A stretch of 64,000 nt of DNA from Nitrososphaerales archaeon (GTDB taxonomy: Archaea > Thermoproteota > Nitrososphaeria > Nitrososphaerales > Gagatemarchaeaceae). Below the pieces are notes generated by a model. It was given only the letters and a program-made list of their open reading frames with translations, did not search any database and had not been told where the DNA came from. Position 1 is the first letter of the stretch. Each line of letters begins with the position of its first letter. The stretch is taken from assembly GCA_030038395.1 (NCBI GenBank), contig JASHOZ010000025.1:1-64000 (forward strand), written 5' to 3'. A program made the position numbers and the translations under genes. Of this stretch, positions 1 through 64,000 are shown piece after piece.

Positions 1-39
1 GCTACATTCCGTTGGCCGCCGTAGTGTGTTTCACGGCCC

Positions 40-954
40 TCAACGCGAGAGCCATCGCTCGGATGTTGACGTCGCGGAAGGAGGGTTCTTCCCCTTCTCA
101 GGGGCTTTGACGACTGACCGGGAGGAGAGACCAGACTTCGGTGCACTGTTCCCCCCTAACACCATGCGTTGTGCCGTGGGCAGCCGGCGGTGCGGACTCA
201 CCCCTTCGGACCTGAGTGCTGAAAGCGCTACCAACAGGAAGAGCAGCGAGAGCGCGAGGACGACAAGCTCGAAGACCCACAGGTTGACCTCCCCTGCGAA
301 TGGGACGGTGGCGTCGAGCATCCCCATCGGGAGTGCGGCGGCTAGGTAGCGTCTCCTTCTCGTGGCCGCGGCTAGCGCGCAGAGAGTCCCCCAGGCGTAG
401 TGCGCCATTATCGACGAGATCCTTTCCATCGCGCCCATGATGGCGGAGGAGGTGGCCGAAGCAAGTGACGAGAAGTAGGACGCGGGAAGCTGAGAAGCCA
501 CCATGGAGGCGAGCGTCCCCCCTGCGGAGATGACCAAGTAGATGACAGCGAGACTGAAGAGCGGCAAGGCACCCAAGAGCACGCCGTTCTCCCAGAAAGC
601 GAGACCTATCCCGAACGCGGGCGCGTCGCGCGTCTCCGCCTGCTTTCCGGCGACAGCATACCGAGCGAATGCGTATGCGAGCCCCACTTCAAAGACGGAG
701 GTCTGTGCACCAAGATAGATCCCTGTCGCGACGCTCGCGTACCCGAAGTCTGCGACCACCGTGCCGTACGTTAGATACTGCACCACTCCCTTGAGGGCGA
801 TCGCAAGCGCGTAGGCTGCGAACGTAAGCACGAACAGGAGGCCGCTGAAGCCGTGGTGACGCCGCCAGTAAAGCAGGAGCCCCGCCGACGCTGCGAGCGA
901 GATCGCAGGCCCAAGCATCAAGGCAGGGTCGATTTGTTGGACCACCCTCCTCAC
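40..954 (-). CDS. YhfC-family intramembrane protease-like protein
   Basis: A 304-residue polytopic membrane protein with about seven hydrophobic segments in the first 250 residues and a basic, hydrophilic tail. It has the paired motifs of the YhfC glutamic-type intramembrane protease family: WEN around residues 121-123, and E178 followed seven residues later by H185 in the next helix. The family is related to PrsW/CAAX-type proteases. The GTG start at 954 is a choice; a second GTG nine bases inside follows a GGAGG-like stretch and is equally possible. The substrate is unknown. The tail beyond about residue 255 is low in hydrophobicity and may not be conserved. Confidence 0.7.
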   Translation of the reverse strand: MRRVVQQIDPALMLGPAISLAASAGLLLYWRRHHGFSGLLFVLTFAAYALAIALKGVVQYLTYGTVVADFGYASVATGIYLGAQTSVFEVGLAYAFARYAVAGKQAETRDAPAFGIGLAFWENGVLLGALPLFSLAVIYLVISAGGTLASMVASQLPASYFSSLASATSSAIMGAMERISSIMAHYAWGTLCALAAATRRRRYLAAALPMGMLDATVPFAGEVNLWVFELVVLALSLLFLLVALSALRSEGVSPHRRLPTAQRMVLGGNSAPKSGLSSRSVVKAPEKGKNPPSATSTSERWLSR

Positions 955-1396
955 CTCAAGGCCGGCGCGGCCCTCCGCCCACTGATGCGTCTGCCTGCAG
1001 CCAAGTCCCCCGGGGTCGGCTCGGCAGGCGCTCCCTTATGGTCTTCTTCGGGACGCAGTCGAAGAGCTCTCGCACCTCCCTTCAGCCGGGTTTCGCTCGG
1101 TGCACCTTCGTGCGGTTCTCCGCCATTCGGAGCGCCGCCAGGAGCGACAGGTCGTAGCTGATGATCCTTCGCTCTTCGGACTCCAGAAGCACCACCTCGC
1201 TGGTTCGAGACTCGAACTCGAAACAAGCGCGCTCCGAATGCGTTACTCGTCATAGGGTTTGGCGTGCGCGAAGAGCACGCGCCAAGGAGCGCTGCCACGA
1301 AGAGCGCGGGCGCGAAGCTTTCCGGAGGGGTTCCCGTGACCTCTTGGACGTCTGCGAAAATATTCTAAAGGAGCAGGTCGGGAGCGGCCGAACAGC
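955..1396. other. Gene-poor interval with possible broken minus-strand ORF
   Basis: No intact gene can be defended here. On the minus strand a short protein-like stretch ending near 1107 (residues such as SEVVLLESEERRIISYDLS) is cut upstream by a TGA with no standard start. In a neighbouring frame upstream there is a hydrophobic, lipobox-like segment (ALLGAC). A frameshifted small lipoprotein or decayed gene is possible. A minus-strand AT-rich stretch near 1358-1368 could be its old promoter. Confidence 0.3.
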
Positions 1397-2323
1397 TTGC
1401 AGAGAGCTGACGGGCTCGACTGTCGCGGCCTGACCAAGGAGTACCAGGGCTCGCGCGGCAGAAGGGCGCTAGACTCGATTGACCTGCAGGTCCCGGCGAG
1501 GGGGATCTTCTCACTGATAGGTATGAACGGGGCGGGGAAGACGACCCTTGTCAGGATACTGGCCACCCAGCTCGAGCCCACTTCAGGGACGGCGTCCATA
1601 GACGGTCTTGACGTGGTGAAACAGGCGAAGGCGTTACGCGAGCGGATCGCCACGGTCCCGCAGGAGGCGCGGACCGTTCCGTGGATGACGCCGAAGCAGA
1701 CTGTTCTGTCCTACCTGATGTGGAGGGGCACGTCCTATTCAGCATCCAAGGCGAAGGCGTCAGAGGTCTTGGCCAAGGTGGGGCTCGAACAGCAGGAGGA
1801 CGTCCTGACGAGGCGCCTCTCCGGCGGGATGAAGCGGAAGGTCATGGTGGCGACCGTCCTCGCCTCGGAGGCCGACATAGTATTCCTGGACGAGCCGACT
1901 ACGGGACTAGACCCCATATCACGCAAGGAGCTCTGGGCGTACCTCGGCACGCTGGCCAAGGACAGGTTCCTGATACTGACTACCCACTACCTCGAGGAGG
2001 CCGAGGAGCTTGCAAACATCATAGGCATCATGCACATGGGTCGGATCGTAGGGCTGGGCACGCTCGACCAGCTCAGAGCCGAGGTCAAGCAGCAGTACAG
2101 CGTGCGAGTGGCGGCCGGGCACGAGCTCCCCTCTATCACAGACGGAAGGGTGACACGGGCGCGGTCGGGGGAGGCCCAGATCCTCACCACCGAAGACGAG
2201 GCCTACAGGCTGTCGCGCCAGCTCCTGGAGCGGGGGGCCCGGTTTTCGATGAGCAGGGTTTCACTCGACGACATCTTCTTCCACCTTGTCAATAGGAGCG
2301 ATCTGGAGGGAACGAGGGCATGA
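1397..2323 (+). CDS. ABC transporter ATP-binding protein (ABC-2 exporter type)
   Basis: This 308-residue nucleotide-binding subunit has a Walker A motif (GMNGAGKTT, about residue 43), the signature LSGGM (about 145), Walker B with DEPTTGLDP (about 165) and the switch histidine in TTHYLEEAE. The long C-terminal extension is typical of drug or polysaccharide-type ABC-2 exporters of the CcmA/NodI kind. The TTG start at 1397 is supported mainly by frame. The gene overlaps the following permease by four bases (ATGA), so the two are translationally coupled and should form one exporter. The substrate cannot be told from sequence. Confidence 0.92.
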   Translation: MQRADGLDCRGLTKEYQGSRGRRALDSIDLQVPARGIFSLIGMNGAGKTTLVRILATQLEPTSGTASIDGLDVVKQAKALRERIATVPQEARTVPWMTPKQTVLSYLMWRGTSYSASKAKASEVLAKVGLEQQEDVLTRRLSGGMKRKVMVATVLASEADIVFLDEPTTGLDPISRKELWAYLGTLAKDRFLILTTHYLEEAEELANIIGIMHMGRIVGLGTLDQLRAEVKQQYSVRVAAGHELPSITDGRVTRARSGEAQILTTEDEAYRLSRQLLERGARFSMSRVSLDDIFFHLVNRSDLEGTRA

Positions 2324-3060
2324 AGCCGTGGGGGAGGCAGGTCTTGGCCTCGATCCTTGTGAACTCGATCTATGAGATGAAGAACTACCCCGTCGTGCTC
2401 ATCAACACGGTGCTCTCCCCTCTCTCGTTCCTGTTGGTAATCGCGTTCGTCAGTCGGGGCCAACTCATCCCCGATGCGATCGAGGGCGGCTTCATCATGA
2501 GCATGTTCAACAGTGGCATGTCTCTTCAGGGGGACCTCGCGCACCTGAAGAACGACTTCAAGCTCCAAGACATGGTCGTCAGCTCTCCTACCTCCCCCGC
2601 CGCCTACGTCACCGGCATGGCACTGGCCGAAGTGATCTATTCGACGCCCGCGCTTGCAGTTCTGGTTGTCCTCGCCGCCATCTACATCCACCCTGGCGTC
2701 GCGGAGGCTGTCTTGCTCGTCAGCGTCCTGCTGCTGATGTTCCTCGCCTCCATCGCGATCGGCTATACCCTCTCAACCTTCTCCAGCGACATCGTCCAGA
2801 GCTTCGCCTTCTCTAGGCTCATCTCCACGCTGTTCTCAACGCTGCCACCGGTGTACTATCCGATCACCCTGATTCCCACGCCATTCAGGTATGCGGCATA
2901 CCTGTCGCCGACGACGTACGCCGCTGAGATCTCCCAGAATGCGGCCGGACTCCTCTCGCTCTCTTCCTCGGGGGTGGCGGCGGCTTGGGGGGTTCTCCTG
3001 GCGACCACTGCCGCCCTGGCATTGGTTGCGATGAAGAAGGCACGATGGCGTGAGGTCTAG
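2320..3060 (+). CDS. ABC-2 type transporter permease
   Basis: This 246-residue integral membrane protein has about six hydrophobic helices and the ABC-2 permease layout: a hydrophilic N-terminus, then a loop containing MSMFNSGMSLQGDLAH, and C-terminal helices after residue 125. It begins inside the stop codon of the ATPase gene, making a two-gene exporter operon. The family moves drugs, lipids or polysaccharides outward across the cytoplasmic membrane. No third subunit is adjacent, so a homodimeric permease is likely. Confidence 0.88.
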   Translation: MKPWGRQVLASILVNSIYEMKNYPVVLINTVLSPLSFLLVIAFVSRGQLIPDAIEGGFIMSMFNSGMSLQGDLAHLKNDFKLQDMVVSSPTSPAAYVTGMALAEVIYSTPALAVLVVLAAIYIHPGVAEAVLLVSVLLLMFLASIAIGYTLSTFSSDIVQSFAFSRLISTLFSTLPPVYYPITLIPTPFRYAAYLSPTTYAAEISQNAAGLLSLSSSGVAAAWGVLLATTAALALVAMKKARWREV

Positions 3061-3189
3061 CGCGCACGCCGCCTACGCTCGAGCATGGACGTATCGGTCC
3101 GCCCTGCCCGGAACGGACGACGCCCCTTGAGTCAGCCTCGCACGCGCAAGCTTTTTCTCTGCGCGCGGCGAAGGACGGATTCTGAGAAG

Positions 3190-3630
3190 ATGGGTATCCA
3201 GTTCGGAGACCCTCCGGTGCCAAAGTACGTCTCGAGTACGGCCTTTCACTTCGGTCTGCTCGTCGGGATGGTCGTAGTCGTAGCGACGACATTCGCCGTC
3301 GACAAGCTTGGGAACTTCATGTTCAGGCGTGGGTACGCCAAGCCCTTCTATGTCCTAGGAAGGCGCCTGCACCACGTCTGGGTATACCTCTTCGTCCCGG
3401 CTTGCTACCTGGCATTCTGCAGCCTCATCGTCCTGGGGAGAATCCAGCTCATCCATGGAATGACCTGGTACAGGGTTGGCTTGGTCTTCCCCGTTCTAGG
3501 AGTCTGTCTCGCCATCGACTTCCTCGGAGACAAGAGGAAATCCAGCTCGACGGGACTCTGGCGGCACGAGTGGGTATACGCGCTGATTCCCGCCTATATC
3601 TTCGCCTTCGTCGTAAACGTGTTCGTCTAG
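3190..3630 (+). CDS. Small polytopic membrane protein of unknown function
   Basis: This 146-residue protein has four predicted membrane helices, at about residues 18-36, 62-80, 90-110 and 125-143. Charged loops contain Arg and His residues between helices 1 and 2. I do not recognise the family. The ATG at 3190 is preferred over an upstream in-frame codon because the upstream extension is Arg-rich and unlike a protein N-terminus. A T-rich box (CTTTTTC, near 3153) lies about 35 bases upstream and could be the TATA element. Confidence 0.65.
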   Translation: MGIQFGDPPVPKYVSSTAFHFGLLVGMVVVVATTFAVDKLGNFMFRRGYAKPFYVLGRRLHHVWVYLFVPACYLAFCSLIVLGRIQLIHGMTWYRVGLVFPVLGVCLAIDFLGDKRKSSSTGLWRHEWVYALIPAYIFAFVVNVFV

Positions 3631-3784
3631 CCGAAACAGAGGCTGCGGACGACGCAAGCCACTCCATCGCCTGAGGGTCCGCGTACAGCGTGTCGGTCCG
3701 GCGTCGTGAAGCGCGACGTCCAGACGAGAGCCGGATTGCGTCAGTCATCAATGCTTATTAGCCGATGCGAAAGGGTGGCAAACA

Positions 3785-4783
3785 GTGCAGTACAGCAAGA
3801 GCAGAGGGGTCAGCACGGCTCTGGTTGTGGTGGTCATAGTCATCATAGTCGCGGGGTCGGTCGCGGCCTACTACCTCTCCTCGACCTCGTCGAAGTCGCC
3901 GACGTCGTCGTCATCCGCGGCGAGCTCGACAACCACCTCGACGAGCGCGTCGAGTTCCGCTTCGTCATCGAGTTCAACGAATTCTTCCGCGAGTTCCGTC
4001 GCATGCACGCAGAGCACGTGCTCATACGTAAACATCTCGTCAGGAGCCAGTTCTTGTATTGACCCGTCGACTCCGTGCGGCTTCTCGCCAGCAACAATCA
4101 CGGTCGTGATCGGGGTCAACAACACGGTCGTCTGGACGAACAACGATGACGTGGTACATACAGTCACTGGCGCGAACAGCAGCATAAGCTGGGGCGTCAC
4201 GAGCTCGTGCGACGGGCTTCTGGGAATATGCCCGGGAGGAACCTACCAGTACACCTTCACCCAGCCCGGGACCTACGACTATCACTGTCTCTATCATGAG
4301 GGTATGATAGGCAAAGTGATCGTGCTCGCCCCGACGAGCTCCTCGTCTACCACGACGTCTCCGACCTCTTCGAGCGTTACGACTTCATCTACCACCACCA
4401 CTCCGACCCAGTCTTCCGCCACCGCAAGCTTGGAGACGACCGAGGAGTACGCCTGCGTCACCGTGACCAGCACGACAACGAGTCCACCGACCACTTCGAC
4501 CGAGGTCTACAGCCAACCGTCGAGCACCATAACTGAGACTGCGACGACGTATACGCAATCCCAGACGACGGAGACGATTTCTCCTAGCACCTTCGCTTGC
4601 TACACGTACTCGGGAACCACATACACGGTGTCAGGGTACACGTACACCTACACCGCCACGACTTACACGGAAACAGGCACCACCATCACCTACTACACCA
4701 CAACCATTAACCAAAACACAACGACGTACACGTCGACCGAAATCACTTACGTCTTCACGACAATAACGAATTCTACCGGCTGA
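3785..4783 (+). CDS. Membrane-anchored blue copper (plastocyanin-like) protein with Ser/Thr/Tyr-rich tails
   Basis: The N-terminus (residues about 8-30) is one hydrophobic helix, followed by a Ser/Thr linker, a cupredoxin domain (about 95-185) and a long Thr/Tyr/Ser-rich C-terminus (about 185-332). Copper ligands are visible as the His in VVHTVTG and as Cys, His and Met in YHCLYHEGM, the classic type 1 site. The domain should transfer electrons outside the membrane, perhaps to a terminal oxidase such as the one at 36-39 kb. The tails look like heavily O-glycosylated stalks. The start is GTG after a GGTGG-like site, with a TATA-like CTTATTA near 3754. Confidence 0.85.
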   Translation: MQYSKSRGVSTALVVVVIVIIVAGSVAAYYLSSTSSKSPTSSSSAASSTTTSTSASSSASSSSSTNSSASSVACTQSTCSYVNISSGASSCIDPSTPCGFSPATITVVIGVNNTVVWTNNDDVVHTVTGANSSISWGVTSSCDGLLGICPGGTYQYTFTQPGTYDYHCLYHEGMIGKVIVLAPTSSSSTTTSPTSSSVTTSSTTTTPTQSSATASLETTEEYACVTVTSTTTSPPTTSTEVYSQPSSTITETATTYTQSQTTETISPSTFACYTYSGTTYTVSGYTYTYTATTYTETGTTITYYTTTINQNTTTYTSTEITYVFTTITNSTG

Positions 4784-4815
4784 GCAATAGCGACGGTTTA
4801 CTTCGCTCGCTCGTT

Positions 4816-4935
4816 CTACGCGAAGTCGCTGACGAGCAAAAGCACGATGGTTATCGCCAGCAGTGCGATGCCTATCGTGAGGTATCTGTTCACCCTCTCA
4901 AGCCGCTCTGCGTCTCCCCCCTTTCCTCCGCTCAA
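4816..4935 (-). CDS. 39-residue single-helix membrane protein, paralogue of its upstream neighbour
   Basis: This ORF is below the usual length cutoff. It encodes a charged, amphipathic N-terminus (AERLERVNRYL) followed by a single hydrophobic helix (about residues 22-38) and stops almost at once. The TTG start is preceded by a good Shine-Dalgarno sequence (AGAGGAG) with suitable spacing. It lies 16 bases after a 37-residue ORF of the same design, so the two look like a tandem duplication in one transcript. Function is unknown. Tiny bitopic proteins of this kind are often accessory subunits of membrane complexes. Confidence 0.6.
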   Translation of the reverse strand: MSGGKGGDAERLERVNRYLTIGIALLAITIVLLLVSDFA

Positions 4936-4951
4936 ACTCCTCTAGCACCCC

Positions 4952-5065
4952 TCAGATGAACAGAAGGAAGAGGCAGATTGCGGCCATGATTAGGAATACC
5001 GATGCTAGAGTCTCTGTCCTCTTCAATGCCTTCTCGAACCGCTCCGACTCCTGACCCGTGCTCAC
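4952..5065 (-). CDS. 37-residue single-helix membrane protein
   Basis: A GTG-started ORF encodes a charged N-terminal segment (QESERFEKALKRTET) and one hydrophobic helix reaching the C-terminus. It is built like the following 39-residue ORF and shares the pattern ER-x-E/K, basic residues, then helix. A TATA-like CTTAATAC lies about 40 bases upstream on the same strand. Codon pattern and architecture support a real gene, though it is shorter than most annotation limits. No function can be assigned. Confidence 0.55.
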   Translation of the reverse strand: MSTGQESERFEKALKRTETLASVFLIMAAICLFLLFI

Positions 5066-5100
5066 GCGTGCTTCCCTGCCCGAGGGCTAAAACTGCGAGC

Positions 5101-5109
5101 GTATTAAGT
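5101..5109 (-). promoter_or_regulatory. TATA-like box for the tandem small membrane genes
   Basis: Read on the minus strand the site is ACTTAATAC, about 40 bases before the GTG at 5065. It resembles the TATA boxes seen before many genes in this window (CTTAATA, CTTATTA). Confidence 0.45.
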
Positions 5110-5134
5110 CGTGGTCCCGTGCCTTCCGGTGCCC

Positions 5135-5284
5135 TCACCGCTTCCTCTTCGAGAGGAACGCGGGCTTCCTGACGGGCCCCCTATAGTGTTCGTTCCTCGG
5201 GCAGTGAGGGCCGCACTTCTCCTTTGCAGGGTGGTTGTGCCCTTTGTACTCCTCCTTCTCCTCCTGTTTCTTATACGCTGCCAA
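5135..5284 (-). CDS. 49-residue basic protein with CxxxC and His residues
   Basis: This small ORF starts at TTG 34 bases after a TATA-like TTTAAA and therefore fits a leaderless transcript. The product has a Lys/Glu-rich N-terminus (KKQEEKEEYKGH), a Cys/His cluster (H16, H18, C24, C28, H33; core CGPHC) and a basic tail ending in KRKR. The cluster could bind one zinc ion. Size, charge and composition resemble small ribosome- or nucleic-acid-associated proteins, but I do not recognise the family. It is distinct from the membrane pair just downstream. Confidence 0.6.
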   Translation of the reverse strand: MAAYKKQEEKEEYKGHNHPAKEKCGPHCPRNEHYRGPVRKPAFLSKRKR

Positions 5285-5314
5285 CGCCCGGCGGAGGCGA
5301 CGCGCCGTGCCTCG

Positions 5315-5322
5315 CTTTAAAC
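5315..5322 (-). promoter_or_regulatory. TATA-like box for the 49-residue basic protein gene
   Basis: GTTTAAAG on the minus strand is centred about 34 bases before the TTG at 5284. It matches the spacing expected for a leaderless archaeal transcript. Confidence 0.5.
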
Positions 5323-5361
5323 CCCCTCTATCGAGGACTCAGGTCGATGCACGGGTTCGTC

Positions 5362-6513
5362 TCAAAGGACACTGAAGAGCCTCTCCAACTCCGGCTCGTC
5401 GTTGTAGAAGTGTGGCGAAATCCTGAGAATGCGTCGCTCTCCATACTCGCGCTGAGCGACGACGACCCGCGACTTTAGGGCGCGCTGGACGACGTCTGCC
5501 GGCTTCTCCCGGAGGGTCTCCACCGGCACTATGCACGACCTGCGTCCGTCGCCGTAGTCGACGAGTAGCCTGTACCTGCTCTTCAGTTCCGAAACCCTCT
5601 CGAAGACCTCCTTCGCGAGCAGTCCTGCGTTCGCGCGAATCTCTTCCAGTCCTATTCTTGACCACACCTCCAGCGCCTTCGCGAACGCGTAGACGTACGC
5701 CCAGTTGCGGAACCCCTCCTGCAGCCTCCCGGCGCCGCGGAGCTCCCGGAAGTTCAGGTTGTCCACATACTCTGTTGAGTTCGCGCCGAAGTTGAGGGGG
5801 TCGAGCAGGTCCCCGGCCCCTTCCTTGCAGTAGAGATAGCCCACGCCCAACGGCCCACAAAACCACTTCGATGCCGTCCCGGCCGCGAAGTCGCACCCTA
5901 TCCTGTCGAGGTCGACTGGCGTGCTCCCCGCGGACTGCGAGACATCGAGGAAGAAGGTTGCGCCTCTCTCGTGGGCGATCCTGCACAACTCCTCGGCAGG
6001 CTGCACTGTCCCCAGATTGTATAGCACGTGGCTCGTGACCACGATCTTCGCCCTCGCCTCGCGCACCGCGGAGTCGAACTCGCCTAGGTCCGGCAGACCA
6101 GAGTCGTCCACCGGGACGTCTCGAATGCTCGCCCCCTTCCTCTTCGAGTAGTACAGCCACGGCAGGTAGTCTGACGGGTGTTCGGTCGTCGGACCCCCTC
6201 GCGTCACGACGGCGTCTCCTCTTGCGAACCTGAAACCGTTCGCGACCAGATTGATCGCTTGAGTGGCGCTCTCCGTGAAGATGAAGCCCTCCGGCCTGGC
6301 CCCGAGTATCCCTGCTAGCCTCTCCCTTGCGACGTTCGCCCCGCCGCGGTAGGTCAGGTAGTACGCATCATCCGGTCCGTGCCTGGAGAAGTCTCGCAGC
6401 CTCGCCGCAGCCTCCGATACCCCGGAGTCGAACATCGGAGTGTAGCTCGCGTTGTTCAGGTACGCCGTCTCCCGCTTGATAGGGAACTCTCTCTCGACCG
6501 CTTCAAGGTCCAT
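5362..6513 (-). CDS. Class V aminotransferase (cysteine desulfurase/epimerase-like)
   Basis: This 383-residue PLP enzyme has the fold-type I class V pattern: LNNASYTP near the N-terminus, a TESATQAINLVANG segment that binds the cofactor phosphate, the Asp in FLDVSQSAG, and the Schiff-base lysine in GTASKWFCGPLG. The ATG at 6513 is chosen because the upstream extension is low-complexity and Arg/Pro-rich. Members include cysteine desulfurases, isopenicillin N epimerase-like proteins and kynureninases; no catalytic Cys loop typical of IscS/SufS is obvious, so the substrate is open. A SemiSWEET gene ends 32 bases upstream, probably in the same transcript. Confidence 0.85.
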   Translation of the reverse strand: MDLEAVEREFPIKRETAYLNNASYTPMFDSGVSEAAARLRDFSRHGPDDAYYLTYRGGANVARERLAGILGARPEGFIFTESATQAINLVANGFRFARGDAVVTRGGPTTEHPSDYLPWLYYSKRKGASIRDVPVDDSGLPDLGEFDSAVREARAKIVVTSHVLYNLGTVQPAEELCRIAHERGATFFLDVSQSAGSTPVDLDRIGCDFAAGTASKWFCGPLGVGYLYCKEGAGDLLDPLNFGANSTEYVDNLNFRELRGAGRLQEGFRNWAYVYAFAKALEVWSRIGLEEIRANAGLLAKEVFERVSELKSRYRLLVDYGDGRRSCIVPVETLREKPADVVQRALKSRVVVAQREYGERRILRISPHFYNDEPELERLFSVL

Positions 6514-6545
6514 AGGCAGCGCGCCGGGCTTGACCTGATATGGGG

Positions 6546-6821
6546 TTAGCGGTCTCGGCCTTCCCCCATCCCGTACCTCAGCTTCACCGTGAGGAGGAGG
6601 CACAGCAGCACGACGTTTGTCCCGTTCCACACGATCACGGACAGCAACCCCAGGATGAGCCCGTACAGGAGCCAGAGCACTGTCCCTGTGAGCGACAGAA
6701 GGTTGAAGGCAAGACTGATCTCCTTCGCGTCTTTGAGTCTCCACACGCGGACGATTTGAGGGACGAGGCCGAGCGCAACGAGGAACCCTGCCAGGAGACC
6801 GAGTGCTTCAGCCGCGATCAT
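6546..6821 (-). CDS. SemiSWEET-type (PQ-loop/MtN3) transporter
   Basis: This 91-residue protein has three membrane helices, the length and layout of one SemiSWEET triple-helix bundle. The Pro-Gln of the PQ-loop is in helix 1 (GLVPQI) and is followed by the typical KDAKEIS loop. These proteins dimerise to move small sugars or similar solutes across the membrane. The ATG at 6821 is chosen because the upstream reading frame crosses the divergent Lrp promoter region. It precedes the class V aminotransferase gene by 32 bases on the same strand, suggesting co-transcription. Confidence 0.85.
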   Translation of the reverse strand: MIAAEALGLLAGFLVALGLVPQIVRVWRLKDAKEISLAFNLLSLTGTVLWLLYGLILGLLSVIVWNGTNVVLLCLLLTVKLRYGMGEGRDR

Positions 6822-6930
6822 GCCTCGCCGCCCACCCCGGACTATCCAAAAACGTTGAGGCCTCCCTGCATTCAGGACGAGCAGGATAGGCTTAAGGGGA
6901 GTCCGCATGGGCGCCCCGTGACGGGCACCA

Positions 6931-7365
6931 TTGGCGAGGAAGCGGACTGGATCAGGGAGAATAGACGAGTTGCTCCTCGAAATCCTTGCCGAGAACTCGC
7001 GTACACCTAACACGCGGCTCTCACAGAGGCTCGGCCTCTCCGAGTCCGCCGTCAGACGGCGGATCTCCAACCTCGTGTCCAGCGGCAGGATACGCAGGTT
7101 TACGGTAGAGGTCGACGACAGTAACACTAGCAGCGCGATAACCTGGGTCTCGGTGAACCCCGCCGTTCCTACGCGTCAGGTCACCGAGAAGATGAGGCCG
7201 ATGAAGGGGGTTGAGGCGATCTATGAGACTGCAGGCCAATATGACGTCGCGGTGGTCGTGAAGTGTGCGAACATCGTCGCTGTCAACGCGACGATCGAAG
7301 GGATCCGGCGGGTCGAGGGGGTCATCTCGACCAACACCACCATGATCCTGAGCACTATCCGCTGA
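6931..7365 (+). CDS. Lrp/AsnC family transcription regulator
   Basis: This 144-residue protein has an N-terminal helix-turn-helix (about residues 10-55, with LSQRLGLSESAVRRRISNL) and a C-terminal ligand-binding RAM/AsnC domain (about 68-142). The start is TTG at 6931. In Sulfolobus the Lrp-type LysM regulates the lysine cluster next to lysW, and here the gene lies directly upstream of lysW and lysX. It is therefore a good candidate for an amino-acid-responsive regulator of that pair; this role is inferred from position. Confidence 0.88.
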   Translation: MARKRTGSGRIDELLLEILAENSRTPNTRLSQRLGLSESAVRRRISNLVSSGRIRRFTVEVDDSNTSSAITWVSVNPAVPTRQVTEKMRPMKGVEAIYETAGQYDVAVVVKCANIVAVNATIEGIRRVEGVISTNTTMILSTIR

Positions 7366-7425
7366 CTTCGTGCGATAATCGTTAAATCGAGTCCTACAGG
7401 AGATCGAGACGAGCGCGCAGGCTAG

Positions 7426-7596
7426 ATGAATTGTCCAGAGTGCGACGCCCAGGTTGCGGTGCCCGAGGACGCAATCCGAGGAGAGGTCGTCTCGTGCACT
7501 GGCTGCGGCGCCTCATATGAGCTCGTCAGGGCTCAGTCGGGAGGCGCACTGTCGCTCCAGCCCGCGGAGCTTGAGCAAGAAGACTGGGGCGAGTAG
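7426..7596 (+). CDS. lysW: LysW amino-group carrier protein
   Basis: This 56-residue acidic protein has a zinc ribbon (CPEC near the N-terminus and CTGC at residues 24-27) and ends in EDWGE, the signature tail of LysW/ArgW. The C-terminal glutamate carries alpha-aminoadipate or glutamate while lysine or ornithine precursors are built on it. The ATG is preceded by a purine-rich leader and a TATA-like GTTAAATC at 7381. The lysX gene starts inside its 3' end. The remaining pathway genes (argC, argB, argD and argE types) are not in the window. Confidence 0.95.
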   Translation: MNCPECDAQVAVPEDAIRGEVVSCTGCGASYELVRAQSGGALSLQPAELEQEDWGE

Positions 7597-8449
7597 GCTG
7601 ACCGCTTCCTTCGCACTTCTATACGACAACATTCGTTGGGAGGAGAAGTCGATCGTCGCCGCGGCCGAGAGCAGGGGGGTCGGAGTTGAACTGGTGAACG
7701 CGAAGGAAGTCACATTCGACCTGAGCTCGAAGAAGACCTTCATTGCAAACTCGGTCGTTCTCCAAAGGTGCGTCAGCCACTACCGCAACCTCCACTCCAC
7801 CGCCGCCCTCGAAGCAGCGGGGCACAGAGTAGTGAACACGCTCGAGTGCGCGTCGCGTTGCGGCGACAAGCTCTTCGGCACGATTGCACTCCTGCGGCAG
7901 GGGGTGCCGACGCCGAGGACTGCCGTCGCGTTCACTGAGGAGTCAGCGCTCCGGACGGCGGACGCGATAGGGTACCCGGTCGTCCTCAAGCCTGTCGTTG
8001 GGAGCTGGGGGCGACTCTCGGCGCTACTGACGGAACGAACGGCGGCCGTGGCGGTTCTAGAGGATAGGGAACACATGGCGCCGCTCTATCAGGTCTATTA
8101 CCTCCAGGAGTTCGTAAGGCGCCCGCCTCGCGACATTCGCTCTTTCGTCGTCGGGGACGCGACGGTCGCGGCGATTTACAGGAACTCCGGCGGCCGGGAC
8201 TGGAGGACGAACACCGCTCGCGGGGGAGAGGCGAAACCCTGCGCTGTCACGCCTGAGCTCGACGAGCTCTCACTCAGGGCGGCCGAGGCGGTGGGGGCGG
8301 AGATAGCGGGGGTTGACTTGATGGAGACGGAGGAGGGGCTGGTCGTCCACGAGGTGAACTCGACGACAGAGTTCAAGAACTCGGTCCCCGCCACGGGGGT
8401 CGACATACCGGGGAAGATGGTCGAATACGTTGCGTCGCTCGACAGATGA
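7571..8449 (+). CDS. lysX: LysX-type ATP-grasp ligase (LysW-aminoadipate/glutamate ligase)
   Basis: This 292-residue RimK-like ATP-grasp enzyme attaches an amino acid to the C-terminal glutamate of LysW. It has the ATP-grasp lysine region (YPVVLKPVVGSWG), a YYLQEFV segment and the late motif EVNSTTEFKNS that is typical of LysX/ArgX. The TTG at 7571 is the only standard start giving a full N-terminus (the conserved core begins LLYDNIRWEEKS) and overlaps lysW by 26 bases, implying tight coupling. Whether it serves lysine, arginine or both cannot be decided here, since many archaea use one bifunctional enzyme. Confidence 0.92.
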   Translation: MSKKTGASRLTASFALLYDNIRWEEKSIVAAAESRGVGVELVNAKEVTFDLSSKKTFIANSVVLQRCVSHYRNLHSTAALEAAGHRVVNTLECASRCGDKLFGTIALLRQGVPTPRTAVAFTEESALRTADAIGYPVVLKPVVGSWGRLSALLTERTAAVAVLEDREHMAPLYQVYYLQEFVRRPPRDIRSFVVGDATVAAIYRNSGGRDWRTNTARGGEAKPCAVTPELDELSLRAAEAVGAEIAGVDLMETEEGLVVHEVNSTTEFKNSVPATGVDIPGKMVEYVASLDR

Positions 8450-8607
8450 AGGAGCACCGCGACTTACGTGGGTCGGACAGACCCGTCGGGATGCACCATG
8501 CCGTCCTCTCCGTCTTCAGGCGTGGGTCCTGACCCGGCTCCACTGGCGGCCTCATCCGAGAGAAGGCCGAGACAAGACATAAGATTGACAGTCGGAGGGC
8601 GGATGGC

Positions 8608-10533
8608 GTGCCGAGACCGGTGAGACCGGCGGACTTCATCCTCTACAGGTCAATCTCCGATCCGAGCTTCTCACCTGACTGTCGCAGGATAGCGTTCTCG
8701 GTTCGTAGGGCGAACATGGATGACGATTCGTACGACTCTGACATTTACGTCGTAGACAGCGCCGGCGGCCAGGCGGAACCGTTCACCACAGGGAAGAAGG
8801 ACTACGACCCGAAGTGGTCCCCCGACGGCGCTTCCATCCTCTTCCTCTCGAGGAGGCAGTTCTCGAAGGACGACAAGGGGAACGCCCTCTACTTGATCGG
8901 CGCGAAAGGGGGCGAGGCGAAGCTTCTCCACAAGAGCAAGGACGGCATAGACGGCCCGCAGTGGGCGCCCGACTCGAAGTCGATATTCTTCCTCTCTTAC
9001 ACATCCAGGAAGCAGAAGGACGACGTGAAGGTCATACGACGTCTCAGCTTCTGGTTCAACGGGCTCGGATTCGTATTCAACAGACGAAGGCATCTCTTTC
9101 GACTGAACGTCGCGACGGGCTCCGTGACACAGCTGACGCGCGGGGAATTCGACATCGGCGACTTCGCCATTTCGAACGACGGGGGGAAGATTGCTTACCT
9201 CGCTTCAACAAACGAGCTGCGGCCGTACATCTCGGACGTGTTCTTGATTAGCGCGAAGGGAGGGAGGAGACAGAAGCTCACGAAGTCGAACATGGAGATC
9301 GGCGGGCTCGCCTGGAGCCCGGACGACGGCGAGCTTGCCATCTCGGGGGACGAACTCCCGTACGGCCTAGCTTCGCACAGCAGAGTGATGACACTCAACC
9401 GGCGGTCCGGGAAGGTCGCTCTCGCCGAGGACGCCGACCGGAACAAGGGGAACTCGCTCAACTCGGACGCAAGGTCGGGCGCGCACGGGCCCGGGAACTT
9501 GGTCTGGGACAACGAAGGGATCTACTACGTGCAGGCGGACGGGGCATCCGCGCACCTATACCTGGCGAAGCCCGGAGGTCGGACCGAGCTCGTCATCGGG
9601 GGCGAAAGGAGCGTCGAAGGCTATGACGCGAGAGCCGGGAAGGTGGCCTTCGTCGCCATGTCGTCAGACCGCCTCCAGGAGCTCTATCTGAAGTCAGGCA
9701 AGGAGCGGGCCCTGACCAAGCTCAACTCGGGCGCGTACGAGACCTTGGACATCCTCTCTCCCGAGCGCCTGACCTTCTTGGCGAGCGACGGGGAGACGGT
9801 CGAGGGGTGGGTCCTCCTCCCGAAGGGGAAGGCGAAGGTCCCGGGGATCCTCTACGTCCACGGGGGTCCCAAGACGGCCTTCGGGAACGCGTTCATGCAC
9901 GAGTTTCAGACCTTTGCGGGCGCGGGGTATGCCGTAATCTACCTCAATCCGCGAGGGAGCGACGGCTACTCCGAGAGGTTCGCGGACATACGCGGGCGCT
10001 ATGGCTCGAGGGACTTCGACGACCTGATGGAGGGGCTCGACTTCGTCCTGAAGAAGTATCCGCAAATCGACGAAGGGAGGCTCGGGATTGCAGGAGGGTC
10101 GTACGGCGGCTACATGACCAACTGGGCGATCGGCCACACGACGAGGTTCAGCGCGGCTGTCACAGACAGGAGCATCGCAAGCTGGACCAGCTTCTGGGGG
10201 ACCTCGGACATAGGCCCGTTCTTCACCGAGGACCAAGCAGGGGGGGATCCGTGGGACTCGGCGGACAAGCTGCGCGCGAACTCGCCCATGACGTACGCGC
10301 CCAACGTCGAGACGCCGCTGCTCCTGGTGCACTCCATGGAGGACTACCGGTGTTGGATGGTGGAGGGGCTCGAGTTCTACACGGCGCTGAAGAAGCTAGG
10401 CAAGGAAGCCGAACTCGTCCTGTTCCCAGGAGAGAACCACGACCTATCTCGGATGGGGAAACCAAAGCACCGGGTCGCTCGCTTGAATCACTATCTCAGA
10501 TGGTTCGACGCGCATCTAAAGCGCGGCAGGTGA
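8608..10533 (+). CDS. S9 family (prolyl oligopeptidase/acylaminoacyl) peptidase
   Basis: A 641-residue protein. Residues about 10-370 form the N-terminal beta-propeller with repeated WSPDG-type strands; the C-terminal 260 residues are an alpha/beta hydrolase. The catalytic triad is visible as Ser in GGSYGGYMT (about 499), Asp in HSMEDYRC (about 579) and His in GENHDLS (about 611). There is no signal peptide, so the enzyme is probably cytoplasmic and degrades small peptides or N-acylated peptides. The start is GTG at 8608. The next gene begins 10 bases downstream. Confidence 0.93.
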   Translation: MPRPVRPADFILYRSISDPSFSPDCRRIAFSVRRANMDDDSYDSDIYVVDSAGGQAEPFTTGKKDYDPKWSPDGASILFLSRRQFSKDDKGNALYLIGAKGGEAKLLHKSKDGIDGPQWAPDSKSIFFLSYTSRKQKDDVKVIRRLSFWFNGLGFVFNRRRHLFRLNVATGSVTQLTRGEFDIGDFAISNDGGKIAYLASTNELRPYISDVFLISAKGGRRQKLTKSNMEIGGLAWSPDDGELAISGDELPYGLASHSRVMTLNRRSGKVALAEDADRNKGNSLNSDARSGAHGPGNLVWDNEGIYYVQADGASAHLYLAKPGGRTELVIGGERSVEGYDARAGKVAFVAMSSDRLQELYLKSGKERALTKLNSGAYETLDILSPERLTFLASDGETVEGWVLLPKGKAKVPGILYVHGGPKTAFGNAFMHEFQTFAGAGYAVIYLNPRGSDGYSERFADIRGRYGSRDFDDLMEGLDFVLKKYPQIDEGRLGIAGGSYGGYMTNWAIGHTTRFSAAVTDRSIASWTSFWGTSDIGPFFTEDQAGGDPWDSADKLRANSPMTYAPNVETPLLLVHSMEDYRCWMVEGLEFYTALKKLGKEAELVLFPGENHDLSRMGKPKHRVARLNHYLRWFDAHLKRGR

Positions 10534-10543
10534 GCTGCGCGAA

Positions 10544-11500
10544 GTGGAGGGCGTCGTAGTAGGGGTCTTCGGGACGGACACGGAGGCCAAGCAGGGCTTC
10601 GAGGCCAGCGTTGCAAAGAAGAGCGAGGCGGAGGGCATGCTCGTCCATCAAAGGTTCGAGGGTGGAAGGCGGTTCACTCTTCTGGACACCGCGGACTACC
10701 CTGAGCGGATGCAAGGATACGCGAGAGTCGCGTCGATCTCCGACCATGCCCTATATCTGTTCCCGAGAGCGGGGAGGCTCTCCGCAGCAGACGGGGAGCT
10801 CGCGGTCCTCCTCGAGGCGTTCGGCGTCCCTGGAACTCTCGAGCTCCTGGACGGCTCGGCGTCCCCCGCGTCGGCCTCGTCGGCACTGAAGGGCACCGCC
10901 GCCGCATCCTACCGCGTCGAGGAGCGGGCGTCTGAGTCGTCTGCCATAGACCTGTCCTTCATCACCCCGCGGGGTGACCTGCTCTCCACGGGGACCCTCG
11001 TCTACGTCGACCGCTGCTTCACCGTGAAGGGGGTAGGGACGGTAGCCCTCGGGTTCGTCCTCTCGGGGACGGTCAAGGTCCACGACCAGTTCAGACCGAT
11101 TCCGGGGCCCGCGAAGTCCATCGACGTGAAGGGGATTCAGGTCAATGACGTCGATGTAGAGTCCGCTGGGCGAGGCATAAGGGTCGGGCTCTCGCTCCGA
11201 GGGGTCGACGCGAAGGAGTTAGACAGGACATACTGGCTTGACGACGGCACGCATGGGCTGGTGCAGGAGCCTACCTTCCGCTATGCGAAGTCTCCGTTCT
11301 ACAGGCAGGAGGTGGTCGGGCGCGACCTGCACCTCCAGCTCCCTGGCGCGATACTGCCCGCGTCGCTGTCCCAGACGGGCACAGGCGAGCTCAAGGCGTC
11401 GCTCCCCGTCCCTGTCCCAGTGTGGGACGGCATGCGCGGGGTCGTCGTCGACCTCAACGGGAAGGCGCTCCGGGTCACAGGCGGCGCCACGTTTCTGTAG
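10544..11500 (+). CDS. EF-Tu/SelB-like protein with a degenerate G domain
   Basis: In this 318-residue protein the region about 145-230 resembles translation-GTPase domain II (DRCFTVKGVGTVALGFVLSG, then VKGIQVNDVDVESAGRGIRVGLSLRG), as in SelB and EF-Tu. The N-terminal 120 residues have the GTPase layout but lack a usable P-loop: the expected GxxxxGKS/T is VFGTDTEAKQG. Only a DTAD trace of the G3 region remains and no NKxD is seen. It is therefore probably a non-GTPase relative. Archaeal genomes carry such EF-Tu-like proteins of unknown role. It starts at GTG, 10 bases after the peptidase gene. Confidence 0.7.
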   Translation: MEGVVVGVFGTDTEAKQGFEASVAKKSEAEGMLVHQRFEGGRRFTLLDTADYPERMQGYARVASISDHALYLFPRAGRLSAADGELAVLLEAFGVPGTLELLDGSASPASASSALKGTAAASYRVEERASESSAIDLSFITPRGDLLSTGTLVYVDRCFTVKGVGTVALGFVLSGTVKVHDQFRPIPGPAKSIDVKGIQVNDVDVESAGRGIRVGLSLRGVDAKELDRTYWLDDGTHGLVQEPTFRYAKSPFYRQEVVGRDLHLQLPGAILPASLSQTGTGELKASLPVPVPVWDGMRGVVVDLNGKALRVTGGATFL

Positions 11501-11519
11501 GGAGTCCGGCGGGATAACG

Positions 11520-12425
11520 ATGGAGTCTACTTCGGCGGAGGGGGTGAGTGACTCGCTCTACATCATCGCGAGCCAGGCCTTCCCTAAGGTCTGTGCCGAG
11601 TTCGGCCTCCAGGGGAGCCCCGACCCTGCGGAGGTCTCAGGGCGCGCACCGGAGCGGTCGAAGGAGCTCGAGAGGCGCAGGGTCGGGGCGTTCTCCGCCC
11701 TATTCCAGTCGCACGGATTGGGGTGGTCGGACGTGTTTTCGAGGTCAGACATAGGGGCGGAACGGCGTATGGTCGCCGAGTTCGTCCCGAAAGGGTCGAG
11801 TGTCCTCGACGTGGGGTGCGGCAGGGGATACTTCACGTTCGCCTGTTTCGGACGGGCAGGGAGCACGGTCAGCCTTGACATCATGGACGGAGAGTCAAGG
11901 AAGGGATGGTGGCGACAGTTCGGCGCCACCGGCCGAGCCCTCGGCCTCGGAGGAGCCCTGCACCCCGTACGGGCGAGCGCCGTCGGCCTCCCCTTCAGGT
12001 CGGGGTCTTTCGAGGTTGTTGCATCTGTCCACGCCATCCGGAACGTCGACCCCGCCGACCTCAGGGCACTGATCGACGAGGCCTTCAGGGTGACCGCCGA
12101 AGGGGGCCGGCTCGTCATCGCGGAGTCGATCATTGACGAGCGCGACCGCGGGGCGTACGCGGAGCTGTTTCGAATCAGAGTAAGCATGGGGTGGGAGCAT
12201 GCGCTCCCCCGGCCGGAGGAGCTCTGTCGGCGGGCGGGGGCGGCGGGCTTCAGAGAGGTCGGCGTGCAGGTTCTCAACACGGACCTCCGATATGCCCCCG
12301 TCTCCTTCCCATTCGATGCCTCTCGCATGGAGGGACTCCGAGGGCGGTATGAAGCCGCGATCGCGGAGGTGCACGCGATCGGGGAACGGCATCCCCCTGT
12401 CTTCATATTGACCGCGAAGCGCTGA
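11520..12425 (+). CDS. Class I SAM-dependent methyltransferase
   Basis: This 301-residue protein has the motif I glycine loop VLDVGCGRGYFT (about residue 97), an acidic motif II (VSLDIMDG) and the later motifs VRASAVGLPFRSGSFEVVASVHAIRNV and EGGRLVIAE typical of small-molecule methyltransferases of the UbiE/Methyltransf_11 type. An N-terminal extension of about 85 residues precedes the Rossmann core. The ATG at 11520 lies 19 bases after the EF-Tu-like gene, so the two may be co-transcribed. The substrate is unknown. Confidence 0.85.
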   Translation: MESTSAEGVSDSLYIIASQAFPKVCAEFGLQGSPDPAEVSGRAPERSKELERRRVGAFSALFQSHGLGWSDVFSRSDIGAERRMVAEFVPKGSSVLDVGCGRGYFTFACFGRAGSTVSLDIMDGESRKGWWRQFGATGRALGLGGALHPVRASAVGLPFRSGSFEVVASVHAIRNVDPADLRALIDEAFRVTAEGGRLVIAESIIDERDRGAYAELFRIRVSMGWEHALPRPEELCRRAGAAGFREVGVQVLNTDLRYAPVSFPFDASRMEGLRGRYEAAIAEVHAIGERHPPVFILTAKR

Positions 12426-12490
12426 CACGCCATCTCGCGGGCGAAGTGTCGCCTTCACCCTTTAATCCAAGCCCCGCGGGCGAGTTCTGA

Positions 12491-13042
12491 ATGCAGAGTC
12501 TGGAGAAGGCTACCTTCGGCAGCGGGTGCTTCTGGTGTTCCGAGGCAGTCTTCAGCGAGCTGAAAGGGGTCATGGCGGTCCAGCCCGGCTACTCGGGGGG
12601 GAAGGTGGCGAACCCCTCTTACGAGCAGGTGTGCACGGGCACCACGGGGCACGCGGAGGTCGCGCAGGTCACATTCGACCCCGGCGTCGTCTCGTACCGC
12701 GAACTGCTCGAGGTCTTCTTTTCGACGCACGACCCCACCACCAGGAACAGGCAGGGCGCCGACGTCGGGACGCAGTACCGATCTGTCATATTCTACCACG
12801 GGGAGGGGCAGCGGAAGGAGGCGCAGGACATGGTGGCGGAGCTGACGTCAGAGAAGGCCTTCCGGAGCCCCATCGTCACTGAGCTCGCGCCCTTCGCGGC
12901 CTTCTACCCGGCCGAGGAGTACCATCGCGAATACTACAGGCGTAATCCGCGCCAGGGTTACTGCCAGGCGGTGATATCGCCGAAGTTGGCGAAGTTCAGA
13001 GAGCACTTCAAACAGAAGCTGAAAGGTCAGAGCAACAACTGA
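12491..13042 (+). CDS. msrA: Peptide-methionine (S)-S-oxide reductase MsrA
   Basis: This 183-residue enzyme has the catalytic GCFWC motif at residues 12-16, followed by the conserved YSGG and the HDPTTRNRQGADVGTQYRS block. It reduces methionine sulfoxide in proteins, a repair activity consistent with the aerobic oxidase elsewhere in the window. A resolving Cys may be provided near the C-terminus (QGYCQ). The ATG lies 29 bases after a TATA-like CTTTAATC (near 12460), fitting a leaderless transcript. The AK6-type kinase gene follows after 14 bases. Confidence 0.96.
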   Translation: MQSLEKATFGSGCFWCSEAVFSELKGVMAVQPGYSGGKVANPSYEQVCTGTTGHAEVAQVTFDPGVVSYRELLEVFFSTHDPTTRNRQGADVGTQYRSVIFYHGEGQRKEAQDMVAELTSEKAFRSPIVTELAPFAAFYPAEEYHREYYRRNPRQGYCQAVISPKLAKFREHFKQKLKGQSNN

Positions 13043-13056
13043 GTGCGAAGAGGACC

Positions 13057-13620
13057 ATGGCGCGGCGCTACTTCGGACTCACCGGTACCCCCGGGACTGG
13101 GAAGAAGACGCTCGCACCGAGGATAGCGGAGAAGCTAGGACTGCCGTGCGTGAGTCTCACGGCTGAAGCCTGTGAGGCGAGAGTCGCCTCGGCCGAGGGG
13201 GACGAAGTGGATACGGAGGCTCTTGCGGAGCGGATTGTCGGAAGGATCAGTAGGCCCGCCCTTGTGTACGGGCACCTTCTCCCCTACGTGATCAGGCGGA
13301 GCGACTTGGGCTTTTTGGTGGTGCTGAGGTGCGAGCCCCGAATTTTGAAGCGCAGGCTGGAGTCCAGAGGGTACGCGCGAGGGAAGGTCCGCGAGAACGT
13401 GGAAGCTGAGCTCATAGGCATCCTCTGCGCGGACTCCGTGAGGGCATACGGCGCCGGCCGGGTTGCAGAGTTCGACACGACTTCCGCGTCCTTTGACTCG
13501 GCGGACTCGACCGCCTCCACGATCGCTTCGCAGATGCGGACCGGGCGGGCGCGAGGAGAGGCTTTCGACTGGCTGCCATCGTACGCGACTGCGCGTCGGC
13601 TAAGGGAGCTACTGTCGTGA
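13057..13620 (+). CDS. AK6/Fap7-type adenylate kinase-like NTPase
   Basis: This 187-residue P-loop protein of the AK6/Fap7 group starts with YFGLTGTPGTGKKTLAPRIA and has a VVLRCEP strand followed by a basic LID-like stretch (RRLESRGYARGKVRENVEAE). Homologues assist small-subunit ribosome maturation and show weak adenylate kinase or ATPase activity. The Walker A is unusual: GTPGTGKKT has Lys where Ser or Thr normally follows the P-loop lysine. It sits 14 bases after msrA, probably in one operon. The C-terminal end (DWLPSYATARR) may contact the ribosomal partner. Confidence 0.8.
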   Translation: MARRYFGLTGTPGTGKKTLAPRIAEKLGLPCVSLTAEACEARVASAEGDEVDTEALAERIVGRISRPALVYGHLLPYVIRRSDLGFLVVLRCEPRILKRRLESRGYARGKVRENVEAELIGILCADSVRAYGAGRVAEFDTTSASFDSADSTASTIASQMRTGRARGEAFDWLPSYATARRLRELLS

Positions 13621-13672
13621 GCGCCGGGGTCCCGCAAGGCTAAAGAAGCGAGCCACCGGCTTCCATGTCCGG

Positions 13673-14158
13673 ATGGCCATCGACTTCGTCCTCAAGAAGG
13701 TACCCGAGTACAGGCTGGCCACTCGCACGCTCAGGGGGAAGTGGCCCGGAGACAAGAGGCTCCGCGCCGAATTCGAGAGACTCGATGCTTGGGCCAAACA
13801 GAGGGGGCTGCGGACCGGAAAGTGGTTCTTCCGGGAGTTCGGCGAAGAGATGGGTGCGAACGCTGAGTGGGAGGTAGGGATAGAAGTCCGGGGTCCTTCA
13901 AACACGAGAGGGACCGAAGGCGTGGCGATGAAGAGGCTGCCGTCCTCGACGGTGGCTGCCTTGGCGTTCGACCCGGACCTCGTCTCGCCGAGAGTGATCT
14001 ACCACGGTATGGCGGACTGGCTTCGGTCCCGCAAGAAGGCGGGGGAGTACAGAGAGGCCGGGGCGTATAGAGAGGTCTACCAGGGGAACCCGTGGGTGAG
14101 CAAAAGGGCTTGGGCAAACACCCAGGTCCAAGTACCCGTGAGACGTATCAAGGGATAG
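13673..14158 (+). CDS. GyrI-like small-molecule-binding domain protein
   Basis: This 161-residue protein resembles the GyrI-like/AraC effector-binding fold: it opens with a KKVPEYRLATRTLRG strand, then a helix (FERLDAWAKQRGL), followed by EWEVGIEV and PSSTVAALAFDPDLVSPRVIYHGM. The family binds or hydrolyses small hydrophobic ligands, and stand-alone archaeal members are mostly uncharacterised. The ATG at 13673 directly precedes the conserved first strand. There is no DNA-binding domain. Confidence 0.65.
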   Translation: MAIDFVLKKVPEYRLATRTLRGKWPGDKRLRAEFERLDAWAKQRGLRTGKWFFREFGEEMGANAEWEVGIEVRGPSNTRGTEGVAMKRLPSSTVAALAFDPDLVSPRVIYHGMADWLRSRKKAGEYREAGAYREVYQGNPWVSKRAWANTQVQVPVRRIKG

Positions 14159-14276
14159 GTTAGAGACGGGCCGGCCGACTCAGGTAGCCCGCGGGCGGGC
14201 TGCAAAAGCGCACGAGGTACAGACGCGCTCGTTGGGCAAGCGAAGAGGCAGCGCCACGCGTCATGAAGACACTTTG

Positions 14277-16028
14277 TTACGTCGAATCCTTGGGAGCCGG
14301 GGCGGCCCCCTCCTGTACCGAGAGCGGCGCCGCTCGCACTTCTATCAGGATCGGGCTCTGGATCCGGGGGACGCCGACGACCGCCTCGCCGACCCCGAGT
14401 TTGGTGAGGTAGTCCTTTTGACGGGCGGACAGGCCCACTGAGTCGCCTATTACAGAGACGTCGTCGGGCCAGTCTATGCGGTGGATGATCTTCGTACCGG
14501 AGTTCTTCACGACCTCCGAAGCGACCTGGCTTGGAAACTGGGCGACGAACATCATCCCCTCACCGAACTTCCTGAGCTCCGAAATCATCCTCTCCCCTAC
14601 AGAGGGCGGTTCCTCGACCCTTCTCGCGGGTGCAACGTTGCGCGCCTCCTCCACGACAGTGAGATGCTCTAGCCCCGACCTCCTCGCGACCCTCTCCTCA
14701 TACACCAGCTTGAGCATCACGTCCGCGAAGATTGCTCTTGTCTGCACGTCCTTCAGGTTCCCCAGTTCGATGCATATGGTCTCTCCTAGCAGGTCGTCAA
14801 TCGAGACGCGCCCAGCCCCTCCGAGGGCCCTGCCCGCCACACCTTGGGTCAAGGGAACGAGCCTCCTGAGCAGCGCGACTTTCGTCTCGTTGTCGTAGGC
14901 CGAGCGGAGCGGGTAAGACTCGATGGTCTTCACCAGGCCAGACAGACTCGGAACCTCCTCGTCCGAGCACTCGCTTATCCGTTTCTGGAGCGCGTTACGG
15001 AACATGTAAGCCTGCGGATGTGTGAAGTGATAGATGTCGGAGAAGATGTCAGAGACGATTGCGACCTGCTCGACCGCGTCAATCCTGTTGCCAGCTTCGA
15101 TTGGGTTGACAGAAAAGCCCTCCTCCCCCGGCGAGCAGACCTTCCCGCCTGCATTCGACACAGTCTGCGCGTACTCGTTGTGCCAGTCGAGCACCATGAC
15201 GGGCAGCCCTGCCTCGGAAGCCTGCTTGACTATGGTCCCCCCGGTTGTCGACTTTCCGCTCCCTGTCATCCCGAGGATGATGGCGTGCCGCCTCAGGTCT
15301 TCGAGTTGCAGTCTGAAGTCGTGGAACTCCCCGCCGGCCGACTTCACCGAGCCGAGCAGTATCCCAACTCTCCCGGACTCGGCGGCGTTTGGGACATAGA
15401 ACTCTGGTACGTTTCCGGGCGCGCCCACAAGCGGCGTCCTGCTCTCGAAGGAGCAGACCGCCCCTGCGGTCGCCGATGGCCCGCTCTGCCTGAGGTCCAG
15501 CCTCCCGGGGAACAGGAGTGTCCGTAGGAAGCCTGTCAGCTCTCCTCTCTCAAGCCTCGAAATCTCCGCGTTGGGGATGGCCACGCCAAGCGTTGCCGTC
15601 AGAATGCTCGTCCTTTGCTCCAGAGCTCTTTGCAGCTCGTCAGTCCCGTTCTCCTTTCCATCCACCCAAGTCCCAACGACCAGGTCGAACTCGAACATCA
15701 GCGGCTCCGACCCTTCTTGTTCCTTGCCGCTCATGACCACGGTGTAGACGAATGGGACGGACGCTCTGTGCAGCCCGTCGAAGAGCCCTCGAATCCGCTG
15801 CTGTTGTAGGGTCGTTCTGAGAGCCGCGCCGTAGTCTATCTCTATGTCCTGGTGGGTGTCGGGGACGCTAACTCTCACCAGGGCCATCAGCCTTCGCCGC
15901 CCCCCCTCGGGCAGTGACAGGCACCTGCCGTCCAAGACTCTAGGTTCGTCGAGCCCTATCGTCTTCTGCGGTCTGATCCTCCAAGCGAGGTCGGAGACTA
16001 TCCGCCGTCCGGAGAGCAAGCCAGTCAC
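14277..16028 (-). CDS. HerA/FtsK-superfamily ATPase (DUF87) of the pilus locus
   Basis: This 583-residue P-loop ATPase has Walker A GMTGSGKST (about residue 255), Walker B VVEEARN (about 454) and the HerA-type C-terminal segment with EGMMFVAQFPSQVA and NSGTKIIHRI. Such hexameric ATPases pump DNA or, in the VirB4/CedB branch, power DNA or protein transfer through membranes. The N-terminal 200 residues resemble the beta-barrel part of HerA-like proteins. The GTG at 16028 overlaps the stop of the pilin gene (GTGA), so it belongs to the pilus operon. I infer a role in DNA transport or in assembly of this apparatus; the sequence alone does not decide. Confidence 0.85.
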   Translation of the reverse strand: MTGLLSGRRIVSDLAWRIRPQKTIGLDEPRVLDGRCLSLPEGGRRRLMALVRVSVPDTHQDIEIDYGAALRTTLQQQRIRGLFDGLHRASVPFVYTVVMSGKEQEGSEPLMFEFDLVVGTWVDGKENGTDELQRALEQRTSILTATLGVAIPNAEISRLERGELTGFLRTLLFPGRLDLRQSGPSATAGAVCSFESRTPLVGAPGNVPEFYVPNAAESGRVGILLGSVKSAGGEFHDFRLQLEDLRRHAIILGMTGSGKSTTGGTIVKQASEAGLPVMVLDWHNEYAQTVSNAGGKVCSPGEEGFSVNPIEAGNRIDAVEQVAIVSDIFSDIYHFTHPQAYMFRNALQKRISECSDEEVPSLSGLVKTIESYPLRSAYDNETKVALLRRLVPLTQGVAGRALGGAGRVSIDDLLGETICIELGNLKDVQTRAIFADVMLKLVYEERVARRSGLEHLTVVEEARNVAPARRVEEPPSVGERMISELRKFGEGMMFVAQFPSQVASEVVKNSGTKIIHRIDWPDDVSVIGDSVGLSARQKDYLTKLGVGEAVVGVPRIQSPILIEVRAAPLSVQEGAAPAPKDST

Positions 16029-16231
16029 CACTGGAAGGTGGAGCTGAAGATGTTGGACAGGGCCGAGGTTATCGAGCTCCAAATGCTCGCTGTGTAGTTC
16101 GCCGCTTCCTTGAGGATAGACTCGATCCCTCCCACGAGGAGGGAGAGGATCACCAGGGCGACCGACAGGAGTAGCGCCTCCTCCACGAGCTGAACGCCTC
16201 TTCTTCTCGGTCTAAAGATTCGGGCCATCAC
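16025..16231 (-). CDS. Flp-like type IV pilin
   Basis: This 68-residue protein has a short basic leader (FRPRRRG) followed directly by VQLVEEALLLSVALVILSLLV. Cleavage after the Gly would give a mature pilin of about 57 residues with Glu at +5 and +6, matching the type IV pilin rule and the size of bacterial Flp pilins. The rest is a short amphipathic, Ser/Ile-rich tail. It lies between the TadC-like gene and the HerA-like gene and overlaps the latter by four bases. No prepilin peptidase gene is present in the window. Confidence 0.75.
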   Translation of the reverse strand: MMARIFRPRRRGVQLVEEALLLSVALVILSLLVGGIESILKEAANYTASIWSSITSALSNIFSSTFQW

Positions 16232-16248
16232 CCAATAAGCTGGTGTCT

Positions 16249-16893
16249 CTATTTAATCGCCAACGTGCCGAGCGAAGGCATTGCCACCAAGGGCGCTACG
16301 AGGGCGGCCACGACCGCGAACGTAACGATTGTTGCCGCCACGTTCAGCACCAAGTTCCTCCCGGAGAGATACAGCCCAAGCATCGCAGACGAAATGCATG
16401 CCATCGCGAACGCGGCGTACATCACGCCACCTGGTGCCACGGATGCCGGGGCGGAAGTGAAGCTGACAAGGTTCACGAGCGGCCCTAGCGTGGCGATCAT
16501 GGCGGACACGGCTCCCAGCACGATCGACGCTATTATCCCTCTGAACCTCATCACCCTGTCCTCAAGCTTCCTGTTCTCCCTGGCCTTCAGCCACTTCTCG
16601 AGGGTCAAGGAGAGCCCCTCGCCAGAGTCTCCGATGGCGGCCGTGCTGCTGGTGCGCGCCTTCGATATGAGCGATGCAAGCATAGCCACTTCCTCCCCTC
16701 TCTCCTCCACCGGCGCGACAGCGACCGAGAGCGACGACCCGAGGAGGAGTCTCCGTGCCACCTCTTTGCCAGACGGCCCCTCCCCACGCATCTCCACCAC
16801 AAGCGCTTGAGCCGCACCGCCCCTCTCATGCACCCTTCGGAGCACTCTGCGCAGCGCTAACAGCAGCGAGATGTCAGAGGGCGACTCCCTCAC
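16249..16893 (-). CDS. TadC/T2SSF-like pilus platform protein, C-terminal half
   Basis: This 214-residue protein starts with a cytoplasmic helical domain (residues 1-115, T2SSF-like) and then has three to four membrane helices (about 120-140, 155-180, 185-210). Together with the adjacent 220-residue protein it matches the two halves of FlaJ/TadB-TadC platform proteins, encoded separately as in Tad systems. Its GTG start overlaps the stop of that gene by four bases. It would anchor the TadA/FlaI motor to the growing pilus. Confidence 0.75.
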   Translation of the reverse strand: MRESPSDISLLLALRRVLRRVHERGGAAQALVVEMRGEGPSGKEVARRLLLGSSLSVAVAPVEERGEEVAMLASLISKARTSSTAAIGDSGEGLSLTLEKWLKARENRKLEDRVMRFRGIIASIVLGAVSAMIATLGPLVNLVSFTSAPASVAPGGVMYAAFAMACISSAMLGLYLSGRNLVLNVAATIVTFAVVAALVAPLVAMPSLGTLAIK

Positions 16894-17552
16894 GCCCTGT
16901 CCGCGGAGCAGAAGTTGAACGCGATCTCGAGGACTACCACGTCGAGGGCGACGAGTTCTGCAAGGTCATCGGGAGTCGTGACGCGTGAGATGACAGAGTA
17001 CATGACAAGAAGGATGGGGGTGAAGATGCAAACGGTCATGAATATGGGGAGCTTGGTTTCGTGCGACAGCTGTGCGTAGCTCGTGATGCCTTCGCTCTCT
17101 TCCCCACGCTCGTCGAGGGTCTGAGGGGACTGGTCGGCGACGCCGCAGACCGCGTTTGCCGCGGAGTAGGAGGCTAGATGCGCAGAGGCGGTTCGCACGG
17201 ACTCGCGCACCGGGACACCGAGCAGCACGCTTCTGCCCGCCGCCTTCAGCGCGGCCGCGATGCCGGGCTCATCCGAGCGAAGCGACAGGAGCGTCTTCGC
17301 CCTCGACCCGCTCGCTGAGAGGCACGTTGCGGCGGCCGCCGAGATCGTCACGGCTTCTCGCGACTCGCTGCAAGATGAAGCCTGCCCCACTCGTCGCGGC
17401 GCCGATACGCACGCGTAGAAGACGAGACCGCTGACTATGAGTTGGACATCCTCCGTAGAGCCGCCTAGCACCCCGCCCACGAGTCCTCTGAATACAAGGG
17501 CGGCGCCCGCGGCGGCTGCGAGAGAGAGACAGACTAGCTTCTTGAGGTCCAC
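16890..17552 (-). CDS. TadB-like pilus platform protein, N-terminal half
   Basis: This 220-residue protein has two N-terminal hydrophobic helices (about 5-28 and 37-52), a cytoplasmic helical domain (about 70-165) and two C-terminal helices (about 165-190 and 195-215). This is the TadB/T2SSF arrangement and complements the following TadC-like gene, with which it overlaps by four bases. The motor ATPase gene lies 42 bases upstream on the same strand. Sequence divergence is high, so the call rests on topology and gene order as much as on motifs. Confidence 0.7.
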   Translation of the reverse strand: MDLKKLVCLSLAAAAGAALVFRGLVGGVLGGSTEDVQLIVSGLVFYACVSAPRRVGQASSCSESREAVTISAAAATCLSASGSRAKTLLSLRSDEPGIAAALKAAGRSVLLGVPVRESVRTASAHLASYSAANAVCGVADQSPQTLDERGEESEGITSYAQLSHETKLPIFMTVCIFTPILLVMYSVISRVTTPDDLAELVALDVVVLEIAFNFCSADRA

Positions 17553-17594
17553 GTTGCCGAGCTCGTGGCGGCTGAAGTCGATTGCACTGTCACC

Positions 17595-19025
17595 TCACTC
17601 GCCAAGCCTCGCTTCTGCACTGGCTATCCGGCTGGCAAGTTCGAGCTCGTTGACGCCTATTGGTGGACGCAGCCACCCTACGCCGCCTACCCTCTGAAGA
17701 CGAAACTCCCTGTCACGCACGAAGACATCCCGAAGCCTGGGTTCGCCACTCTCGGACATGACCTCGCAAATGCGAGCTACGAACCGTCCGGACCGCAGTC
17801 TGTCCGGTCGCACCATCTGCACTAGGAGGCCGAGGTCGAGGAGGCACTGCCTGGGTATCCCATGAATCTCCACCCACCTCCTGAGGGCCTGCTCGACCGT
17901 CGACGCGTGGAATGTCTGTATCCCCCTCACCCCTGCGGAGAGGGCGTGAAAGAACGCCTTGCTGTGGCTCTCTGACTGGAGCTCGCTCAGTATGACGATG
18001 TCCGGCGAGCGGTGGAGGGCCTTCACGATCTCTGACTCTTTGGTGCGTTCTGAGGGCGTGCCCCGGTCAAACGGGTCGACTTTGAGCTTCACCTGGTGGT
18101 AGCCTCTGCCTATCAGGTCTCCTGTCTCGACCGCGTCCTCGATGTAGATTCGCCTGAGCTTTGGCTGGACCTGTTCATCGATCGCGTTCAGGAGCGTGGT
18201 CTTGCCTGTCCCGGTTTCGCCGACGATGGTGACGTTTCCGCCCGACTCGACCCAGCCGATCAGCGTCGACGCGGCTTCGACTGAAATCACGCCAAGGGCA
18301 GCCAGGTCGCGAATCGAAAGCGATGTCACGCTCAGTCTTCTCACATCGAGCGAGAACCTGTTCACCGAAATTGGATCCAAGTCAAGAGAGATCCGCAGCC
18401 TTGCGCCAGCTATCTCGAGGTCGTTCTTCAGGGAAGGGGTGTCGTAGTCGATGGTGTACCCGTTGAAAGTGTCCATGTGGGTCTCTAGCGACTGCCTCTC
18501 GCGCCCCACGAGCAGCATAGTAGTCTCGCATCTCCCGGCGTCGACGTGGTCCAGGTACAACGGGGAAGAGTCGGAGTCAACGAAGAACTCTGTCACCTTC
18601 GCATCTTTCGCTATTGCGAGTATTCTGGACAGCCCTATCGCCTCGTACGCTACGAGCTCGGCGAGCTCTCTGACTTGGCAACCGGGGAGTAACTGTGCGA
18701 CCCATTCAGCGGCCATCTGTGTAAGCACGCTCACGAGGCGGTCGAATGTCAAGGGTTGAACTGACACCGGGTCCAACCTCTCTGACACCTCGGCGGTAGC
18801 CCGTCTCAGACTGATCAGGGCCTCGTTCGGGAGGGTGCAGGAAACGTTGTAGAAGTTCGCCTCGCTTCGCGTAGCGAGTTGATAGGCAAAAGGGTACGAC
18901 TCGTATGAGGTGAATGCTCCCTCAAGGGGCTTTCCTAGCAACTCGGAGAGGAGCGGCCCTGGGACTGACGCGACCTTCTTCCTGGACGCGAGCCTCAGCA
19001 GCGTGCGCTCTACTCGGCTCACCAA
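17595..19025 (-). CDS. TadA/FlaI-type secretion/pilus motor ATPase
   Basis: This 476-residue type II/IV secretion ATPase has Walker A GETGTGKTT (about 268), an Asp-box-like YIEDAVE, a Walker B region DIVILSELQS and a His-box-like GVRGIQTFHAST. The N-terminal 200 residues form the variable archaeal domain. It powers pilus assembly together with the TadB/TadC-like proteins encoded downstream. The TTG at 19025 (or the GTG at the next codon) is placed about 32 bases after a minus-strand TATA-like CTTTTATC, so the transcript is probably leaderless. A divergent pilin-like operon starts on the other side of the same intergenic region. Confidence 0.9.
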   Translation of the reverse strand: MVSRVERTLLRLASRKKVASVPGPLLSELLGKPLEGAFTSYESYPFAYQLATRSEANFYNVSCTLPNEALISLRRATAEVSERLDPVSVQPLTFDRLVSVLTQMAAEWVAQLLPGCQVRELAELVAYEAIGLSRILAIAKDAKVTEFFVDSDSSPLYLDHVDAGRCETTMLLVGRERQSLETHMDTFNGYTIDYDTPSLKNDLEIAGARLRISLDLDPISVNRFSLDVRRLSVTSLSIRDLAALGVISVEAASTLIGWVESGGNVTIVGETGTGKTTLLNAIDEQVQPKLRRIYIEDAVETGDLIGRGYHQVKLKVDPFDRGTPSERTKESEIVKALHRSPDIVILSELQSESHSKAFFHALSAGVRGIQTFHASTVEQALRRWVEIHGIPRQCLLDLGLLVQMVRPDRLRSGRFVARICEVMSESGEPRLRDVFVRDREFRLQRVGGVGWLRPPIGVNELELASRIASAEARLGE

Positions 19026-19052
19026 CTGTGGGTCGCTTGTTACTCCTTACGC

Positions 19053-19082
19053 CGATAAAAGGCGCAAGGTTGGACGTTAAGT
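19053..19082. promoter_or_regulatory. Divergent promoters of the pilus locus
   Basis: Two back-to-back TATA-like boxes lie here. On the minus strand CTTTTATC (about 19053-19061) sits 32 bases before the motor ATPase start. On the plus strand CGTTAAGTA (about 19071-19080) sits about 29 bases before the TTG at 19105. The arrangement would let both arms of the locus be controlled together. Confidence 0.5.
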
Positions 19083-19104
19083 ACGCCGCCGCAGTCAATG
19101 ATGA

Positions 19105-19461
19105 TTGGTCGAGCTCGTCGAGTATACCCTGGTAGTCCTCTCCTCCACCCTGCTGATCACAGGGTCAGTGCTCGTCTACGACGGCTACGCGAGTTCAGAG
19201 GCGACCCTCATCGAGAGTGAAGCCTTCTCAACTCTTGTGGCTGGCGCGAAGGAGGCAACTTGGAATGGAACGGACACCCTGACAGTGGTGGTCCCTTCCG
19301 CCGTCGTCGCCTGTTCGGACGAGACTCTCTCCCTGAATGCTTCTGGTTCAGTTGATGCAAGCAGCATCGGCGTCCCGTGCGCATTCAGCTATGAGACTTC
19401 GGCGGGCGTCCACACCTTCCAGTTCGACTACAACCTGACGCTGACTCTCCTGGTGACTTAG
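19105..19461 (+). CDS. Pilin-like membrane protein with Glu-Tyr motif but no leader
   Basis: The TTG-started 118-residue protein begins VELVEYTLVVLSSTLLITGS: a Glu-Tyr pair followed by a hydrophobic helix, as in mature Flp/TadE-type pilins. No basic prepilin leader is present, because in-frame stops lie immediately upstream. The rest is an extracellular-type beta-rich domain with two Cys (residues near 71 and 92) and NxS/T sites. It opens the divergent arm of the pilus locus and is followed directly, in frame, by another membrane protein. A minor pilin or TadE-like subunit is the best guess. Confidence 0.6.
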   Translation: MVELVEYTLVVLSSTLLITGSVLVYDGYASSEATLIESEAFSTLVAGAKEATWNGTDTLTVVVPSAVVACSDETLSLNASGSVDASSIGVPCAFSYETSAGVHTFQFDYNLTLTLLVT

Positions 19462-19839
19462 CTGCCCGCGTCAGCCACGTCCTCGGCGATTTCTTGGGGG
19501 GCTTACCTAGCCGCGGCAGCATCTCTCGTTCTGCTTCTTTCGCCTCCGCTTTCTGCGGCCTATTCTGGCTCTGAGCTTGGCGCGGCCTCGCAGGTGCTGG
19601 CAGGGATTGCGGACATCATGGGGGAGATGCGCCCCGGCCTTACTCTCAGCTTCTCCTTCGGTTCATCCGGGGCCCAGGGGTATGTGACGGTGAACGGCAG
19701 CTTGCTGACGTACACGACGCCGTATGGCGTCGTCGCGGCCTTCTCCTCGATGCGCTGCTCCCCGATCGAACTTCTCCCGGGGGTCAGGTACGCTGCCCAG
19801 ATGGAAGACGGATTCGTGGTGATCCTTGTCCTTGGCTGA
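19462..19839 (+). CDS. Pilus-locus membrane protein with probable CTG start
   Basis: The reading frame after the preceding TAG is open for 126 codons and encodes a hydrophobic N-terminal helix (WGAYLAAAASLVLLL, about residues 12-28) and then a beta-rich domain. No ATG, GTG or TTG lies upstream of that helix; the first standard codon is GTG at 19594, which would discard it. A CTG immediately follows the stop and has GGTGA five bases before it, the same spacing as at the oxidase gene. I therefore call the start at CTG 19462. The role is probably a secreted or membrane-anchored pilus component. Confidence 0.5.
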   Translation: MPASATSSAISWGAYLAAAASLVLLLSPPLSAAYSGSELGAASQVLAGIADIMGEMRPGLTLSFSFGSSGAQGYVTVNGSLLTYTTPYGVVAAFSSMRCSPIELLPGVRYAAQMEDGFVVILVLG

Positions 19840-19936
19840 GGTAGAAACCTTCGTCGACGTCGCGCTGATGTACGCGGCGATCATAACACTCGCACTGCTC
19901 GCGCTCGCAACTCTCGCTGCGAGGGCTGTGCGGTGA
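19832..19936 (+). CDS. 34-residue single-helix membrane protein of the pilus locus
   Basis: This TTG-started mini-ORF overlaps the end of the previous gene by eight bases and the start of the next by four (GTGA). It encodes VETFVDVALMYAAIITLALLALATLAARAVR, essentially one membrane helix with a short acidic N-terminus and a basic end. The tight overlaps on both sides argue that it is translated. It is too short for normal annotation. The role is presumably as a small accessory or pilin-like subunit. Confidence 0.55.
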   Translation: MAEVETFVDVALMYAAIITLALLALATLAARAVR

Positions 19937-20295
19937 AGTTCCTAGACGTCGCAGTCGCGGTGATCATAGGACTGTCCGCGTTCGTCTCGCTCGACGCCTT
20001 CAGCCCCACGGCGAACGTCGCCGCTTCGTACGCACTCGAGCGACAGGCATCCGCGCGCGACAGCCTGAGCGCACTGATTGCCTCTCCTGGCGTAGCTTGG
20101 CTGCAGAGCGCGTCCATGGCCCAGACTTGTGCGCTGCTCGCGTCGCTCTCAAACAACTCTGTCGTGTTCTCGGCGACTCAGGGAGCTGTCGCCTGCCGCG
20201 GTGCCCCGGCTGGAGCTGTCGCATCAGCGAACTTGACTCTCTCCTTCCCGTCAAGGACGCTGGTGCTTGAGGCTTGGGCGATCGCAAAGCCATAG
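19933..20295 (+). CDS. Pseudopilin-like membrane protein
   Basis: This 120-residue protein opens with MKFLDVAVAVIIGLSAFVSLDAF, a hydrophobic helix with an acidic residue at position 5, as in mature pilins and minor pseudopilins. No prepilin leader precedes it. The remainder is Ala/Ser-rich with two Cys that could pair. The GTG start overlaps the preceding mini-ORF, and the gene overlaps the next by 22 bases. It is most likely a minor subunit of the pilus-like structure. Confidence 0.55.
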   Translation: MKFLDVAVAVIIGLSAFVSLDAFSPTANVAASYALERQASARDSLSALIASPGVAWLQSASMAQTCALLASLSNNSVVFSATQGAVACRGAPAGAVASANLTLSFPSRTLVLEAWAIAKP

Positions 20296-21089
20296 GTGCG
20301 AGCCTCGCGGCGGCCGCGATATTCTCCGTCATCCTGATCGCCAACGCCGCACTCCTCTCGGGGTCCGAGGAGCACGAGGTGCTCGCCGCTCAAGGGGACG
20401 CTGAGAGCTACTTGGCGGCGAACTCATCGGCACTCCAGGCGACGATCGCACTGGCGCTCCTTGACGGGCTCCAAGAGTCGCTCTCGGCGCGTACGCTACC
20501 GTGCGTGAACTCGTCGGCATACGTCGAGGCCAGCGTCGACGGGGTGCCCTTCAACCAGAGCATGAGTCAAGTCAGCGGCAGCGGGGAGCTCGAGCCTGGG
20601 ATGAACCTGACCGAAGCGGACGACTTCACGGCTCTTTATCCCTTCAATGGATGGCGGGGCGGAGACCTGAACGTCCTGTCAGACGAAGTGGTCACGGGGG
20701 GCGTCGAGTACTTCGGAGTGAGTCTGAATGTGAGTCAACAGTACAGACTCAGCCTCCCGGTCAGGCTGGGCAGGATGTCAGAGATTTGCGTTGACGCCCT
20801 GGCGGCTGCGGAGGCTCCTCTAGTTCAGTTGAGCGCTTCCGGATGCAACGCCTCCGCCGTGGGACAGGCGGTCGACGCGGTTGCGTCTGAAATGAGGGCG
20901 AGCGCCGAGAGCTACGGCCTTGAGGCCTCTCTCGGTTACACGCTCGAGCCTTTGTCTCGGTGTAGCGTCGTTCTGCTCTCCGAGGTAAACGAGACGGGCA
21001 TTCAAGGTCCGCTAGGGACGTTCAGCGTTGCCTTGGAGCAGGAAGCAACGCTCGCGCTTCCAACGGGGAACGCAAGTGGGCTTGCGTGA
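20274..21089 (+). CDS. Pilus-locus surface protein, pilin-like N-terminus
   Basis: This 271-residue protein has a short basic N-terminus (GDRKAIG), one hydrophobic helix (about residues 8-30) and a large extracellular domain with many NxS/T sequons and several Cys. The leader RKAIG followed by a hydrophobic helix resembles a class III/prepilin-type signal. It is the last and largest gene of the divergent arm and could be a tip or adhesin subunit. Its last 68 bases overlap the convergent TFB gene on the other strand. The TTG at 20274 is the only start keeping the basic leader. Confidence 0.6.
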   Translation: MGDRKAIGASLAAAAIFSVILIANAALLSGSEEHEVLAAQGDAESYLAANSSALQATIALALLDGLQESLSARTLPCVNSSAYVEASVDGVPFNQSMSQVSGSGELEPGMNLTEADDFTALYPFNGWRGGDLNVLSDEVVTGGVEYFGVSLNVSQQYRLSLPVRLGRMSEICVDALAAAEAPLVQLSASGCNASAVGQAVDAVASEMRASAESYGLEASLGYTLEPLSRCSVVLLSEVNETGIQGPLGTFSVALEQEATLALPTGNASGLA

Positions 21090-21999
21090 ATATCTCCTTG
21101 TACTGTTCTCTGACCGTGTACTCCGCTGTGTCTCCGCACTCTGCTACCTGCCTTTGAGTGAGCCTCCTTCGTCTCCCTTCACGATCTGCGAGGAGCAGCT
21201 CGGCGCCGTATACCGCGGTCGCGGCCAGAGCGCATGGGCTCCTCCCTACCTTCGCGCTCCACGCAAGCGACCCCAGGATCTCTACTGCCGTCGTTCTGAG
21301 CGAGTTGAAGTAAGAAACGGCCTGAACTCCTTCCTTCTTCAGTTCTGCCGTCAGCCTCCCGTCTGACCCCAGCTTGACGATGACGCGCCCCACGTAGTCC
21401 TCAGGGCCTCTCGCCTCGGTCTTGATTGGCGAGTCCAGAGAAAGCTGGATCAACGACGAAACCTTGACTCGCCTACCTAGCGCCTGGAACGAGCCCACCA
21501 CGTCCTTGATCGAGACAGCGGTGACCCCTTCGGCCTTGCATGCTGCAACGAGCGCGTAGGCCGATACGGTTGCGAGGGTGATGCGCCTGTCCCCCCTCTC
21601 GGAGGCTAAGACCTTCTTTGCGATCACTATGGCATGTGCCATCACGACCGTCGGCAGCGACAGCTTCTCGCTGACCCTCTCAATCATCTTCGCGGTGGCG
21701 TACACTGCGCTCTCCTCCCTTCCCGCGTAGTCAGAGACGAGCTTGAGGTACTGGTACGAAGACCCCTGCTGTGCTAGTCCTCTGGAACCCCTCTCCTTCC
21801 TCGTGCCTTCGACTGTTCCCATATACCCGCCGAGGGCTTGCCCCGTGAAGTCTATGGCCACCAGACGAGAGGAGGGCCCGATCTCTAGGACCTGCTTTTC
21901 TCTGACTATCCCGCAGCGCTGGCAGACTAGTTCGTCTTCCATGTCCAGCAGCCTCCCTGAACAGTCATCACACACGCATGTCGGTTCATCAGATTGCAT
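21022..21999 (-). CDS. tfb: Transcription initiation factor B (TFB) paralogue
   Basis: This 325-residue protein has an N-terminal zinc ribbon (CDDC and CQRC spaced about 15 residues apart), a linker resembling the B-finger region, and two cyclin-like repeats (about 95-190 and 200-300). TFB recruits RNA polymerase to TATA/TBP complexes. The ATG at 21999 puts the ribbon near the N-terminus; the upstream extension is unlikely. The cyclin repeats look more divergent than a housekeeping TFB, so this may be one of several paralogues. Its 3' end overlaps the convergent pilus gene. Confidence 0.88.
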   Translation of the reverse strand: MQSDEPTCVCDDCSGRLLDMEDELVCQRCGIVREKQVLEIGPSSRLVAIDFTGQALGGYMGTVEGTRKERGSRGLAQQGSSYQYLKLVSDYAGREESAVYATAKMIERVSEKLSLPTVVMAHAIVIAKKVLASERGDRRITLATVSAYALVAACKAEGVTAVSIKDVVGSFQALGRRVKVSSLIQLSLDSPIKTEARGPEDYVGRVIVKLGSDGRLTAELKKEGVQAVSYFNSLRTTAVEILGSLAWSAKVGRSPCALAATAVYGAELLLADREGRRRRLTQRQVAECGDTAEYTVREQYKEIFTQAHLRSPLEARALLPAPRQR

Positions 22000-22130
22000 G
22001 CTCCTCGTACCGATGGCGGCGGATAACTCGACGGAGGGGCACTTCCGTCCCTGCACGCGACTGAAGCGTCCTCGCTACCTTGCCTGGAGGTCACGGAGGG
22101 AGGGTGGGTTCACGGAATGTGATGGCGGGC

Positions 22131-22805
22131 TCACGGGGTGCACGCCGGAGCGTACGACGGCGTCTCGGAGCAGTAGGTCCACGCGAAGACTGACCCGTTG
22201 TAGACGGGGAGGTCGTCCGCCCCGACTTGAGGGGACTGCCACTTCGCAGTCGCGTTGTAGGTCCAGAGGAACCAATACATCGTGTTTGAGTTCGACACGC
22301 CGTCGATTCCGCTCACGAAGTGCTCCTGATACGCAGGGTACCAGGTCGCCTGCATGTCTCCGTTCGTGAGGACCACCGTGGCGGAGTAGAGGTTCCAGCC
22401 AGGTTGCACGGCGGTGTCGTTGTACCAGCGGAGCGTCCCGTTGCCGAAGTCCAGCAGGAAGTCGGCGGATAGCAGCGAGCTCCTCGGCGGCTTCAGACTG
22501 AGATACTGGGTCCACAGGCTCGAAAGGGCCATGCTCGCCTGGGTATACACGGGCTCCGTCGTGTTGACGACTGAGAGTACTCCGACTAGGAGGGCGAAGG
22601 TCTGGTTGTAGAGGGAGAGCGACTCGCTGTAGTTCCCCTTCAGTGCGTCGTAGTCGCCGAGTGCGGCGGCGAGCTCAGTCTGATACGTCGTGTTGGACTG
22701 GTTTGCCTGGGCGTATTTTGAGTAATAGAAGGCACCGACTGAGGAACTCAGCACGACTAATGCGACGAGGAATACGACTACGATGTATATCGACTTGTCT
22801 GGCAA
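22131..22805 (-). CDS. Membrane-anchored DUF4430-type surface protein
   Basis: This 224-residue protein has an N-terminal membrane helix (about residues 7-28), an extracytoplasmic helical segment (about 35-100) and a C-terminal domain (about 110-224) with the DUF4430 pattern: NSNTMYWFLWTYN, then VYNGSVFAWTYC. DUF4430 shares the fold of the C-terminal domain of transcobalamin and intrinsic factor, so cobalamin capture is a reasonable inference. The TTG at 22805 is chosen because an in-frame ATG at 22829 lies inside the operator, only about eight bases from the TATA box and so upstream of the expected transcription start. The promoter palindrome is identical to that of the ECF-type gene at 24909. 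Confidence 0.7.
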   Translation of the reverse strand: MPDKSIYIVVVFLVALVVLSSSVGAFYYSKYAQANQSNTTYQTELAAALGDYDALKGNYSESLSLYNQTFALLVGVLSVVNTTEPVYTQASMALSSLWTQYLSLKPPRSSLLSADFLLDFGNGTLRWYNDTAVQPGWNLYSATVVLTNGDMQATWYPAYQEHFVSGIDGVSNSNTMYWFLWTYNATAKWQSPQVGADDLPVYNGSVFAWTYCSETPSYAPACTP

Positions 22806-22813
22806 CCGGCGCT

Positions 22814-22840
22814 TGGATGGTTCATCCATCCACTAATAAG
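22814..22840 (-). promoter_or_regulatory. TATA box plus palindromic operator
   Basis: On the minus strand CTTATTA (22840-22834) is followed by the 15-bp perfect palindrome TGGATGAACCATCCA (22828-22814) and then the TTG start at 22805. The same 15 bases occur at 24891-24905 in the same orientation and at nearly the same distance from a TATA box. The position between TATA and start suits repression by blocking polymerase. Confidence 0.75.
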
Positions 22841-22941
22841 CCTTAGGGCGAACCGTATGTCGGGCCGTTCCATCGTGGCGCCCGGGCCGGGCACAGCACC
22901 GCGCTCGCCCCTATGCCGGCTGCCGTGGAGGGACGCGGTGC

Positions 22942-23946
22942 CTACCCTACTTCGGCTGCCGTGACGGGATAGGCTCCGCACAGCAAACAGAAGGTGGCGC
23001 CTGCAGCGAGGTCGCCGCCGCACTTCGGGCACCTCTTGGTGGTCACCGCGGTCGCGGCGGGGGGAGGAAACATCCTTCTGTAGATGCGGTAGTACACCGC
23101 CTGTTCCTTGTCCCTGATTTCTACCCCGTCCCGAACCGCGGCGTGCTTCCTCTGACGCAGGAAGGCCTCGTCGCCCACACTGTCAGAGTAGTATCGTGTC
23201 AGGTACGTCGTCCCTGTGCCGTACTCAATCGGCGTCTTCTTCCTCCAGGCGCTTCGCGCCCCCATCGTCTCCTGGAATGCCACGCGCAATATCAATTTGC
23301 CGTATTTCCTTCCTCCTCTGAGCCCAACCAACTCCTTAGGACCGAGCTTGCGGGCAAACCTGATCACAGTCGGGTCGAGGTACGGCAGCGCGGCCGCCCC
23401 TCCGAGCGCCGCGGCCATCGGCTTCGAGGAGAAGTGCATGACCCTCCACAGCTGCCGCAGCCGCCTCCTCATCTCCCACGGACCCAGTTCGAAGATGAAG
23501 CTATAGCCTGCGAAGAGCTCGTCGGCGGCGTCGCCCGTCATGACCAAGGAGAACCCCTGCTCCTTGGCGACTCGCATTCCGTGGAAGGTCGCTACGCTGT
23601 TTCTGACCTCCATAGGGTCGAAAGTCTTCAGAGTCTTGATCACCTCGACTAGGTCCTCGTCGAGTGATCTCGTCGACAGCTTCAGAAGCTCCCACTTCAG
23701 CCCGAGCTTGCCCGCGACCCCCCTCGCGTACGGGATGTCAGGCGCGGGTGCCAGCGGGAAGCACACCGTGAAGCACTTCGGCGCCGCGTGCTGGGCGGAT
23801 AAGTGGGCGACGACTGTCGTGTCTAGGCCCCCGGAGAGGAGCAGTGAGTCGCCGAGGTTGCGTGAGACGGCCTGCTCTATGACACGCCTGCATTCGACGA
23901 CCAGCGCCTCAGCCATTTGTCCCCTATGCTCGGCTCCAACAACCAC
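22942..23946 (-). CDS. Asparagine-synthetase-like ATP pyrophosphatase with C-terminal zinc ribbon
   Basis: The 334-residue protein has the PP-loop SGGLDT (about residue 40) and the downstream MTGDAADELFAGY of the AsnB C-terminal synthetase domain. It has no N-terminal glutaminase domain, so ammonia or another amine donor, or another partner, is implied. A two-CxxC zinc ribbon (CPKC and CLLC) closes the protein. The true start is GTG 23946 (27 bases after CTTAATAC, leaderless) or ATG 23916 just after AGGGG. It adenylates a carboxylate, but the substrate is unknown. It lies within the 22-25 kb palindrome locus without its own palindrome. Confidence 0.75.
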   Translation of the reverse strand: MVVGAEHRGQMAEALVVECRRVIEQAVSRNLGDSLLLSGGLDTTVVAHLSAQHAAPKCFTVCFPLAPAPDIPYARGVAGKLGLKWELLKLSTRSLDEDLVEVIKTLKTFDPMEVRNSVATFHGMRVAKEQGFSLVMTGDAADELFAGYSFIFELGPWEMRRRLRQLWRVMHFSSKPMAAALGGAAALPYLDPTVIRFARKLGPKELVGLRGGRKYGKLILRVAFQETMGARSAWRKKTPIEYGTGTTYLTRYYSDSVGDEAFLRQRKHAAVRDGVEIRDKEQAVYYRIYRRMFPPPAATAVTTKRCPKCGGDLAAGATFCLLCGAYPVTAAEVG

Positions 23947-24065
23947 GTAACCGTCAGCCAAGGCAGGAGTATTAAGCCGCTGAGCCCGAGTCCGTCGGCT
24001 CTCGGTGCTCGTATCGGCGTGAAGGTCGGAATACGGTAAAATACGGCGCGGGGACGGAGACAACG

Positions 24066-24689
24066 TTGTCCTCGTTTTCGCCCATACTCAGGGCTGAAGG
24101 GGAGCGCCCGCCTGGGCCGGCCCCGACGTACGGTTCGGTCCACGTCGTTCTCGCGTTGCTCAAGATTGGTGACGCTGGGGTTCTAGGCAGGCATGCGCTG
24201 GCCGGCTCGATAGGGGTCGGGGAGGGCGCCGTCAGGACCATAGTCAAGCGTCTCCGAACCGAGGGCTACATCGCTGTCGATGCCGCGGGGTGCGCACTGA
24301 CGCCGAAGGGCAAGAGGGCGTACGCTGGACTGAAGGGAGAGATACCGCGGAGGGTCGCCCTTCCGGCTTCCGCTCTGACGGTGGGAGAGGTGCAGGCGGC
24401 CGTGATAGTCAGAGGGAAGGCGGAGAGAGTGAGGACGGGGATCGAGCAACGGGACGCTGCGGTCAAGGCTGGAGCGTTAGGAGCGACGACATACGTATTC
24501 GTGGGCTCCCACTTCCACGTGCCGGGGTCTGGGAGGGACGCAGAGCAGGAGTTTCCGGGGGACGTCTGGCAGCGACTCCGGCGCGCCCTACGCCCCGCCG
24601 ACGGCGACGCCGTAATCATTTGCGGGTCGGGCGACGAGCGGACCTCGCTAGTCGGCGCGATGTGCGCTGGCCTCACACTTCTGAAGTGA
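24066..24689 (+). CDS. DUF4443-type transcription regulator
   Basis: This 207-residue protein has an N-terminal winged helix (about residues 20-85; LAGSIGVGEGAVRTIVKRLRTEGYI then LTPKGKRAY) and a C-terminal domain of about 110 residues with VQAAVIVRGKAERVRTGIEQRDAAVKAGA. Layout and length resemble archaeal DUF4443 regulators. The TTG start lies 26 bases after GTAAAATAC, fitting a leaderless transcript. It is flanked by two genes sharing an identical promoter palindrome, so it is the prime candidate to bind that site. Its own promoter lacks the palindrome. Confidence 0.75.
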   Translation: MSSFSPILRAEGERPPGPAPTYGSVHVVLALLKIGDAGVLGRHALAGSIGVGEGAVRTIVKRLRTEGYIAVDAAGCALTPKGKRAYAGLKGEIPRRVALPASALTVGEVQAAVIVRGKAERVRTGIEQRDAAVKAGALGATTYVFVGSHFHVPGSGRDAEQEFPGDVWQRLRRALRPADGDAVIICGSGDERTSLVGAMCAGLTLLK

Positions 24690-24834
24690 GGCAACCTCTG
24701 CAGACGCATCTGTCAGTCTTCTTGTGTATCTCTTCGCGCCTCCCCTTGGGAGCCAGCGCCCGGACGCACCAGCAAGTGATGCCCATCCCGCAGTCGAACT
24801 CGACGCCACACAGTGGGCACTGCCTCCTGACCAG
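24673..24834 (-). CDS. CWC-type cysteine-rich small protein, probable CTG start
   Basis: A 53-codon frame encodes CPLCGVEFDCG, then CWC, then CVCRGC: the spacing of the Cys_rich_CWC family, with nine Cys for metal binding. No ATG, GTG or TTG precedes the first CxxC; the frame opens with TGA followed by CTG, and a GGAGGGCGG purine-rich site lies 5-13 bases before it. A minus-strand TATA-like CTATAAGG (near 24879) is shared with the divergent ECF-type gene. The gene overlaps the end of the convergent DUF4443 gene by 17 bases. Function is unknown. Confidence 0.6.
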   Translation of the reverse strand: MVRRQCPLCGVEFDCGMGITCWCVRALAPKGRREEIHKKTDRCVCRGCLTSEV

Positions 24835-24875
24835 TCAGGCCGCCCTCCGCCGGATTGCTCGCGTCGCGGGAAACA

Positions 24876-24905
24876 CCTTATAGCGCAAGCTGGATGAACC
24901 ATCCA
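24876..24905 (+). promoter_or_regulatory. TATA box plus palindromic operator
   Basis: CCTTATAG (24876-24883) is followed by the 15-bp palindrome TGGATGAACCATCCA (24891-24905), four bases before the TTG start at 24909. It is an exact copy of the site before the DUF4430-type gene at 22814-22828. Arms of six bases flank a three-base AAC spacer. The nearly symmetrical TATA element may also serve the divergent CWC gene. Confidence 0.75.
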
Positions 24906-24908
24906 GCA

Positions 24909-25481
24909 TTGATAAAGCCGCACCTTCGTTCCACCCACAAGATAGCCGTCATCGCGTTGCTCGCCGCCCTCGCCGTCTCCACCGACTACGCCATGCTCCC
25001 TCTCGCGAACATAAAGCTGATGGACACCATCGTCTTCGTCGCCGCTCTCCTATTCGGGCTGGATGTCGGCGTCTCGGTGGGGGGGCTGACATGGCTCGTC
25101 TACGGCTCGATTAACCCGCAGGGCGCCGCCGGTGGGCCGCTTCTGGTCCTCCTCATAATCTCCGAGACGGTTTACGCGTTTCTCGGCTACATCGCGCGGA
25201 CGGTCTTCAACTTCGAAGACAGTGGCGTCCCGACGCGACGCCTTCTATGGGCCTGCCTCGGTACGATAGGCGCGCTGATCTACGATCTGAACACCATAAT
25301 CACTCCATCTCTGCTGAGCGGCGCTCCACTCGACGTCGCGGTCGCGTCTCTCGTCCCAGCCGCTCTCTTCATGGTGGCACACGAAGCGAGCGACTTCATA
25401 TTCTTCGGGACGGTGGGTCCATCGCTGGCTGCTGCGATGCTTAGAGTCGCGAAGGCGCGCGGATTGGTTGTCTGGCGCTAG
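24909..25481 (+). CDS. ECF-type transporter substrate-binding (S) component-like membrane protein
   Basis: This 190-residue protein has about six membrane helices and the Ala/Leu-rich N-terminal helix (IAVIALLAALAVSTDYAML) seen in S components of energy-coupling-factor importers. Loop residues such as WLVYGSINPQG are typical of the substrate-facing side. TTG at 24909 is preferred to ATG 24894, which lies inside the operator and only about 15 bases after the TATA box. No ECF A or T component is adjacent. Shared promoter control with the DUF4430-type protein suggests uptake of the same ligand, perhaps a cobalamin-like molecule (inference). Confidence 0.65.
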   Translation: MIKPHLRSTHKIAVIALLAALAVSTDYAMLPLANIKLMDTIVFVAALLFGLDVGVSVGGLTWLVYGSINPQGAAGGPLLVLLIISETVYAFLGYIARTVFNFEDSGVPTRRLLWACLGTIGALIYDLNTIITPSLLSGAPLDVAVASLVPAALFMVAHEASDFIFFGTVGPSLAAAMLRVAKARGLVVWR

Positions 25482-25494
25482 GTTCCGTCTTCCC

Positions 25495-25872
25495 TTAGAC
25501 GGCCGCTACTGTCTGCGAGTTGCCTTTGCCCGATGGGACGAACGACGCCCTGAAGAAAGGGATAACGTCCTGCGGCTTCAGGATTTTCATTCCATATTCG
25601 CTTGCGAGCTTCTGCGCGTCGTCGCTTGCGTTCCCGCTCACCGATATCATGTAAGCGCTGACGCCAGTGTCGAACTCCTTCGTGTATGTCTTGAGCACTT
25701 CTACCGCAGTCACCGTATCGTACAGGTCAAATGCGAACGAACTCTCTCCCGCCTGCGCGAGGAATGAGAACCTGTGCTCGACAGATGACTTCCCACGGAC
25801 TTCAGGGGGCTTCACGACTCTCCATCCCAGCTTCGCGGCCTCGATTTCAAGTGAAAGTTTCTCAGTTTCCAT
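25495..25872 (-). CDS. Conserved hypothetical protein, possible PD-(D/E)XK fold
   Basis: This 125-residue soluble protein starts with a helix (EIEAAKLGWRVVKPPEVRGKS), then EHRFSFLA, FAFDLYD and a second half with VSAYMISVSGNASDDAQKLASEYGMKIL. The alternation of strands with an acidic FDLYD and the C-terminal Rossmann-like end resemble the Mrr/RecB-type restriction-like fold, but a complete catalytic signature is not clear. A minus-strand TATA-like GTTTATATC lies about 45 bases upstream. Its stop faces the ECF-type gene, 13 bases away. Confidence 0.55.
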   Translation of the reverse strand: METEKLSLEIEAAKLGWRVVKPPEVRGKSSVEHRFSFLAQAGESSFAFDLYDTVTAVEVLKTYTKEFDTGVSAYMISVSGNASDDAQKLASEYGMKILKPQDVIPFFRASFVPSGKGNSQTVAAV

Positions 25873-26026
25873 CCTGGAGAGCTACCAGTTTTGTAACCCT
25901 CCAACATCCGAGATATAAACCCAGCCGTGCTCTCCGGCTGAGGCTTGAGCCGTCCACGCTAAGCGGTTAGCGCTCCGGCACGAGGCGAAGGCATCAGCGA
26001 AGGGTTGCCCGTCTCCACGTTGCCTC

Positions 26027-27745
26027 GTGGACTCGAAGGGCTTTAATCGGCGTCGCCGGGGCGCCTATCGCGCCGTGCTCCGCGCGTGGGTCCCGCTCCT
26101 TTTGCTGCTGGCTACAGCCGTCATACACTCAGGAGCTCAGAGCGCGCCACGGGCCGAGATCCCCGCCGGGGCTACTCAGTACACCTTCACCATGACGGCA
26201 GGGCAGAGGTACCACCAGGCAATGGAGATGTACGGAAACACGACCGTCTCCTACTCGACTTCGAGCAACGTCAGCATCTCGACTGCGTTCATGACCTCGT
26301 CTCAGTTCGACGACCTCCGGGACGGAAGCGCCTCCATAGCAGATGCAATCTCGGACAAGAACGGGACGGACATACATGCGACCGTCCGCGTCGGGTCGGG
26401 GGACTACTACATCGTGATGTACGCCGACGCGGGGAACGCGAACACGACCCTTGCTTACACGCTGTACCCCAACAACCCGCTCACTTACGGCCAACTCTCC
26501 GCACCGGAGCCATCGGGCATCGCCTCGTTCGGTCTCTCGAACGTCTCCGGCGCGGACTCCCCCTACACCGTGAACGCAAGCGACGTGATAGGGTTGGCCT
26601 CCATCTCCTCGCTGGGAGCCGAGAACTCGTCCGCCGGGGTCGTCGGCGCAAACCCGTCCGGGGTGGGCCTCCAGCTCAACTCCGTCCTCCTGGTGAACGA
26701 GGCCGGTGGCCAGAGCCAGACCTACTGGTGCCAGAACACCCCTGACTTCGTGACGAAGACCGCGCAGCTCTCGATGGGCGACAACATCTGGAACTTCAGC
26801 AGCAGCGGGATTCTCTCGAACGCGACGATAACCTCGCAAGGCGGTCTCGGGACGGTGTCCACCTATCAGCAGGACGGCACACAGTACTACTACAACTTCG
26901 AAGCGGACAACGTCACGTACGCTCTCCCGATGGGACTGGTTCTACTGATCAATGCGACCGTCGAGCCAGGGACGGGCGTACTAGTACAGTTCGGGGCGAA
27001 GTCGGCGGGGAGTGGCTTGGACGACCGATTCACGGGTTGGTTCGATAACGTCACCATCCACGACACCGCTGCGCAGAGCGCGTACTTCTTCACCTCTGGG
27101 AACGCGACTACGGTCGGCGGCCTATTCTACGACACGGAGTTCGTCTGGACCGGCGAGGCCAACGGGGAGGACACCTTCTTCACGCAAATGAACTCGTCCC
27201 TAGGGCTCTTCTACGCCAACGGAGAGGGGTCACATCTGACCCCCTTCCCATCGTATTTCAGCTTCGGATACGACACGGACGAGGCTGCTGACAACCTGCG
27301 GATGTCATATTCCGGAAACGGGACCGAGACTGTCTCGACTGGCAATCCGAACTACGAGTACCTCGGCTCGGCGGAGGGCGCATTCTCACTGAGTTCAATC
27401 GAAGGCACGCTCGGATTCCCCGGAGTGCACTCAGTCTCCATGACCTCGTCCTCAGCACCACCGATAGCCTCCACTACCGTGTACTCCTCCACTACGGCTA
27501 GCGCGACGTCCTCGCAGACGACAATCTCGTCGGAGAGCACCGCATCCACGTCCTCTACCTCGTCGAGTTCGCAGTCCTCCTCGTCAACGACGATGGAGAG
27601 CGAGCAGAACAGCACGAGTTCCGCATCCTCAGTTGCCTCGGGCGGCGGAGTCCCCGAGTTCCCGTCGGCACTCGGGGGAGCGGCGGTGACCGCGCTCCTG
27701 GTCTCCTCGTACATCGTCACCCGAAAGCGCGGGGGAGGCGGCTAG
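26027..27745 (+). CDS. Large cell-surface protein with C-terminal PEF-type anchor
   Basis: A 572-residue secreted protein. It has a signal peptide or anchor at residues 15-38, an extracellular beta-rich domain with many NxS/T sequons (about 45-470), a Ser/Thr-rich stalk (about 480-540) and a C-terminal VPEFPS followed by a hydrophobic helix and basic RKRGGGG end. This order matches archaeosortase-type PEF sorting signals and S-layer-like proteins. The start is GTG at 26027. The function of the large domain is unknown; adhesion or envelope structure is likely. Confidence 0.75.
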   Translation: MDSKGFNRRRRGAYRAVLRAWVPLLLLLATAVIHSGAQSAPRAEIPAGATQYTFTMTAGQRYHQAMEMYGNTTVSYSTSSNVSISTAFMTSSQFDDLRDGSASIADAISDKNGTDIHATVRVGSGDYYIVMYADAGNANTTLAYTLYPNNPLTYGQLSAPEPSGIASFGLSNVSGADSPYTVNASDVIGLASISSLGAENSSAGVVGANPSGVGLQLNSVLLVNEAGGQSQTYWCQNTPDFVTKTAQLSMGDNIWNFSSSGILSNATITSQGGLGTVSTYQQDGTQYYYNFEADNVTYALPMGLVLLINATVEPGTGVLVQFGAKSAGSGLDDRFTGWFDNVTIHDTAAQSAYFFTSGNATTVGGLFYDTEFVWTGEANGEDTFFTQMNSSLGLFYANGEGSHLTPFPSYFSFGYDTDEAADNLRMSYSGNGTETVSTGNPNYEYLGSAEGAFSLSSIEGTLGFPGVHSVSMTSSSAPPIASTTVYSSTTASATSSQTTISSESTASTSSTSSSSQSSSSTTMESEQNSTSSASSVASGGGVPEFPSALGGAAVTALLVSSYIVTRKRGGGG

Positions 27746-28026
27746 GGGCGGAGGGGCACGGAATGAATCTGAAAAGTGATCAGGGGCTCGGGCGTCGTCG
27801 TCGAGAGCTCCCATGTCCCGTCGCAGGCGCCTAAGGCCGGACACCCTCCACGCGATGCATCGCGCGTTCTCTGGAATATAGGGCATGGCCGATGGGGAGA
27901 GACTTCCGCGCCCCAGAGTACGAGGAAGGTGCCCCGAAAAGGCGAAGCAGAAGGGTCGGCAGCCTACTTTCTCATGGTCGCCGGTCGAGCGAATGCGTAT
28001 TAGGCTAGACTAACAGGCACGTCCGG

Positions 28027-28962
28027 TTGTCCGAGGGCCGGTCCATCGCGGCGACGGTAGTCGTGGGGCTCCTGATCGTCGCGGCGGTCTACGTCACGTT
28101 CAGTCAAACGTCCGGCGAGATATCGTCGCTATCATCGCAGAACGTTGGTCTGTCGAGGCAGGTCGACAGTCTCGGTCAGAACGTGTCTGAGCTGAACAGC
28201 CAGAACAGTGAACTGCAACAACAGGTCAGCAACCTAAGCAAAGAAGTCTCGGTCCTGTCCGGTGAGATCGAGAATGGTTCCTCGAATCAACCCACCATTG
28301 ACGGCGCAGTTGCCAACTGGGCAGGCAATGTCTCCAGCGTTTCGGCTGTATTGATAGCGGTGAACCCCAACGACCTGGTATATGTCGCCTGCCTCGTCAA
28401 GCCTACGACGTCCTCTGCGACCGTGTCGAGCGTCACCGTATCGAGCCCTACCCTCGGGGCATTTAGAATGCGGGCGGCTGTCAGCGAAATGGCGAACGCT
28501 GGAGACTTCCTCTATGCGTATACATTCTACGCCTTCACTTCACTCGGTCAGCAAATCCAGAACATCACCTGCTCGGCTACGTTCAGCTCGGGAAGCGCAA
28601 ACATGGACATTATCGCGTGGGGCATAAGCGGGGCCAACACTACCTCGCCCTTCGGTTCGTCCGGCGGCGCGCCTGACACCTGTTACTCCGACACTTTGAC
28701 GAGCAGTCTGGACTGCTTGAGGATTACGGCCTCTCAGCCGAATGCGATGGTCATTGGCGTATACGGCCAGTTGGGGGGCGCTCTGACGACCGGCCAGGTG
28801 ACCACATTCGCGACTCCCTACTACACGATAGCTTCAATCAATGGTGGGCCGTCGGGCATCGCAACCTGTCAGGATGAACACTTTATCGGGACATACACGC
28901 CTAGCGTAACGAGTTCCAACAGCGGCGGGGTCTACGTGGCGATAGGCGACGCGATAGTCTGA
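28027..28962 (+). CDS. Membrane-anchored protein with coiled coil and extracellular domain
   Basis: This 311-residue protein has an N-terminal membrane helix (about 7-26), a heptad-rich coiled coil (about 30-85, SQNVGLSRQVDSLGQNVSELN and similar) and a Ser/Thr-rich extracellular domain (about 95-311) with a few Cys. The TTG start lies 27 bases after a TATA-like CGTATTAGG, fitting a leaderless transcript. The coiled coil suggests oligomerisation at the cell surface. I do not recognise the C-terminal domain. Confidence 0.65.
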   Translation: MSEGRSIAATVVVGLLIVAAVYVTFSQTSGEISSLSSQNVGLSRQVDSLGQNVSELNSQNSELQQQVSNLSKEVSVLSGEIENGSSNQPTIDGAVANWAGNVSSVSAVLIAVNPNDLVYVACLVKPTTSSATVSSVTVSSPTLGAFRMRAAVSEMANAGDFLYAYTFYAFTSLGQQIQNITCSATFSSGSANMDIIAWGISGANTTSPFGSSGGAPDTCYSDTLTSSLDCLRITASQPNAMVIGVYGQLGGALTTGQVTTFATPYYTIASINGGPSGIATCQDEHFIGTYTPSVTSSNSGGVYVAIGDAIV

Positions 28963-29450
28963 GGCCCCGGAGGCAGTCGGCCCCTCTTCTGACAAGACGC
29001 TCTCTCTGACCGCTTCTCCACGCGGGGATCGGCGTCGCATAGGGGGTGGGCTCCTTCACGTAGGCTGTGCCTTTGGGAGCCCATCTCCAGGGAACCGGTC
29101 AACCGAACCTGCGCAAAAGGAGCGGAGCCGAAATCTCAGAGGGTTCTGTAGCGTCTGCGCCGGGTGTCAGCTACTCGTTCGTGCTTGGGTATTGTCAAGA
29201 GTCGCTCGCTGAAAGGAGCTCACGGTCAGTTCACCGCGACGGGACTTCCTGTGGGGGTCCAGCCGACAAATCCTTGGCATGGTCAAAGAGTCGCTTTCAA
29301 ACCGTTTGCAGGGGGGACTGGGGGCGTTAACGGTTCACTCTGGGAGACTCGTCTCCCTGCCAAGAGCGGGTGATGGCGGCGGGAGTCAAACTCGAGGGGA
29401 GAACAAGTGGAGAGCTCTAATGCAGATTGCGACAAGACTTCAGCGAAAGT
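28963..29450. other. Gene-poor, compositionally atypical interval
   Basis: No supported gene is seen in these 488 bases. Codon use and base composition differ from neighbouring genes, with more AT-containing stretches. One plus-strand frame (about 29215-29370) reads like protein (GLPVGVQPTNPWHGQRVAF) but has no convincing start and ends soon after, so it may be a remnant. The next three reading frames are small, and the last is a truncated cyclase, suggesting a rearranged or acquired patch. Confidence 0.4.
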
Positions 29451-29624
29451 ATGAGCATCGTCAACCCATTTGCGGTTATTGCAATCCTCTGCCTGATTGC
29501 CGCTCTTGCATATGTACCTCTCTATGCCATCCGCGAATGGGTCAGGCAGAAGAGAGAACGAGCCTCTCCGGTTGCTCCTCGGACATACTACTGGCGCTTC
29601 AACACCCTATACCTGTCTTCGTGA
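29451..29624 (+). CDS. 57-residue single-helix membrane protein
   Basis: The ORF starts at ATG 29451 and encodes SIVNPFAVIAILCLIAALAYVPLY as one membrane helix, followed by a basic cytoplasmic tail (REWVRQKRERAS). An in-frame TTG eight codons upstream is possible. Its stop overlaps the GTG start of the next ORF by four bases, arguing for translational coupling. No family is recognised. It lies in a patch with base use unlike the rest of the window. Confidence 0.5.
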   Translation: MSIVNPFAVIAILCLIAALAYVPLYAIREWVRQKRERASPVAPRTYYWRFNTLYLSS

Positions 29625-29968
29625 ATATCTACTGGCGCCTATACCCACCGCGCATCAGATACCCTTACCCGTCAGACAAGCCCCACCCATCAGGGTGGAT
29701 GATTAGGGTCAGGGGGAACGAACTGCTTCAACGGTGCAGCGTTAGGCTCGATGGGAGGGAGCTGCCAATTGCTACTGACAGCGTCACAGGTGCCCTTGAG
29801 GCTCGCTTGAACGATGGAGAAACACTCGACTTAGCGCTTCCGTCTGACTTGGATTATGACTTGGACAGCTTTCGGCACTCTTCTGTGGTCGTTTTCGATG
29901 GTGACAAGGCCATCTGTGAACGGACTTGGGGCAGAATTACACGACTCCCCACATATGGGCGCGCGTGA
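29621..29968 (+). CDS. Hypothetical protein, 115 residues
   Basis: The GTG start at 29621 is inside the stop of the preceding membrane gene (GTGA). The product begins NIYWRLYPPRIRYPYPSDK and continues with a beta-rich sequence of alternating short hydrophobic strands and acidic turns, without Cys or membrane helices. No family is recognised. A start further upstream would run through the membrane gene in another frame and is rejected. The coupling suggests the two products act together. Confidence 0.5.
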   Translation: MNIYWRLYPPRIRYPYPSDKPHPSGWMIRVRGNELLQRCSVRLDGRELPIATDSVTGALEARLNDGETLDLALPSDLDYDLDSFRHSSVVVFDGDKAICERTWGRITRLPTYGRA

Positions 29969-29999
29969 GTTGACTAGGTTCTGGGCAGAATGCTGAGGC

Positions 30000-30323
30000 G
30001 TGCGCCCAACTACCTTCGACGGGCCGACGAGAGCTCTTAGGTGCGCGTGGGAAGTCACCAAGTCCGCGGAGGAGCTGGGAGTACAGGTCAGGGCTGGGGT
30101 GCGCACAGGGGAGTGCATCGTGGGGCCGTCAGACATCACGGGGATAGCGGTTCACATAGCGTCGGGGGTCATGGACCTCGCCGGTCCGGGCGAGGTGATG
30201 GTTTCGAGCACGGTCAGGGACCTGGTCTACGGCTCGGACATAGGGTTCGCTGACCGAGGGGACCACACGTTGAAAGGGATCAAGGATGCGCGGCGCATCT
30301 ACTCGGTTCAGACGCTTGCGTAG
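30000..30323 (+). pseudogene. Truncated class III adenylate/guanylate cyclase domain
   Basis: The 107 residues correspond to the C-terminal half of a class III cyclase catalytic domain: FDGPTRALRCA, VRAGVRTGECIVGPSDITGIAVHIA, GEVMVSSTVRDLVYGS and HTLKGIKDARRIYSV. The N-terminal half, with both metal-binding Asp residues and the GDG loop, is missing: the reading frame starts at GTG just before FDGP. It cannot be catalytic alone. The upstream DNA is the atypical patch described at 28963-29968, so the 5' part was probably lost by rearrangement there. Confidence 0.75.
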
Positions 30324-30350
30324 GAAGGCTGCGCCAGTGGCTGCGAGATT

Positions 30351-31313
30351 ATGCGGCCAGAAACCTTCAAGTCAGATGAAGCGGCGGGTCGTCGGGCAAC
30401 CCTCATGGACGTGAAGGACATCGCGGTCAGGACTGATTCGGTCAAGGACCTCGTGAGGCAGATGAAGCTGTCCGGAGGCTTTACCGCAAAGAAGCTCGGA
30501 GTCTCCGCCGACATCCTTCGGAGCATGCTCGACGACAACGACTCGTTGAACTTCCTCTCCTTCCCTGCGGACATAATGGCGACGGGGACGAGAGGGGTCA
30601 TCCGCGACATGGTGAAGGACAAGTGGTTCGATGTGATCGTAACTACCTGCGGCACCATCGACCATGACATCGCCAGGAGCTTCGCCGAGTACCGCCACGG
30701 GAGCTTCGACGCAGACGACATCGAGCTCAGGAAGCGTGCGATCCACAGGCTCGGCAACATCTTCGTCCCCCAGAAGAACTACGGCGCTCTCATCGAACGG
30801 AAGATGGGGGCGTGGCTGAAGGAACTGTCGTCCGAAGGGAAGACCGCTCTGTCCACATCGGAGCTTTGCAGTGAGGTAGGCAGACGCCTCGGAGAGGACT
30901 CCGTGCTATACTGGGCGTGGAAGAGGGGCGTGCCTGTGGTGGTGCCTGGGATCACCGACGGAGCAGTTGGCTATCAGATCTGGCAGTACTCCCAGAACCA
31001 TAAGCTCTCCATCGACGTCCTGAAGGACGAGCAGCTGCTGAGCGACCTCGTCTTCGAGTCGAAGAGGTCCGGCGCACTGATCCTCGGCGGCGGAATATCG
31101 AAGCACCACGTGATATGGTGGAACGCCTTCAAGGACGGGCTCGACTATGCCGTGTACGTCACGACGGCCCAGGAGTTCGACGGCAGCCTCTCGGGCGCTA
31201 GGATGAAGGAGGCGATATCTTGGGGGAAGCTGAAGGCCGATGCGCTTCATGTGACTGTCGAGGGCGACGCCACCGTACTTCTCCCCATCATCTACGCTGC
31301 TCTAAGGGACTGA
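30351..31313 (+). CDS. dys: Deoxyhypusine synthase
   Basis: This 320-residue NAD-dependent enzyme transfers the aminobutyl group of spermidine to a lysine of aIF5A. Hallmarks are TTCGTIDHDIAR near the middle, VVPGITDGAVGYQIW, ALILGGGISKHHVIW and the segment ISWGKLK with the catalytic lysine (about residue 292). A second ATG 18 codons in (MDVKDIAVRTDS) is an alternative start. The length agrees with archaeal family members. Its presence is a clear archaeal marker. Confidence 0.94.
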   Translation: MRPETFKSDEAAGRRATLMDVKDIAVRTDSVKDLVRQMKLSGGFTAKKLGVSADILRSMLDDNDSLNFLSFPADIMATGTRGVIRDMVKDKWFDVIVTTCGTIDHDIARSFAEYRHGSFDADDIELRKRAIHRLGNIFVPQKNYGALIERKMGAWLKELSSEGKTALSTSELCSEVGRRLGEDSVLYWAWKRGVPVVVPGITDGAVGYQIWQYSQNHKLSIDVLKDEQLLSDLVFESKRSGALILGGGISKHHVIWWNAFKDGLDYAVYVTTAQEFDGSLSGARMKEAISWGKLKADALHVTVEGDATVLLPIIYAALRD

Positions 31314-31551
31314 ACTCCCCAGACCCTGCCACTTCAACGAGCGGGGACTCGCAGGAGGGGGGTGACACTCCCTTCCCGACACCGAATGGGGGCGAATCTT
31401 ACGAATTGGGGGCCCTGCTTCGAGTCCGTCGGGGTTACCGCACCGACATACCCTCGTGACTCGACTGCCGCGGCGAACTGGCGTGAGCGGAGACCTCTCA
31501 CAGACGCGCGGGACTCGGGCTTAAGACCAGGCAAGGCGAGCGCGATGAGAG

Positions 31552-32799
31552 ATGAGCGTGCCCACGACGTTTTCTGCTCAGGCCGCGAGACGCCTGGCGG
31601 TCACTCGACAGCACCTCTCGGGGACGTCTTCGGGGAAGTCGGCTCGCGAACAGATTGTGTCTGTGCTGCGCGATCTCGTCTTCGTCCAGTGGGACCCGAT
31701 ATCCGTGGTCGCCCCGTCGCACATCCTTGCCCTGTGGAACAGAGTGCGGGGACTCAGGCCGTCCGACTTGGACAGGCTGCTGTGGGAAGACAAGAAGCTG
31801 TTTCTCCACTGGGCGAACCTCTCTGCCTCGATTGTCCTCACCGAAGACTACCCGCTCTACTACTCGATGATGAAGCGGTACCCCGAGTCGATGGGCAAGG
31901 GGTGGGGCGCCCAGCAGGCGCGGGCGAAAGTGTTCCTCGCGCATCACAGGAGACTGGGAGAGTCAATGCTGAAGGAGCTGGAGCGAGGGCCGCTGCAGGT
32001 GACCGAGTTCAGGGGGTACACTTCGGACAGGGGTTCCGCGGAGTGGACCCCCGGGAGCGCTGTCTCCACGATGCTGTTCCACCTGCACATGAGCGGAAAG
32101 GTCATGGTGGTGGGGCACGAGGGTAACCGGAACGTTTGGGGGCTGTCGGAGCAATTTCTCCCCGATTGGTCGGACAGGAGTGAATTGACCGAAGAGGAGC
32201 TCGAAAGAAAGGCTGCGCAGAGAGCGGTCCGCGCGCTTGGGACGGCTTCGCCGCGCGAAATCCAGCTCTACTTCCCCCGGGGTCGTTACCTCGAACTTGA
32301 GAAGACACTGAGGAGCCTGCGGGAAGACTCTGTCATCCACCCCGTCCGCATTCAGGGGCTGGCAGGGGAGCGAGAACGGTTTGTGCATGACCTCGATGTC
32401 GGCCTGCTCGAGTCACTGGACGAGGAGGATCTTCAGCCGCGAGTGTCGTTGCTCCCTCCCTTCGACAATCTGATCACCGGCAGAGGTTGGACGCGCAGGA
32501 TATTCGGATTCGACTACCGCCTTGAGATCTTCTTCCCCGAACACAAACGCAGGTTCGGCTACTATGTCCTTCCCGTCCTCCGCGGTGACAGGTTGATAGG
32601 AAGGATCGACCCCTGGATGGACAGGAGTAAGGGCAGGCTGGTGATCAACTCTGTGCACTCTGAGCCCGGTGTTCTCGGGGGCAACGACGCGGGACGTGAC
32701 GTCGCGGATGCCATCAGCCGGCTGGCAGGGTTCCTCGGTGCCACGGAGGTCGCATACTCATCGCGCGTGCCGGCGGCTTGGAGAGCTTCCTTGCGCTAG
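31552..32799 (+). CDS. YcaQ/AlkZ-like winged-helix DNA glycosylase
   Basis: This 415-residue member of the HTH_42/DUF1006 family has the catalytic-type motif Q46-W47-D48 (VQWDPI). In AlkZ proper the motif is Q-x-Q, while YcaQ-like proteins have Q-x-D and unhook interstrand crosslinks; this protein matches the YcaQ type. Later conserved parts include RDLVFVQWDPI, LPPFDNLI and GRIDPWMDR. It would act on damaged chromosomal DNA. The ATG is at 31552. Confidence 0.8.
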   Translation: MSVPTTFSAQAARRLAVTRQHLSGTSSGKSAREQIVSVLRDLVFVQWDPISVVAPSHILALWNRVRGLRPSDLDRLLWEDKKLFLHWANLSASIVLTEDYPLYYSMMKRYPESMGKGWGAQQARAKVFLAHHRRLGESMLKELERGPLQVTEFRGYTSDRGSAEWTPGSAVSTMLFHLHMSGKVMVVGHEGNRNVWGLSEQFLPDWSDRSELTEEELERKAAQRAVRALGTASPREIQLYFPRGRYLELEKTLRSLREDSVIHPVRIQGLAGERERFVHDLDVGLLESLDEEDLQPRVSLLPPFDNLITGRGWTRRIFGFDYRLEIFFPEHKRRFGYYVLPVLRGDRLIGRIDPWMDRSKGRLVINSVHSEPGVLGGNDAGRDVADAISRLAGFLGATEVAYSSRVPAAWRASLR

Positions 32800-32909
32800 C
32801 CGCCGCATTCGACCTGGCCCCAGCCCACCATGGAGCGGCCGCCGCGCTTTGTGAGACGGTCAGAGCGACGATAGCTTATTAGAACGAAATCGGAGGCGCC
32901 CGCCGACGA

Positions 32910-35093
32910 TTGGTTTCTGACTATGCTCTACTCGCCCTAGGCGTCTCGCTGTTCGCCCTCGTGAACGCGGCCGCGCTGTGGGCGTACCTGAGGCGTCAGA
33001 GCAGGGGGACGCAACGGATGACGGACATCGCCGATGCCGTCAAGGAGGGCGCCGCTGCCTTCCTCCGGCGCGAGTACAAGGTGATAGCCCCCGTCGCGGT
33101 CGTCATCGCGCTGCTCATCTACGGCCTAATCGACTACCCCAATGGGACGGGCGGCGCGACGGCCGCCGGGTTCGCCCTCGGCGCGACGCTCTCGGCCGTG
33201 GCGGGATACATCGGGATGGCCGTGACGGTCAGGACGAGCTCCCGGACGGCGGAGGCCGCGAAGAAGGGCCTAGGGAGCGCTCTGACGCTCGCCTTCAGAG
33301 GGGGAGGGGTGATGGGGATGACGGTGGTGGGATTCGACCTCCTGGGGCTTTCGGTCTTCTACCTCGCGTTCGGCTCGCAGATCGCCTCGAATCCAATCAC
33401 GATCGCCGGACTGGGCTTCGGCGCGTCCCTCATAGCGATGTTCATGAGGGTGTCCGGGGGCATCTACACGAAGGCGGCTGACGTGGGCGCAGACCTCGTC
33501 GGCAAGGTCGAGGCTGGGATACCGGAGGACGACCCGCGCAACCCGGCAGTGATCGCTGACAATGTGGGCGACAACGTCGGCGACTGCGCCGGAATGGGGG
33601 CCGACGTGTACGAGTCGTATGTGGTGACGTCGATAGCTGCGATGATACTCGGCGCCCTGATATTTCTTGGAGTAAAGGGCGGGACCCTGGCGCTTCCCTC
33701 CGCTCTTGTCTCCGCGATCAGCTCAAACCAGCTGCTCGTTTACCCGCTTCTGCTCGGCGCCGCCGGGATAATAGGGTCGATAGTGGGTTCGCTCTACGTC
33801 AGGACCTCCATAAAGTCTAACCCGCTGGGCGCGCTGAACGTCGCGCTTCTCATCGGTGGGGCGGCTACTGTCATCATCGACTTCGTGCTGGGTGACGCGC
33901 TCTTCGGCGGAGCGGGCTTCAGCTACTACCTGTTCGGCGCGGCGGTCGTCGGCGTCGTCGTCGTCATCGTGATTGAGAACGTTGCCAATTACTTCACGTC
34001 CTACTCCTACCCGCCGGTGAGGGAGATCGCACAGGCCTCAGAGACGGGGGCGGCGACGAACTTTCTCGCAGGGTTCTCGACGGGGCTGAAGAGTACGGCT
34101 CCGTCCGCGCTGGTCCTCGTGGCGGCCATCGCCTCCTCGTACGCGCTCGGGTACTTCGGGTCGGGAGCCTCGGGCTCCGCGGCTCAGTTCGTCGGGGTGT
34201 ACGCGACCGCCATCGCGACGATGTCGATGCTCTCGCTGACGGGCATCATAATGTCGATTGACTCCTTCGGCCCGATAACCGACAACGCGAACGGGATAGT
34301 GGAGATGTCAGGGATGGATCAGTCCGTGAGGGAGGTCACAGACGAGCTCGACGCCATCGGGAACACGACGAAGGCGACCACGAAGGCGTTCGCAGTGATG
34401 TCCGCCGCGCTAGCCGCCGTCTCCATATTCATGGCCTTCCAGAACGAAGCGAGCCGGATCATCGCGGAGCACCCGAACCTCGTCGCAACGTACGCCTCCA
34501 GCCTCGTGAACGGGCAGCTTGTGTTCACGCTGTCGGACCCCGTAGTGATCATCGGACTCTTCATAGGGGGCCTGCTCCCGTTCTACTTCTCGAGCTTCCT
34601 GATCGCCGCTGTCCAGAGGGCCGCCTTCGAGATGGTCAACGAGGTCAGGAGGCAGTTCAGAGAGATCCCGGGCATCATGGACGGGAGCGGTAAGCCTGAC
34701 TACGCGAAGTGCGTCGACATCAGCACCTCTGCAGCGATACGAGAGCTTGCTCGCCCGGCTCTCCTCGCGGTCGCCACGCCTCTCGTCGTAGGGTTCCTGC
34801 TAGGGCCGCTCGCCCTCGGCGGGCTCCTCATCGGAAGCGTCGTGTCAGGCGTCTTCCTGGCCTTCCTGATGACCAACGGAGGGGCGGCGTGGGACAACGC
34901 GAAGAAGTACATAGAGACGGGCCAGCTCGGAGGGAAGAGGTCCTCCGCACATCAGGCAGCGGTGATGGGGGACACCGTGGGCGACCCGTTCAAGGACACC
35001 GCGGGCCCCGCGATAAACTCCCTGATCAAGGTCCTCAACACCATCTCGATAGTGTTCATATCGGCGATCGTGCTGTTCGCACTCTTCGCTTAG
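32910..35093 (+). CDS. hppA: Membrane-bound proton-pumping pyrophosphatase (K+-independent type)
   Basis: A 727-residue protein with about 16 membrane helices. The pyrophosphate-binding DVGADLVGKVE, the metal motif DNVGDNVGDCAGMGADVYES, and the C-terminal GDTVGDPFKDTAGP are all intact. The residue after GNTT is Lys (GNTTKA, about 487), which marks K+-independent H+-PPases, whereas K+-dependent ones have Ala. The enzyme hydrolyses pyrophosphate and pumps protons out, adding to the gradient made by the oxidase at 36-39 kb. The TTG start lies about 30 bases after a TATA-like GCTTATTAG. Confidence 0.96.
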   Translation: MVSDYALLALGVSLFALVNAAALWAYLRRQSRGTQRMTDIADAVKEGAAAFLRREYKVIAPVAVVIALLIYGLIDYPNGTGGATAAGFALGATLSAVAGYIGMAVTVRTSSRTAEAAKKGLGSALTLAFRGGGVMGMTVVGFDLLGLSVFYLAFGSQIASNPITIAGLGFGASLIAMFMRVSGGIYTKAADVGADLVGKVEAGIPEDDPRNPAVIADNVGDNVGDCAGMGADVYESYVVTSIAAMILGALIFLGVKGGTLALPSALVSAISSNQLLVYPLLLGAAGIIGSIVGSLYVRTSIKSNPLGALNVALLIGGAATVIIDFVLGDALFGGAGFSYYLFGAAVVGVVVVIVIENVANYFTSYSYPPVREIAQASETGAATNFLAGFSTGLKSTAPSALVLVAAIASSYALGYFGSGASGSAAQFVGVYATAIATMSMLSLTGIIMSIDSFGPITDNANGIVEMSGMDQSVREVTDELDAIGNTTKATTKAFAVMSAALAAVSIFMAFQNEASRIIAEHPNLVATYASSLVNGQLVFTLSDPVVIIGLFIGGLLPFYFSSFLIAAVQRAAFEMVNEVRRQFREIPGIMDGSGKPDYAKCVDISTSAAIRELARPALLAVATPLVVGFLLGPLALGGLLIGSVVSGVFLAFLMTNGGAAWDNAKKYIETGQLGGKRSSAHQAAVMGDTVGDPFKDTAGPAINSLIKVLNTISIVFISAIVLFALFA

Positions 35094-35377
35094 CTGTGAT
35101 TGCGTGGCGTGGCCACCGCGGCGGCGCAAGGGGCTCGCGCGTGATGGAGGTGGGTGAGGGACATCCTGCGAGGAGAACCCCCCACGCTTTCGGACCCTCG
35201 TGAATGCGCTCACTGACGGGAGCCACTGCAGGCGCACGCGTAACCGCTCCGCCAACCCACCGCAATCGAAGCGCGTCCGCCACGGTAATTATGCGTTGAG
35301 GCGGAGGTCAGGGGACGCCGCGGTCTCTAGGGGTGCCGCCGCACTGTTAAGAGGGCGGAGGCTGCCGAAAGGCGGCG

Positions 35378-35998
35378 TTGGAGAGGGACACGTGGCTCAG
35401 CTGGTACGCGGGCCGCAAGCCCGAGGTGGGGGTCGTAAGATTCGCCGAGGTGTTGAAGGAGGCGAGGGCCGAGAGTGTCCTCGACGTCGGATGCGGGACC
35501 GGGCGGCACACGACCTACATGGCGAAGCAGGGCTTCTCAGTCTCAGCCTTCGACTGGTCGACGGCGTCGATCCAAAAGGCCAGGGAAGCGCTGGAGAGAG
35601 AGGGCCTCACAGCCAACCTGACCGTATGGGACATGAACGAGAAGCCCCTCCCTTACCCGTCGGGGTTCTTCGACGCCGTATTGGCAGTCCGGGTATTCCA
35701 TCACGGGTACAGGGACCAGGTGGCAGGCGCGGCGGCGGAGATGACGCGTGTCACCAAGCGGCGCGGGCTTCTGTACGCCGAAGTGCCGACGACCGGCAGG
35801 CTCCTCGCGGAGCGGGAGAGAGGGGTGAAGTTCGAGGAGGCGGGCGACGGCACGTTCGTCCCGCTGAGCGGAGACGAGCGAGGCGTCCCACACCGGTTCC
35901 TTACCGAGGAGGGGTTGCTCCTGCTCTTTGACCGGTTCTCGCCACTGGCCGTCGCGAGGCGCCAGCAGCACATCTGCCTTACGGCGAGGCGCAAGTAG
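35378..35998 (+). CDS. Class I SAM-dependent methyltransferase
   Basis: This 206-residue enzyme has motif I VLDVGCGTGRHT (about residue 34), motif II SAFDWS, and YPSGFFDAVLAVRVFHH as the motif IV region. The Methyltransf_11/25-type fold acts on small molecules, but the substrate is unknown. The TTG at 35378 lies after a TATA-like CTGTTAAG. A short T-run follows its stop, before the oxidase promoter. It is not obviously linked to its neighbours. Confidence 0.8.
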   Translation: MERDTWLSWYAGRKPEVGVVRFAEVLKEARAESVLDVGCGTGRHTTYMAKQGFSVSAFDWSTASIQKAREALEREGLTANLTVWDMNEKPLPYPSGFFDAVLAVRVFHHGYRDQVAGAAAEMTRVTKRRGLLYAEVPTTGRLLAERERGVKFEEAGDGTFVPLSGDERGVPHRFLTEEGLLLLFDRFSPLAVARRQQHICLTARRK

Positions 35999-36070
35999 CG
36001 GCGCGCCTTTTTCGGTCGGCCCCGCCAAAACTTATAACCACAATTGGGCCGGTTCGGCGCGTCCTTCCTA

Positions 36071-36709
36071 ATGTATTCGGGTGTACTGGCCGCCACTCCA
36101 CCCACCGTAGCTACATGGACAAGGGTCTACGACGTGTACCTGACGCTCGGAGTCGGGACAGCGGTCGTGGTCATATCGGCTCTCCTGTACGCTGTCGTGC
36201 GCTACAGGTCTCGGGGCCAGAAGGAGCCGGTGCAGGGAGCTAAGCAGCACGGGTGGAAGGCAGTGCTCGCCATAGTGCTTGTCATGGGGGTCATACTGGC
36301 GATCGCCGGCTCCCAGACTTTTGCAGGGTTCACGAACATCGAGATCCCCAACTCCCCAGGCACCGTGACCGTTAGCGTCACTGGATTCAGGTGGGGGTGG
36401 AACTTCACCTACCCCGACGGCCAGTACGTCATAGGCGATCTGACGGTCCCGGTCAACACGATCGTGATTCTGAACATAACCAGCAGCGACGTCTACCATA
36501 CGTTCGGCATCGCGATGCTGGACGTCAAGGAGGACGCGATCCCCGGTAAGGTCAACCAGCTCTGGTTCAACATGACTGAGATGGGGAACTACACCGACGC
36601 AATCAGGTGCTACCAGCTCTGCGGCGTGGGGCACGCCTTCATGATCGCCAACCTTACGGTGGTCAGCCAGTCGCAGTGGAACGCCACGTTCGGAGCGCAG
36701 AAGGGGTGA
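36071..36709 (+). CDS. coxB: Heme-copper oxidase subunit II (CuA)
   Basis: This 212-residue protein has two N-terminal membrane helices (about 18-38 and 58-80) and a periplasmic-type cupredoxin domain. The CuA site is complete: His in VYHTFG, then CYQLCGVGHAFM, which supplies both Cys, the second His and the Met, and a DVKEDAIPG loop. It accepts electrons from an outer donor, here most likely a blue copper protein, and passes them to subunit I. The ATG at 36071 follows a TATA-like CTTATAACC by about 36 bases. The next gene starts six bases after its stop. Confidence 0.93.
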   Translation: MYSGVLAATPPTVATWTRVYDVYLTLGVGTAVVVISALLYAVVRYRSRGQKEPVQGAKQHGWKAVLAIVLVMGVILAIAGSQTFAGFTNIEIPNSPGTVTVSVTGFRWGWNFTYPDGQYVIGDLTVPVNTIVILNITSSDVYHTFGIAMLDVKEDAIPGKVNQLWFNMTEMGNYTDAIRCYQLCGVGHAFMIANLTVVSQSQWNATFGAQKG

Positions 36710-36714
36710 CCTGA

Positions 36715-39192
36715 CTGGGCACAAAAGAGTGGCTGAAGCACTGGCTCTTCACCACAGACCACAAGCAGGTCGGCCTGCTATACATGTTCACCGCGCTCTA
36801 CTTCGGCGTTGTAGGGGCGGTGCTCGCGCTCCTCATGCGCGTCCAGCTGTCAGTCCCCAACAACGACTTCCTGGAAGCCGCATACTACAACCAGGCGGTC
36901 ACGATGCACGGGCTGATAATGATCTTCTGGTTCCTCTCCCCCTTGGGGGTCGCGCTCTTCAACTACCTGGTCCCGCTCCAGATCGGCGCCAAGGACCTCG
37001 CCTTCCCGAGGCTCAACGCCCTCACCTATTGGCTCTTCCTAGCCGGCGGCCTCATGGCGGTCTTGAGCTTCTTCGTCCCTGGAGGGGCGGCCGCAGCAGG
37101 CTGGACCTCGTACGAACCGCTCGCAGGGCCGGTCTACTCGCCTGGCCCAGGCCCCACCATGACCTACCTCGGTTTGATGCTCATGGCTGCGTCGGTGACC
37201 GTGGGGAGCGTGAACTTCATCGCCACCATCCTGTGGCTACGCAGGCCCGGGATGAGACTCTCGGACATGCCGATGTTCAGCTGGTTCGCGCTGTTCACAG
37301 TAGTGGCGATGCTCTTCGCGTTCCCCTCGATAATCGCCGCCTTCCTTCTCGTCCTCACTGACAGGCTCATCGGGACGGTGCTCTACGCGCCGCCCTCCAT
37401 ACTCAACGTCCCCGGAATCGACCCTTCACTCCTCTGGGACGACCTCTTCTGGTTCTTCGGGCACCCTGAGGTGTACATAGTCCTGCTCCCGGCCTTCGGG
37501 GTGATCGCCGACATCACGCCGGCCTTCACCGGCCGCCCGCTGGACGGCAGGAACTGGATTCTCATCTCTGTGGCCGCGATAGTGCTGCCCATCAGCTTCG
37601 GCGTCTGGATGCATCACATGTTCCTGACCGGCATCCCCAACGTCCTGCTGGAGGTCTTCGACGTCTCTACAGAGATCGTCTCGATTCCATTCGGCATAAT
37701 AGTGATAATGTTCATCCTGTCCATGGTCCACGGGCGCATCCAGTTCAAGACGCCGCTCCTCTTCATAGTCGGGGCGCTCGTCCTCTTCATAATCGGGGGG
37801 ATAATGGGGGTCTTCCTCTCGTCGCCTGTCCTTGACCGGGTGTACAACGGCTCCTACTTCGTGGTGTCGCACTTCCACTACGTGATGGTCGGCGCAACGA
37901 TCTTCGGCCTATTCGCCGGCATCTACTACTGGCTCCCCAAGATGACTGGGAGGATGTACAACGAGTCCCTCGGGAAGGTGCACTTCATCATCTCATTCAT
38001 CGGCTTCAACGTCCTCTACGCGCCTATGATGCTGCTGAGCGACATGCCTAGACGCATCTTCACGTACCAGAACATAGGCGACTGGGCCCAGCTCAACGGC
38101 ATAGCGACGGTGGGTGCGTTCATCTTCGCGGGCGCGCAGATAATCGTGGCATACAACCTCCTGCACACATGGTTCCGCGGGCCGCCTTCGGGGCCCAACC
38201 CGTGGGGATCGCAGAGCCCCGAGTGGTCTACCCCCGCGACGGGGAGCGTCCCAGTCGCTCCAGTAGAGACGGAGCCGGCTGGAGGATGGATCGGGCAGCT
38301 GCCAGGTCCTCAGTCCGCCTCCGTCAGCGGGCCGTCCCCCGTGTCGCACGCGATGTCGGCGGTCTCCCACGAAGTCCACCTCAGCAGCAGGCCGCTCACC
38401 CTGTCAGCCGGAGTGATGCTGTTCCTGACGGGGGCCGCCCTCTATCCAGGCGGCGCCATCCAGCTGTCGGTCCTTACCATACCGCCAGGAGTCTTCCCGC
38501 TAGCGCTGATGGTCCTCGGGGTCGGAGTATTCGCCGCGTCCATCGTCGGATGGGCGTGGGACGACATCCGCAACAAATTCGTCGGTCCGGCAGGGGACCC
38601 TGGAGGCGACAGGTGGCCGTACGACGAAGTCCCGAAGATGAAGCTCGGGATGTGGGTCTTCCTCTCCTCCGAGATCGTCCTGTTCGGGACTCTGCTGGGC
38701 GCCTACATCTTCATCCGCGAAGCGGCCTTGGAGTGGCCCTCCCCGGCGTCGGTGCACGACATACCCTTGGCCACCGCGAACACGTTGATCCTGCTCACGA
38801 GCGGGTTCACCATGGCCATGGCGGTCTACGCGATCCGAAAGGGCGACCAGCGCGGCCTCCTCGGCTGGCTCGTGGCCACCTTCGTCCTCGGCTCGACGTT
38901 CATCGGGGTCAAGATCTCAGAGTGGCTCGGGCTCTTCTCCGGCGCGGCGCCGTTCCTCCCCAGCTCGTCGAACCCGGTCACCGCGCTGGCGGCGAGCATA
39001 TACTACGTCGTGGTCGGCCTGCACGGGGCGCACGTCGTCGCAGGCCTCGTGGTGCTGGTGTACCTGATGAAGAAAACTGCCCGCGGTGGATTCACGAAGG
39101 ACGACCACATGTCCATAGAGAACTTCGCCCTCTACTGGGCGTTCGTCGAGATAGTGTGGTGCTTTGTGTTCCCGCTCTTCTACCTGCTTTGA
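36715..39192 (+). CDS. coxA: Fused heme-copper oxidase subunits I+III, CTG start
   Basis: This protein of about 825 residues has subunit I in residues 1-500, with heme and CuB ligands in MHGLIMIFW, HPEVYIVLLPAFG (His-Tyr cross-link pair), HHMF and HFHYVMVG. Subunit III lies at about 550-825 (KLGMWVFLSSEIVLFG and LHGAHVVAG). The conserved N-terminal WLFTTDHKQVGLLY lies upstream of the first ATG (36784), and the only upstream start candidates are CTG codons. CTG 36715 has GGTGA five bases before it. HPEVY with Glu and Tyr indicates an A-type proton-pumping oxidase. Subunit fusion of this kind is known in archaea. Confidence 0.92.
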   Translation: MGTKEWLKHWLFTTDHKQVGLLYMFTALYFGVVGAVLALLMRVQLSVPNNDFLEAAYYNQAVTMHGLIMIFWFLSPLGVALFNYLVPLQIGAKDLAFPRLNALTYWLFLAGGLMAVLSFFVPGGAAAAGWTSYEPLAGPVYSPGPGPTMTYLGLMLMAASVTVGSVNFIATILWLRRPGMRLSDMPMFSWFALFTVVAMLFAFPSIIAAFLLVLTDRLIGTVLYAPPSILNVPGIDPSLLWDDLFWFFGHPEVYIVLLPAFGVIADITPAFTGRPLDGRNWILISVAAIVLPISFGVWMHHMFLTGIPNVLLEVFDVSTEIVSIPFGIIVIMFILSMVHGRIQFKTPLLFIVGALVLFIIGGIMGVFLSSPVLDRVYNGSYFVVSHFHYVMVGATIFGLFAGIYYWLPKMTGRMYNESLGKVHFIISFIGFNVLYAPMMLLSDMPRRIFTYQNIGDWAQLNGIATVGAFIFAGAQIIVAYNLLHTWFRGPPSGPNPWGSQSPEWSTPATGSVPVAPVETEPAGGWIGQLPGPQSASVSGPSPVSHAMSAVSHEVHLSSRPLTLSAGVMLFLTGAALYPGGAIQLSVLTIPPGVFPLALMVLGVGVFAASIVGWAWDDIRNKFVGPAGDPGGDRWPYDEVPKMKLGMWVFLSSEIVLFGTLLGAYIFIREAALEWPSPASVHDIPLATANTLILLTSGFTMAMAVYAIRKGDQRGLLGWLVATFVLGSTFIGVKISEWLGLFSGAAPFLPSSSNPVTALAASIYYVVVGLHGAHVVAGLVVLVYLMKKTARGGFTKDDHMSIENFALYWAFVEIVWCFVFPLFYLL

Positions 39193-39202
39193 GTGAGGAG
39201 AG

Positions 39203-39460
39203 ATGAAGACTTCCACAATAGCGGGCGTCTGGGCGTACATGGTCGTCGCTGTACTCACGGAGACCGCCACGTTCTACTACGTCACCAACGTTACCGCGCA
39301 GACGGTCGTCATCTCCCTGTTGGCGCTGAGCCAGGCGACGGCCGTGGCCATATTCTACATGCAGCTGAAGGACGAGCCGGGGTCGATCAGGATATTCGCG
39401 CTGGTCGGTGTCATGTTCCTCTCCGCTCTCCTTATAGCGATGGTGGCGTCGCTGGGGTGA
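39203..39460 (+). CDS. Cytochrome c oxidase subunit IV-like protein
   Basis: This 85-residue protein has three membrane helices (about 5-25, 32-52 and 62-84) and a short YMQLKDEPGS loop, the layout of prokaryotic COX subunit IV. The ATG has a strong Shine-Dalgarno sequence (GAGGAGAG). It sits 10 bases after the fused subunit I+III gene and overlaps or abuts the start of the cupredoxin gene. Its role is likely structural stabilisation of the oxidase complex. Confidence 0.8.
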   Translation: MKTSTIAGVWAYMVVAVLTETATFYYVTNVTAQTVVISLLALSQATAVAIFYMQLKDEPGSIRIFALVGVMFLSALLIAMVASLG

Positions 39461-39468
39461 GACTGGAC

Positions 39469-40191
39469 ATGGAGGTCGAGGGTCCGCCGAAGGCGAGCCG
39501 CGCCGTGCTGCTGTCGCTGGGGATAGGCATGATCTTGCTCGTGGCTCTGGTAGCGTCCGTGCTCGTGCTGAGGCTGCAGCCTGGGATTGGGTCGACCTGC
39601 ACCGGGTCGTGCACCGTCATCGCGGGGACGGTCGTGACGATGCCCTCAGGGGTCGGCGAAAACTCGCAGCTCAACTTCAGCCCGGACAAGATAACCGTGG
39701 TCATAGGGGTGAACAACACGGTCACCTTCCAGAATCTCGACTCGGCGAACCACACAGTCACATCTCTCACCAACATATTCAACTCGGGGATCATTGAGCC
39801 CGGGAAGACCTGGAACTACACGTTCACCACGGCGGGGAACTACACGTATCACTGCCTGATCCATCCGTGGATGCAGGGCGAGGTGGTAGTCAAGCAGAAC
39901 GCCCCGGGGAACATGCCCAGCACCGTGACGATCCCGCTCGGGACGTACGACACCCAGCGTTACAACTTCGAGCCTAGCAGCTTCGTTGTCTTCGTCGGAG
40001 TGAACAACACCGTGAAGTTCGTCAACGAGGACAGCCAGCCGCACACGGTCACGTTCGCGGGCCTCAACCTGACCTCCGGCGAGATAGCTCCCGGGGGCGC
40101 CTGGGTATACACGTTCAGCACCGCAGGCACTTACACATTCTACGGGGACGAGTCGTGGATGGTCGGGTCGATCACCATCCTTGCGACATAG
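39469..40191 (+). CDS. Membrane-anchored double-cupredoxin protein
   Basis: This 240-residue protein has an N-terminal membrane helix (about 10-32) and two cupredoxin domains, at about 45-142 and 150-240. The first has a full type 1 site (His in NHTVTS; YHCLIHPWM with Cys, His, Met). The second has the HTVTF histidine and keeps a terminal Met (DESWM) but lacks the Cys-His pair, so it is probably a copper-free or degraded domain. As the fourth gene of the oxidase operon it is the best candidate for the electron donor to CuA. ATG 39469 follows GGTGA by eight bases; GTG 39457 is an alternative. Confidence 0.85.
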   Translation: MEVEGPPKASRAVLLSLGIGMILLVALVASVLVLRLQPGIGSTCTGSCTVIAGTVVTMPSGVGENSQLNFSPDKITVVIGVNNTVTFQNLDSANHTVTSLTNIFNSGIIEPGKTWNYTFTTAGNYTYHCLIHPWMQGEVVVKQNAPGNMPSTVTIPLGTYDTQRYNFEPSSFVVFVGVNNTVKFVNEDSQPHTVTFAGLNLTSGEIAPGGAWVYTFSTAGTYTFYGDESWMVGSITILAT

Positions 40192-40200
40192 GGGTCGAGG

Positions 40201-41223
40201 TTGAGCGCAGACTCGCGAGCTAAGGAGGGGGAGCACCCCTACCGGGACGCCGATGCGAACGTCTTCCCGGGAAACTGGGACGTCGTGTCGGAGGCCCTCC
40301 TCAGGACCTACGAGCTCTGGTTCCCGCAGAACTGGAGCCCTGTAGACCTTCCATGGGAGGAGTGCGACGCGAAGAACTTCAGCTCGGATGAGGCCGTCGC
40401 CCAGGCTTACTGGCTGTCGAAGCTCGCGCTCTTCGAGAAGTCAGGGATAGGCGCCTTCGGGAGCGCCGCCGTCCAGGCCGCTACCCACAGGTTCGAGGAC
40501 CCCACGAAGAAGTTCCTTTCGGCCGTGGCGTTCGATGAGTGCAGGCACGACGAAGTGTGCAGGAGGGCTTGCGCGCGTGTCTGCCCCAACTTCCCGTACA
40601 AGTTCAAACCGAAGACGGCCCTAGAGGAGAAGGCCCACGCGAACATCATGGCCCTATACGAGAACGGCAGACGCTACTGGAGCGCGTTCAACGAGGCGTG
40701 GGGGAAGTACCCCCTCGAGCTCATCTTCTCGAGCTTCTTCTTCGCCGAGATAGGGGCGCAGCTGATCTTCAAGGAGGTCGGGGAGCGCTCGACTAACAAG
40801 GTCTACGCGAAGGCGTTCCAGAGCATCACGAGGGACGAGTCACGTCACCTTACGGGGACTCTCGCCATGCTTGAACGGCTCGCCGAGCGGATGGACGACG
40901 GCCAGAAGAAGCTGATCACGCGGCAGCTGAAGCACGGCTTCATCTATCTCTCCCCGCTGCTTTTCAGGCCGATGGAAGACTTCTGGAAACTCCCCTCCGA
41001 CTTCTTCGAGTACGACCAGAAGTTGGAAGCGCTCGCAGCGGACTCTGGCCTCGGCGTCCCCAAACCCGAGGAGCGGTCTGAAGCCTGGATGAAGGCGATC
41101 ACGCGGCACAAGTCCAAGATTGAAGAGCTCGGAATCCCTGTCCCAGAGATTAAGGAGATAGGACTCGCGGGACTCGAGGTCAGTGTGAAGAAGGGCGACG
41201 AGATAGTCGCCACGCCGCTCTAG
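40201..41223 (+). CDS. Ferritin-like diiron protein (R2-like)
   Basis: This 340-residue helical protein has the diiron ligand pattern of ribonucleotide reductase R2 and R2-like oxidases: an early Glu (LFEKSGIG), ExxH in DECRHDE (about residue 117), a Glu in FAEIGAQ and a second ExxH in DESRHLTG (about 215). It starts at TTG, nine bases after the oxidase operon, suggesting a link with oxygen metabolism. No R1 subunit gene is nearby, so a stand-alone oxygenase or R2-like ligand-binding oxidase is as likely as a nucleotide reductase. Its stop overlaps the convergent MFS gene by four bases. Confidence 0.75.
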   Translation: MSADSRAKEGEHPYRDADANVFPGNWDVVSEALLRTYELWFPQNWSPVDLPWEECDAKNFSSDEAVAQAYWLSKLALFEKSGIGAFGSAAVQAATHRFEDPTKKFLSAVAFDECRHDEVCRRACARVCPNFPYKFKPKTALEEKAHANIMALYENGRRYWSAFNEAWGKYPLELIFSSFFFAEIGAQLIFKEVGERSTNKVYAKAFQSITRDESRHLTGTLAMLERLAERMDDGQKKLITRQLKHGFIYLSPLLFRPMEDFWKLPSDFFEYDQKLEALAADSGLGVPKPEERSEAWMKAITRHKSKIEELGIPVPEIKEIGLAGLEVSVKKGDEIVATPL

Positions 41224-42389
41224 CCGCGGGGCCTTCTCGCCATCAAAAGCAGGGGCACGACGAAGATCATGCATAGCAGGGCGCTCGCTTCCCACGCGAC
41301 CGAGTACCCGTGGGTGTCTACGAAGTATGTGTAGAGCAGAGGCGGGAAGAAGGCGCCCGTCAGCTGGATGGCGTTCACCCACGCGATCGCGAGCCCGTCG
41401 TACCTCGCGCCGGCGGGGTTTACGTCCTTGGCGGCAGAGAAGGCGAAGGTGAACCCAAACCCTGCGACGACTCCGGCGAGAACAGAGGAAGCCAGCGCAG
41501 TGTAGATGCTGGGGTAGCCGCACATCAGCAGGGCGAGCCCGCTCCAGACCAGCACGAGGAGAAGGACCGTCTTCGGCTCCGTCGCCTTCTCGTACATCCT
41601 CCCAGCCCATATCGCGGTGAAGATTGGGAGGACGACGACCATGCTGCCCACGAGCCCCGCCGCAACTATCGGGTAGTGAAGGGACTTCTCCACATACACG
41701 ATCATGAACGAAGAGACCAGCACGTTCCCGACCGCGACCCCGAGGGTCACGAAGCCGATGAGGACGAGCTGCCTGTTCGCGATGATCGCGCCCAGTGCTG
41801 ACCTGTCGACCGAGAACTCTAGACCGCCGGGGTCGTTCGGAACCAGCCGGAATACTAGGACAGCCGTCAGGATGCCGAGGAAGCCGGCGAGGAGGAGGCT
41901 CTCTCTCCACCCGTACTCGCTGGCCAGGACGACCCATCCGAACAGCCCGATGACTCCCCCGAAGTCGTACGCGGCGTTGAACAGGCCGACGCCGGGGCCT
42001 GTCCTGTCTCCCATGTGCCTCGACACGAGGACCACCGCAGGGGCGAAGACCATCGCCATCCCCGCACCGACGGCGAACCTGAGCAGCGCAAACTGCGTGA
42101 GCGTCGTGCAGGCCGAGGTCCCCAGCACGGCGAAGGACGAGACGAGGACGCCAGCCACCACCACGCGCTTGGCGCCCCACTTAGCCGCCATCACCCCTCC
42201 GGGGATCTGGGTCAGCCCGAGCCCCAGGTAGAACGCCGCGGTCAGAGTCCCGAGGCCAGAAGTGCCGACGCCAAGGCTCGGCTCGACGAGGACGTAGATC
42301 GCCCCTATGTTGAGCCAGTTCACCGCGTAGACTACTCTGGCAAAGACCAACGAAGACACGGCGCCGCGCCTGACCAGCGGGTCGGCCAA
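41220..42389 (-). CDS. Major facilitator superfamily transporter
   Basis: This 389-residue protein has 12 predicted membrane helices in two halves. The loop between helices 2 and 3 reads GGVMAAKWGAKR, the usual MFS loop 2-3 motif (GxxADRxGRR-like), and a second basic loop lies between helices 8 and 9. The TTG at 42389 is chosen because it comes about 28 bases after GGATATAG on the minus strand; longer frames upstream are Arg/Pro-rich and not credible. The substrate is unknown. The end overlaps the diiron gene by four bases. Confidence 0.85.
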   Translation of the reverse strand: MADPLVRRGAVSSLVFARVVYAVNWLNIGAIYVLVEPSLGVGTSGLGTLTAAFYLGLGLTQIPGGVMAAKWGAKRVVVAGVLVSSFAVLGTSACTTLTQFALLRFAVGAGMAMVFAPAVVLVSRHMGDRTGPGVGLFNAAYDFGGVIGLFGWVVLASEYGWRESLLLAGFLGILTAVLVFRLVPNDPGGLEFSVDRSALGAIIANRQLVLIGFVTLGVAVGNVLVSSFMIVYVEKSLHYPIVAAGLVGSMVVVLPIFTAIWAGRMYEKATEPKTVLLLVLVWSGLALLMCGYPSIYTALASSVLAGVVAGFGFTFAFSAAKDVNPAGARYDGLAIAWVNAIQLTGAFFPPLLYTYFVDTHGYSVAWEASALLCMIFVVPLLLMARRPRG

Positions 42390-42867
42390 ACCGTGAGCCG
42401 TTCGCGAGTGCGGTCTATATCCGAATCGTAAGCCAGCGGGGGCTCCAGCTTGTCCTGCCCGTCGGAGCTCTTCTCCTCGCCCGCGCAGTCGCTGGCCGTC
42501 TCCGCCGACAAAGTGCCCCGCATTCGCACGAACGACTCGGATCGTGAGCGCCCGGCGGCTGGTCTCGGCCTGCAGACGGGGCGCGCCCAGAATTGTCCGG
42601 GACCGCAGAAGCGGAAATCTCGCTCCTCCAATCGAAATCGGGGAGGGCCAAGGTGGGGCGTGGTGTCTTCGCCTCAGCGGGCATTGCCCTGTTTTGCAAA
42701 CGAGGCTACCTAAGACGGTAGGAGGGGGCAATCGCCGTCGAATCTGGAAACGCTCGGCCTCCGTTTCCTTTGGCGGAAAGCCGTTCAGGGCGAAAAAACC
42801 GCGTTTCGAGCCGCGATTGGCGTGTTTATATATCAATTCTGCCGAATCTGGCGCGAGGAAACTCGCA
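42390..42867. other. Intergenic interval with no recognised gene
   Basis: This 478-base stretch holds the promoter of the MFS gene on the left and the very strong TATA box of a small zinc protein gene on the right. Several short frames exist on both strands but have Arg/Pro-rich, non-protein-like composition. I looked for SRP RNA and RNase P RNA hallmarks (a GGAR-type loop, GAGGAAAGTC) and found none. A structured RNA of another kind cannot be excluded, as the middle is GC-rich with short complementary runs. Confidence 0.4.
42823..42833 (+). promoter_or_regulatory. Strong TATA box before the DUF5679-like gene
   Basis: TTTATATAT is the best TATA match in the window, placed about 40 bases before the GTG at 42868. 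It implies high expression and a short leader for the small zinc protein. Confidence 0.6.
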
Positions 42868-43020
42868 GTGGTCACTGGATACTGCGTCTACGAGAAGAAG
42901 AAGAACCGGGAGATCAAGAATCCCAAGCAAATCAAACTGAAGAATGGCCGGCCGGCCATCAAGGGGACATGCGCCTCTTGCGGCAAGGCTATCTTCAGGA
43001 TTGGGAAGCTCACCAAGTAA
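42868..43020 (+). CDS. Small zinc-ribbon protein, DUF5679-like
   Basis: This 50-residue basic protein begins VTGYCVYEKKKNREIKNPK and ends CASCGKAIFRIGKLTK. A single Cys near the start and CxxC near the end could form a treble-clef-type zinc site. The same pattern (GYCVKCR...P..TCxxCG..) is conserved in small archaeal proteins annotated DUF5679, some of which accompany translation or chromatin genes. The GTG start follows a strong TATA box. A long frame upstream is rejected as shadow because it crosses the promoter. Confidence 0.7.
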   Translation: MVTGYCVYEKKKNREIKNPKQIKLKNGRPAIKGTCASCGKAIFRIGKLTK

Positions 43021-43078
43021 TTCGAAATCTCCCGTTCCCTTTATTTCCTGAACCGATACCCGTAGGGCGAGGGCCGCC

Positions 43079-44479
43079 GTGCTGAGGTTCTACAACAGCC
43101 TGGGGAGGACCGTCCAGGAGTTCAAGCCGATTAAGCGGGGGGAGGTGCGCTTGTACACCTGCGGTCCGACCGTCTGGAACTACGCTCACGTAGGCAACAT
43201 GAGGACTTTCGCGTTCGAGGACCTCCTCAAGAGGTACCTCCGGTTCAAGGGGTACAGGGTCGTCCACGTGATGAACATCACAGATGTCGAGGACAAGATA
43301 ATCAAGGGGGTCAGGGCCACGGGGAAGCCCCTCAAGGAGCTCACGGCGTTCTACGAAGCCGCCTTCATGAGCGACCTGGACGCGCTCGGGGTCGAGAGGG
43401 CCGACGCGTATCCCCGTGCGACGGAACATCTGGAGGAAATGGTCCTGCTGGTCAAGACGCTCGTAGACAAGGGGTATGGCTATCGTTCCCAGGACGGGTC
43501 GGTCTACTTCGACGTCTCGAAGTTCGCGGGCTACGGCGCGCTCTCCGGCGTCAGGGTGGACGCGGCGCGGAAGGGGGTCAGGGTGTCCTCGGACCACTAC
43601 GAGGAGAAGAGGGAGGCGGTGGACTTCGCGCTCTGGAAGGCATGGGACGCGGACGATGGGGACGTCTTCTGGGAGAACGAGCTAGGGAAGGGGCGGCCTG
43701 GGTGGTCGATTGAATGCTCCGCGATGTCGATGAAGTATCTCGGAGAGTCGTTCGACATCCACGCGGGGGGGATGGACAACAAGTTCCCCCACCACGAGAA
43801 CGAGATAGCGCAGTCTGAGGCGGCTACGGGGAAGAAGTTCGTCAACTACTGGCTGCACTCGGACTTCCTGAACGTCAAGGGGGAGGAGATGCACAAGTCC
43901 ATCGGGAACGTCGTCTACCTGAAGGACCTCTTGGCAGAGGGGTGGGACCCGCTCGCCATCCGAATGTTCTTCTTCTCCGCTAGATACAGGGACGCGATCG
44001 ACCTCACCCAGGCGGGCCTTGAGCAGGCGAAGGCGCAGCGGCAGCGGCTCCAGGACCTCGCGGACAGGCTGAGGGAGGTGCGAGGCGTGAAGGGGGGGAC
44101 GGGGGAGCTCGCCCGACAGCTCCTCGCGGGCTTTGAAGAGGGGATGGACGACGACCTGAACACGCCGGAAGCGTTAGCCGCGGTCTTTTCCACGGCGAAG
44201 AAGGTGAACGCACTTGCGGACTCGGGAGACCTCGGCGGCGGAGACGCGCTTTCGCTGCTCGACGCCCTCGCCCGGATCGACTCCGTGATCGGCGTTCTCA
44301 GGCTCGAACCTGACACTCTCCCCCACGAGCTAGCGGAGATGCTTGCGCTCAGGGAGGAGGCGCGCCGGCGGAAAGACTTCGCAGAGTCGGACCGGCTCCG
44401 GCAGGCGCTACTGGCGCGCGGTGTGGTGGTGGAGGACACGCCGTCGGGGACGAGATGGAAGCGCGCCTCCGCTGGTTAA
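43079..44479 (+). CDS. cysS: Cysteinyl-tRNA synthetase
   Basis: This 466-residue class I synthetase has the zinc-site Cys of YTCGPTVWNY, the HIGH-like HVGNM (residues 37-41), the GRPGWSIECSAMS zinc-ligand segment, the HAGGMDNKFPHHENEIAQSEA block, and the KMSKS variant EMHKSIGN (about 270). The C-terminal domain is the short tRNA-binding helical bundle. The length is normal. The GTG start follows a purine-rich leader, 58 bases after the zinc protein gene. Confidence 0.97.
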   Translation: MLRFYNSLGRTVQEFKPIKRGEVRLYTCGPTVWNYAHVGNMRTFAFEDLLKRYLRFKGYRVVHVMNITDVEDKIIKGVRATGKPLKELTAFYEAAFMSDLDALGVERADAYPRATEHLEEMVLLVKTLVDKGYGYRSQDGSVYFDVSKFAGYGALSGVRVDAARKGVRVSSDHYEEKREAVDFALWKAWDADDGDVFWENELGKGRPGWSIECSAMSMKYLGESFDIHAGGMDNKFPHHENEIAQSEAATGKKFVNYWLHSDFLNVKGEEMHKSIGNVVYLKDLLAEGWDPLAIRMFFFSARYRDAIDLTQAGLEQAKAQRQRLQDLADRLREVRGVKGGTGELARQLLAGFEEGMDDDLNTPEALAAVFSTAKKVNALADSGDLGGGDALSLLDALARIDSVIGVLRLEPDTLPHELAEMLALREEARRRKDFAESDRLRQALLARGVVVEDTPSGTRWKRASAG

Positions 44480-44549
44480 CTGAGCGAACCCAACCGCTCA
44501 AATTCAGTCAATCATCCCGATATTATCCTCGCCGGCCTTCTCTGCGTGC

Positions 44550-46868
44550 ATGGGAGCTGCCGTCGAGGCTCTTCCTCCGAGGGCCCAGCCTGCACGCGCT
44601 CCGCCCATCAGGAGGCCGATCGTCCTTCGCATGCGGGAGTATAGGCTGGTCGTCGACCCGGACGGGACCGTGAGGTCATGTGACTCTCTCGCGGAGAGGC
44701 GCGCGGTCTTCGGCTTCGAGAGGGTGACGTTCTATAAGCTTCAGGCGGGAGTGACGGTGCTGGCGCAGAGGCCGGACTGGGCAGTGCGCGCTTCGCCTCG
44801 CCAGGCCTTGCTCTCCGGCAGGGTCTTCGAGGGCGTGGAAGTGGCGCAGTCGGTCGAGTTCTTCGTCGGGGCGTCCGCAGGGTACACGCGCCGCATCAAG
44901 CTCAGGAACGCGGGGACCTCGCCCCTGACTCTCCGGCTCCTCGACGTGTCCGACCCGACGGCCTCCCAGCTCGGCGAACCGTCAGCGAAGTGGGGGGCGC
45001 TCGGCGTGAACGCCTTCAGCCGAGGGAGCCACGTCGCGATGGACGAGATCTCCGACCTCCCGAGCGCGCGCGTGGTCGGGTCGATGCCCCCACCGAAGAA
45101 GGTCTTCATGACCACGGAGAGGGCGAGAGTCCGCGACGTCGTCGCGGCGGGGGACCTCGGAGACCCTACCGCCGGAATGTCGGGGCAGGTGATGGTGGCG
45201 GCGATGCACGAGTTCGAGCTCCAACCATCGGAGGCGAGGGAGGTGACCTACGCGTCGATCTACAACCCCTCGAAGCTCGAGGAGGCCCTGTCGGACTTCG
45301 GTAGGCTCCAAGGGGGGAGCGCAAAGGCGCCAAGGCGAGACGGGGCGCACATCGCAGCCTCGAGCCCGGCCGTCACAGATGCATCGGCATGGGCGTTCGC
45401 CTCGCTGGAGGGAGCACGTTACGAGTGCGGCACCCTGGACCTGGCCGAGTCCCTGAGGGGCCTCACCTACGCCGACAAAGTTGCTGCGGCGGTCGCGATC
45501 GACTCTATGAAGAAGGCGGTCCGCAAGGACGGCGCTCTCCCGCACGGCGCCGACCCTGCGGCACCCGGGTTGCTCGAGACGGCCGTCTCCCTACAGGCGG
45601 TCGCCGCTTACCTTCTGCTCTCGCGCGACAAGAAGCTGTCGAGGACGCTGTATCCGTTCGTGAAGAAGCTCGCCTCTTTCCTGATGGCCGAGTCGAAGGA
45701 CTTCTCCTTCAGGCCTGCTCGCGACCGCCCGCAGGGGTGGCGGCGCGCGCTCGGGCCCGGGTACCCCGCGGGCGAGATACCGGAGATCTCGCTCGCCGCA
45801 TCGGGGGGACTCGAGGGGGCGGCGCAGGTTGCGCGCCAGGTGTCAAGGTCTGACGACTCGGGGCGCTTCAGGGAGAGGGCCGAGATGGTCGCTGAGACGG
45901 TTAGAAGGAGGCTCCTCGACGAAAGGGGGGCCCTTTCGCTCTGCCTGGAGCCTTCCGGCAGGCTCAGGACCGATGAGACCGCGGACATGGCGGTCGCAGC
46001 GTATAGGCGAGCGTTCCGTGCCTCGGCCGAGCAGGCGGCCGCGCACAGGCTCTTGGAGAAGGACTTCGAGACCCCCTACGGGCCGCGGACCGTCCCCACC
46101 TCAAACAGGCTCTACTTCAACCCAAGCTACGGGCAGGGGCAGCTCGGGGGGTTCTGGACGCGGGCGGCACTAGCGCACGCGGTGCTGTGCTATCGCGTGG
46201 GCATGGCGGGCATCGGGAGCCTGTCGCTCGAGAGGACGGCGAGGCTGGCGGTGGAGGAAATCGTCCGGCTCGGCGGCTCCCCTGGGACCTTCCCCATGTG
46301 GGTGGACGTCGAAGCAAAGGAGGCGCGCGGGGAGTGGGGGGACACGGTCTCGGCCGCGCGGTTCATCGAGGGGGTCATCGAAGGAGAGGTGGGGGTCCAG
46401 TGCGGCCCCGGCGGGGTGTCCGTCAACCCGCCTGCCTCGTCTGGAATGAAGTGGGTCCTCGTCCACGACGTCTGGCTGGGCGAGACGGCCACTATCTTCG
46501 TCGGGAGGGGCGGGGGGAAGGCGCGCGCCTTCGCCGCCGGGGCGCGCCTAGAGGTGGCGTCAGGGGAGAGATATCTGAAGGCCGAGCTCCTTGAAGTCCT
46601 TGCGAGGGGCGTCCATGCCGTGTCGCTCCACGGCCCCGGCCAAGTGGTGTGCGTAGGGAACTCGTCCGCTTCTCCTGTGAAGGCCTCCGTCGCCCTCGTC
46701 CCGAAGGCGGCCGAACTCGCCCGCCGCCTTACCACTCCGATGGAGGAGTACGACCCGCAGAGCGGCACATGGACCAAGGTCGGGACGCTCCGCGTCCTTC
46801 CTACCATGCCGCTCGAGGTCGCGCTCGGGCCGGGGGACTGGAAAGCGCTCCGCATCTCGACAACTTAA
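44550..46868 (+). CDS. Six-hairpin glycosidase-like protein
   Basis: This 772-residue protein has an N-terminal beta-rich domain (about 30-260) resembling the beta-sandwich of GH15/GH65-type enzymes, a central alpha-helical region (about 290-620) suggesting an (alpha/alpha)6 barrel, and a C-terminal beta domain (about 620-772). I cannot point to a proven pair of catalytic acids. The family is probably an uncharacterised glucoamylase- or trehalase-like group. The ATG at 44550 lies 27 bases after CGATATTATC, fitting a leaderless mRNA; ATG 44631 is the alternative. There is no signal peptide, so it is cytoplasmic. Confidence 0.6.
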   Translation: MGAAVEALPPRAQPARAPPIRRPIVLRMREYRLVVDPDGTVRSCDSLAERRAVFGFERVTFYKLQAGVTVLAQRPDWAVRASPRQALLSGRVFEGVEVAQSVEFFVGASAGYTRRIKLRNAGTSPLTLRLLDVSDPTASQLGEPSAKWGALGVNAFSRGSHVAMDEISDLPSARVVGSMPPPKKVFMTTERARVRDVVAAGDLGDPTAGMSGQVMVAAMHEFELQPSEAREVTYASIYNPSKLEEALSDFGRLQGGSAKAPRRDGAHIAASSPAVTDASAWAFASLEGARYECGTLDLAESLRGLTYADKVAAAVAIDSMKKAVRKDGALPHGADPAAPGLLETAVSLQAVAAYLLLSRDKKLSRTLYPFVKKLASFLMAESKDFSFRPARDRPQGWRRALGPGYPAGEIPEISLAASGGLEGAAQVARQVSRSDDSGRFRERAEMVAETVRRRLLDERGALSLCLEPSGRLRTDETADMAVAAYRRAFRASAEQAAAHRLLEKDFETPYGPRTVPTSNRLYFNPSYGQGQLGGFWTRAALAHAVLCYRVGMAGIGSLSLERTARLAVEEIVRLGGSPGTFPMWVDVEAKEARGEWGDTVSAARFIEGVIEGEVGVQCGPGGVSVNPPASSGMKWVLVHDVWLGETATIFVGRGGGKARAFAAGARLEVASGERYLKAELLEVLARGVHAVSLHGPGQVVCVGNSSASPVKASVALVPKAAELARRLTTPMEEYDPQSGTWTKVGTLRVLPTMPLEVALGPGDWKALRISTT

Positions 46869-46896
46869 TAATCGAACCGGCCTTCGGTGAGACGAC

Positions 46897-47895
46897 TTGG
46901 GGACGAGGGTTTCGCTCAACGGCGGAATCCAGGTCGAGGTCGGAGGGACAAGGTTCATGCTCGACCCCAAGGGCTCTGCGAAGGCGGACTACACGTTCGT
47001 CTCGCACGCGCACGTCGACCACATGCACAGGCCCTCTGGCGGAGAGCGGATCATCGCTTCGGACGAGACGAGAGACTTGGCGCTTGCGAGAGGGTACGAC
47101 CTCGGGGACACCGTGGAGGAGGTGGAGGGCGTCGAGCTCCTCGACTCAGGGCACATTCTGGGGTCGCGGGCCATCAGGATAGGCGACGAAGTCTATTACA
47201 CCGGCGACGCGTCGGGGAGAGAGAGGGCGTTCCTAGGGAAGTGCAGGACGAGGGGCGCGCGGATTCTGATCATGGAGACCACATACGGGAGCCCGGAGTA
47301 CGTCTTCCCGCAGACGGCGAGGCTGGTGCGGGACGTCAACCGTCTGATAGGGTCGGCGTTCGACCGAGGGAGGCCGGTCGTACTGATGGGGTATCCTCTC
47401 GGCAAGGCGCAGCTGCTCGCGTACTACTTCTCCAGCTGGGCGCCGCTCTACTATCACACGAGCGTGGCGGCCATGAACAGGGTGCACGCCGACTACGGCG
47501 TGAGGCTCAAGGAGGGCGAGACCATCGACCCCGCGTCGGAAGGCGCCGTCCTCCCAGACGGCCCGTGGGTGATGATCGCCCCGATGTCGAGCGGGAGGAG
47601 CAAGGCGATGGCCCACCTCAGGTCGAGGCACGGCGCGCTGCTCGTGGCGTTCAGCGGCTGGGCGGTTGGGGGCGGATACAGCCGGTCGCTCGGGGTCGAC
47701 TACACCTTCCCGCTCAGCGACCACTGTGACTACCCCGAACTCCTGAAGCTGGTGGAGGCGGTCGCGCCGGAGACGGTGTACACCACGCACGGGTTCGCGG
47801 CCGAGTTCGCCCGCGACCTTCGGAACATGGGGTTCTCGGCGCGCACGATCTCCGGCTACCAGTCGTCGATCTCCGACTACGTGAAAGGAGGCTGA
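46897..47895 (+). CDS. Beta-CASP/metallo-beta-lactamase nuclease (mRNA 3'-end processing exonuclease-like)
   Basis: This 332-residue metallo-beta-lactamase fold protein has HAHVDHMH (HxHxDH, about residue 37), the GDASGRE region, DHCDYPEL and the late TTHG. This set matches the archaeal exonuclease/CPSF-like family; some members cluster with ATP-dependent DNA ligase and Lhr helicase and degrade DNA. The TTG start lies 30 bases after ACTTAATAA, indicating a leaderless transcript. There is no KH domain, unlike the longer archaeal aCPSF1. RNA or DNA may be the substrate. Confidence 0.85.
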   Translation: MGTRVSLNGGIQVEVGGTRFMLDPKGSAKADYTFVSHAHVDHMHRPSGGERIIASDETRDLALARGYDLGDTVEEVEGVELLDSGHILGSRAIRIGDEVYYTGDASGRERAFLGKCRTRGARILIMETTYGSPEYVFPQTARLVRDVNRLIGSAFDRGRPVVLMGYPLGKAQLLAYYFSSWAPLYYHTSVAAMNRVHADYGVRLKEGETIDPASEGAVLPDGPWVMIAPMSSGRSKAMAHLRSRHGALLVAFSGWAVGGGYSRSLGVDYTFPLSDHCDYPELLKLVEAVAPETVYTTHGFAAEFARDLRNMGFSARTISGYQSSISDYVKGG

Positions 47896-48107
47896 GGAGA
47901 CGGTCGCACGCTCGCTCAGGCTCTGCCCATCCTCCTGGCGACGGTTAGGTCTCCCCCGCTCTGGGTAGACTCTGCCGACCCGTGAGAGTCCCGCGCTGAT
48001 GACCCCGAACCTCGTAGTCGGTCCGAGACGGAAAACGGCTCCGCTTACTGAAAGCCCTCCCTCCTCAAGCTCGGCAGATTGAGCCACCCTCAGAGCGGGG
48101 GAGTACC

Positions 48108-48512
48108 TTGAGCAAGCCAACTACCCCTATTAGGGAGCGCGATCGGAATTCGGGCGAGGAAGAGTTGAACCGAAAGACGCGAGTTCTAATCTGCGCGTGC
48201 ATCATAGGAGTCGTCGCGCTCTTCTTCGCCGCCCCGATAGTCAATTTCGTCAGCGTCGGCCACTTCGAGGGTCTAACACAGTGCGGGTTTCAAGGGCTGG
48301 TCCCAGAGAACTGTTCGGGGGCGTTCGTTTCCGAGAACACGTACGTGACTGTCTACCAGTCACTCGGGTGCCGGATTGCTGGGCTCGGTGATACCTACGC
48401 GCCAGGCATCTCGGGACTCAGACTTGGATGCGCAGTTCCCGTACAGCCTCCATCAGGTCTTGCAGGAATGTCAAACCCAGTACCCCCTCTCAATCAGTCG
48501 ATACTCTACTAG
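48108..48512 (+). CDS. Small membrane-anchored extracellular protein
   Basis: This 134-residue protein has a hydrophilic N-terminus (about 1-22), one membrane helix (about 24-44) and an extracellular region with four Cys (two disulfides possible) and several NxS/T sites. The start is TTG at 48108. There is no known family. The 212 bases between it and the nuclease gene upstream contain no gene I can support. Confidence 0.55.
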   Translation: MSKPTTPIRERDRNSGEEELNRKTRVLICACIIGVVALFFAAPIVNFVSVGHFEGLTQCGFQGLVPENCSGAFVSENTYVTVYQSLGCRIAGLGDTYAPGISGLRLGCAVPVQPPSGLAGMSNPVPPLNQSILY

Positions 48513-48628
48513 CGGGAGTTCCTCGTCGCGCCGTTCGGGGGCGCTACCTTCACCGTCTTGCGGACAGGACACAACCTGCGGACTGGCCCCTGATTAAATA
48601 GTCCGCCCTGCGCGCCAGAGGTTCCCGC

Positions 48629-50167
48629 TTGCACTCGGAGGAGAAGGTCGCGTCGGGGGTCGCGGCGCTCTACCTCGCCAACGTAGTGACCATCGTGTTC
48701 AACACGGGTTTCATCGCGATCCTTACGAACTCTGTCTCCCAGCAGGAGTTCGGCCTCGCAACCCTGCTGAACGTCCTGATCGTGTCGGTCGCGACCGTGG
48801 CCGTGCTGGCTCTCCCCGTCAGCGCGAGCGGCCTCTCCGCCACCCCCCCAGCGGTGACAAGGTTCCTTTCCGAGTCCGAGGGCCAGACGGGGGTCTCCCG
48901 GAGGCGGGTGTACCTCACTTCTCTGGCCATCTGCGCGGTCGTCTCGGTTCTGTGCGCTGTCTTCTTTGCCCTTCCGCCGACGGCTTCGGCGATAGCGGGG
49001 GGGCTGAGCACCGTCCCCGTAGCTATCGCCGCCGCCGACGCGGTGGCTTACTCCTTCGGCCAGCTGGGGGCGTACTCCATGTTCGGGGCCGGTGACGCCA
49101 GGGGGGCCGGGAAGCTCATCGTCGCAGCCAGTGTGCTTCGATATGCGGCGGCGACGGCGTTGCTGGCGGCGGGGGGCGGGCTGTCGGGCGTCTTCGCGGG
49201 ATTCGTGGTCGGGGACCTCATGCTCGCCTTCGCGGCCAATGCCTCGGCCTTCGGCTCTGTGCGCCGCCTTCAAGCGGGGACCGGAGACTTCGGACAGGTG
49301 CGAAGGTACATGGCCTCTGTGTTCGTCGCGGCGCTCGTAGGGCTTGCGGTCTCTCAGACAGACAAGGTCCTGGCGTTCTTCCAGCGCGGCCTCTCCAGCA
49401 TCGGGCTCTACAACGTGGCGAGCGTGGGGGCGGCGGTGGCAGCGTTCGCGCCGGCGGCGGCCACGAACATCCTCGTCCCCGCACTCAGCAGCTACGGGGG
49501 TGACGTCGAAAGGAAGCGGGAGACGGTGCGGAGGTACACGCGTTACATCACCCTCATATCGATGCCGATGGGGTTCGGCCTCGCGGCCCTGTCGCCCTTC
49601 CTCCTTCAGGTCTTCGGCACGCAGTACGCCTCGGCCGCCCCCGTGATGGCGATAATATCCGTCGCGATTGCGCTGACTGCGGTCGTTTCGGTATACGCCT
49701 CCAGCCTCCTCGTGGACGGAAGGGCGCACGAGTTCACGTACGCGAGCGTCGTTGCCCTGGCGGCGCTTGTCCTTGTCGCCGTCCTGACCGTCCCCATCAT
49801 CGGGCTCACGGGCGTCGCGGCCGGGAGGGCAGCGATGCTCTTCGTCATGCTCGCCGCGGTCGCCATTTTCGCGAGGAGGAACGGCACTCTCGTGCTGGAC
49901 GCGGTGGGCTACTCGAAGGCGCTAGTGACCTCGGGGGCGATGGCTTGCCTCATTTTCGGGTCGCTCTCGCTGGTGGGGGATGCCGGGCTTTCGACCAGAG
50001 GCGATGCCGTTCTGGGCTCCATCGTCATGATTCCCGTCGGACTGCTGACCTACCTGGTGGGGATGAAGCTCCTCAAGGGTTTCAAGGAGGACGACATCGA
50101 GTTCATAGAAGCTCTAGTCCCCAGGAGGCTCCGCGTGTTCTCCAGGGTCCTCCGACTGTTCCTCTAG
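48629..50167 (+). CDS. Polysaccharide/oligosaccharide flippase (MOP superfamily)
   Basis: This 512-residue protein has about 14 membrane helices in the Wzx/RfbX-like arrangement and a short cytoplasmic C-terminus. Conserved charged positions in the first half include RFLSESEGQTG and DKVLAFFQRG. The family flips lipid-linked sugars across the membrane for glycoprotein or polysaccharide assembly, which fits the many Ser/Thr-rich and sequon-rich surface proteins here. The TTG start lies about 35 bases after GATTAAATA. The end is adjacent to the convergent ileS stop. Confidence 0.82.
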   Translation: MHSEEKVASGVAALYLANVVTIVFNTGFIAILTNSVSQQEFGLATLLNVLIVSVATVAVLALPVSASGLSATPPAVTRFLSESEGQTGVSRRRVYLTSLAICAVVSVLCAVFFALPPTASAIAGGLSTVPVAIAAADAVAYSFGQLGAYSMFGAGDARGAGKLIVAASVLRYAAATALLAAGGGLSGVFAGFVVGDLMLAFAANASAFGSVRRLQAGTGDFGQVRRYMASVFVAALVGLAVSQTDKVLAFFQRGLSSIGLYNVASVGAAVAAFAPAAATNILVPALSSYGGDVERKRETVRRYTRYITLISMPMGFGLAALSPFLLQVFGTQYASAAPVMAIISVAIALTAVVSVYASSLLVDGRAHEFTYASVVALAALVLVAVLTVPIIGLTGVAAGRAAMLFVMLAAVAIFARRNGTLVLDAVGYSKALVTSGAMACLIFGSLSLVGDAGLSTRGDAVLGSIVMIPVGLLTYLVGMKLLKGFKEDDIEFIEALVPRRLRVFSRVLRLFL

Positions 50168-53100
50168 CTACCGCACGTCGAGGTAGATCGGCCGCCCGTC
50201 GAGGTCTTCCTCATCCCAGTTGGTCCCTTCCGCCTTGGGCCCTCCAAGGACGACCTCCCTGACCCGGACTAGGAACGCTATCTGTCCTTTCAGAGCCTCC
50301 AGGCTCTCGATCTCGTCCTTCTCCAGTCCAGAGACGGCGGCGACGTCAAGGGTGTCGCTCGGGACGAAGCCGCGGGCCTTCCGGAGCGCCTGCAGGCGCC
50401 TCGCGATGTCGCGGACCAGCCCCTCGGCGACGAGCCCGTCGTCCCGCCTGCTGCGCAGGGCGGCGAAGACTCCTCCTTTCTCCAGCGCGATGAAACCCTC
50501 GAGCGGGGTGACCGTCAGGTCGAACGCTGCGACGGGGATGTCCGCCCTGCCCGACTTCGTCTCGATCACGACCGGCTTACCTTCCAGCCAAGCCGCCACC
50601 GCGTCGTCCCCTGCCAGCGGCCTGGCCATGGCCAAGAGCTCGCGGGTCCTCTCCTTGAAGAGCGCCCCGAACCTCGACGGACTCGGGACGAGCCTCACCG
50701 TCGCCGGGAATGCGCCCGAGTCCACTACCTCGACCCGTTTCACATTGCACAGCGCCTCGATGGTCCCAGCCGCATGCCGCGCGACGCGTTTCTCTCTCTC
50801 TGCGACAATCACCATCAGGTCGGCCAGAGGCCATCTCCTCTTGAGCCCGCCCCGAGTGCGCGCGGAGTTGCACGCCTCCTCCACTCGGAGGGCGAGGTCG
50901 ACCCCCTTCTCCGCCGTGCCGCCGCGGGGCTCCGCCCCTCCGTGCGACATGCCCTTCGCCAGTAGGGGGGCCCTCCAACGGTCCCTGCCGCCGAAGGTCT
51001 CCTGGAACAGGTACTCAGTAACGAAGGGAGAGACGGGGTGGAGGGCCTCGTCGAGCCGCTTGAGTGCGTGCCCGAGGACGGCATAGATTGCGAGCCTCTC
51101 GAGCGTCGTCTCGGGGTCGTCCCTCCACAGCTGCGGCCGGACCAGCCTCACGTACGTCTGGCTGAGATAGGTTATCACGGCCTGTTCGACGGCCTTGCAC
51201 GCGTCGTTGTACCGCCCCGACGAGTAGGCTTCGTCCGCGTCCCTGGTCGACCTCGCCAGCTTCGCGAGGAGCCATGAGTCGACTGGGGTGAGAAGCTTCC
51301 TCCTCCTTGCCCACTCCAGCGTGTGCTTCGAAGGGGAGTATCCGTCGACGGCCCCGTTCTGGGCGAGGTATACGTGGAGGTGGTATAGCGTGTTGATGAC
51401 CTGGTAGGGCCTACCGTCCATCTCCTTCAGGTCCAGGCTGACGGCATCGTCGGGGGGCGCCTTCCACATCATGTAGAACCTGAGCACGTCTACGGAGCAT
51501 CTCCGCAGCACGTCCAGCCCCCAGACCACGTTGCCGAGGCTCTTGCTCATCTTCCGCCCCTGCTCGTCGAGGACGTGACCCTGAAAGAGGAACTCCCTAT
51601 AGGGCGCAATTGCCCTCCCTGACAGGATCACGTTGAGGACCAGGAGCGTGTACGCCCACCCCCTCGTCTGGTCGATCCCCTCCGTGAGGAAGCGGACCGG
51701 GACGAGCTTGGAGTACTCTCCGTCGGTGAACGACGCGTAGGGCGACGCGCCGCTGTTGTGCCATGTGTCCAGCACGAACGGCTCTCGCACGGCCCTCCCC
51801 CCGCACGCGCGGCACCTCAGAACGACTCTGTCGATCCACGGCCTGTGCAGCTCGAACTCGGGCCCGTCCGGGAGCTCCGACGCCTGCCTCACTATCGCCC
51901 TCCTGGAGAAGGCGGCCGTCTTCCCGCCACACGACTCGCAGACCCACACGGGGAGGGGGGATCCCCACACTCGCTCTCTCGTGATGCACCATGGGGGGGA
52001 CTCGGCTATGAATGACAGGAACCTGTTCCGGGGGGGCTCGAAGAAGTACTCGACCTTCTCCGCCGCCCTCTCCAGCTCGCGGCGCATCCTGTCCACCCAG
52101 TAGAAGTACTCGCGCCGTGCCAGCCATACGAGTCTGTGCCCGGACCTCCAGCAGACGGGATATTCATGGACGAGTCTCCCCGACTTCACCACTGACTTCG
52201 CTTCTTCCAGCGCCTGGACGACCGCCTGGTCGGCGTCCCTGGCGAAGAGCCCTGCGAACTTCCCGGCCGCAGCCGTCAGCCTGACCTGATCGTCGAACGG
52301 GACGAACACGGGAATGCCGCGCCTTGTCGCGACCGCGAAGTCGTCCTCGCCGTTGGCGGGGGACATGTGCACGAGCCCGGTCCCCGCGCTCGTGTCCACG
52401 AACTCCTCTGCCACTACTCTGTGGACCTTCGAAGCGTACTCTGCCGCCCGCAGTCCTGGGAGCTGTTCGATCAGGGGGTGGCGGTACCGCAGTCCCTCGA
52501 GCTCCTTCCCTTTGACTTTCTTCACCACGTCCCCGAAGTCGACCCCGAGCTCTCCCTTCAGTGCCTCCTTCCTCCCCGATCCCACGACCCACACCTCGTC
52601 CCCCACTCTGACGTACTCGTAGTCGTAGTCGGGCTTGACCCCGACCATCTCGTCCGTGAGGACTGTGAACGGCATCGTGGTCCACACCACTAGGCTCGAA
52701 CCATCTTCCGCCTCGACCTTGTAGTAGAGGCTCGGGTCCTCCAGGCTCTCGTACCCACCTTCCACGACCTCGGCGTGGCTCAGCGCAGTCTGGCAGCTAG
52801 GGCAGTAGGGGACCACCTTGAATCCCTCGCCGAGGAGTCCCTTCTTCCAGGCCGTCTCCAGGTACTTCCACTCCCTTTCTATGTACGCGTCCCTGTAGGT
52901 CATGTAGTCCCGACCGTGGTCCAGCATCAGTCCCGTGAGCCTGTCGGCCTCGACCCACTCCCCCTGGTACTTCGCGATCAGGCCCTTGCAGGCTTCGACG
53001 AGCCTCTCGACCCCGACCGCCCGGAGGTCGTCCCACTTATTGCCTGACAGCCCCATCTCCTTCTCCGCCTGAAGCTCCACGGGAAGGCCCTGGGTGTCCC

Positions 53101-53383
53101 ACCCTCCCCTGAACACTATGTTCTCTCCATGCATCGTGAGATGCCTGTACCAGATGTCCTTCATGATCCTCCCCCGCACGTGTCCGATATGCGGCTGGTT
53201 GTTCAGCGTGGGGGGGCCTTCGACGTATCCTAGTGGTCTCTTCTTCGAGACGCTGCGGTGGACCGCTGCCGTGGCGGTTCTGCGTCCGTAGAACTCTCTG
53301 ACCTCCGATTCGATCTTCTTCCAGTCGTACGAGTTGCTGAGTGGGCCTTCCGGCCTAGTTCGTCGCTCTAATTTTACGACCAC
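50168..53383 (-). CDS. ileS: Isoleucyl-tRNA synthetase
   Basis: This 1071-residue class I synthetase has the HIGH motif PHIGH (64-68), the editing domain (about 200-420), KMSKS (KMSKSLGNVVWG, about 611) and an anticodon-binding domain with a long C-terminal region. The GGWDTQGLPVE segment marks the Ile type. The length agrees with archaeal/eukaryotic-type IleRS. The GTG at 53383 follows TTAAAATATG by about 30 bases on the minus strand, suggesting a leaderless transcript. It converges on the flippase gene with no gap. Confidence 0.97.
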   Translation of the reverse strand: MVVKLERRTRPEGPLSNSYDWKKIESEVREFYGRRTATAAVHRSVSKKRPLGYVEGPPTLNNQPHIGHVRGRIMKDIWYRHLTMHGENIVFRGGWDTQGLPVELQAEKEMGLSGNKWDDLRAVGVERLVEACKGLIAKYQGEWVEADRLTGLMLDHGRDYMTYRDAYIEREWKYLETAWKKGLLGEGFKVVPYCPSCQTALSHAEVVEGGYESLEDPSLYYKVEAEDGSSLVVWTTMPFTVLTDEMVGVKPDYDYEYVRVGDEVWVVGSGRKEALKGELGVDFGDVVKKVKGKELEGLRYRHPLIEQLPGLRAAEYASKVHRVVAEEFVDTSAGTGLVHMSPANGEDDFAVATRRGIPVFVPFDDQVRLTAAAGKFAGLFARDADQAVVQALEEAKSVVKSGRLVHEYPVCWRSGHRLVWLARREYFYWVDRMRRELERAAEKVEYFFEPPRNRFLSFIAESPPWCITRERVWGSPLPVWVCESCGGKTAAFSRRAIVRQASELPDGPEFELHRPWIDRVVLRCRACGGRAVREPFVLDTWHNSGASPYASFTDGEYSKLVPVRFLTEGIDQTRGWAYTLLVLNVILSGRAIAPYREFLFQGHVLDEQGRKMSKSLGNVVWGLDVLRRCSVDVLRFYMMWKAPPDDAVSLDLKEMDGRPYQVINTLYHLHVYLAQNGAVDGYSPSKHTLEWARRRKLLTPVDSWLLAKLARSTRDADEAYSSGRYNDACKAVEQAVITYLSQTYVRLVRPQLWRDDPETTLERLAIYAVLGHALKRLDEALHPVSPFVTEYLFQETFGGRDRWRAPLLAKGMSHGGAEPRGGTAEKGVDLALRVEEACNSARTRGGLKRRWPLADLMVIVAEREKRVARHAAGTIEALCNVKRVEVVDSGAFPATVRLVPSPSRFGALFKERTRELLAMARPLAGDDAVAAWLEGKPVVIETKSGRADIPVAAFDLTVTPLEGFIALEKGGVFAALRSRRDDGLVAEGLVRDIARRLQALRKARGFVPSDTLDVAAVSGLEKDEIESLEALKGQIAFLVRVREVVLGGPKAEGTNWDEEDLDGRPIYLDVR

Positions 53384-53533
53384 TCAAAGCACCCGTCGCC
53401 GGGCTCGCCCCATATTTTAACGCTACCGCCGCTAGACTCGCCTTACGCCTCTGTCTCAGTTGCACCTACCCCTCCTCTCTTCTCCCTCATGGTGTGCGGT
53501 GCGCTTTTAGCGGCCATCGGCGGACGGACCGCA

Positions 53534-54064
53534 ATGGATGTCTCGGAAGTGCGTTGGAACCTGACAGGGCTCGGGGCGGACGAGCCGTTCGACCAACAGA
53601 GGGAGAAGCTGTCACTGTTCGGCCAGTTCGTAGGCGACTGGGAAGGGGAGGCGACGTTCTTGAAGGATGACGGAAGCGAGGTGCCGGGCGGCAAGGGAGA
53701 AGTTCACTTCAGATGGATCCTCGGAGGCAGGGCTGTCCAGGACGTGTGGATGTCCGAGGACCCGGTCGCGAAGCGGATGACCCCGCACGGGACTACGCTT
53801 CGGTTCTACGACCCAGAAAGGGATGCGTGGCAGAGCACCTGGGTCTCGCCAAAGCAGAACACGACCCTAACCTTTGTCGGCAGGGAAGCGGGAGGAGAAA
53901 TCGTCCTTGAAGCAGTCAACAAGCGGGGACGGCTGGAGCATTGGGTATTCTATGACATCAAGAAGGACTCCTTCAGCTGGCGAGGCGAGGGGTCGGACGA
54001 CGGAGGGAAGACGTGGAGGCGGTACGCGAAGTACCGCTTCAGACGCCAGCTACCGTCGAGCTAG
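53534..54064 (+). CDS. DUF1579-like calycin protein
   Basis: This 176-residue soluble protein has the DUF1579 outline: an N-terminal FGQFVGDWEGEATF (a typical LxGxWxG motif), then RWILGGRAVQDVW, RFYDPERDAWQSTWVS and SFSWRGEGSDDGGKTW. It is predicted to be a lipocalin-like beta barrel that binds a small ligand; the function is unknown. The ATG at 53534 is preceded by a long non-coding-like stretch. The gene points away from ileS. Confidence 0.75.
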   Translation: MDVSEVRWNLTGLGADEPFDQQREKLSLFGQFVGDWEGEATFLKDDGSEVPGGKGEVHFRWILGGRAVQDVWMSEDPVAKRMTPHGTTLRFYDPERDAWQSTWVSPKQNTTLTFVGREAGGEIVLEAVNKRGRLEHWVFYDIKKDSFSWRGEGSDDGGKTWRRYAKYRFRRQLPSS

Positions 54065-54335
54065 GGCCGGCGTGTCGAGAGCAAAGCTCGTTCGGTGATG
54101 GGGACTGATCTGACCGCCCTCTCCAAGACGGGACGCTGAACACAACCGGCCGGTTCCAGCGCTTCGTCAGAGAAGGTCGACAGACTCCCGCCAATCTCTC
54201 TGTCTGAGCACTCAGGGCTCTCTCGGCAGCCGACCGATCACCCGCCGAGTCGGGCGACGCCAGGGCCGAACAAGGCACGCGGTCATGTTGGCGCTGACTC
54301 GGGGTGAAGCGTGGAACCCTCAGACCCCGCGGGCC

Positions 54336-54890
54336 CTATCTACCAATGTTGGCAACGACCCTGCTGAGACAGATGCGCAGCCAAGGCGCGAATCCATCCG
54401 GATTCGACTCCACCTCGCGTACGAGGTCACTCGGCAGGACCCACCTGTAGTCCATCACTTCGTCCGCGTTTGCGTCCACTCTTCCGTCGTATCGACCGAA
54501 GAAGACGTGGTCGAACTCGTGTTCTGTGAGCCCCTCACCCACGTCGGCCCTGTAGGTGAACGCGAAGACCTCGCGGAGGTCACACTCGATCCCCATCTCC
54601 TCCTTTAGCCTCCGCCTTGCCGCGTCCGCCACACCCTCCCCGGGCATCGGGTGACTGCAGCACGCGTTGGCCCACTTGCCCTTGCTGTGGTACTTTACTA
54701 GCGCCCTCCTCTGCAGGAGCGTCTCTCCCTTTCCGTTGAACAGGAAGACCGAGAACGCCCGGTGGAGCTTGGCGCCACCCTGATGCGCCTTCAGCTTGTC
54801 GTCCACGCCAATCTGCCTGTCGTTCTCGTCTACTAGGACGACTTTCTGCGGGTCCAGGCTCAACTGGCCTCTTGCCCTGTCGTCGGCCAT
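54336..54890 (-). CDS. idi: Isopentenyl-diphosphate delta-isomerase, type I
   Basis: This 184-residue Nudix-fold enzyme has the catalytic Cys of WANACCSHPMPGE, the Nudix-like REV helix region (RRRLKEEMGIE), and the Glu of TEHEFDHVF. It interconverts IPP and DMAPP for archaeal isoprenoid lipids. Many archaea use the unrelated FMN-dependent type II enzyme, so type I is informative for lineage. It lies 40 bases downstream of the phosphoesterase gene on the same strand, probably one transcript. Confidence 0.93.
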   Translation of the reverse strand: MADDRARGQLSLDPQKVVLVDENDRQIGVDDKLKAHQGGAKLHRAFSVFLFNGKGETLLQRRALVKYHSKGKWANACCSHPMPGEGVADAARRRLKEEMGIECDLREVFAFTYRADVGEGLTEHEFDHVFFGRYDGRVDANADEVMDYRWVLPSDLVREVESNPDGFAPWLRICLSRVVANIGR

Positions 54891-54930
54891 TTAGGATTTG
54901 TGTTCGCCGACCGGTCCGTTCTCGCCCGTC

Positions 54931-55620
54931 TCAGATTCCGCGCAGGAGCCTGTCTGCCAGCGACTCCGGGAGGCCGGCTTTCCTTACCTTAGAGGCTGAC
55001 GCGCCCACGTCGTACTCTGCCCGGAAGTTCTCGACCTTCAGGTGGCCGTCGGCCAGGCTGAGCACCGAATAGGACGCACGCCAGTCGCCGTCCCTGGGCT
55101 GCCCCACCGAGCCTGGATTGAACACTACGCCCCTCCCCTCGTATGACACGAACGGTACGTGGGTGTGTCCCAACCCCACGAACCCTACATGGAGTCTCTC
55201 CAAGTAGTGGTCGAACAGGAGCGAATGGGTCTGAGGGGTCACGTACTCCCATAGCGGGTCGTCAGGGCTTCCATGTGCTATCGCCCCTTTGGTCCCCCCT
55301 TCCACCACCTGCGACAGCTTCGGGAGGCCGCCCAGGTAGTCCGCGTTGGCCCCCTCCAGCGCGCGTGCGGTCCACTTCGCCGCCATGGCCGCCCTCGCGT
55401 TGAAGCCCCGAGTGTCGCCTGTGACAGCGGCGTAGTCGTGGTTCCCCATGACGGAGACGGCCCCCCTCGCCCTGAGCTCGTTGACGACCTCGTTCGGGCT
55501 GGCGCCATAGCCTACCGCGTCCCCCAGAGAGTACAGCCGGAGGCCCTCGACCCGGGGGAGGACTGCTCGGAGCGCCTCCAGATTTGAGTGGATGTCTGAC
55601 AGCACCGCGGCTAGAGGCAC
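54931..55620 (-). CDS. Metallophosphoesterase (YfcE/MJ0936-like)
   Basis: This 229-residue protein has the calcineurin-like motifs LSDIHSN, GDAVGYG, GNHD, AHGS and GHTH that bind two metal ions. The family hydrolyses phosphodiesters; the physiological substrate is unknown. The GTG at 55620 is used because the conserved first strand starts four residues later and a Shine-Dalgarno-like GGAAGG precedes it; the longer upstream frame is basic and unlikely. It is divergent from cdvB and probably co-transcribed with idi. Confidence 0.88.
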   Translation of the reverse strand: MPLAAVLSDIHSNLEALRAVLPRVEGLRLYSLGDAVGYGASPNEVVNELRARGAVSVMGNHDYAAVTGDTRGFNARAAMAAKWTARALEGANADYLGGLPKLSQVVEGGTKGAIAHGSPDDPLWEYVTPQTHSLLFDHYLERLHVGFVGLGHTHVPFVSYEGRGVVFNPGSVGQPRDGDWRASYSVLSLADGHLKVENFRAEYDVGASASKVRKAGLPESLADRLLRGI

Positions 55621-55773
55621 CGTGCCTTCCTTGTTCCCTCCCCTCGTACGACCCGCTTCCCCCGTCAAGAGCCCTCGTCGACGACCAAAGAACAATTCTT
55701 AATGTTGTTGTGAACGAAATTATACTTCCCACCACTTAGAGAATTTGGGGCCGCTTGATATTCGAAGCTATCG

Positions 55774-56424
55774 ATGTCTGCGTTCGCAGGTAAGTGGGAA
55801 AAGCAGAACAGCCAGAGTCTTAGCGGCAGGGTCAGGGACTCCGTGAGGAATCCCGGTCCCCTGAAGCCACGACTCGACCTAGCAGTCAGGCAAATCCAAG
55901 TGCAAGTCGCCAAACTCGACTCGACATCCACCAAACTCAGAGAGAGAGACAACTCGATCTTCAACAAGGTCGTGAGCTCTCTACAGAAACACGACACACA
56001 GCACGCGTCTGTCTTCGCAAACGAGCTGGCCGAAATCAGAAAGATGAACAAGATGGTCACACAGGCCAAGCTCGCTCTCGAACAGATAGTGCTCAGACTC
56101 AACACCATAACAGAGCTCGGTGACATTGTAGTCACCTTGACTCCGGCGATGGCAGTGATACGCAACGTCAAGCAGGGCTTGGTGGGCGTGCTGCCTGAGG
56201 CGGAAAGCGAGATCGGAGAGATATCTGGCTTGCTGAGTAGCATCCTGGTGGACGCAGGGACGGTAGGTGGGTACTCACTGAACTTCGAGGCTGCAAACGA
56301 GGACGCGGAGAAGATCCTATCGGAGGCCTCCGCAGTCGCGGAGCAGCGCATGAAGGAGAGGTTCCCCGAAATACCCGCCTCGCTGCCTTCTGCGGAAGCC
56401 GGGACGGAGACCAGCTCATATTAG
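55774..56424 (+). CDS. cdvB: ESCRT-III-like cell division protein CdvB (short form)
   Basis: This 216-residue Snf7-fold protein has a basic first helix region (SLSGRVRDSVRN, PLKPRLDLAVRQIQ), long helices to about residue 160, and an acidic second half. The C-terminal FPEIPASLP is a MIM2-like segment that can bind the MIT domain of CdvC. It lacks the C-terminal winged helix present in its neighbour. It polymerises at midcell during division or vesicle budding. TATA-like AAATTATAC lies about 50 bases upstream, and a strong terminator follows. Confidence 0.88.
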   Translation: MSAFAGKWEKQNSQSLSGRVRDSVRNPGPLKPRLDLAVRQIQVQVAKLDSTSTKLRERDNSIFNKVVSSLQKHDTQHASVFANELAEIRKMNKMVTQAKLALEQIVLRLNTITELGDIVVTLTPAMAVIRNVKQGLVGVLPEAESEIGEISGLLSSILVDAGTVGGYSLNFEAANEDAEKILSEASAVAEQRMKERFPEIPASLPSAEAGTETSSY

Positions 56425-56427
56425 AGA

Positions 56428-56460
56428 CGGGAACCTAGCGTTCCCGGACTCTTTTTCTTT
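56428..56460 (+). terminator. Stem-loop and T-run terminator after cdvB
   Basis: A seven-base inverted repeat (CGGGAAC, loop CTAGC, GTTCCCG, at 56428-56446) is followed by a T-rich run at 56451-56463 (CTTTTTCTTTTG). It separates the short CdvB from the next Cdv operon, so the two CdvB genes have independent transcripts. Confidence 0.7.
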
Positions 56461-56626
56461 TGTCTTTGGAAGCGAGCAGCGTCTGCGTCGCCGTCGGCGC
56501 CGAGCCCGAGACCAGGACGCCGAGCATCCGTGCGCCTGTCGCCTTGAGACTACTTTTTTCACCCGTTTGTATTGATGTTATTGACTTAGGCTGTGATTAT
56601 GCGCCGGGGCTTTTCAGAGGTAGCAG

Positions 56627-57493
56627 TTGTCTGCGCGCGATCCTCTGAAGCTCATCGGACTCCGCAAGGAGGACAACCTGAAGCCCAAGATAGCCTCCAC
56701 AATCAAGGAGATCGAGCTGCACAGGCGCGAGCTCGAGACTTTGCGCGCGAAGCTGGAGCAGCGCAGGAAGTCCCTCTTCGAGACGACCGTTAGGGCGATG
56801 ATGGCGAAGGACAAGTCGAAGGCCGCAGTCTACGCCAACGAATGGGCGGAGCTCAGGAAGGTCGGGAAGGTGGTCTACGCCAGCGAGCTCGCATTGACGC
56901 AGGTGGTGCTCCGGCTCGAGAGCATAGTCGATGTGGGCGACGTGATGTCGCACCTCGGGACAGCGTTCAAGGTCCTCCGGAAGGTGAACAAGACAGTCAC
57001 AGAGCTCGTTCCCTCGCTCGACCAGGCTTCAGACGAGATAAGTTCTGCACTGACCCAGACGATGGCCGAGATGGGGAACGTCTCTCCCTCGATCTCGCTC
57101 AACATCCAGACCGAGAGCGGGGAGGAGCTCGTGGAGCAGGCTAGGCGCCTGGCTGAGGAGAGGGCAGAGGAGATGAAGAGGTCGATCGTGGTCTCCCCGA
57201 GGCAGATAGAGCAGAATGGGGAGGAGCTCCAGGAGAGGATACCGATGCTGGCCACGGGCGAAGAGGGGGAAGACGAGGAGTCTGCAGCGCTCGGCACGCT
57301 GTACAGGTCGCACGACGGGGAGGATGCGGAGGAGCAGGTGCTGAAGTACGCGGCGATTCACGACGGGAACGTCGACATAACTGACGTGTCGACGATGCTG
57401 AAATTGCCCCCCGACGACCTCGAGCAGGCTATGCTGAAGCTCCTGTCAGAGGGGAAGGTCAGGCTCAGCCAGAAGGAGGGCGTGACTCAGTGA
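56627..57493 (+). CDS. cdvB: ESCRT-III-like protein CdvB with C-terminal winged helix
   Basis: This 288-residue protein has an N-terminal Snf7 core (about 10-160, KLIGLRKEDNLKPKIAS onward), a linker with ERIPML that may be a MIM2-type motif, and a C-terminal broken winged helix (about 225-285; VDITDVSTMLKLPPDDLEQAMLKLL). The winged helix in CdvB binds CdvA or membranes in Sulfolobus. No CdvA gene is in the window. The TTG start is used; the stop overlaps the CdvC start by four bases (GTGA), so the pair is co-translated. Confidence 0.9.
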   Translation: MSARDPLKLIGLRKEDNLKPKIASTIKEIELHRRELETLRAKLEQRRKSLFETTVRAMMAKDKSKAAVYANEWAELRKVGKVVYASELALTQVVLRLESIVDVGDVMSHLGTAFKVLRKVNKTVTELVPSLDQASDEISSALTQTMAEMGNVSPSISLNIQTESGEELVEQARRLAEERAEEMKRSIVVSPRQIEQNGEELQERIPMLATGEEGEDEESAALGTLYRSHDGEDAEEQVLKYAAIHDGNVDITDVSTMLKLPPDDLEQAMLKLLSEGKVRLSQKEGVTQ

Positions 57494-58707
57494 GCGTCGT
57501 CGCGGCGAAGGAGCTGGAGGACGACGCCAAGAAGTACGCGTCGGAGGCGATCCGGCTCGACTCCCAGGGCGCGCACGGGATGGCCATCCAGATGTACCAG
57601 AAGGCCATCTCGACGCTGGTGAAACTCGTCCACCTCTACCCGGACTACCGACTGAACAAGCAGTACACCGAGCGCGCGATGGCCTACCAGGAGCGCGTGA
57701 AGGCCATCCAGGCCGCGCACGGGCTGCTCCCACGCGACGAGCCTCAGGAGGCCGCATTCGCACCCGAGGGCCCGCCGCAGCAGACTAGTTCGCCCAACGG
57801 CCCGAAGGGGCCGCAGGTCGTCCAGCAGCTGAAGGCGTCCTTCAGCGAGCTCGTGATCACGGAGAAGCCCGACGTGAAGTGGGACGACGTGGTCGGCCTG
57901 GAGGACTGCAAACAGGCGATCCGGGAGTCGATAGTCTTCCCGTTCTTGAGGCCGGACCTCTTCAAGCTTGGATGGCCGAGGGGGATACTGCTGTACGGGC
58001 CCCCGGGGTGCGGCAAGACGATGGTGGCGGCCGCGACGGCCGCGGAGATCGACGGTTACTTCATCTCAGTGGACGCGGCTTCGATAATGAGCAAGTGGCT
58101 CGGGGAGGGCGAGAGGAATGTCGCCAAGCTGTTCGCGAACGCCCGCAAGATGCTGTCGGACAACAAGCCCGTGATAATCTTCGTCGACGAGATCGACTCG
58201 CTTCTGGGGACACGCGGGCAGGAGGTCGGCGGCGAGGTCAGGGTGCGGGACCAGTTCCTGAGGGAGACCGACGGCATCAACGACAAGGGGAAGAACCTTC
58301 ACCTCTACGTGATCGGAGCCACCAACAAGCCGTGGGCGCTCGACCCCCCCTTCCTCAGGAGGTTCTCGAAGAGAATACTCGTCCCTCTCCCCGGGAACGA
58401 AGCGAGGATGTCCCAGTTCAGGATGTACACGGCCCCCATCACCCTGGCGGAAGACGTGCACCTGGAGGGCCTCGCCAAGCTGAGCGAAGGGTACTCAGGG
58501 AGCGACATCAAGGACATCTGCCAGGGGGTGCAGCTCCGGGTCGTCCGCGAGCTCTTTAGCTCCGGGAAGGCCCTTGAGAAGGAGACACAGACGCGCCCCA
58601 TATCGATGAGCGACTTCAAGGAGGTCATGAGGACGCGGAGGCCGTCCGTGTCGCCCGACATGGAGAGGGCTTACGCGAACTGGTCCAACAACTTCAGTGC
58701 GCTCTAA
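57490..58707 (+). CDS. cdvC: Vps4-like AAA ATPase CdvC
   Basis: This 405-residue protein has an N-terminal MIT domain (about 4-85; three helices binding MIM motifs of CdvB) and an AAA core with Walker A GPPGCGKT (about 171), Walker B IIFVDEID (about 231), a sensor-type ATNKPWALDPPFLRRF and a Vps4-like C-terminal domain. It disassembles ESCRT-III polymers in cell division. The GTG start overlaps the cdvB stop. The next gene has its own leaderless promoter. Confidence 0.96.
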   Translation: MSVVAAKELEDDAKKYASEAIRLDSQGAHGMAIQMYQKAISTLVKLVHLYPDYRLNKQYTERAMAYQERVKAIQAAHGLLPRDEPQEAAFAPEGPPQQTSSPNGPKGPQVVQQLKASFSELVITEKPDVKWDDVVGLEDCKQAIRESIVFPFLRPDLFKLGWPRGILLYGPPGCGKTMVAAATAAEIDGYFISVDAASIMSKWLGEGERNVAKLFANARKMLSDNKPVIIFVDEIDSLLGTRGQEVGGEVRVRDQFLRETDGINDKGKNLHLYVIGATNKPWALDPPFLRRFSKRILVPLPGNEARMSQFRMYTAPITLAEDVHLEGLAKLSEGYSGSDIKDICQGVQLRVVRELFSSGKALEKETQTRPISMSDFKEVMRTRRPSVSPDMERAYANWSNNFSAL

Positions 58708-58738
58708 CTATTTATCGCTCCGGCCGGAGCCGCCACCG

Positions 58739-60052
58739 ATGGAGAAGCTCCTATCCCCCTCGGACTTGAAGGGCATGGCGGGGGAGGAGGTGGTCCTCGC
58801 AGGCTGGGTCCACGACTCTCGCGTCCTCGGAGGCATCAGCTTCGTGCTCCTCAGGAACTCCAGCGGGATAGTGCAGATCGCGGCACCGAAGAAGGACGTA
58901 CCGGCCGACGTCTACGGCGTGATCGCGTCGCTGCATCAGGAGGACGTGGTCAGGTGCGAGGGCGTAGTGAAGGAGAGCAAGGCGGCAAGGTCCGGGGTCG
59001 AGGTCGTCCCCCGCAGGATAGAGCTCCTAAGCAAGGCGGCGGTCCCTCTCCCTCTTGACCCGAGGGGAGTCACCCCTGCCTCTCTCGACACGAGGCTCCG
59101 CTGGCGGTCGCTCGAGCTGCGCCGCCCCGAGTCTTCAGCGATATTCAAGATTGAAAACGCAATAGTGCAGGGTTTCGAGGAGTACCTGCAGTCCAATGGA
59201 TTCATCCGGACGTTCACCCCGAGCATCATCGGCGGCATCTCCGAGGGCGGTTCCGAGGTGTTCAAGACGGACTACTACGGAAGGCCCGCGTTCCTGGTCC
59301 AGGACCCTCAGCTTCACAGGCAGCTCACGATTGCGGGGGGGTTCGACAGGATTTACGACCTCGGGGCCAGGTGGCGGGCCGAACTCTCGCACACCCCGAG
59401 ACACCTCAGCGAGCACAGGACGATCGCCCCCGAGCTCGCCTTCATCGCGGACGAGAGGGACACGATGAGGGTAGAAGAGCAGATGGTCGTAAGCGGCGTC
59501 AAGAGGGCGATGCGCGACTGCGGGGCGGAGTTCGAGACGCTGAAGGTGAGCCCGGAGGCCCCGAGGACGCCATTCCCGGTGCTCGAATTCCCGGCAGTCT
59601 ACGACACGCTCAAGGAGCTCGGGAGGGAAGAGCCGCGGAACCAGGACATCACCGAGGCCTCCCAGCGCGCCCTGGCGGAGCACGTGAAGGAAAAGACGGG
59701 CTCCGACTTCTTCTTCCTGAACAGGTTTCCCTTCGCGGCGAAGGCCTTCTACGTCATGAAGGTCGACGAGGACCCCGAGTTCGCGAGGTCCGTGGACCTC
59801 GTGTACAAGGGGCTCGAGCTCTCTTCAGGAGGACAGCGTGAGCACAGGGAGGAGAGGATAGTTGCCCAGATACGGGAGAAGGGGTTCAGTGCCGAGGGGC
59901 TCAAGTGGTTCACCGAGCCATTCAGGTACGGCGTCCCCCCGCACGGCGGATATTCCGTGGGGATAGAGAGGTTCGTCGCCTACCTCCTAGGCATGCAGAA
60001 CATCAAGGAGGCGGTCCTCTTCCCTAGGGACCCGGACACGCTCGAGCCTTAG
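58739..60052 (+). CDS. aspS: Aspartyl-tRNA synthetase (archaeal type, divergent)
   Basis: This 437-residue class IIb synthetase has an N-terminal OB fold (about 18-110), motif 2 with RWRAELSHTPRHLSEHRTI, and motif 3 GYSVGIERFVAYLLG followed by NIKEAVLFPRDPDTLEP. The typical QSPQLYKQ is VQDPQLHRQ here, and motif 3 has GGYSVG where related proteins usually have GWGxG, so it is divergent. A non-discriminating AspRS that serves both tRNA-Asp and tRNA-Asn is the likely role; an AsnRS-like function is possible. The ATG lies 27 bases after CTATTTATC, leaderless. Confidence 0.85.
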   Translation: MEKLLSPSDLKGMAGEEVVLAGWVHDSRVLGGISFVLLRNSSGIVQIAAPKKDVPADVYGVIASLHQEDVVRCEGVVKESKAARSGVEVVPRRIELLSKAAVPLPLDPRGVTPASLDTRLRWRSLELRRPESSAIFKIENAIVQGFEEYLQSNGFIRTFTPSIIGGISEGGSEVFKTDYYGRPAFLVQDPQLHRQLTIAGGFDRIYDLGARWRAELSHTPRHLSEHRTIAPELAFIADERDTMRVEEQMVVSGVKRAMRDCGAEFETLKVSPEAPRTPFPVLEFPAVYDTLKELGREEPRNQDITEASQRALAEHVKEKTGSDFFFLNRFPFAAKAFYVMKVDEDPEFARSVDLVYKGLELSSGGQREHREERIVAQIREKGFSAEGLKWFTEPFRYGVPPHGGYSVGIERFVAYLLGMQNIKEAVLFPRDPDTLEP

Positions 60053-60053
60053 C

Positions 60054-60590
60054 TCACGAATACTGGCTCAGGGCGGCTTCGCGTTCCGTCTCCACCAGCA
60101 GCTCGATGTTCCTCGCGAGCCGCACGGCTTCTCTGAGCCTGTCGAAGTCGCCTATCCTCCTCTCGCTTCGCCTAGCGGGGACTATGACCTTCGTCTTCTT
60201 CCCTCCGTCCGGGAGCCACACGGTGTTGACCGTGAGGACCTTCGCGGGGTAGAAGACGTCTTCGAGGAACCTCCTATCAAGGGAGCCGGCACCCACGATC
60301 CACACCTTCCCCTTCAGGGCGCCCTCGAGCTCTGCATAGGCCATCGGGTTCGACCTGACCAGCGGGACGTCCTGTTGCTCGAGCTCGAGGATGTAGGCGC
60401 CGCCTGCCTCGAAGGCCCGCTTGAGCGTCACCTTGCCGAGCTCAGGGACCCTGTCGGCCAGCCCCACCAGAGCCTTCGAAGCCTCGACTTCCGCCCTCGT
60501 TATCTCCCCGCGGCGGAGCCTTGCTTCGCAGTTCGCGCAGAGTATCCCCGTCTTGGCGTCGAAGTTGCAGATAGGTAGCCGCGGGGACAT
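60054..60590 (-). CDS. NusA-like KH-domain protein with N-terminal zinc motif
   Basis: This 178-residue protein begins with MSPRLPICNFDAKTGILCANC (CxxC plus an upstream Cys, probably zinc binding) and continues into a KH/NusA-like RNA-binding domain with KVWIVGAGSLDRRFLEDVFYPAKVLTVN. Archaeal NusA-like proteins of this size lack the S1 domain and have unknown roles in transcription or RNA binding. It starts at ATG 60590 and ends two bases from the convergent aspS stop. Confidence 0.75.
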   Translation of the reverse strand: MSPRLPICNFDAKTGILCANCEARLRRGEITRAEVEASKALVGLADRVPELGKVTLKRAFEAGGAYILELEQQDVPLVRSNPMAYAELEGALKGKVWIVGAGSLDRRFLEDVFYPAKVLTVNTVWLPDGGKKTKVIVPARRSERRIGDFDRLREAVRLARNIELLVETEREAALSQYS

Positions 60591-60668
60591 TCCCTTCTCG
60601 ATTATGCGTGCGCTTCTGCATCGATATGAATTTTCCTACCGGGGCGGCTCCCGGGACTAGGACTGCCA

Positions 60669-61139
60669 TCAGGGTTCGGCGGGCCCCGGTGGGGGCGCCT
60701 CCATTCGCGCCCTGGCCCTCGACATGAAGTACAGCTGGGTCAGGGTCATCACGATCCAGACGACAAGCAAGACCACGATGCCCACCCGCAGATCCTGCGA
60801 GACGCCGTACAGTATCGCGTACAGGATGAGAGCGATTACGACCACCCCGGCGATCATCCTCGCCATCCTCAGTTCAATCATCCTCCGTCCGTGCGCCCAC
60901 ATGCCGCCTCCGCGCCCGCGCTCTTCCTCGAATGCCTTCAGCCTCGCTTCGTCGAGGTAGTACTTCCCTCCTACGTCGACGAATATGCCTGTCCTCCCGA
61001 GCCGCCTCTTCATCGCCTCTTCGAACCTCGGCGGTAGGCCGAGCTCCTGCGCTGTCATCGCTTTCTCAGGGGTGACGGCGCCCTTCATGCGGAACGTCTC
61101 CGCCGTTTCTCTCAGCCTCCCCCTTCTCTCTGCGAACAA
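60669..61139 (-). CDS. Two-helix membrane protein with soluble N-terminal domain
   Basis: This 156-residue protein has a soluble N-terminal region (about 1-75) with helix-turn-helix-like VTPEKAMTAQELGLPPRFEEAMKRRL, and two membrane helices (about 90-112 and 118-140). This layout occurs in conserved archaeal proteins of unknown function. TTG 61139 is the called start, but ATG 61088 immediately before GAVTPEKA is also plausible. Confidence 0.6.
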   Translation of the reverse strand: MFAERRGRLRETAETFRMKGAVTPEKAMTAQELGLPPRFEEAMKRRLGRTGIFVDVGGKYYLDEARLKAFEEERGRGGGMWAHGRRMIELRMARMIAGVVVIALILYAILYGVSQDLRVGIVVLLVVWIVMTLTQLYFMSRARARMEAPPPGPAEP

Positions 61140-61255
61140 GGAGCGGACGGGCCCGCATCCGCGGCAACGCTCTTTGAACCTTTGGTCCTAGCCGGCGTAG
61201 TGGTGGAGCTCGCTTCGAAGGATGCTAGGTCGGGTCGCGGCAGGTCTTCTGTGGC

Positions 61256-61543
61256 TTACTTCTGGAGCACTATCTCAATCGAGGAGACGTTGCTCATGCC
61301 GCCGGTCACCATGCTCTTGACCTGCTCCGTGTTGATGGAGATCCGTTTCACGGTGATGTCTGTGGCGAACCGCTTCGTGATGATCTGGGCCACGTCCACG
61401 GCGCGCGATATCGCCATCCCTCTGGCCTTCACGGTCACGGCCCCGTTCCCGTTCTGTACCTGAGTCAGGCAGGCCAGCACGTAGTTCATGACGGGCTTCT
61501 TGCCCACGTAGATGGTGTTCGGGTCTCTCTGTTCTTCGGCCAT
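61256..61543 (-). CDS. alba: Alba chromatin protein
   Basis: This 95-residue protein has the Alba fold signature: NTIYVGKKPVMNYVLACLTQ at the start and VTVKARGMAISRAVDVAQIITKRF in the middle, with the DNA-contacting KK and the acetylatable Lys region. It packages DNA and binds RNA. ATG 61543 lies 30 bases after a minus-strand GGATATATACC, fitting a leaderless transcript; the upstream frame with extra Cys residues is rejected. Confidence 0.94.
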   Translation of the reverse strand: MAEEQRDPNTIYVGKKPVMNYVLACLTQVQNGNGAVTVKARGMAISRAVDVAQIITKRFATDITVKRISINTEQVKSMVTGGMSNVSSIEIVLQK

Positions 61544-61615
61544 CTCGTAGCGGCCGCAACCACGGCATGCGGTATATATCCGTAGTGGCAAGAAAGGGGG
61601 CGGACGGTTGCGCCA

Positions 61616-62125
61616 CTAGCGCGGGGTTCCCCGCCGCTCGCCCTTTAGCTCCCTGATGTGTTCGTCTTCCTCCCCCTTGGGGTGGGCGTCGGCGACGAGG
61701 TTCAGCAGTATCCCATGTTCCAGGTACGCCTTGAGCCCCGCGAGGAGCCAGGTGAAGCCCCCGGTCGAGTCGAGGGCGTCCTTCACGACCTCGTCGTCGG
61801 TTCCGCTGAAGCCGTAGTTTCTGACGCTCACGAAAGTGGCGTCTCCCCCGTGCGGGCGGAACGACCACTCCACGTAGTCGGGCGTACCGTATCCGGACCA
61901 CTGAATCAGGATGCGCCTGTTCGCCTCGAGCGCCTTCACCTCGACGTCTGCAGACACTCCGTACATCTCCCACTCCCACTTCACGCGCTTCCCCTCCTCC
62001 AGCCTCCCGCTGCTCTTTGTGAACCAGAACTTTGTGGTGACCTCGGGGTCTACGAACGCTTCGAAGACCTGCGCCACCGGCCGCCTGATGAGCATCTCCG
62101 CCTTCGCCTCCAGGTCCCTGTTCAA
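61616..62125 (-). CDS. SRPBCC/AHSA1-domain protein
   Basis: This 169-residue protein has the AHSA1-type START-like fold: an N-terminal MLIRRPVAQVFEAFVDPEVTTKFWF, then RVKWEWEMYGV, RILIQWSGYG and a C-terminal helix with GGFTWLLAGLKAYLEHG. The family binds hydrophobic ligands or partners. It starts at ATG about 30 bases after a minus-strand GATTTAAGG. It is divergent from a gene that also begins with an AHSA1-like domain, hinting at a shared origin. Confidence 0.82.
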   Translation of the reverse strand: MNRDLEAKAEMLIRRPVAQVFEAFVDPEVTTKFWFTKSSGRLEEGKRVKWEWEMYGVSADVEVKALEANRRILIQWSGYGTPDYVEWSFRPHGGDATFVSVRNYGFSGTDDEVVKDALDSTGGFTWLLAGLKAYLEHGILLNLVADAHPKGEEDEHIRELKGERRGTPR

Positions 62126-62187
62126 CGCCGTCGTCGTTCTTCCCCTTCAATCCGCCTTAAATCTTGGGCCTAGAGCCGTAGCTCGGC

Positions 62188-63261
62188 GTGTCAGGGAGCG
62201 TGCGGGTCGAAGTCGAAGTCTCGCTTGCGCCAGCGCAAGCCTTCGAACTCCTCGTCGACGAGATTACTACGGCGCTGGCCGCGAGGGGACTATCTCTCGA
62301 AAGCCCCTCGCCCGCCGCGAAGGTCACGGAAGGGGGGACCGCGGTCGGGGAGGTGACGGCGTGGTCACCGGCGGAGCGGATAGCGCTCACATGGCACCCG
62401 AAGCCGTGGGACCCAAGCTCGAAGTCAGAGGTGCTCATAGGGTTCGAAGCCACGGAGAGCGGGACGAAGGTCTCAGTCGAGCAGCGCCGGTGGGCGACCG
62501 TCGTCGGAGACGAGGGGGGTGAGTTGCTCGGATGGTTCGCCTACGAAGTGGCGGCCCCGTTCCTCTCGGCGACCTCCCCCTCGCGCATCGGAGACTGGAT
62601 CACCGACCGGTCCGCACGGAAGCCTTCCGGGGCGCGGAGCAGGGGGTTCTACGCGGACCCAATCTATCACTGGCCGAACTTCTTTGCGATTCTGGACGTC
62701 CTGCGCCTCGCACCGTCCGACAACCTTGTGGAGATCGGGTGCGGAGGGGGTGCCTTCCTCGGGGAGGCGCTAAAGACAGGATGCAGCGCGGCGGCGACGG
62801 ACCACAGCCCCGACATGGTGAAGCTGGCGACCGAGAAGAACAGAGCCGCGGTCCAAGCGCGGAGACTCTCAGTCGCGCTGGGAGATGCAGGATCGCTCCC
62901 GTACGACGACCGGACCTTCACGTGCGCGGTCATGACAGGGGTGCTCGGGTTCATCCGGGACCCCGAGAAGGCGTTCGGCGAGGTGTTCCGGGTCCTCGGC
63001 AGCGGAGGGAGGTTCGTCGCGTTCACCGGCTCGAAGGCGCTGCGCGGGACCCCGGCGGCGCCGGAGCCCGCTGCGAGCCGGCTTCACTTCTACGAGGACG
63101 AGGAGCTCGTCCGGCTTGCGCTGGGTGCCGGATTCGCCACTGCAAGGGTCGACCACCCTTCCCTTTACGCCTATGCGAAGCGAGCCGGCGTCCCAGATGC
63201 GGACCTCGCCCTGTTCAAAGGGACGGGCGGGGCTCAGCTCCTGGTGGCTGCGAGGGCCTGA
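62188..63261 (+). CDS. AHSA1-like domain fused to SAM methyltransferase
   Basis: This 357-residue fusion has an N-terminal SRPBCC/AHSA1-like domain in residues 1-130 (VEVEVSLAPAQAFELLVDEI, ERIALTWHPKPW) and a class I methyltransferase in residues 150-357 with motif I LVEIGCGGGAFL, ATDHSPDMVKLA and LPYDDRTFTCAVMTG. A ligand-binding START-like domain joined to a methyltransferase suggests modification of a small hydrophobic substrate. The GTG start at 62188 is 62 bases from the divergent AHSA1 gene. The substrate is unknown. Confidence 0.78.
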   Translation: MSGSVRVEVEVSLAPAQAFELLVDEITTALAARGLSLESPSPAAKVTEGGTAVGEVTAWSPAERIALTWHPKPWDPSSKSEVLIGFEATESGTKVSVEQRRWATVVGDEGGELLGWFAYEVAAPFLSATSPSRIGDWITDRSARKPSGARSRGFYADPIYHWPNFFAILDVLRLAPSDNLVEIGCGGGAFLGEALKTGCSAAATDHSPDMVKLATEKNRAAVQARRLSVALGDAGSLPYDDRTFTCAVMTGVLGFIRDPEKAFGEVFRVLGSGGRFVAFTGSKALRGTPAAPEPAASRLHFYEDEELVRLALGAGFATARVDHPSLYAYAKRAGVPDADLALFKGTGGAQLLVAARA

Positions 63262-63382
63262 GGCGCCCCCGTCCGCCGCGTTTCGTGCCCTCGTGCTTCC
63301 ACGCACATCGCGAGAGGCCAGAGGGACCCTCCGGACCCGCTTCATCGTTAGGTTTATCGACACTTCCTCCTCGGGCTTGTCT

Positions 63383-64000
63383 GTGAGGCTCTTCGAGTAC
63401 CAGGCGAAGGAGATCTTTCGGGCATACGGCATCCCCACGCCCAAGTCAGTCCTCGCACACGACGTCGCGGCCGTCGGCGAGGCCTTCCGTGGCGTGAACC
63501 ACCCTGCTGTCCTCAAGGCACAGGTCCTCGCGGGGGGGAGGGGGAAGGCTGGCGGTGTCGTGTCCGTCGAGGACGAAGATGCAGCACGGCGTGAGGCCTC
63601 GAGGATATTCGACCTCGCGATCGGCGGAGAGAAGCCTGAGTCGATATTGGTCGAGGAAGCCTATCCCCACGAGTCTGAGATGTACCTGTCGGTGACCCTC
63701 GACAGGGGGGAGCGCTCGTACGTAACGATTGCAGCCTCGGCCGGCGGCATAGAGGTGGAGACGCTCTCGGGGAAGGTCATCCGGAAGGTCCCGCTGGACG
63801 GGATAGACCGAGCGTTCGCGGGCGACGTGGCGACGCAGCTCGGGCTGAGCGGGCCGCAGGCGAGCCAATTCTCCTCGATACTGGTCGCGCTGGAAAAGAT
63901 GTCGCGCGAGAAGGAGTGCGAGCTGGCAGAGATCAACCCGCTCGCAGTCGGCGCCGGCGGGAGGGTCGTGGCGCTCGACGCGAAGGTCATCGTCGACGAC
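63383..64000 (+). CDS. sucC: Succinyl-CoA ligase beta subunit (partial, runs off the end)
   Basis: The visible 206 residues cover most of the ATP-grasp domain: RLFEYQAKEIFRAYGIPTP, LKAQVLAGGRGKAGGV, ILVEEAYPHESEMYLS and CELAEINPLAV. The enzyme makes ATP or GTP from succinyl-CoA in the TCA cycle. GTG 63383 is about 31 bases after GGTTTATC, consistent with a leaderless transcript. The CoA-binding C-terminal domain and sucD are beyond the window. Confidence 0.93.
   Translation, partial: MRLFEYQAKEIFRAYGIPTPKSVLAHDVAAVGEAFRGVNHPAVLKAQVLAGGRGKAGGVVSVEDEDAARREASRIFDLAIGGEKPESILVEEAYPHESEMYLSVTLDRGERSYVTIAASAGGIEVETLSGKVIRKVPLDGIDRAFAGDVATQLGLSGPQASQFSSILVALEKMSREKECELAEINPLAVGAGGRVVALDAKVIVDD

Follow-up and report, generated by a model that had tools for sequence, protein, structure and literature searches.

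A type IV pilus locus of soil Thaumarchaeota with a CedD-like HerA-class ATPase and an adjacent TFB paralog

The window, namely, the entire stretch of 64,000 nucleotides of DNA that was analyzed, comes from a MAG of the group I.1c (Gagatemarchaeaceae-type) Thaumarchaeota, an uncultured soil archaeon. Between positions 14277 and 21089, it contains pilus genes together with a gene for a HerA-class ATPase (Table 1). An earlier note on this DNA had reported a chain of genes for a motor, a split TadB/TadC platform, an Flp-like pilin, and a HerA-class ATPase, facing a divergent set of five membrane proteins, and all of these genes are present. The minus strand encodes, from 5' to 3', the motor ATPase, the TadB-like and TadC-like proteins, the Flp-like pilin, and the HerA-like protein. 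Stop-start overlaps, which had been proposed for the whole chain, exist between TadB and TadC and between the pilin and HerA genes, but at the remaining minus-strand junctions, the genes are separated by 17 and 42 bp. Opposite these genes lie five plus-strand genes for pilin-like proteins (D1 to D5), each with a single predicted TM segment, and the gene for a TFB paralog. The NMP/adenylate kinase-like gene, a constant neighbor on the HerA side, is probably a syntenic neighbor rather than a component.

Table 1. Genes of the pilus locus and its flanks, with the observations on which their assignment is based
Feature	Coordinates	Strand	Basis or remark
NMP/adenylate kinase-like gene	13057..13620	+	AAA_18, 55 bits; same place in most loci
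HerA/VirB4-class hexameric ATPase, CedD-like, 583 aa	14277..16028	-	DUF87, NCBIfam CedD, Foldseek
Major Flp-like pilin, 68 aa	16025..16231	-	Aligned class III-type leader
TadC-like platform protein, 214 aa, 3 TM	16249..16893	-	Profile-profile comparison
TadB-like platform protein, 220 aa, 3 TM	16890..17552	-	Profile-profile comparison
Pilus assembly motor ATPase, TadA/FlaI class, 476 aa	17595..19025	-	Pfam T2SSE, 58 bits
D1, leaderless pilin-like protein, 118 aa	19105..19461	+	Start codon aligned in 23 genomes
D2, small membrane protein, one TM	about 19462..19839	+	Kept in family
D3, one-helix peptide, 34 aa	19832..19936	+	Kept in family
D4, pilin-like protein, 120 aa	19933..20295	+	Distant relatives with KG-type leader
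D5, 271 aa	20274..21089	+	AF2 model
TFB paralog, zinc ribbon and weak TFIIB repeat	21022..22056	-	PF00382, 26 bits

The motor ATPase has an intact Walker A motif and conserves GETGTGKTTLLNALDE. In a phylogenetic tree, the motors of the pilus loci formed one clade that was split (100/100) from the other archaeal T4P motors, of which 20 out of 21 were placed outside this clade and one (L276) inside. A Pfam search gave no match for the major pilin, the TadB-like and TadC-like proteins, or D1 to D5. Using profile-profile comparison, the TadB-like and TadC-like proteins of the window family paired with the first (E = 3.7e-7) and the second (E = 2.7e-6) platform gene of other archaeal T4P, respectively, and the profiles of distant loci paired with the same platform genes with E-values of 3e-11 (TadB-like) and 7e-8 (TadC-like). 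These matches needed profiles of several platform proteins on either side; single-sequence profile comparison of TadB and TadC with one FlaJ gave no match. The major pilin possesses a class III-type leader (RRRG↓VQLVEEALLL), followed by a mature part of about 53 aa. Its consensus in relatives is R(R/K)(G/A)↓(A/V)QL(I/V)EEALLL, and the leader and the invariant E were aligned across 12 relatives, as far as a Thermoprotei MAG. A genome search for an A24 prepilin peptidase returned one match, with 25.9 bits against a cut-off of 26.5, and no TadZ/FlaH-type second ATPase was found among the genes of the locus.

The term leaderless, previously applied to the pilin-like subunits, is appropriate for D1 but not for the major pilin. 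The N terminus of D1 is (M)VELVEYTLVV, and its start codon directly precedes the motif xE(L/I)xEY in 23/23 genomes. D2 has a conserved N terminus devoid of ATG, GTG, or TTG, and its start codon is uncertain. D3, with the sequence (M)AEVETFVDVALMYAAI, is conserved within the family, and D4 has a KG-type leader in distant relatives, such as MKMKGNIPLIDAIAALIIV in L162. The AF2 model of D5 (pLDDT 88) consists of an N-terminal helix of ~70 residues and a subsequent beta-rich domain, for which there was no fold match in the PDB. For most of the minor proteins, no homolog is known.

The HerA-like gene has a GTG start that overlaps the stop of the pilin gene. Its product was recognized by the Pfam models DUF87 (53 bits) and HerA_C (33 bits), and its Walker A motif GMTGSGKST as well as the sequence TVVEEARN are conserved in the family. 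Foldseek matched the AF2 model (pLDDT 80) to HerA (4d2i, E = 4e-19) and VirB4 (4ag5, TM 0.73). The best NCBIfam model was CedD (NF053655), with 188 bits as compared to 60 bits for the HerA model, a score below the CedD equivalog cut-off of 600 (that of HerA is 970). CedD was also the top-scoring model for all locus HerAs tested (188, 222, and 248 bits), whereas scores were 55 to 71 bits for HerA and at most 35 bits for CedB. In a tree of 45 sequences, the locus HerAs and CedD were separated (100/100) from HerA-NurA, and the protein did not group with the Mre11/Rad50-linked HerA. Judged by these comparisons, its nearest characterized relative is CedD, the deletion of which abolished DNA import in Sulfolobus relatives (PMC11868833). 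The protein of the window has no TM helix, and an N-terminal TM hairpin is present in several distant locus HerAs. The N-terminal domains of the locus HerA and CedD profiles are barely alignable, and their match is no more than suggestive (E = 6e-4, 30% probability). An XPD/DinG-type DNA helicase gene is located directly 3' of HerA in families f44 and f51, which is an additional link to DNA.

Synteny of the gene block extends over about 30 genomes, with HerA identities of 50 to 70%; the block is therefore more than a chance arrangement. Within the window family, both ATPases were present in 22 genomes and both absent in 13 (Fisher p 3e-8), and the two motor-only genomes both end at contig breaks. 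A search of the phylum revealed HerA within about 5 kb of the motor and on the same strand in 37/58 loci, whereas it was missing at the locus in 14/58; one family has a Walker-less HerA remnant. Thus, the pilus can work without HerA. The neighborhood comparison upholds the linkage of HerA to the pilus genes in relatives, but the co-occurrence of both ATPases, as raised in the earlier note, is a property of the family and does not extend to all loci of the phylum. The TFB paralog adjoins the pilus genes in nearly all loci.

In an alternative that the earlier note had also raised, the pilus has two motors, the HerA-class ATPase being a second one (used, e.g., for retraction or pilin release) that does not move DNA. 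The co-operonic position of HerA and its overlap with the pilin gene fit such an arrangement, as do the lack of PilT-family retraction ATPases in archaea (PMC4858521) and the finding that HerA, like retraction motors, is dispensable in some lineages. We regard it as unlikely, since the nearest characterized relative is a DNA-import ATPase (PMC11868833), the HerA/VirB4 catalytic features are intact, a DNA helicase has joined the operon in two families, and CedD persists in Crenarchaeota in which the pilus genes of the site have been lost.

The loci share a chromosomal site, with the order Lsm-RpoG(Rpb8)-[TFB-pilins-motor-platform-pilin-HerA]-NMP kinase-thermosome, and RpoG (Rpb8) was also found near distant loci. 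The neighbors of the block, namely, Lsm, RpoG, thermosome, histone, S17e, and NMP kinase, are unrelated housekeeping genes, and adjacency alone is therefore no proof of a shared function. Such a frozen neighborhood could by itself account for the co-transcription of the pilus genes with an ATPase that has an ordinary role in DNA repair or segregation. This seems quite improbable to us, as HerA overlaps the pilin gene, is kept or lost with the motor in the family, and lies outside the HerA-NurA clade (100/100), which speaks against HerA-NurA repair, and as a separate Rad50-linked HerA (L010) is present in the genome. Thus, neither of the two findings by which the earlier note would have been refuted, HerA genes unlinked to the pilus genes in relatives and a grouping with HerA-NurA, was obtained. 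A conjugation module borne by a mobile genetic element was also considered and dropped, because the chromosomal site of the block is conserved and a relaxase was not observed.

In Sulfolobaceae, the site contains CedD, thermosome, and TFB (TFB3-like), in this order (L195/L196), which matches the locus tags SiRe_1715 for CedD and SiRe_1717 for TFB3 (PMC10470591, PMC11868833). The protein at this site scored 686 bits with the CedD model, above the cut-off of 600; an assignment as CedB disagrees both with this model and with the locus tags published for CedD. In Thermoproteaceae, the site harbors the ATPase-TFB pair of subclade 4D, and the ATPases of this pair group with the motors of the pilus loci (100/100). 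Subclade 4D has been described in Thermoproteales as an ATPase with a small membrane protein and a TFIIB paralog, for which a role in transcription was suspected (PMC4858521). The TFB paralog of the pilus locus lacks the B-reader motif (GPEWRAF) that initiating TFBs possess. The TFBs of the pilus loci form one clade (86/93), with TFB3 weakly placed on the same side of the tree (59/35). The earlier note had mentioned neither the TFB gene nor the conservation of the site, nor how widely the locus is distributed.

The locus most likely represents a pilus and DNA-translocase locus for DNA uptake or exchange. More specifically, we consider it somewhat probable that it encodes an archaeal Tad/Epd-like T4P that has its own transcription factor and a translocase dedicated to moving DNA inward. 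The TadA motor would use the TadB/TadC platform to polymerize the class III pilin of 53 residues, with a minor-pilin or tip complex made up of the divergent one-helix proteins. The HerA-class hexamer would reside at the cytoplasmic face of the membrane, to which N-terminal helices may anchor many of its relatives, and would draw in DNA when cells are in contact or take it up. Expression of the block would be turned on by the TFB paralog, as pili and DNA import are by TFB3 in Sulfolobales whose DNA has been damaged. The gene content, its conservation and linkage, the families to which the two ATPases belong, and the chromosomal site in common with CedD, the TFB3-like gene, and the 4D genes were observed directly, and the evolution of the locus has good support; DNA as the substrate, the direction of import, a conduit through the membrane, and control by the TFB are what we infer. 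The earlier suggestion of a Ced/Ted-related DNA machine gains support at the level of orthology from the kinship and shared site with CedD, but DNA transport is a deduction, and HerA is not universal at the locus. A bacterial-type competence system was considered as well. The genes of the locus included none identifiable as a competence gene, a nuclease gene, or a gene for a CedA-like channel.

Archaeal T4P of known role are mostly adhesive. An adhesion or protein-secretion pilus, in which HerA has a regulatory role or serves to export or unfold a protein substrate, would be in line with this background and with the scarcity of known homologs among the minor proteins. We hold this to be very unlikely, given that the locus has no conserved substrate gene and that the HerA/VirB4 relatives of known function act on DNA or conjugation machines.

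The recurrence of the block across an archaeal phylum suggests that the proposed pilus and translocase form an old DNA-exchange machine, the leftovers of which are known from Sulfolobus. Accordingly worded, the locus would be ancestral and TFB regulated, with CedD and the 4D ATPase as remnants; TFB3 is probably another. Tentatively, and with slightly less than an even chance, we propose that early Thermoproteota had one chromosomal DNA-exchange machine composed of a TFB-type switch, a T4P, and a HerA/CedD translocase, of which TFB3/CedD in Sulfolobales and the 4D pair in Thermoproteales are eroded pieces. Archaeal DNA import would then have begun as a T4P, joined later by T4SS-like parts (CedA and CedA1). 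This scenario offers a testable origin for CedD and TFB3, two orphan actors of archaeal DNA exchange, and accounts for the T4P-ATPase/TFB pair in Pyrobaculum-type genomes (PMC4858521). If it is true, a T4P and a HerA/VirB4-class translocase, which usually belong to separate systems, came together in a single operon a long time ago. A further prediction is that many uncultured Thermoproteota, among them the non-ammonia-oxidizing soil Thaumarchaeota, take up or exchange DNA. We know of no such machine in the latter.

The literature consulted agrees with the earlier statement that no described system with exactly this gene set is known, but the motor belongs with a described subclade. CedD of the Sulfolobales Ced system is the nearest curated family of the locus HerA; both share a clade apart from HerA-NurA and a neighborhood with thermosome and a TFB paralog, and many locus HerAs have an N-terminal TM hairpin, whereas scores of 188 to 248 bits remain far from the cut-off of 600. 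Furthermore, CedD stands alone in Sulfolobales, which have Ups pili and use CedA as the channel; here, the ATPase is in an operon with its own pilus. Subclade 4D shares the motor clade, the adjacent TFB, and the thermosome/RpoG/Lsm site, but has a single membrane protein and neither pilins nor HerA, whereas the present loci contain pilins, platform, and HerA; it thus looks like a reduced remnant of the pilus locus. Tad/Epd pili similarly have two platform genes, a TadA-class motor, and a short Flp-like pilin with a class III leader. In contrast to them, the locus shows no TadZ/FlaH-type ATPase or secretin; it has instead a HerA-class ATPase and a TFB paralog, along with several minor subunits without a leader. 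TFB3, the DNA-damage activator of Sulfolobales, resembles the locus TFBs in its Zn ribbon, the absence of a B-reader motif, and the thermosome/CedD site, whereas the locus TFBs are full length (about 290 to 340 aa) and the grouping is weakly supported. Finally, the Ted system of Thermoproteales (PMC9905601), which is linked to DNA transfer, also has a HerA/VirB4-class ATPase linked to a pilin, but its VirB2-like pilins and VirB6-like channel belong to the T4SS lineage, whereas the locus described here encodes a type IV pilus.

The window is contig C44 of an archaeal MAG of 1.49 Mb, the named relatives of which are Thaumarchaeota/Nitrososphaerota MAGs of terrestrial group I.1c, among them Candidatus Gagatemarchaeum stordalenia; this family has been described (PMC10640624). 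The genes for the motor ATPase, the TadB-like and TadC-like platform proteins, the pilin and the HerA-like ATPase form, in this order, a single minus-strand chain, in which the HerA-like gene overlaps the pilin gene. The T4P core is complete at this locus and is accompanied by a dedicated TFB.

Features of the pilus locus in the window and of related loci (L, loci; G, genomes; f, families)
Feature	Position	Strand or orientation	Basis or remark
Motor ATPase	19025-17595	minus	T2SSE (Pfam)
TadB-like platform protein	17552-16890	minus	profile comparison
TadC-like platform protein	16893-16249	minus	profile comparison
Pilin	16231-16025	minus	class III-type leader
HerA-like ATPase	16028-14277	minus	DUF87/HerA_C (Pfam)
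D1-D5, pilin-like	19105-21089	plus	divergent from minus-strand chain
D2	19462-19839	plus
D3	19832-19936	plus
TFB paralog	22056-21022	convergent, closing the block	TFIIB repeat (Pfam)
XPD/DinG-type helicase genes	L164:10812-12602, L165:34-1845, L175:11518-13308		DEAD_2 plus Helicase_C_2
ORFs at HerA position, f61	L174:6409-7868	minus	356 and 130 aa
Two-ORF HerA, Thermoprotei MAG G285	L160:10235-12209
Element in HerA gene, G022	C3:467.7-559.2 kb		about 92 kb

Pfam gave no match for TadB and TadC of the window locus, both of which are small. Nevertheless, in profile comparisons with the platform genes of other archaeal T4P, the locus TadB paired with the first of the two genes and the locus TadC with the second, which supports their identity. 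The alignment showed that the class III-type pilin leader, R(R/K)(G/A)|(A/V)QL(I/V)EEALLLSVAL, is kept as far as a Thermoprotei MAG. Of the five divergent proteins, D1 is leaderless because M-x-E-(L/I)-x-E-Y opens the protein directly in 23/23 genomes; D4 has no leader in the window and a KG-type leader in distant relatives. D2 and D3 have conserved N-termini at which ATG, GTG and TTG are absent in several genomes, the aligned first codon being GCG, TCG or CTG (the window and L073, L074, L077, L081, L089, L094, L099); their translation may involve unusual start codons, an upstream start within the overlap, or coupling.

Family orthologs share 50 to 70% identity for HerA and 51 to 67% for the motor, which always lies upstream of HerA with the platform and pilin genes in between. 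Both ATPases were present in 22 of the 37 family genomes and neither in 13; the remaining two (G014, G035) have a motor without HerA on contigs that stop before the HerA position (Fisher P = 3e-8, a value that ignores kinship). The two ATPases have been lost together in the family, and a frozen neighbourhood, in which HerA and pilus genes share no function, appears quite unlikely. The phylum was searched with HerA (A3) and motor (A2) profiles over 398 genomes; a locus-type motor, scoring 214 bits or more with A2, was present in 58 of them, and these were counted from both search tables. In 37 of the 58, HerA lay no more than about 5 kb from the motor, on the same strand of the same contig; in 4 the locus was partial or split by contig ends, in 3 a HerA relative was on a different contig, and in 14 no HerA was detected at threshold, relaxed search included. 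According to gene maps, HerA is absent from its position at loci of families f41, f49, f63 and f65. In families f44 and f51, an XPD/DinG-type helicase gene directly follows HerA in the pilus operon.

Several HerA variants were observed in relatives. The off-locus HerA relative of G375 and G418 (L188/L189) adjoins a tRNA endonuclease-like gene, and stand-alone HerAs of the same clade lie beside such a gene in f43, f70 and f76 (L177, L188, L189). The f61 ORFs lack Walker A, contain the HerA-like stretch RSAYENEYRYLIAKKLEEL, and are possibly a degenerate HerA. In G285, a TM-bearing N-terminal part and an ATPase part are separate ORFs, reflecting either gene fission or a frameshift. A large integrated element splits the HerA gene of other relatives (L289/L290, L094-L097, L091, L127), at identical codons (SDIFS|DIYHF) in G021, G022 and G027; G021 and G022 each have a tyrosine-recombinase-like ORF at this point, and genes for DNA polymerase B and for a TraG/HerA-like ATPase lie on the G022 element. 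This is a mobile element integrating recurrently into the putative DNA-translocase gene. In G023 (L092/L093), the HerA gene is likewise split, its parts about 78 kb apart on one contig, with the break near Walker A, away from the DIFS site.

The closest PDB relative of the locus HerA by sequence is HerA 4d2i. The AlphaFold model of the window protein (pLDDT 80) matched HerA by E-value, and VirB4 4ag5 ranked top by TM-score (0.73 on target). We place the locus HerA in the CedD subfamily since its NCBIfam CedD scores (188 bits in the window, 222 and 248 bits for other locus HerAs) far exceed the HerA scores (60 and 55 bits for the window protein). A tree of 45 sequences set the Mre11/Rad50-linked HerA apart (100/100), leaving pilus-linked HerAs, thermosome-adjacent proteins and two divergent outliers on the other side; the thermosome-adjacent protein of L195 scored 686 bits, above the NCBIfam CedD cut-off. 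The HerA/CedD-class ATPase of the locus is conserved. We propose that the pilus would establish contact or capture DNA, that the HerA ring would draw DNA through the membrane, and that the TFB would govern locus expression under stress. That the ATPase is instead a second pilus motor is unlikely, and a locus serving adhesion or secretion is the least probable of the alternatives.

Gene maps of deep lineages gave the order Lsm, RpoG/Rpb8, TFB, divergent one-helix proteins, motor, TadB, TadC, pilin, HerA, NMP kinase and thermosome; Pfam matches bear out the Lsm, RpoG and thermosome assignments. L195 and L196 (f35), with CedD, thermosome and a short Zn-ribbon TFB, are probably Sulfolobaceae, judging from the CedD match and gene order. 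According to the literature, CedD (SiRe_1715) is essential for DNA import (PMC11868833), and TFB3 is SiRe_1717 (PMC10470591), so that the two lie one gene apart. Other crenarchaeal loci (L198, L201, L207) retain Lsm, RpoG, HerA/CedD, (kinase) and thermosome; the pilus genes are gone. Family f26 (L180-L185) has thermosome, membrane protein, motor, short TFB, RpoG and Lsm, which is the gene set of subclade 4D of Makarova et al. (PMC4858521), who considered 4D odd because pilins are absent and a TFIIB paralog is present; its fit to this description suggests that f26 represents Thermoproteaceae. In the motor tree, 4D fell within the locus clade, with all other T4P motors but one outside (100/100). 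The pilus-locus TFBs formed one clade (86/93), with TFB3 and the 4D TFBs weakly on their side (59/35); the GPEWRAF B-reader motif is missing from all three groups. The simplest account is that CedD, TFB3, 4D and the pilus loci descend from one ancestral locus that was differentially eroded.

None of the literature searched, which may miss papers, describes a T4P locus that combines a CedD-class ATPase with a TFB, and the available portions of the CedD paper (PMC11868833) do not mention this linkage. The individual parts are already known; as far as tested, the gene combination and the link of CedD, TFB3 and 4D to a phylum-wide pilus are new.

Follow-up and report, generated by a model that had tools for sequence, protein, structure and literature searches.

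A CTG codon very probably serves as start of the archaeal oxidase gene coxAC, with near-cognate CTG and ACG starts predicted for further genes of its relatives

Within the window, i.e., the whole stretch of 64,000 nucleotides that was analyzed, the gene coxB is followed by coxAC and by a gene for a small protein (Table 1). The COX1 and COX3 domains were identified by means of Pfam in a single frame, characterizing the coxAC product as a haem-copper oxidase subunit I+III. Only one coxA-like match was obtained in the whole genome of this soil archaeon (1,486,398 bases), which is a draft of 69 contigs and is referred to as G000. Direct reading of the sequence showed that coxB ends with the codons AAG GGG TGA. 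In the coxA frame, GTG (36706), ACC and the stop codon TGA (36712-36714) are followed by CTG (36715) GGC ACA AAA GAG TGG CTG AAG CAC TGG, and the frame continues with CTC TTC ACC ACA GAC CAC AAG CAG GTC GGC CTG CTA TAC ATG (36784). The CTG codon is set 5 bases downstream of the end of GGTGA and of the coxB stop. Every codon between the in-frame TGA and ATG 36784 was checked, and neither ATG nor GTG nor TTG was found among them.

Table 1. Features of the coxB-coxAC junction and its surroundings in the window
Feature	Position	Strand	Support or remark
coxB (oxidase subunit II)	36044..36709	+	start per ORF tool; stop TGA 36707-36709; Pfam COX2 E 8e-16
GGTGA, core of the Shine-Dalgarno sequence, overlaps the coxB stop; the stretch that pairs is GAAGGGGUGACCU	36705..36709	+	-15.2 kcal/mol for the duplex with the genome's 16S tail
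TGA stop in the coxA frame, directly 5' of CTG	36712..36714	+	TAG at the equivalent place in G019, G021, G018, G001
CTG, inferred coxA start codon	36715..36717	+	homologous codon ATG, TTG, ACG, ACG in four sister species
Codons for WLFTTDHKQVGLLY, conserved subunit I N-terminal block, 5' of first ATG	36742..36783	+	translation, solved-structure alignment, relatives
First in-frame ATG, codon 24; start under ATG/GTG/TTG-only ORF calling	36784..36786	+	
coxAC, fused subunits I + III, 825 aa from CTG	36715..39192 (stop included)	+	Pfam COX1 E 1.1e-130, COX3 E 1.7e-19; open frame
Small subunit IV-like protein (COX4_pro), 3' of coxAC	39203..39460	+	Pfam E 3.8e-07

The initial annotation had stated that the N-terminal block of subunit I precedes the first ATG, with no ATG, GTG or TTG after the stop, which was confirmed base for base; its placing of CTG directly after the stop and five bases downstream of GGTGA was likewise borne out. 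In order to evaluate the disputed codons upstream of ATG 36784, the window was compared with five relatives. Differences were commonest at third codon positions, amounting to 6, 6 and 13 at the three positions versus G019, and to 2, 3 and 8 versus G015. This third-position excess indicates that the disputed stretch is translated in the coxA frame. Furthermore, the best alignments with solved subunit I structures start at query residue 10 and several others at residues 2-9, ATG 36784 representing residue 24. The WLxTTxHK block, which is common to the relatives and the solved structures, is also encoded upstream of this ATG. Residues lost by a start at ATG 36784 therefore align with solved structures, in agreement with the earlier claim that such a start would delete the start of helix 1 and an invariant motif.

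The genomes sampled comprised 31 members of the window's genus and 46 members of the family, and start regions of coxA were compared for 45 distinct loci (window and relatives). A canonical codon is present ahead of the conserved block in 41 of these regions, in three of them more than 20 codons upstream of the block. The window, G019 (L002) as well as G020 and G011 (L005, L122) are the four loci in which no ATG, GTG or TTG follows the in-frame stop before the conserved W is reached. In the coxA tree, the window forms a clade with G019, G021, G018 and G001 (support 100/99; the row of G001 is partial). All five members share the same layout, namely the coxB TGA, two nucleotides, a stop in the coxA frame (TGA in one member, TAG in four) and the start codon. 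At this one homologous position, CTG was found in the window, ACG in G019 and G021, TTG in G018, and ATG in G001. Terminal branches leading to G001, G018 and G021 are only 0.010-0.020 changes per column long, yet these species start with ATG, TTG and ACG, respectively, so that the clade resembles a mutagenesis experiment carried out by nature on a single start codon.

Since the homologous codon is ATG, TTG or ACG in the sister species, CTG 36715 is assigned as the start of coxA, as the initial annotation had proposed. The N-terminal alignment with relatives, which it had named as a check, points to the same codon position and the same spacing to the coxB stop as the start in the sister species. 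Based on sequence comparison, the support for near-cognate initiation at CTG 36715 is strong, and the CTG start of coxA is very probably real. For G021, an alternative GTG at codon 7 would keep the conserved block, which counts against the ACG start in that species. A second CTG group consisting of G020 and G011 is placed apart from the window's clade (98/92); its coxA start region reads GGAGTGA-ACACMA-CTG-GCT, and the coxB stop overlaps CTG by 8 nt (L005, L122). Outside the family, CTG occurs in L014, L015 and L016 where L018 has GTG. As coxA starts, these codons are suggestive only, because other canonical codons are also kept nearby.

The 3' end of the 16S rRNA encoded in the window's genome reads GGATCACCTCCTT. 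The stretch before CTG pairs with this tail at -15.2 kcal/mol, compared to a mean of -9.6 for 500 shuffles, of which 2.2% were as good. Within the coxA clade, pairing values of -15.2 for CTG, -13.9 and -12.5 for ACG, -10.5 for TTG and -9.4 for ATG were obtained (n = 5). The order, with stronger Shine-Dalgarno pairing where the start codon is weaker, would fit compensation; it is suggestive only, as five related sequences prove little. Pairing above that of shuffles was not found for the THUMP, GtrA-like and 106-aa cases described below or for coxA of G011, and for the tested TRAM-1 cases it was not clearly better than shuffles. Because of the layout of the coxB stop and the following start, we infer that translation of coxA likely begins by termination-reinitiation from coxB. 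In Haloferax volcanii, translational coupling was described for overlapping genes, and the Shine-Dalgarno sequence of the distal cistron matters for reinitiation (Huber et al. 2019, cited in PMC7531240). The Shine-Dalgarno sequence would have a like role at coxB-coxA; near-cognate starts, however, are absent from the Haloferax passage of that review (PMC7531240).

Among 43 genes tested in G000, coxA represents the sole convincing near-cognate case, the TRAM and THUMP genes of this genome starting with ATG. Its TRAM gene is located on contig C44 (69247-69492), just beyond the window. For the family, TRAM matches were obtained in 41 of 46 genomes, and 30 loci were taken (L170-L199), 28 of which were readable. 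Among these 28 loci, which include the one of the one-contig genome G004, the stand-alone TRAM gene has ACG as its start in 21 and ATG in seven, the latter from G000 and from six genomes outside its genus. A canonical codon between stop and ACG is absent in at least eight of the 21 ACG-started loci; in G034, a GTG is located three codons upstream. In the loci read for the second TRAM paralogue, the start codon is TTG or ATG. The TRAM leader is strongly conserved (GCTAGGATGTGAAARG). A conserved hairpin around the TRAM start was not recognizable, since single-sequence folds share no structure.

Outside the family but within the order, 23 of 24 genomes yielded a TRAM match, and 28 of 30 loci taken were parsed. 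In 10 of the 28, distributed over seven families (G048, G049, G051, G052, G047, G060, G037, G053, G038 and G054), ACG follows a Shine-Dalgarno-like stretch at the TRAM start, e.g., AAGGAGGTG-6nt-ACG, and the remaining loci feature ATG, TTG or GTG. No canonical codon precedes the TRAM domain in five of the 28 loci, all of which belong to the ten with ACG; the other five ACG loci have a canonical codon upstream or inside the Shine-Dalgarno sequence. Within L320-L337, ACG was seen behind a near-perfect Shine-Dalgarno sequence, including the one-contig genome G037. TRAM proteins were described as RNA chaperones in archaeal cold shock (PMC5572242, PMC6705878, PMC8576121).

The THUMP-domain gene was matched in 35 of the 46 family genomes, and 29 of 30 loci (L270-L299) were read. 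Counted by eye, its start codon is ACG in 15, ATG in six, GTG in five and TTG in three loci. Nine of the 15 ACG-started copies lack a canonical codon back to the stop, and three (G016, G021, G001) possess a GTG four codons downstream. The threonine codon five codons after the start in the same 15 loci is ACT (7), ACC (4), ACG (3) or ACA (1). Since this nearby codon varies over all four ACN triplets, the ACG of the THUMP gene seems to be fixed as a start and not as a threonine codon.

Orthologous genes in the stretches around coxA were screened in seven family genomes (408 gene copies) and in a comparison set of five genomes of the order, assumed to be ammonia oxidizers or other (108-110 gene copies). 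An initial screen by BLAST start position was rejected; most of its flags were conserved leaders or shadows of upstream genes. After filtering, 32 of the 408 family copies were flagged, which by eye were mostly noise. Cases that were convincing by eye comprise the THUMP gene (ACG in G015 versus ATG in G033), the TRAM-domain gene (ACG), a 161-aa membrane protein (CTG in G019 versus TTG in G015), a GtrA-like protein, labeled from sequence only (CTG in G021 versus ATG in G015 and G019), and, as a firm case, a 106-aa protein (CTG in G019 versus TTG in G021). A stricter swap test, from which genes with a conserved leader (e.g., TRAM) are excluded, flagged seven of 408 copies, the clear CTG swaps by eye being the 106-aa protein (firm) and a HerA-like gene (weak). 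The latter (CTG in G021), the isoaspartyl peptidase (GTA in G002) and a Fap7-like gene (CTG in G015) are weak cases and were not counted as firm. The HerA-like ATPase frame (L156 9410-10408, G021) ends at 332 aa, relatives having 580 or more, and represents a broken gene or an assembly error. In the ammonia-oxidizer comparison stretches, no convincing case was found among the 108-110 genes (one weak flag in the filtered screen, none in the swap test). The contrast between the family (about a dozen of 408) and the comparison set is not strong, since copies are non-independent and the dozen were curated by eye; moreover, TRAM does use ACG in some families of the comparison set.

These results bear on other explanations for the missing canonical start. 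An error of sequencing or assembly that hides an A, G or T at 36715 would be in line with the draft state of the genome (69 contigs) and with ATG and TTG at the codon of CTG 36715 in the sisters G001 and G018. Independent assemblies, however, also lack a canonical codon there (ACG in G019 and G021, CTG in G020 and G011), and 21 genomes of the family share ACG as the TRAM start. An error is therefore regarded as very improbable. Translation from ATG 36784, yielding a protein without the first 23 residues, would make use of the first in-frame ATG, GTG or TTG; against it, the codons upstream are conserved, differ mostly at third positions and encode the WLxTTxHK block, and the 41 coxA start regions mentioned above keep a canonical codon before the block. 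Such a truncated product is deemed extremely improbable. Both explanations are made unlikely by the relatives.

Initiation at GTG 36706 followed by read-through of TGA 36712 is conceivable, as GTG ACC TGA CTG lie in frame and the GTG is also present in G019 and G021. Nevertheless, one clade member has TGA as the stop and the other four have TAG, the GTG is replaced by CTG in G018 and by TTG in G001, and an ordinary start follows the stop in two sisters, leaving this reading next to no probability. Another explanation would be C-to-U RNA editing, converting CTG to UUG and ACG to AUG and thereby creating a canonical start in the message. CTG and ACG are exactly the near-cognate codons that C-to-U editing would repair, and the searched stretches contained no convincing start at ATA, ATC, ATT, AAG or AGG. 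To our knowledge, however, C-to-U editing of mRNA is not known in archaea; CTG and ACG are among the better near-cognate starts elsewhere and also suit a G+C-rich genome, so that editing is hardly to be expected.

It is instead highly probable that CTG 36715 is the true start of coxAC, read by ordinary Met-tRNA and representing one case of the usage of near-cognate CTG and ACG codons in the lineage. Homologous position, coding signature, Shine-Dalgarno sequence and stop arrangement were read from the sequence, and the coupling to coxB and methionine as first residue are deduced. Ribosomes ending coxB at TGA 36707 would remain on the message, and the Shine-Dalgarno sequence overlapping the coxB stop would position the small subunit 5 nt upstream of CTG. 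At this near-cognate codon, the ordinary initiator Met-tRNA (anticodon CAU) would then be accepted, presumably yielding the product Met-GTKEWLKHWLFTTDHK. CTG and ACG starts would represent a habit of the lineage, swapping with ATG, GTG and TTG at the homologous codon of coxA, TRAM, THUMP and a few other genes.

The initiator tRNA of G000 features the usual anticodon loop CTCATAA. An altered initiator anticodon as cause was thus not seen in G000, and near-cognate pairing by the normal Met-tRNA is the simplest reading because the loop is normal. The tRNA gene (contig C15 31700-32000, L165) contains apparent extra insertions, possibly introns, and was missed by ARAGORN. The same program reported no tRNA in the window (1-64000), where intron-bearing tRNAs could therefore be overlooked. 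Loss of aIF1, which proofreads initiation (PMC7531240, section 8), was rejected as cause, as SUI1 was found in 54 of 61 genomes and in 26 of 31 of the genus, including G000. The N-terminal cysteine motif CxxCG...CxC of aIF1 is absent in all 16 family members and present in all 13 other members of the order that were compared; furthermore, ATGG or AAGG replaces the ACGG of the rest of the order in the 16 family proteins read. The start codon of aIF1 itself is apparently GTG in most family members read (L300-L319, L241). Judging from these sequences, an aIF1 without the cysteine motif could relax start selection. It was rejected as sole cause, and cannot be the whole cause, because ACG starts of TRAM also occur outside the family.

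In eukaryotes, near-cognate CUG and ACG starts are used, and infC of E. coli starts with AUU. In a wider reading, to which somewhat less than an even chance is given, ACG and CTG would be regular and selectively kept starts of Nitrososphaerota. The TRAM ACG, found in eight families, would then be a weak, self-regulating start like the infC AUU, and the Gagatemarchaeaceae, whose aIF1 lacks the cysteine motif, would have spread the habit to further genes, coxA and THUMP among them. The regulatory role of the TRAM ACG is likewise deduced, and is put forward as a hypothesis; its parallel to infC is a weak start kept for regulation.

Gene finders restricted to ATG, GTG and TTG truncate or miss genes of this kind: the first 23 residues are cut from coxA, and where no canonical codon precedes the domain in a TRAM copy, part of this domain would be lost. 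Close species having ATG, TTG or ACG at one position provide a ready test of start choice in archaea, and with the same coxA species set it can be tested whether a weak codon is compensated by coupling or by a strong Shine-Dalgarno sequence. If confirmed, ACG initiation would be the first such start codon conserved across archaeal families, as far as the literature search shows. In this search, covering titles and abstract openings, mostly of freely accessible papers, no published ACG-started archaeal gene was recognizable.

For the Gagatemarchaeaceae, a fused coxAC accompanied by coxB and coxD was described, and D- and K-channel residues of an A1-subfamily haem-copper oxidase were stated for the family (PMC10640624). 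These are the same genes as in the window, and the term 'start codon' is absent from that text. A passage of a review names AUG, GUG and UUG as the starts of archaea (PMC7531240). In Ribo-seq data of Methanosarcina mazei, CTG starts 5% of the unannotated sORFs (PMC11456600); that report thus concerns CTG initiation in an archaeon at unannotated small ORFs, whereas large conserved genes are concerned here, known by genome comparison alone. Start switches between closely related, annotated prokaryotes are very rare and were counted as 2/61,358 for AUG to CUG, 1/5,080 for GUG to CUG and 1/2,468 for UUG to CUG (PMC5622118). The comparative logic is the same, but genome triplets of close relatives were used there and switches were far rarer; ACG as a word is absent from the main text of that study.

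As in near-cognate initiation elsewhere, the codons considered here are one base off AUG, and the initiator Met-tRNA is the presumed reader. In contrast to the eukaryotic and infC cases, they occur in archaea, at a core respiratory gene and two genes for RNA-binding domains, with ACG kept across many species. Near-cognate initiation is known in kind; that these archaea conserve it at coxA, TRAM and THUMP seems to be a new form of it.
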